Source: an uncultured Collinsella sp. (lineage in GTDB: Bacteria > Actinomycetota > Coriobacteriia > Coriobacteriales > Coriobacteriaceae). Taken from it: a stretch of DNA of 10,361 nucleotides. Numbering within the stretch: position 1 is the first letter of the stretch; each line of letters starts with the position of its first letter. A model generated the notes under the pieces. It was not told the DNA's origin. It ran no database searches and saw only the letters and a program-made list of their open reading frames with translations. The stretch covers positions 1 to 10,361 of the forward strand of contig CAKUGT010000038.1 of the NCBI GenBank assembly GCA_934654795.1, in the 5' to 3' direction. The translations under genes and the position numbers were made by a program. Below, in pieces: positions 1-10,361 of this stretch.

Positions 1-441
1 ACGCAGGGCGGCGCGGCGGCGCATGGTGTGCGCAAAGTCACGATTGATCAGGCCAAGATCGCCAGCCCAGGCACCGCAGAAATTGCAGCGTGTAAACTGC
101 GCCTCGACGGCGGCGCACAGCTCGATCGTGGCATCGCCGTCATAAATAGCCTCTGCACCCCAAGGGGTCGAGAACTCTGCGGCAAGAGCGCCGATGACAT
201 GCCCCATAGCGGCAAGGGTCACTGCCGACACATGTTGCTCGTAGGGCATCGACAGCTCATTGGTGATCAGAATGCCGTCCACGCCACCCGACTGCAGCGC
301 TTCGAGATCGCGCTTGGCGGCATCGATCACGCGCGAAACGCTGCCACCCGGATAATACAGAGGATCGCCAGGCAGCGGCTGCAGATGCAGCATGCCAATG
401 ACCGGTTTCTCGGTCCCAAACATCGAAGCCATAAACGACAT
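1..441 (-). CDS. BtpA/SgcQ-family TIM-barrel protein (3' end outside window)
   Basis: Partial gene: the first 147 codons are present and the reading frame runs off the left edge. My translation opens MSFMASMFGTEKPVIGML, followed by HLQPLPGDP, LYYPGGS and GGVDGILITNELSMPY. The family signature VIGMLHL(x)PLPG(D/S)P plus the GVDGI-(x)-NE strand is typical of BtpA proteins, which include SgcQ of the E. coli sgc sugar cluster. They are predicted TIM-barrel proteins of uncertain biochemistry, named for a cyanobacterial photosystem I phenotype but common in sugar and nucleoside gene clusters. The start at 441 is set by AAGGAG seven bases upstream; later Met codons (residues 4 and 7) lack a site. It is the last visible gene of the operon, 41 bases after the YjbQ gene. 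A Cys-rich patch (TRCNFCGAW, around residue 119) sits where relatives usually read RVN-(x)-(x)-(x)-GA, so the pocket may be altered. Family call is firm; function is unknown. Confidence 0.85.
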   Translation of the reverse strand, partial: MSFMASMFGTEKPVIGMLHLQPLPGDPLYYPGGSVSRVIDAAKRDLEALQSGGVDGILITNELSMPYEQHVSAVTLAAMGHVIGALAAEFSTPWGAEAIYDGDATIELCAAVEAQFTRCNFCGAWAGDLGLINRDFAHTMRRRAALR

Positions 442-482
442 GGTCAATCTCCTTTAGCTCACCGATTCGCAGGCATCAGCTA

Positions 483-911
483 CTACTCGCCCAGCACCTC
501 AACGTACACTTTTCGCTTCTGAGGCCCATCGAACTCCGCAAGGTAGATGTTCTGGGCCCCGCCACATACAATGTGACCGTCTTGAACGGGGAAGAAGCAG
601 CTATTGCCGCAAATCATGCTCTTGATATGGCCACAGGAGTTATTGCCCGTGGCGCCATAGCTCGGCAAGAAATGCGCATGCGCATAGGGGGCATCGGGCG
701 GGGCAATGCGATCGAGCGTCTCCATGAGATCGGTCTCCACGCACGGAAGCCCCTCGTTCACCACGATACCGCAAGTCGTATGCGACAAAATAATCGCTGC
801 CAGTCCATCGGTCACCGCACTACGCTCGATGGCGGCATGCACATCTTCTGTGATGTCGATGAACTGGTCGGGCGCCGTCGATAGATAGCTCAATGTCTCG
901 AGTGTCACCAT
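483..911 (-). CDS. YjbQ / UPF0047 family protein
   Basis: A 142-residue protein covering the whole single-domain UPF0047 (YjbQ) fold, usually about 130-150 residues. Visible family motifs are QFIDIT (17-22), SHTTCGIVVNEG (43-54, with His44 and Glu53), GHIKSMICG (94-102, His95) and the C-terminal block GGAQNIYLAEFDGP ending VEVLGE. E. coli YjbQ has a weak thiamine-phosphate synthase activity, but the physiological role of the family is unsettled. I prefer the ATG at 911: it follows GGTGAT at seven bases and sits one base after the TGA of the upstream amidohydrolase. ATG at 920 or GTG at 923 would also be in frame, overlapping that gene and lying on top of the Shine-Dalgarno. The tight junction implies translational coupling. 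Unusual here are the loop before His95, which reads LPSYGATGNNSCG rather than the common Asp-rich DDGNGH-like sequence, and five Cys residues. Placement inside a catabolic operon suggests a pathway role rather than thiamine synthesis, but that is inference. Confidence 0.87.
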   Translation of the reverse strand: MVTLETLSYLSTAPDQFIDITEDVHAAIERSAVTDGLAAIILSHTTCGIVVNEGLPCVETDLMETLDRIAPPDAPYAHAHFLPSYGATGNNSCGHIKSMICGNSCFFPVQDGHIVCGGAQNIYLAEFDGPQKRKVYVEVLGE

Positions 912-912
912 G

Positions 913-1773
913 TCACTCATCACCTTTCAGAAAACGCAGCGCCGTGCCGGAATACAGATTCTCCCGCGTCTCATCGCGCATGGGCACAGCATCAAGCGCC
1001 CGCTTGAGCTTGAAGGCGCGGAAGCGTGGCGTATTGCTGGCAAACATCACCTGATGCGACAGGGCCCGCTCATACCACAGCGGTCCCATATCGACGGTGA
1101 AGAGCCGCTGCATCATCTCTTCGGGCGAATCGATATAGGTAATAGAGGTATCCGTATAGCAATTGGGATACTTGAGCAGCATCGCCACGGTTTCGCGCAC
1201 CCAGGGCCAGCCAAAGTGAGTCAGGTTAAAGCGCACATCCGGATGCGTTGCGATGGTGTGCTCAAACGCAAGCGGGTGGCTTCGTGAAAGCTCCGCACCC
1301 GGCTCCCAGGACATACCGGCATGAAAAACCACCGGCTTGTTGTAGCGCTCACAGAGCTTGTAGAGCGGCTCGGCAACGGCATCGTCGGGCGCAAAACCCT
1401 GCTTTGCCGGATGCAGGCAGAGCCCCTTGGCCCCCAGCTCGGTAAAGGCTCGCTCCAGTTCATCGGCGGCGCCACTCACTTGCGGGTCCACGCTCGCAAA
1501 TCCCCATAGACGATCGGGGTGCGCAGCAACAAGCGCGGCAACCTGGTCGTTGGTGCCAAAGTGCCCGCCGCACGCCGTGGTCACATCGAGCGGCATGAGC
1601 ACGCTTTTCCGTACATCGCAGACATCCATCTCGGCCACGAGCTCATCCCAGTCCATGGGGCCCATGTGCCCCATGCCAAACTCACGCTCCCAAAAACCAA
1701 AGCCGTCTGGCTCGTCGCCTGGCGTATAGATCTCGCCGTAGAGCATGGGCTGGACCAGCATATCGATTACCAT
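913..1773 (-). CDS. Amidohydrolase family (COG2159-like) TIM-barrel protein with altered metal site
   Basis: A 286-residue protein with the order of elements of Amidohydro_2 (COG2159) enzymes: an N-terminal VID strand, GFASVDP (91-97), GAKGLCLHP (114-122), VVFHAG (148-153), NLTHFGWPW (183-191), a CYTDTS strand (205-210) and MFASNTPRF (243-251), then the typical ENLYSGTALRFL ending. Members hydrolyse or decarboxylate small carboxylic substrates. The second and third metal-ligand regions are present (His151, His186). The canonical His-x-His after the first Asp reads Leu6-Val-Gln8, and the Asp of the GSD motif is Asn247. Catalysis is therefore either metal-independent, differently liganded, or lost. 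The start at 1773 has AAGGAG with a six-base spacer. It follows the second PfkB kinase by 27 bases, and its TGA stop lies one base before the YjbQ start. A substrate cannot be named; a lactonase, hydrolase or non-catalytic role are all possible. Confidence 0.83.
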   Translation of the reverse strand: MVIDMLVQPMLYGEIYTPGDEPDGFGFWEREFGMGHMGPMDWDELVAEMDVCDVRKSVLMPLDVTTACGGHFGTNDQVAALVAAHPDRLWGFASVDPQVSGAADELERAFTELGAKGLCLHPAKQGFAPDDAVAEPLYKLCERYNKPVVFHAGMSWEPGAELSRSHPLAFEHTIATHPDVRFNLTHFGWPWVRETVAMLLKYPNCYTDTSITYIDSPEEMMQRLFTVDMGPLWYERALSHQVMFASNTPRFRAFKLKRALDAVPMRDETRENLYSGTALRFLKGDE

Positions 1774-1800
1774 CTTGCACTCCTTTCCAGGTGTTTGTTC

Positions 1801-2601
1801 CTAGTACGGTTCGAACGACCCAATGACTCGGGACGAAAGCTCGGCACCGGCACGCATGCATGCCGGCACGTCAAGCCCATCCAGTACACCCTTGGTGAAT
1901 CCGGCGATATACGAGTCGCCGGCGCCCACGGTATTGACGACCTTCTCGGCCGGCACGATCCCACATTCATAGAAGCGCTCACCGTCATAGGCGATGCTCC
2001 CCTTCTCGCCAAGCGTGGCGACCGCCACGCGCGGACCCAGCTCCTGCACATGGCGCACCCAGTCGCGCAGCTCCGCACTATCCTCCTCAAACGACATAAA
2101 GGCATAGTCCACGTAAGGAAAATGGCTCTCACAGGTGTATTCGGGATCCTGACTAAACACCGAAAAGTCCATGACAACGGTCTTGCCTGCCTCGTGCCAT
2201 TCGGGCAGCAGGTCTAAGCAGTTTCCAAACAGGTCGGTATGGATGACATCGTGCTCCAGGATAAATGCCCGGTCACCATCGTTTGGCCGGTACGTTTCCA
2301 TAACACCGTCAATCGCCTCGAGATGTACGCGGTCGACGCCGTCCTTCAACGCCATGAGCATCACCGAGGTATCGCCGTCCTCCACGCGAAGATGCGAGAT
2401 GTCGAACCCCTCGGCAGCCAGCGCCTCGCGCATCTTGTCTCCGTACTCGTCCTTTCCGACAACCGACACCGCAGATACCGATACGCCCATTCGCGCCAGA
2501 TGGATACCCCAGTCGATGCCATTGCCAGTCGGATAGAACACACCGATGTTTTGATACACGTCCGCACAGCAGAAGCCAGCTGCGCATGCTTTGATATCCA
2601 T
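1801..2601 (-). CDS. PfkB-family sugar kinase, FrlD-like (second, divergent copy)
   Basis: A 266-residue ribokinase/PfkB-family kinase that would phosphorylate a sugar hydroxyl with ATP in the cytosol. Motifs in order: N-terminal CCADVYQ (11-17), TGNGIDW (25-31) in the sugar-binding segment, VGKDEYGDKM (48-57), DGDRAFILEHDVIHTDLFGN (108-127), VMDFSVFS (143-150), ATLGEKGSIAYDG (195-207) and the catalytic NTVGAGDSYIAGF (223-235), with Asp229 the expected catalytic base. Overall it tracks E. coli FrlD (fructoselysine 6-kinase) and the neighbouring kinase, but the usual PGGNAVN segment is PTGNGID, so sugar recognition probably differs. I chose ATG 2601 because GGAGAAG lies about five bases upstream; a TTG at 2616 is in frame but has no site. 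A terminator-like hairpin sits seven bases upstream of the Shine-Dalgarno. The stop is followed 27 bases later by the amidohydrolase. Kinase fold is confident; substrate is unknown. Confidence 0.88.
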   Translation of the reverse strand: MDIKACAAGFCCADVYQNIGVFYPTGNGIDWGIHLARMGVSVSAVSVVGKDEYGDKMREALAAEGFDISHLRVEDGDTSVMLMALKDGVDRVHLEAIDGVMETYRPNDGDRAFILEHDVIHTDLFGNCLDLLPEWHEAGKTVVMDFSVFSQDPEYTCESHFPYVDYAFMSFEEDSAELRDWVRHVQELGPRVAVATLGEKGSIAYDGERFYECGIVPAEKVVNTVGAGDSYIAGFTKGVLDGLDVPACMRAGAELSSRVIGSFEPY

Positions 2602-2618
2602 AGTCTTCTCCAGCAATC

Positions 2619-2647
2619 AAAAAGGGGCCCACCCAAGGCGAGCCCCT
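2619..2647 (-). terminator. Intra-operon terminator-like hairpin
   Basis: Read on the minus strand the sequence is AGGGGCTCGC, loop CTTGG, GTGGGCCCCT, then T4 after the paired T. The stem is 10 bp with two G-U wobbles and has the form of an intrinsic terminator. It lies in the 118-base gap between the two kinase genes, just before the Shine-Dalgarno of the second. It could lower expression of the distal genes, act as an attenuator, or define a processed mRNA end. I see no convincing promoter between it and the upstream gene. Confidence 0.7.
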
Positions 2648-2719
2648 ATCCGAATTCCGATGTAATCTCGCGTCAGTCAGCCAAGGCTTCAGCCCCAAGC
2701 CGCCCAGCGCTTTCTTAGG

Positions 2720-3583
2720 CTACTCGGCGATCGGAGCTCCGTGGCCCCAGGAGCCTTCCATGCCGCATACGGTCGAGGCAAATCCAGCCGCAAAATCGAG
2801 CGCACGCTCAATGGCCTCAGGTCCGTCCTCGCCGCGCTTGGCGGAATCGAGGTAGCACATCAGGAATGAAGTCAGGAACGAGTCGCCGGCTCCCATGGTG
2901 TCCTTCATGTCCGTTACGGGCTTTGCCAGCTGGCGATAGTAGCGCTCGCCGTCATAGGCGATGCAGCCCTCGGCGCCCGCCGTCGCAGACACAAAGCGCG
3001 GACCCAGGCTCTTCACCCAGGCGAGGCGCTCGCGAATCTCATCCTCGCTCGCAGCGTCCGCGGCGCTAAAGAAGGCGAAGTCGACAAACGGGGCAATCTG
3101 CTCATAGTATTCATCGGTGGAATCGTCCGAGAAGTCAAACGATACGGTGATGCCCGCAGCCTTCAGCTTGGGGAGCTCGCGCTCGGTAAAGCAGTAGTTG
3201 CCCGAGTGGACTACGTCGAACTGCTTCATGTATGCCAGATCAAAGCGATCGAGCACATAGCGCGCATCGCCACGGATGCCGCCCTCATTGGAGCCGAGGA
3301 ATACGCGGTCGCCATCGACCACGGTCACACGCGCCGCGCCATTCTCGCCAATAAGCTGCTCGCACTTAGCGAGCTCAATGCCCTCGTCCTCAAGACTTGC
3401 AATCACATGCTCGGCAGCGGCGTCGTTGCCAAAGATGCCCATATATGCAGAGCGCGCAGCACCGCACTTCTTGGCGTAAACGGCAAAATTCACCGCATTG
3501 CCGCCGGGATACATGGTATGGATATGCTCATAGCGATCGACGACGTTGTCACCAAACCCGAGCGCGTTAACGTTAAAAGCCAT
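2720..3583 (-). CDS. PfkB-family kinase, fructoselysine 6-kinase (FrlD)-like
   Basis: A 287-residue ribokinase/PfkB-family kinase. E. coli FrlD phosphorylates fructoselysine at O6 using ATP, and this protein carries the same sequence pattern: GDNVVDRY (11-18), MYPGGNAVNFAVYAKKCG (24-41), FGNDAAAEHV (51-60), GDRVFLGSNEGGI (91-103), FDVVHSG (122-128), VSFDFSDD (147-154) and the ATP and catalytic motif DTMGAGDSFLTSF (228-240), with Asp234 the expected base. It ends in a GSWGHG-like tail reminiscent of the FrlD HGAW end. Size and motif spacing are normal. ATG 3583 is supported by GGAAGGA eight bases upstream, and that site overlaps the stop of the SIS-domain gene 14 bases away, so coupling is likely. 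Adjacent FrlB- and FrlC-like genes support an Amadori-compound 6-kinase, but a different ketose conjugate is possible. Of the two kinases in the operon this is the closer to FrlD. Confidence 0.9.
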   Translation of the reverse strand: MAFNVNALGFGDNVVDRYEHIHTMYPGGNAVNFAVYAKKCGAARSAYMGIFGNDAAAEHVIASLEDEGIELAKCEQLIGENGAARVTVVDGDRVFLGSNEGGIRGDARYVLDRFDLAYMKQFDVVHSGNYCFTERELPKLKAAGITVSFDFSDDSTDEYYEQIAPFVDFAFFSAADAASEDEIRERLAWVKSLGPRFVSATAGAEGCIAYDGERYYRQLAKPVTDMKDTMGAGDSFLTSFLMCYLDSAKRGEDGPEAIERALDFAAGFASTVCGMEGSWGHGAPIAE

Positions 3584-3597
3584 GGTATCTATCCTTC

Positions 3598-4566
3598 CTA
3601 GTACTCAACAACGCCCATGTAGCGGCGGAAGTCGGGGTCGTGATCGAACACCTTGCCGCGCGCTGCACGCAGCTCGCAGTTCATAGCGTAGAACAGCACC
3701 GGATCCAGATAAGCACGAACGCTCGCCGGCACGGCCTCCATACCGTACTCCTTGGCATCAAGCACCATCAGCGTGTCGGTATGGGTCTCGAGGAACGCCA
3801 GGGCGCGCTCGTCCATAGGACGGCACTCGCTCGAGCCCATCTGCAAGAAGTAGAAGACGCCATCCTGGGTAGCCTCAAAGGGGCCATGGAAGTACTCGGC
3901 AGAGTGGATATAGCTGCAGTGCTGCCACTGCATCTCCATGAGCGAGCAGATGGCGAAGCCATACGTCTGGCTAAAGTTGGGACCGCTGCCCAGGATATAG
4001 AAGAACTCATGCTCCTGGCAAAGCTTGGCAAAGCGATCGCCCAGCTCGGCATTTACCTTTTCGCGTGCGGGAGGCAAAATCTTATCCATTTCGGCAATAC
4101 CGGCATACATGTCAGCGAGATCGGCGTAGCCCTCCTGCTGGTCGAGCAGCTCGGCCGCGAGCGACAGCGAGATGCCGGCAGGGACTTCGGCCTGCGGAAC
4201 GCCCTCGCCCCACGGGTACACCCAGGTGACCCACTTGCCAGTATCGATCTTGGAACCGGCGTTATCGGTCTGCGCGATCACCGTCGCGCCCGCGGCAAGG
4301 GCAATCTCGCAGCCCTCGACGACCTCGGGGGTATTGCCGCTGTGGCTGCAGGCAATGACCAGAGACTTCTCGCCCAGGCGACGGGGACGCATGATGTCGA
4401 ACTCACGGGCCGTATAGATATACGAGGTGAACGTCGTCGCCTCGCGCTGCAAGAGCTCATGGGCCGGAATCAGATCGATCATGGAGCCGCCGCAGGCAAT
4501 CCAGTAGACGCTGTCGAACTTGCCCTTCTCGGCAATTGCTTCCTTAATCAGATCATGTGCGTTCAT
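3598..4566 (-). CDS. SIS-domain sugar-phosphate deglycase/isomerase, FrlB-like
   Basis: A 322-residue double-SIS-domain protein of the GlmS/FrlB group. FrlB converts fructoselysine 6-phosphate to glucose 6-phosphate and lysine; the related FraB acts on 6-phosphofructose-aspartate. SIS domain 1 holds YWIACGGS (21-28) and IACSHSGNTPEVVEG (71-85), the phosphate-binding Ser/Thr loop. SIS domain 2 holds FYILGSGP (189-196) and YIHSAEYFHGPFEA (219-232). Glu224 and His227 occupy the E-x-x-H-G-P motif that carries the acid/base residues in FrlB and FraB. The C-terminus DFRRYMGVVEY closely resembles the end of E. coli FrlB. ATG 4566 is preferred because AAAGGA lies seven bases upstream; the in-frame ATG at 4614 has no site and would start within an intergenic hairpin. 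It sits between the FrlC-like and FrlD-like genes, as expected for this pathway. Confidence is good for deglycase-type chemistry, less so for the exact amine partner. Confidence 0.9.
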   Translation of the reverse strand: MNAHDLIKEAIAEKGKFDSVYWIACGGSMIDLIPAHELLQREATTFTSYIYTAREFDIMRPRRLGEKSLVIACSHSGNTPEVVEGCEIALAAGATVIAQTDNAGSKIDTGKWVTWVYPWGEGVPQAEVPAGISLSLAAELLDQQEGYADLADMYAGIAEMDKILPPAREKVNAELGDRFAKLCQEHEFFYILGSGPNFSQTYGFAICSLMEMQWQHCSYIHSAEYFHGPFEATQDGVFYFLQMGSSECRPMDERALAFLETHTDTLMVLDAKEYGMEAVPASVRAYLDPVLFYAMNCELRAARGKVFDHDPDFRRYMGVVEY

Positions 4567-4589
4567 GTTTAGTTCCTTTCCAGTTTGGC

Positions 4590-4619
4590 CGGCCACGCAT
4601 GACGTGTCTTGCATGGCCG
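4590..4619 (-). other. Intergenic mRNA hairpin between FrlC-like and FrlB-like genes
   Basis: On the minus strand CGGCCATGC and GCGTGGCCG pair over 9 bp (one G-U) around a 12-base loop. No U-run follows; a T5 run instead lies upstream of the stem, so it does not look like a terminator. A stem in a 66-base operon gap may stabilise or mark a processed end of the mRNA, setting different levels for the SIS gene and those before it. Confidence 0.5.
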
Positions 4620-4632
4620 AGCAAAAACTTAT

Positions 4633-5484
4633 CTAGTCAATCAGATACTTCTCGAAGGCGGCCATGTTCTTGGCATCTGCCGCCGCCGGGTCATCGTAGT
4701 AACGACCGTCCGTGATTTCCTGACCCAACATGCCATCGAAACCATGGGCGTTGAGCGTGGCGACGAAGGCATCCATATCGTGCTTGCCGTCGCCCCAGAC
4801 CAGATGGCCATAGGGGTCGCCATCGATAAAGTGCATCTCGTGGATCGCACCGTCGCCAAATGCGGCAAACCAGTCCTCGAGCGACTCACCAGCAACACCC
4901 ATTGCGGTCGTATCGACCATAGGCTGCAGATACGGACTCGCGACCTCATCGATCATGCGCTTGGCATCGGCGACGGTCGTCACAAGGTTGCTCTCCTCGG
5001 GACGCAGGCTCTCCATCGTTAGCACCAGACCGTGCTCGCCGGCATACTCCGCCAAGATGGATAGGTGCTCGCGGCTGCGCTTCCACGCCTCCTCGCGATC
5101 CTCGTCCCAGTCACCCCAACCCGAGTTTACGGACATGCGGTCGCATCCCAGCACCTCGGCAAGCTCGATGCCATGCTTGAAATACGCCAGGCTCCGCTGC
5201 TCGTGAAGCGGCTTACGGGCGCAATACTGCCATGGATAGACCACGTTCTCGGGACAGAGCGTCCGATAGCGCAGACCGCGGTCGGCGGCCTTTTTCGCCA
5301 GAGCCTCGGCCTCATAATACCCAGTGTGATCGAGCGTCACATGGGGCTCGGCGCACCACAGCTCGATGGACTCAAAGCCCAGGCGCTGTTGCGTATCCAA
5401 AAAATAGTCGAGCGACCACATGATGTAGTGGATGTTCATGCCCGCAATCTGCTCGCGTCGCAGCGTCGGTTTGGTTTCAGGCAT
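4633..5484 (-). CDS. Sugar phosphate isomerase/epimerase (TIM barrel), FrlC-like
   Basis: A 283-residue xylose-isomerase-like TIM-barrel protein. E. coli FrlC interconverts fructoselysine and its 3-epimer psicoselysine. Matching elements are LGFESIELWCAEPHV (35-49), LCPENVVYPWQY (76-87), TMESLRPEESNLV (156-168), PMVDTTAM (188-195), HEMHFIDGD (215-223), HLVWGDGKHDM (227-237) and FDGMLGQEIT (249-258). Glu158, Asp191, His218 and Glu256 fit the divalent-metal set of 3-epimerases, so it should be an active metal-dependent epimerase. The PEESN and GDGKHDM blocks particularly resemble FrlC. ATG 5484 has a strong AAGGAGG at six bases. That site lies inside the final codons of the YtcJ-like gene and the two genes are separated by one base, indicating translational coupling. 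The N-terminus is about 15 residues longer than in FrlC. An epimerase for another keto-sugar conjugate is the main alternative. Confidence 0.88.
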   Translation of the reverse strand: MPETKPTLRREQIAGMNIHYIMWSLDYFLDTQQRLGFESIELWCAEPHVTLDHTGYYEAEALAKKAADRGLRYRTLCPENVVYPWQYCARKPLHEQRSLAYFKHGIELAEVLGCDRMSVNSGWGDWDEDREEAWKRSREHLSILAEYAGEHGLVLTMESLRPEESNLVTTVADAKRMIDEVASPYLQPMVDTTAMGVAGESLEDWFAAFGDGAIHEMHFIDGDPYGHLVWGDGKHDMDAFVATLNAHGFDGMLGQEITDGRYYDDPAAADAKNMAAFEKYLID

Positions 5485-5485
5485 G

Positions 5486-7069
5486 CTAAACCTCCTTATT
5501 TCGGTCGAACACGATACGTCCGTCCGACATGGTCATATCAACGGCAAGGTCACAAGCATCGTGGCAGTCAAGGTCAAACACATCGCGATCGAGCACGCAG
5601 ATGTCGGCAAGCTTACCGGCCTCGAGCGTTCCCAGCTCATCCTCGCGCATCAGGTCATATGCGCCCCCTGCCGTCCATGCACGAAGGAGCTCGGCAAGCG
5701 TCAGCGTATTGCCCTCATTCACGGGCAAACCGTCGGCAAAATAACCACCGCACGCGCTGTAGATTGATTCGCCCAGACTCGGAATCAAGAGCGGAAGGTC
5801 GGTGCCACAGCACACCGTACATCCCGCGTCTTCCATGCCGCGACGGTTCCAGCTGTGCTGCAGTCGGACCTCGCCGATCTGCCGACGCATCATCGACAGG
5901 CAGTCCTCGCGCTTATCGAGCGTGAGGATCTGGGGGTAGACCTCGCAGATTCCGCCCAGCTTGCCAAAAAGGGCAAGGTCTTCCGGATCAGAGTTCTCGA
6001 GGTCGGTGATCGCGTGGCGTCGAAGCATGGCTCCGTGCTCATCTCGCGGCAGCGAGGCATACAGCGCAACGGTGTGGCGAACGGCGCCGTCGCCCTGACA
6101 ATGAAGCGAGTAACGGAAGCCCTCGGCATCAATCGCGCGCAGCTCGTCCTCAATCAAACCCCACTCGGGCTCCTCGACAACCGTCTTGCCGGCAGCCCCC
6201 GCATCGGCCGTCTCCTCATAAGGGTCGATCATCTCGGCAAGCCCCACCCATACGCCGCGATCGGTCATACGGTTGAAGCCCGAGAAACGAACAAACGGTC
6301 CCTGGAAGCGATCACGCGCCGCACGGGCATAGGGCAGATTCGCCCCGGCGCCCACCGGCTGTGACATCATGGAGACGCGAACCGTCAGCTCGCCAGATTC
6401 CTCACGGCGCGCCATCTCATCGGCAAATCCGTAATAGTCATCGAAGGCCATCTCTTTGATAGCCGTGACACCGCGAGCGTTCAGCATCGCCATGTAATCC
6501 GAATACCCGGCGCGCACCTCGGGAAGCGCCAAGAAGTCCCGCATCATACGCCAGATCTTCTCGGCATAGCAGGCCTCGGGCGTAAAACCATAGCGCTCGC
6601 TGGCGGCGGCGTTGAGAACGCACGTCTCGGCACCCGGGGTAAAGCAGACAACGGGAATATCTCCGAAGGCGCCGCCGAGCGCTGCCGCCGTTTTTTCATT
6701 CTCAATGTCTTCGGCGAGCGACGCAGGAAGGTCGTGCCCAAAGGCGGCGGCGCAATCGAGGTGGGCATCCTTCCACAACTGCAGAAGCACTACCACTTCG
6801 TCGACGTCAGAGGCTTCGGATAAGTCGGCCCCCAGGCTCCGCAACGCCCAGCCCGTATAGAACGTATGCACATCGACCAGGCCAGGCATGACAGTCCTGT
6901 CGCCACAATCGATCGCCTCATCCGCCTGGGCGAGAAACGAGCCTGCCTCGCCAGCGCCACCGACGGCTTCAATCCGATTGCCGCGTACCGCGACAAAACC
7001 TTCAAACGGCTGGTCTTCCGTACCGGTGAAGACGCTCTTAGACGTCAGCACCGTCAAACGATCGGACAT
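5486..7069 (-). CDS. YtcJ-like amidohydrolase (COG1574) with incomplete HxH motif
   Basis: A 527-residue amidohydrolase of the YtcJ / N-substituted formamide deformylase type, usually about 520-560 residues. An N-terminal beta-sandwich start (SVFTGTEDQPFEGFVAVRGNRI split over 12-33) leads to MPGLVDVHTFYTGW (61-74), SLHCQGDGAVRHT (321-333), RRHAITDLENSDPEDL (350-365), TVCCGTDLPLLIPSL (418-432) and the C-terminal LEAGKLADICVLDRD (482-496). Members hydrolyse C-N bonds of amides or formamides with Zn in a TIM barrel. His68, His323, His352 and Asp424 are present, but the second His of the first H-x-H motif is Phe70, so the metal centre may be mononuclear or re-liganded. ATG 7069 is chosen for AAGGAGG five bases upstream, which overlaps the TAA of the transporter gene ten bases away. 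The longer frame to 7204 would lie inside that gene. In this operon it may release an acyl or peptide part from the imported compound; this is inference. Confidence 0.86.
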   Translation of the reverse strand: MSDRLTVLTSKSVFTGTEDQPFEGFVAVRGNRIEAVGGAGEAGSFLAQADEAIDCGDRTVMPGLVDVHTFYTGWALRSLGADLSEASDVDEVVVLLQLWKDAHLDCAAAFGHDLPASLAEDIENEKTAAALGGAFGDIPVVCFTPGAETCVLNAAASERYGFTPEACYAEKIWRMMRDFLALPEVRAGYSDYMAMLNARGVTAIKEMAFDDYYGFADEMARREESGELTVRVSMMSQPVGAGANLPYARAARDRFQGPFVRFSGFNRMTDRGVWVGLAEMIDPYEETADAGAAGKTVVEEPEWGLIEDELRAIDAEGFRYSLHCQGDGAVRHTVALYASLPRDEHGAMLRRHAITDLENSDPEDLALFGKLGGICEVYPQILTLDKREDCLSMMRRQIGEVRLQHSWNRRGMEDAGCTVCCGTDLPLLIPSLGESIYSACGGYFADGLPVNEGNTLTLAELLRAWTAGGAYDLMREDELGTLEAGKLADICVLDRDVFDLDCHDACDLAVDMTMSDGRIVFDRNKEV

Positions 7070-7079
7070 CGCGACCTCC

Positions 7080-8543
7080 TTACGCCGGAAGCATGCCGGA
7101 GATGGCGGTAATGACCAAGCCAAACACGACCATAAAGATGAAGAACTTCCAAATGGTCTTCCACCATTGGCCAAACGAAATCTTTGCCACGGCAAGGCCG
7201 GCAACCGTCATGCCCGCCGTAGGGCTGATAGTGTTGATGGTTTGGTTGGCAAACTGGAGCGCGGTGACGGCAGCCTCGGGATTGAGGCCCATGAGCTCGG
7301 TCAGGGGACCCATAACGGGCATGGTGAGCGCCGCCAGGCCAGAGCTCGAGGGAACAAGCAGGGAGAGCAGGCCAAGAACGACGTACATAAACGTGGTGTA
7401 CACGGCGGCCGGCGCTCCGGCGAGTGCGGTGGCAAGTGCCTGGAGGATGGTGTCGATGATCATGCCGCCCTCGGCGATGACCAGAATGCCGCGAGCAATA
7501 CCGATAACGATGGCGGCGTACGCAAAGTCGGCAAGGCCCTTAACGAACTCCTCGGCGATCGTCTGCTGATCAAGACCGCCCAGGATGCCGGCAAGCAGGC
7601 CCATACCAAGGAACACGGCGGAAATCTCATTCATGTACCAGCCCTGGGTAACAAGGCCCCAGACGATAATACCCATACCGCAAGCGAAATCGATCAGTAC
7701 GAGCTTCTGGCGGGTGGTGAACTCCTCCTCGATGGAAGCGTCGGTCACGGAGAACTCAACGCGCTTGAGCTTGTCGTCCTCATACGTAATGGACGACTCG
7801 GGGTTTTTCTTTACGCGCATGGCATAGCGCATGGCCCATGCGATACCGACGGCGGTGAAGATAACCCAAGAAACGGCACGCAGCCACAGCTGCGGATTGC
7901 CCTCGATACCAATGATGCCCTGGGCGATCAAAACGTTAAACGGGTCAATGGTCGAGGCGCAGTATCCCAGGTTAGGACCGAGGAAGCAGATGATAAATGC
8001 CGTCATCGAGTCATAGCCGATGCCCATCATGATGGGAATGAAGATGGCGTAGAACGGCAGGGCTTCCTCAGACATACCAAACGTCGTGCCGCAGATGGAC
8101 AGCAAGGTCATCGTGATGGGAATGATGAGGATGTCCTTATTCTTGAGCTTTTTAATCACGCGGCTCATGCCGGCATTCAACGCATTGGTCTTGGTGATGA
8201 TTGCAAACGAACCACCAATCAGCAGGACGAACGCGACAACGTCGGCCGCCGCCTGGATACCCTCGGTGGGCGCCTGCAAAACCGCAAAGATATCCTGACC
8301 CAGGTTGATGGTCTCACCGGTCTCGGAATCGGTATAGTTCTTATCGACCTGTTCATAGGTTCCGGCAACGGCGACTTCGCGCTCGCCCGCCGCCGTCGAG
8401 ATTGTCTTGCGCTGATACTGGCCAGAGGGAACGATCCAGGTCAGGACCGCAAAGACAACGATCAGCAAGAACATGATCGTATAGACGTGCGGTAATTTGA
8501 ATTTGAAACGTCTGTTTGTCTTCTTCGCCTTCGTATCTGACAT
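7080..8543 (-). CDS. YfcC-family membrane carrier (DcuC/YfcC superfamily)
   Basis: A 487-residue integral membrane protein, normal for the YfcC family of the ion-transporter superfamily. After a short basic cytosolic N-terminus (MSDTKAKKTNRRFKFKLPHVYTI, in parts) a first membrane segment ends at FAVLTWIVPSGQY (31-43), the standard YfcC start. A roughly 60-residue outside loop follows, then about ten further hydrophobic spans. Family motifs are GTTFGMSEEALPFY (152-165), LGYCASTIDPFNVLIAQ (192-208) and, near the C-terminus, VPSSSGLAALTMPVMGPL with NTISPTAGM. Substrates of YfcC proteins are poorly known; suggestions include dicarboxylates, basic amino acids and peptides. ATG 8543 has GGAGG five bases upstream. 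It is the first gene of the operon, directly after the promoter region, so it is the likely importer for the pathway's substrate, replacing the FrlA-type permease or ABC system of known fructoselysine loci. A counter-exporter of the released amine is an alternative. Confidence 0.88.
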   Translation of the reverse strand: MSDTKAKKTNRRFKFKLPHVYTIMFLLIVVFAVLTWIVPSGQYQRKTISTAAGEREVAVAGTYEQVDKNYTDSETGETINLGQDIFAVLQAPTEGIQAAADVVAFVLLIGGSFAIITKTNALNAGMSRVIKKLKNKDILIIPITMTLLSICGTTFGMSEEALPFYAIFIPIMMGIGYDSMTAFIICFLGPNLGYCASTIDPFNVLIAQGIIGIEGNPQLWLRAVSWVIFTAVGIAWAMRYAMRVKKNPESSITYEDDKLKRVEFSVTDASIEEEFTTRQKLVLIDFACGMGIIVWGLVTQGWYMNEISAVFLGMGLLAGILGGLDQQTIAEEFVKGLADFAYAAIVIGIARGILVIAEGGMIIDTILQALATALAGAPAAVYTTFMYVVLGLLSLLVPSSSGLAALTMPVMGPLTELMGLNPEAAVTALQFANQTINTISPTAGMTVAGLAVAKISFGQWWKTIWKFFIFMVVFGLVITAISGMLPA

Positions 8544-8561
8544 AGATACCTCCAAAGAACC

Positions 8562-8581
8562 CGAGACCTTATCGTGTCTCG
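8562..8581 (-). other. 5' leader hairpin next to the first ribosome site
   Basis: Perfect 6-bp arms CGAGAC and GTCTCG enclose ACGATAAG in the predicted 5' leader. The stem ends about eight bases before the GGAGG of the transporter gene. It may set mRNA stability or ribosome access; no riboswitch class is recognisable in the roughly 73-base leader. Confidence 0.45.
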
Positions 8582-8602
8582 CTTTAACGTTCGCGCAATG
8601 CA

Positions 8603-8618
8603 AACGTCCTATGACGTT
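8603..8618 (-). promoter_or_regulatory. Candidate operator: perfect inverted repeat at the predicted start of transcription
   Basis: AACGTC and GACGTT are perfect 6-bp arms around ATAG. The element would cover roughly -2 to +14 of the operon promoter, an ideal repressor position. The GntR/UTRA regulator encoded just upstream is the obvious candidate to bind it. It is not an exact match to the GTxTAxAC core known for several HutC-type regulators, so the assignment is inference. Confidence 0.55.
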
Positions 8619-8622
8619 CTAT

Positions 8623-8651
8623 AGATTATCAGCGTGTTTTTAGCACTTCAA
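8623..8651 (-). promoter_or_regulatory. Sigma-70-type promoter of the main operon
   Basis: Minus strand: TTGAAG (8651-8646) as -35, a 17-base spacer, and TAATCT (8628-8623) as -10, preceded by TGA that fits an extended -10. It is the AT-rich part of an otherwise GC-rich gap and lies between the gntR terminator and the first operon gene. Predicted transcription start is near 8616, giving a leader of about 73 bases. Confidence 0.65.
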
Positions 8652-8682
8652 GGATATTTCGGACAGGTTACGAAGACTCGGG

Positions 8683-8710
8683 TGAACGGTCGTTCAACGG
8701 CGGCGAACGG
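8683..8710 (-). promoter_or_regulatory. Upstream regulatory array: phased CCGTT repeats with an inverted repeat
   Basis: On the minus strand CCGTT occurs three times, starting at 8710, 8700 and 8689, that is at 10- and 11-base steps, about one helical turn apart. The last two overlap a perfect inverted repeat TGAACG-AC-CGTTCA (8696-8683). The array lies about 65-95 bases upstream of the predicted start, where an activator or second repressor dimer could bind. It could also be chance in GC-rich DNA. Confidence 0.4.
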
Positions 8711-8712
8711 CG

Positions 8713-8745
8713 AAAAAGCCCGGCAGGCAATTTGGGCCGCCGGGC
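8713..8745 (-). terminator. Intrinsic terminator of the GntR regulator gene
   Basis: Minus strand: GCCCGGC, a 14-base loop that can pair further through GG/CC, GCCGGGC, then T5. It begins 19 bases after the TAG of the regulator gene and separates that transcript from the operon promoter. Confidence 0.87.
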
Positions 8746-8763
8746 GTTCTCTTGATCAACGTC

Positions 8764-9507
8764 CTAGATATCAAAAACGTAGCGCGATCCTACAATCCGC
8801 TGTCGGCCGATGATAAACGGCCGTTGCTGCTCGTCATAGAAATATGCCTCCATATAAAACAGAGGCTCTCCCGTGGGAACGGACAGCAGCCGGGCGACTT
8901 CGGGTGACGCACACGCGATCTCAAGCGTGCACGGCTCGGTGAGGGCAGGCCCGCGACCCGTCCGTTCGCGCACGACCTCGAAAATTGATTGATCGGTAAG
9001 GTCCGCCTTCGCCAAAAAGGCGTTGTCTTCATAAACGTACGTGTTGTTCTCGAGCATCACGGGGATGCCATCGGCGGTGCGCACGCGTTCAATGCAGATC
9101 AGCTCCGACCCAACGGGAACGCCAAAAAACTGCGCTTCGGCAGCATCGGCCGGCAACACTTTTCTTGAGACAATACGCGCCCCGGGCTCCATCTCGTTGA
9201 CACGACAGGCGTCCGAAAAGCTCTGAACGTCGTCCTTCTGGCGGATTTTACGCTTGAGCTTGGGAGCGTTTACAAACGTGCCCCTCCCCTGCTGCTTGGT
9301 AAGGTAGCCCTGCTGGACAAGCTCTTCAATGGCTCGCCGAACGGTAACGCGACCGACTTTGTAGCTTTCGGCCAATTCGAATTCATTTGGTATCCGAGCG
9401 CCCGCCTTATAGGTACCAGAATTGATGTCATTTTTGATGATATCGATAACCTGTTGATATAGCGGGATTGCCGCTTTTCCGTCGGTCAGCCCTTCAGTCG
9501 ATGGCAT
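8764..9507 (-). CDS. GntR-family transcriptional regulator, HutC/FrlR type (UTRA domain)
   Basis: A 247-residue one-component regulator, standard size for the HutC subfamily. Residues about 14-80 form the GntR winged helix-turn-helix: IPLYQQVIDIIKNDI, GARIPNEFELAESYKVGRVTVRRAI and GYLTKQQGRGTFV (shown in pieces). Residues about 95-240 form a UTRA effector domain, with CIERVRTADGIPVMLENNTYV in the middle (in parts) and GRQRIVGSRYVFDI at the end. UTRA domains bind small ligands, often sugar phosphates or amino acid derivatives, and FrlR of fructoselysine loci is of this type. ATG 9507 follows a GGGGAGG site. That site lies in the loop of a hairpin whose 3' arm covers the start codon, suggesting control of its own synthesis. 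It lies upstream of the catabolic operon on the same strand, separated by its own terminator. It probably represses the operon until the substrate or a phosphorylated intermediate appears. Confidence 0.92.
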   Translation of the reverse strand: MPSTEGLTDGKAAIPLYQQVIDIIKNDINSGTYKAGARIPNEFELAESYKVGRVTVRRAIEELVQQGYLTKQQGRGTFVNAPKLKRKIRQKDDVQSFSDACRVNEMEPGARIVSRKVLPADAAEAQFFGVPVGSELICIERVRTADGIPVMLENNTYVYEDNAFLAKADLTDQSIFEVVRERTGRGPALTEPCTLEIACASPEVARLLSVPTGEPLFYMEAYFYDEQQRPFIIGRQRIVGSRYVFDI

Positions 9508-9526
9508 TTGCCCTCCCCTGGCAAAT
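9506..9526 (-). promoter_or_regulatory. Inverted repeat enclosing the gntR Shine-Dalgarno
   Basis: Minus strand: ATTTGCC, loop AGGGGAG, GGCAAAT. The perfect 7-bp arms put the Shine-Dalgarno in the loop and the first two bases of the ATG in the 3' arm. It may be an RNA switch on translation or a DNA operator for autoregulation. Confidence 0.5.
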
Positions 9527-9565
9527 ATGGAATCAATAATCGGTGCGGATTACGCATCGCCAGTC

Positions 9566-10225
9566 CTACGCAAGCTCCAGCAGCTCTGGTAGCTGGTCGA
9601 TAATCTTGTCAGCCGCATCCTGGCTAAAGCCGAAGCGCTCCTCTCGTTTGGCGATCACCGTCAGACCCGCTCGCTTGCCGGCAGTGATGCCGGGCACCGA
9701 GTCCTCGACGCAGCAGCAGCGGTCCGCGGGCAGCCCCAGCAGATCCAGCGCATGCAGGTAAATATCGGGCTCGGGCTTGCTCTCCTTAAACTGCTCGCCG
9801 CTCACCACGTACTCAAAGGCATCCGACAGACCGCACGCATCGAGCACTTCCTCGATGCTGTCCATGGGAGACGAACTGGCCAGCGCCACGCGAACGCCGC
9901 GGCGCGGGAGCTCGCGAATCGTCTCCACGGCGCCCGGATTGATCAAGGTCTGATAATCGCGCGGTCGTTTATGTGCCCATTCATCCCAGCGATTCAATGC
10001 CTCCTCGCCGGTAAAGTGCCCCTTTCCGGCGCGCTCAAACCAATCGACCAGCATATGCAAAAAGAACTGATGCGAGGTACCAACCTGCCCGTTCAGCTCC
10101 TCTTGGGTCAGGTTCAGCCCAAGCTCTTTGGCAAACGCAGCGGTCTCCCCCAGGTAGTAATACTCGGTATCGACGATGACGCCGTCCATGTCAAAGATAA
10201 CGGCGTCGAACGGAAATGCGGACAC
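9566..10225 (-). CDS. HAD-superfamily hydrolase, beta-phosphoglucomutase-like
   Basis: A 219-residue HAD subfamily IA phosphatase or phosphomutase. Motif I is VIFDMDGVIVDTE (9-21; nucleophile Asp12 and acid/base Asp14), the C1 cap spans roughly 22-90, motif II is ALASSSP (114-120; Ser118), motif III is Lys150 in KPEPDIYLHAL, and motif IV is CVEDSVPGI (172-180; Glu174, Asp175). The set is complete, so it should be active on a small phosphorylated metabolite; sugar phosphates are typical for this group. I chose GTG 10225 because GGGAGG lies five bases upstream; the in-frame ATG at 10273 falls before a terminator hairpin and has no site. The stop is 58 bases before gntR with no terminator between, so the two may be co-transcribed. 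It could serve the Amadori pathway by recycling phosphorylated by-products, or be housekeeping. Confidence 0.88.
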   Translation of the reverse strand: MSAFPFDAVIFDMDGVIVDTEYYYLGETAAFAKELGLNLTQEELNGQVGTSHQFFLHMLVDWFERAGKGHFTGEEALNRWDEWAHKRPRDYQTLINPGAVETIRELPRRGVRVALASSSPMDSIEEVLDACGLSDAFEYVVSGEQFKESKPEPDIYLHALDLLGLPADRCCCVEDSVPGITAGKRAGLTVIAKREERFGFSQDAADKIIDQLPELLELA

Positions 10226-10240
10226 GGCACCCTCCCTAAC

Positions 10241-10265
10241 AAAAAGGCGCCCGCAAGCGGACGCC
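10241..10265 (-). terminator. Intrinsic terminator after the Cof-type HAD gene
   Basis: Minus strand: GGCGTCCG, loop CTTG, CGGGCGCC, then T5: an 8-bp stem with one G-U and a stable CUUG loop. It lies 23 bases after the TAG of the partial gene and only three bases before the Shine-Dalgarno of the next one, so the HAD gene depends on read-through or a promoter I cannot see. Confidence 0.82.
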
Positions 10266-10288
10266 CGAACCATGCACTATCGGCGATT

Positions 10289-10361
10289 CTAACCCAGCAG
10301 CTTGTCGAGTGCCACCGCGATGCCATCTTCGTTGTTATTGGCGGTCACCATCTGAGCCACG
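10289..10361 (-). CDS. Cof-type HAD-IIB phosphatase, C-terminal end only
   Basis: Only the last 23 full codons and the TAG are inside the window; the gene runs in from the right edge. The translation VAQMVTANNNEDGIAVALDKL plus LG matches the ending of Cof-like HAD-IIB sugar-phosphate phosphatases, where a YVT-(x)-(x)-N-(D/N)-EDGVA-(x)-AL-(x)-K pattern closes the protein after motif IV. These enzymes dephosphorylate sugar phosphates or cofactors such as pyridoxal phosphate and FMN. The fragment is short, so the call rests on this one motif. A strong terminator follows. Confidence 0.7.
   Translation of the reverse strand, partial: VAQMVTANNNEDGIAVALDKLLG

Follow-up and report, generated by a model that had tools for sequence, protein, structure and literature searches.

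We describe here a putative catabolic operon of an uncultured Collinsella sp. that looks to be composed of two separable modules. The window, that is, the whole stretch of 10,361 nucleotides analysed, holds a core module consisting of a GntR regulator, a YfcC carrier, an Amidohydro_3 protein (AH3), a FrlC-like protein, a SIS protein and a first PfkB kinase (PfkB1). It is followed by a five-gene cassette (PfkB2, AH2, YjbQ, BtpA and an FGGY kinase), of which the last gene lies beyond the window. The reading that we favor, with a probability of roughly 0.6, is a Fra-like operon for an alpha-fructosamine, extended by an optional module that would act on a second Amadori-derived substrate. The features are the following:

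8764 to 9507, minus strand: GntR/UTRA regulator in a FraR-like position (PF00392 and PF07702)
8586 to 8608, no strand: candidate operator, an imperfect 23-bp palindrome of consensus AACGTTTGCAnnnTGCAAACGTT (3 mismatches in the window)
7080 to 8543, minus strand: YfcC/DcuC-family carrier, likely an importer (PF03606, 371 bits)
5486 to 7069, minus strand: AH3, Amidohydro_3 amidohydrolase (PF07969; predicted model, pLDDT 92)
4633 to 5484, minus strand: FrlC-like protein of the sugar 3-epimerase family (96.9 bits to the FrlC model)
3598 to 4566, minus strand: SIS deglycase of the FraB clade (tree support 1.0)
2720 to 3583, minus strand: PfkB1, FraD-type kinase (FraD clade, support 0.945)
2623 to 2647, minus strand: GC hairpin plus T run, lying between the two modules; possible attenuator or terminator
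1801 to 2601, minus strand: PfkB2 (“FrlD2”), FrlD-clade kinase, first gene of the cassette (262.6 bits)
913 to 1773, minus strand: AH2, Amidohydro_2 protein of the decarboxylase/hydratase fold branch (PF04909; predicted model, pLDDT 89.9)
483 to 923, minus strand: divergent, low-scoring YjbQ (UPF0047) linked to AH2 (TIGR00149, 103.3 bits)
1 to 447, minus strand: BtpA/SgcQ TIM-barrel protein, cut at the window edge (TIGR00259)

A Fra-like core module

The first-pass annotation had proposed a fructoselysine-like (Frl) core embedded in a nine-gene operon. All nine genes are indeed present on the minus strand between positions 1 and 8543, in the order claimed and behind the GntR/UTRA gene; with the starts of AH3, SIS and PfkB2 corrected to the coordinates listed above, the gaps from YfcC to BtpA are 10, 1, 66, 14, 118, 27, -11 and 35 nt. 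BtpA is truncated by the edge of the window; the run goes on into the FGGY kinase in Collinsella, in Enorma and in a further locus (L156). The gene order was found again in Coriobacteriia and Clostridia, and the proposal of an Amadori-type catabolic operon is supported. On the other hand, the “Frl” name has to be given up, since SIS and PfkB1 fall into the FraB and FraD clades and not with E. coli-type FrlB and FrlD, and the division into two modules had been missed. Two kinases were correctly announced, with their assignments reversed: the FrlD-like enzyme is the supposed “second” kinase, PfkB2, and the first is FraD-like. The expectation that the substrate likely differs from fructoselysine is retained.

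SIS is 37% identical to FraB and 29% to FrlB, and scores well below the curated FrlB cut-off (106 vs. 430 bits). In the alignment, E211 and H227 of SIS fall on the presumed catalytic pair of FraB, which is numbered E214/H230. At 90 positions discriminating FraB from FrlB, drawn from only four FraB and two FrlB sequences, SIS matches FraB at only 29, FrlB at 14 and neither at 47, so that the amino-acid pocket may differ from those of both enzymes. The structure 3eua is that of B. subtilis FrlB. PfkB1 shares 42% identity with FraD and 33% with FrlD, and stays below the FrlD model cut-off (186.7 vs. 247 bits). Both trees were built from chosen sets (47 SIS and 42 kinase sequences, the kinases of L162, L163 and L165 being left out). 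In Salmonella, FraB and FraD are described as working on alpha-linked fructose-aspartate (PMC9609667, PMC12755824).

The carrier reaches 333 bits against the YfcC model (cut-off 500) and is 21% identical to FraA and 46% to a Klebsiella carrier; it belongs to the DcuC/YfcC family rather than to the Dcu family of FraA; the window contains no APC transporter of the FrlA type, the YfcC carrier standing in its place. Likewise, the scan of eleven window proteins gave no asparaginase, and the slot of FraE is filled by AH3. In amidohydrolases, motifs such as HxH provide metal ligands. AH3 lacks this binuclear motif: HxF is found in 48/48 homologues, in which H68-x-F70, K205, H352 and D424 are all invariant, H352 becoming only nearly invariant once the Enterococcus plasmid copies are added. 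By eye, AH3 has no N-terminal hydrophobic stretch, and it is probably cytosolic. The nearest annotated folds of its predicted model include dipeptide- and lactam-type hydrolases, matches that are only compatible with glycated-peptide or N-acyl Amadori substrates. The FrlC-like protein, 25% identical to E. coli-type FrlC, lies below the curated FrlC cut-off of 305 bits.

A GntR gene lies close to the core genes in loci of Collinsella, Klebsiella, Citrobacter, Enterococcus and Clostridia. The candidate operator lies about 65 nt upstream of YfcC in 13 Collinsella loci, including the window, and is absent at up to 4 mismatches from the remaining loci scanned; no palindrome of this type precedes PfkB2. 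The HutC consensus, GTnTAnAC, was tried as an operator motif and discarded, with two matches upstream of genes in 34 loci and no pattern. The hairpin between the two kinase genes is retained in all six cassette-bearing Collinsella loci, which makes a single transcript over both modules putative. As the scan that gave the hairpin is overall at chance level (8 found vs. 8.1 expected), the argument rests on its conservation; promoter and terminator scans in general did not exceed chance.

An optional cassette

Among 14 close Collinsella loci, 6 carry the cassette and 8 the core alone. One edge of the cassette is the PfkB1 stop codon; where the cassette is missing, 255-257 bp are found instead in seven loci and about 100 bp in the eighth, L011. 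The close Collinsella genome G595 (L159), with FGGY, BtpA, YjbQ and a partial AH2 at a contig end, was left out of the 14 because its core is not seen. An apparent second PfkB2 in L014, L016, L055 and L057 was dismissed as a short partial match covering 7% of the length. The window SIS is 98-99% identical to its counterparts in eleven Collinsella loci, of which six bear the name C. aerofaciens, and this places the host in Collinsella. Between the window and the Collinsella strains compared, dS is 0.4-1.5 per gene, which suggests that the window comes from another species of the genus; dN/dS is low (0.009-0.093) between close Collinsella loci.

PfkB2 exceeds the curated FrlD cut-off of 247 bits and groups with kinases from AH2-YjbQ loci, 15 in all, in a clade that we call FrlD2 (support 0.88 in the chosen set). 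The nearest folds of the AH2 model are 3irs and 3cjp, followed by dihydroxybenzoate decarboxylases and ACMSD. Instead of HxH and a strand-8 Asp, AH2 of the window has LxQ (L6, Q8) and N247; among 38 homologues, a count that includes near-identical strains, the first His is present in 25, the second in 33 and the Asp in 5, and the first motif reads LxH in L154 and L155 and LxQ in L005. That AH2 is a dying gene that has lost its HxH is ruled out by a dN/dS of 0.043-0.046 against close Collinsella loci.

YjbQ passes the TIGR00149 cut-off (67.75 bits). In Coriobacteriia, AH2-linked copies score 100.5-112.1 bits vs. 133.9-167.5 for 41 typical copies, and all 13 genomes with AH2 have one divergent YjbQ adjoining it. 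Low-scoring YjbQ is not exclusive to AH2 neighborhoods, as shown by G592, G500, G516, G502, G546 and G510; these six further divergent or partial copies are 29-39% identical to that of the window, with no AH2 or Amadori genes beside them within the stretches fetched. The “secondary thiamine-phosphate synthase” activity attached to YjbQ came to light as a side activity. The edge-cut BtpA, a partial gene, gives 105 bits against a TIGR00259 cut-off of 153.4; in L005 a full copy passes PF03437 (182 bits) with the FGGY kinase next to it. The BtpA-FGGY pair is also found in a plain sugar locus.

Beyond Collinsella, AH2-YjbQ recurs in Amadori loci of Coriobacteriia, Clostridia and Bacilli whose uptake system is FrlA-type, ABC or PTS. 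YjbQ adjoins AH2 in 18/18 sampled genomes, and within 10 kb of AH2 there is a FrlD/FraD-type kinase in 15, a FrlC-type gene in 14 and a SIS gene in 8 of these 18, against a background of 0-6 FrlD-family matches per genome. The triplet FrlD2-AH2-YjbQ accompanies transporters of the FrlA or ABC type, and a PTS locus has only the AH2-YjbQ pair. Not every kinase beside the pair is FrlD2, as L167, L123, L152 and L153 show: in E. faecium (L167) it lies beside a FrlD-proper kinase, and in Enorma (L123) it accompanies SIS and PTS-like genes (a label given by eye from the sequence) with no kinase. Further exceptions are two loci with another PfkB; in G439/G322 the pair adjoins another PfkB and a sugar-binding-type protein, and these genomes gave no FrlD or FrlB match. 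Four Coriobacteriia loci (L160-L163) considered as SIS-free turned out to have a divergent SIS further along the region, 28-29% identical to the Enorma PTS-type SIS, along with FrlC- and FrlA-type genes. Mirror-tree correlations of 0.88-0.945 across 22 loci receive little weight, as they come without a null model.

Possible pathways

We infer each reaction and substrate of the two-module scheme as follows. The compound imported by YfcC would be an alpha-linked fructosamine, either fructose-aspartate/asparagine or something closely related, and AH3 would cut an amide, lactam or peptide bond of it in the cytosol, the task of FraE in the Salmonella periplasm. The FrlC-like protein might interconvert C3 epimers where needed; PfkB1 would phosphorylate C6, and SIS would cleave the resulting compound to glucose 6-phosphate plus an amino acid. 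In the cassette, FrlD2 would phosphorylate the second Amadori-derived substrate. The products of the adjacent AH2 and YjbQ genes would process the phosphorylated compound, and BtpA with the FGGY kinase would handle the released sugar. In favor of this scheme are the SIS and PfkB1 clades, the core set found again in Klebsiella, Citrobacter and Enterococcus, the presence or absence of the cassette among close loci, the Amadori-type neighborhoods of AH2-YjbQ, the FrlD2 clade and the low dN/dS. Counting against it are the many SIS positions shared with neither FraB nor FrlB, a carrier outside the FraA family, a SIS gene near AH2 in only 8/18 genomes, the AH2-YjbQ loci without FrlD2, the first metal motif lost from AH2 and the BtpA-FGGY pair in a plain sugar locus. 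A more specific version, which we hold only tentatively and consider rather unlikely, makes FrlD2-AH2-YjbQ a second, SIS-independent route, in which the sugar-amine C-N bond would be broken or rearranged by YjbQ together with AH2, and the sugar salvaged by BtpA-FGGY; if true, UPF0047/YjbQ proteins would thereby gain a physiological role.

The same genes could instead form a single pathway, as in the first-pass annotation, all ten or eleven acting in sequence on one unusual substrate such as a glycated peptide or N-acylated Amadori compound. The whole order kept across Coriobacteriia and Clostridia, the shared strand with small gaps and the lack of a separate palindrome before PfkB2 speak for it, but the core without the cassette in 8/14 loci, the recurrence of AH2-YjbQ (mostly with FrlD2) beside other transporters and SIS proteins, and two kinases from two clades make it improbable. 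About as improbable is a repair or detoxification role, in which the cassette would clear dead-end phosphorylated by-products of Amadori catabolism regardless of amino acid and transporter. Build-up of 6-P-fructose-aspartate is reported as toxic in Salmonella fraB mutants (PMC12755824), and an association independent of transporter or SIS type, optional within Collinsella, would fit; that it has a kinase of its own and an FGGY kinase as well, however, suggests substrate use and not clean-up, and the eight core-only loci live without it. An ordinary fructoselysine operon with extra unrelated genes is the least probable of these readings: the FrlC-like gene, PfkB2 above the FrlD cut-off and the database label “fructoselysine 6-kinase” on Enterococcus and Citrobacter core-locus kinases are set against SIS and PfkB1 outside the E. 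coli-type clades, the missing FrlA-type transporter and extra genes that recur as a group.

Amadori compounds occur commonly in food that has been heated or dried, and the ability to use them affects how gut bacteria, Salmonella included, compete. Under the two-module reading, the core suggests FraE-free use of alpha-linked fructosamines in common gut commensals, and the cassette links three poorly understood groups to Amadori catabolism, namely BtpA, the divergent YjbQ and a subgroup of Amidohydro_2 that is likewise divergent. Natural core-only and core-plus-cassette strains make the functions of these three proteins testable. Furthermore, “fructoselysine 6-kinase” annotations span at least FrlD, FraD-type and FrlD2 enzymes.

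Comparison with known systems

With E. coli-type frlABCDR (fructoselysine/psicoselysine) the window shares FrlC-, SIS- and PfkB-family enzymes and a GntR regulator, PfkB2 falling into the FrlD clade, whereas the transporter there is the APC protein FrlA; the 15 kb examined around the comparison locus (L139, from an Enterobacteriaceae genome) gave no match to AH3, AH2, YjbQ, BtpA or FGGY. The Salmonella gfr and F. prausnitzii operons likewise serve Amadori catabolism, but use PTS uptake (PMC12136445), without YfcC or AH3. Among the literature matches listed, from a search mostly outside subscription papers, none joined YjbQ, BtpA or these amidohydrolases to Amadori catabolism, and none described the chemistry of the add-on. 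Loci in Klebsiella, in Citrobacter and on Enterococcus plasmids share the five core families SIS, kinase, AH3, YfcC and GntR; unlike the window, they have another gene order, with no FrlC or cassette seen adjoining, and their AH3 is 25-33% identical to that of the window. The core in Klebsiella or Clostridium may already have been described in a 2018 survey of F-Asn-using species. The Salmonella fra locus, given as fraR and fraBDAE (PMC4072780, PMC12755824), resembles the window in its GntR regulator, FraB-clade SIS, FraD-clade kinase and dicarboxylate-type carrier; in contrast, the window has YfcC and not FraA, AH3 and not the periplasmic asparaginase FraE, and adds a FrlC-like gene and the five-gene cassette.

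Gene content, host and conservation of the operon

The minus strand of the window holds eleven genes, the BtpA gene being cut, and all nine that the first-pass annotation had placed in a catabolic operon were confirmed:

9566-10273, minus strand, HAD phosphatase
8764-9507, minus strand, GntR/UTRA regulator
after GntR/UTRA, minus strand, in this order: YfcC, an Amidohydro_3 protein (AH3), FrlC-like, SIS, the kinases PfkB1 and PfkB2, an Amidohydro_2 protein (AH2), YjbQ and the cut BtpA

The host is a Collinsella: the window SIS shares 98-99% identity with the SIS of eleven loci from that genus, of which six are named C. aerofaciens. A dS of 0.4-1.5 between the window and the strains compared suggests, however, that its species is a different one. 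Against C. aerofaciens-type loci, the window AH3 (5486-7069) and GntR reach 85-87% identity and the other genes compared 93-99%; dS was highest for GntR and also high for AH3, hinting at recombination or a change of specificity.

The operon claim also held for gene order, the long order being present in Enorma, an Atopobiaceae MAG, Olsenella and several Clostridia. An SIS alignment scan (one genome per species) confirmed 161 loci, and the best 80 were kept, several of these ending at contig edges. Within the fetched stretches of these 80, an SIS of the window type occurs in 74 loci, SIS, YfcC, AH3 and PfkB1 occur together in 32, and PfkB2, AH2 and YjbQ in 20, 14 of them along with that core set (the full core being GntR-YfcC-AH3-FrlC-SIS-PfkB1); 36 of the 74 have neither gene set, many being a short GntR-SIS paralogue. 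The run ends with BtpA and an FGGY kinase in Collinsella (L005, L154, L155), Enorma (L012) and L156, and BtpA is divergent and adjoins GntR in L035, L039, L040, L044, L045, L052, L060, L068 and L069. A 23-bp palindrome lies ~65 nt upstream of YfcC in 13 Collinsella loci; it was not seen in the other loci scanned, and the scan found no copy upstream of PfkB2.

Other Collinsella SIS paralogues were also observed (L014-L016, L055, L057; L017-L031 and others): a copy of ~84% identity sits in a GntR-YfcC-(AH3)-FrlC-SIS-PfkB1 locus, and one of 74-78% adjoins GntR with no kinase called beside it (RecQ is upstream in L017). The 528-aa protein P0003, with SIS and AP_endonuc_2 domains, is either an FrlC-SIS fusion or an assembly artefact. 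On plasmids, the SIS-kinase-GntR-AH3-YfcC set occurs in Enterococcus (L166, L168), and an AH3-type core lies near IS26 on Citrobacter freundii pA-NDM-202212 (L169); of the 147 plasmid records hit by a Klebsiella AH3 query, 137 were from Enterococcus, and two of these loci plus L167 were inspected.

The PfkB2-AH2-YjbQ-BtpA-FGGY cassette

When the cassette-free locus L001 is aligned with L005, L154 and L155, identity ends at the PfkB1 stop codon and restarts ~57-60 bp past the FGGY stop; where L005 has the 4.66-kb PfkB2-AH2-YjbQ-BtpA-FGGY segment, L001 has 255 bp. The cassette is present in 6/14 close loci, a count that may include duplicates (the window, L003, L005, L010, L154 and L155, the sequence being cut before the cassette end in the window, L003 and L010), and all six keep a hairpin and T run between PfkB1 and PfkB2. 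It is absent from L001, L002, L004, L006-L009 and L011 (8/14), replaced by ~255-257 bp in seven and by ~100 bp in L011. L159 was left outside this count because the core was not seen. The cassette is an add-on that varies among strains, and its AH2-YjbQ portion is found repeatedly in Amadori loci.

AH2 is rare (E <= 1e-40; 5/291 sampled Clostridia and 13/246 Coriobacteriia genomes), and YjbQ adjoins it in 18/18 AH2 genomes. Within 10 kb of AH2 are found an FrlD/FraD-type kinase (15/18), FrlC-type (14/18), BtpA (11/18), FGGY (10/18), AH3 (10/18) and SIS (8/18). FrlD-family matches number 0-6 per genome (E <= 1e-25; 20 genomes searched), so that, by our own arithmetic, chance would place such a kinase within 10 kb in ~2-3% of cases. 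The genomes without one are G595, where the contig ends, and G439 and G322, which have another PfkB near AH2 and in which FrlD or FrlB was not found genome-wide. Outside this 18-genome sample are a second Caproiciproducens locus (L121; FrlA 57%, FrlB 56% and FrlC 58% identity, plus accessory genes), Frisingicoccus (L122) and Niallia (L170), each with an ABC importer, Enorma (L123; PTS-like genes, no kinase) and E. faecium DO plasmid 2 (L167).

YjbQ itself occurs in 55/246 Coriobacteriia genomes. Each of the 13 with AH2 has exactly one, adjoining AH2 (100.5-112.1 bits), 41 others carry a copy at 133.9-167.5 bits, and G502 has a partial one (102.7 bits). Five of the 41 show a second, fragmentary match; these five and that of G502 are other divergent or partial YjbQ that share 29-39% identity with the window YjbQ, and neither AH2 nor Amadori genes were found in the stretches fetched around them. 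Divergent YjbQ thus exist without AH2, and adjacency to AH2, not a low score alone, marks the Amadori-linked copies.

Among 42 chosen kinases, 15 from AH2-YjbQ loci form one clade (FrlD2, PfkB2 included; support 0.88) with nothing else inside, distinct from the FrlD that L121, L160, L161 and L164 carry in addition; the L167 kinase groups with the latter. Six positions separate the groups (6 FrlD, 15 FrlD2 sequences).

Large Coriobacteriia clusters (L160-L165, L173-L176) hold SIS, FrlC, FrlA-type permease, AH3, FrlD, FrlD2, AH2-YjbQ and FGGY-BtpA, although not every cluster has the full set; L163, the sole one scanned, also has DHDPS-family and DUF4432 genes. L167 (10067-20763) carries AH3, a short AH2, YjbQ, an FrlA-type permease, FrlD and SIS, with resistance genes in the region; an adjoining beta-galactosidase might conceivably reflect lactulosyl-lysine use. 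On a Thermus plasmid (L171, 6004-8276), a BtpA-FGGY pair accompanies a sugar ABC importer and an SDR, so the pair serves non-Amadori sugar loci too.

Comparison with the Fra and Frl systems

The comparators, both from Enterobacteriaceae genomes, were a fra (fructose-asparagine) island (L130) between treF and gor, a setting given in PMC4072780, and an E. coli-type frlABCDR locus (L139) above the FrlA, FrlB and FrlD cut-offs. The window SIS is closer to FraB (37% identity) than to FrlB (29%) and PfkB1 closer to FraD (42%) than to FrlD (33%), and PfkB2 is closer to FrlD (38%) than to FraD (24%). In a tree of 47 chosen SIS sequences, the window protein groups with FraB and Klebsiella and Enterococcus proteins (support 1.0), PDB 3eua then joining (0.988) and E. 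coli-type FrlB staying outside; in the kinase tree, PfkB1 groups with FraD (0.945) and PfkB2 with FrlD (0.793).

The presumed SIS-family catalytic Glu and His are retained (E211, H227). Of 90 positions separating FraB from FrlB (4 and 2 sequences), the window SIS shares the FraB residue at 29 and the FrlB residue at 14, and the other 47 fit neither; the Klebsiella group matches FraB at 47 and FrlB at 8. These counts speak against simply carrying the substrate over from FraB. The core had been labelled Frl, a name that the placement of SIS with FraB and of PfkB1 with FraD does not uphold. The window carries a real, conserved operon, probably for Amadori compounds, for which Fra-like is a better label than Frl.
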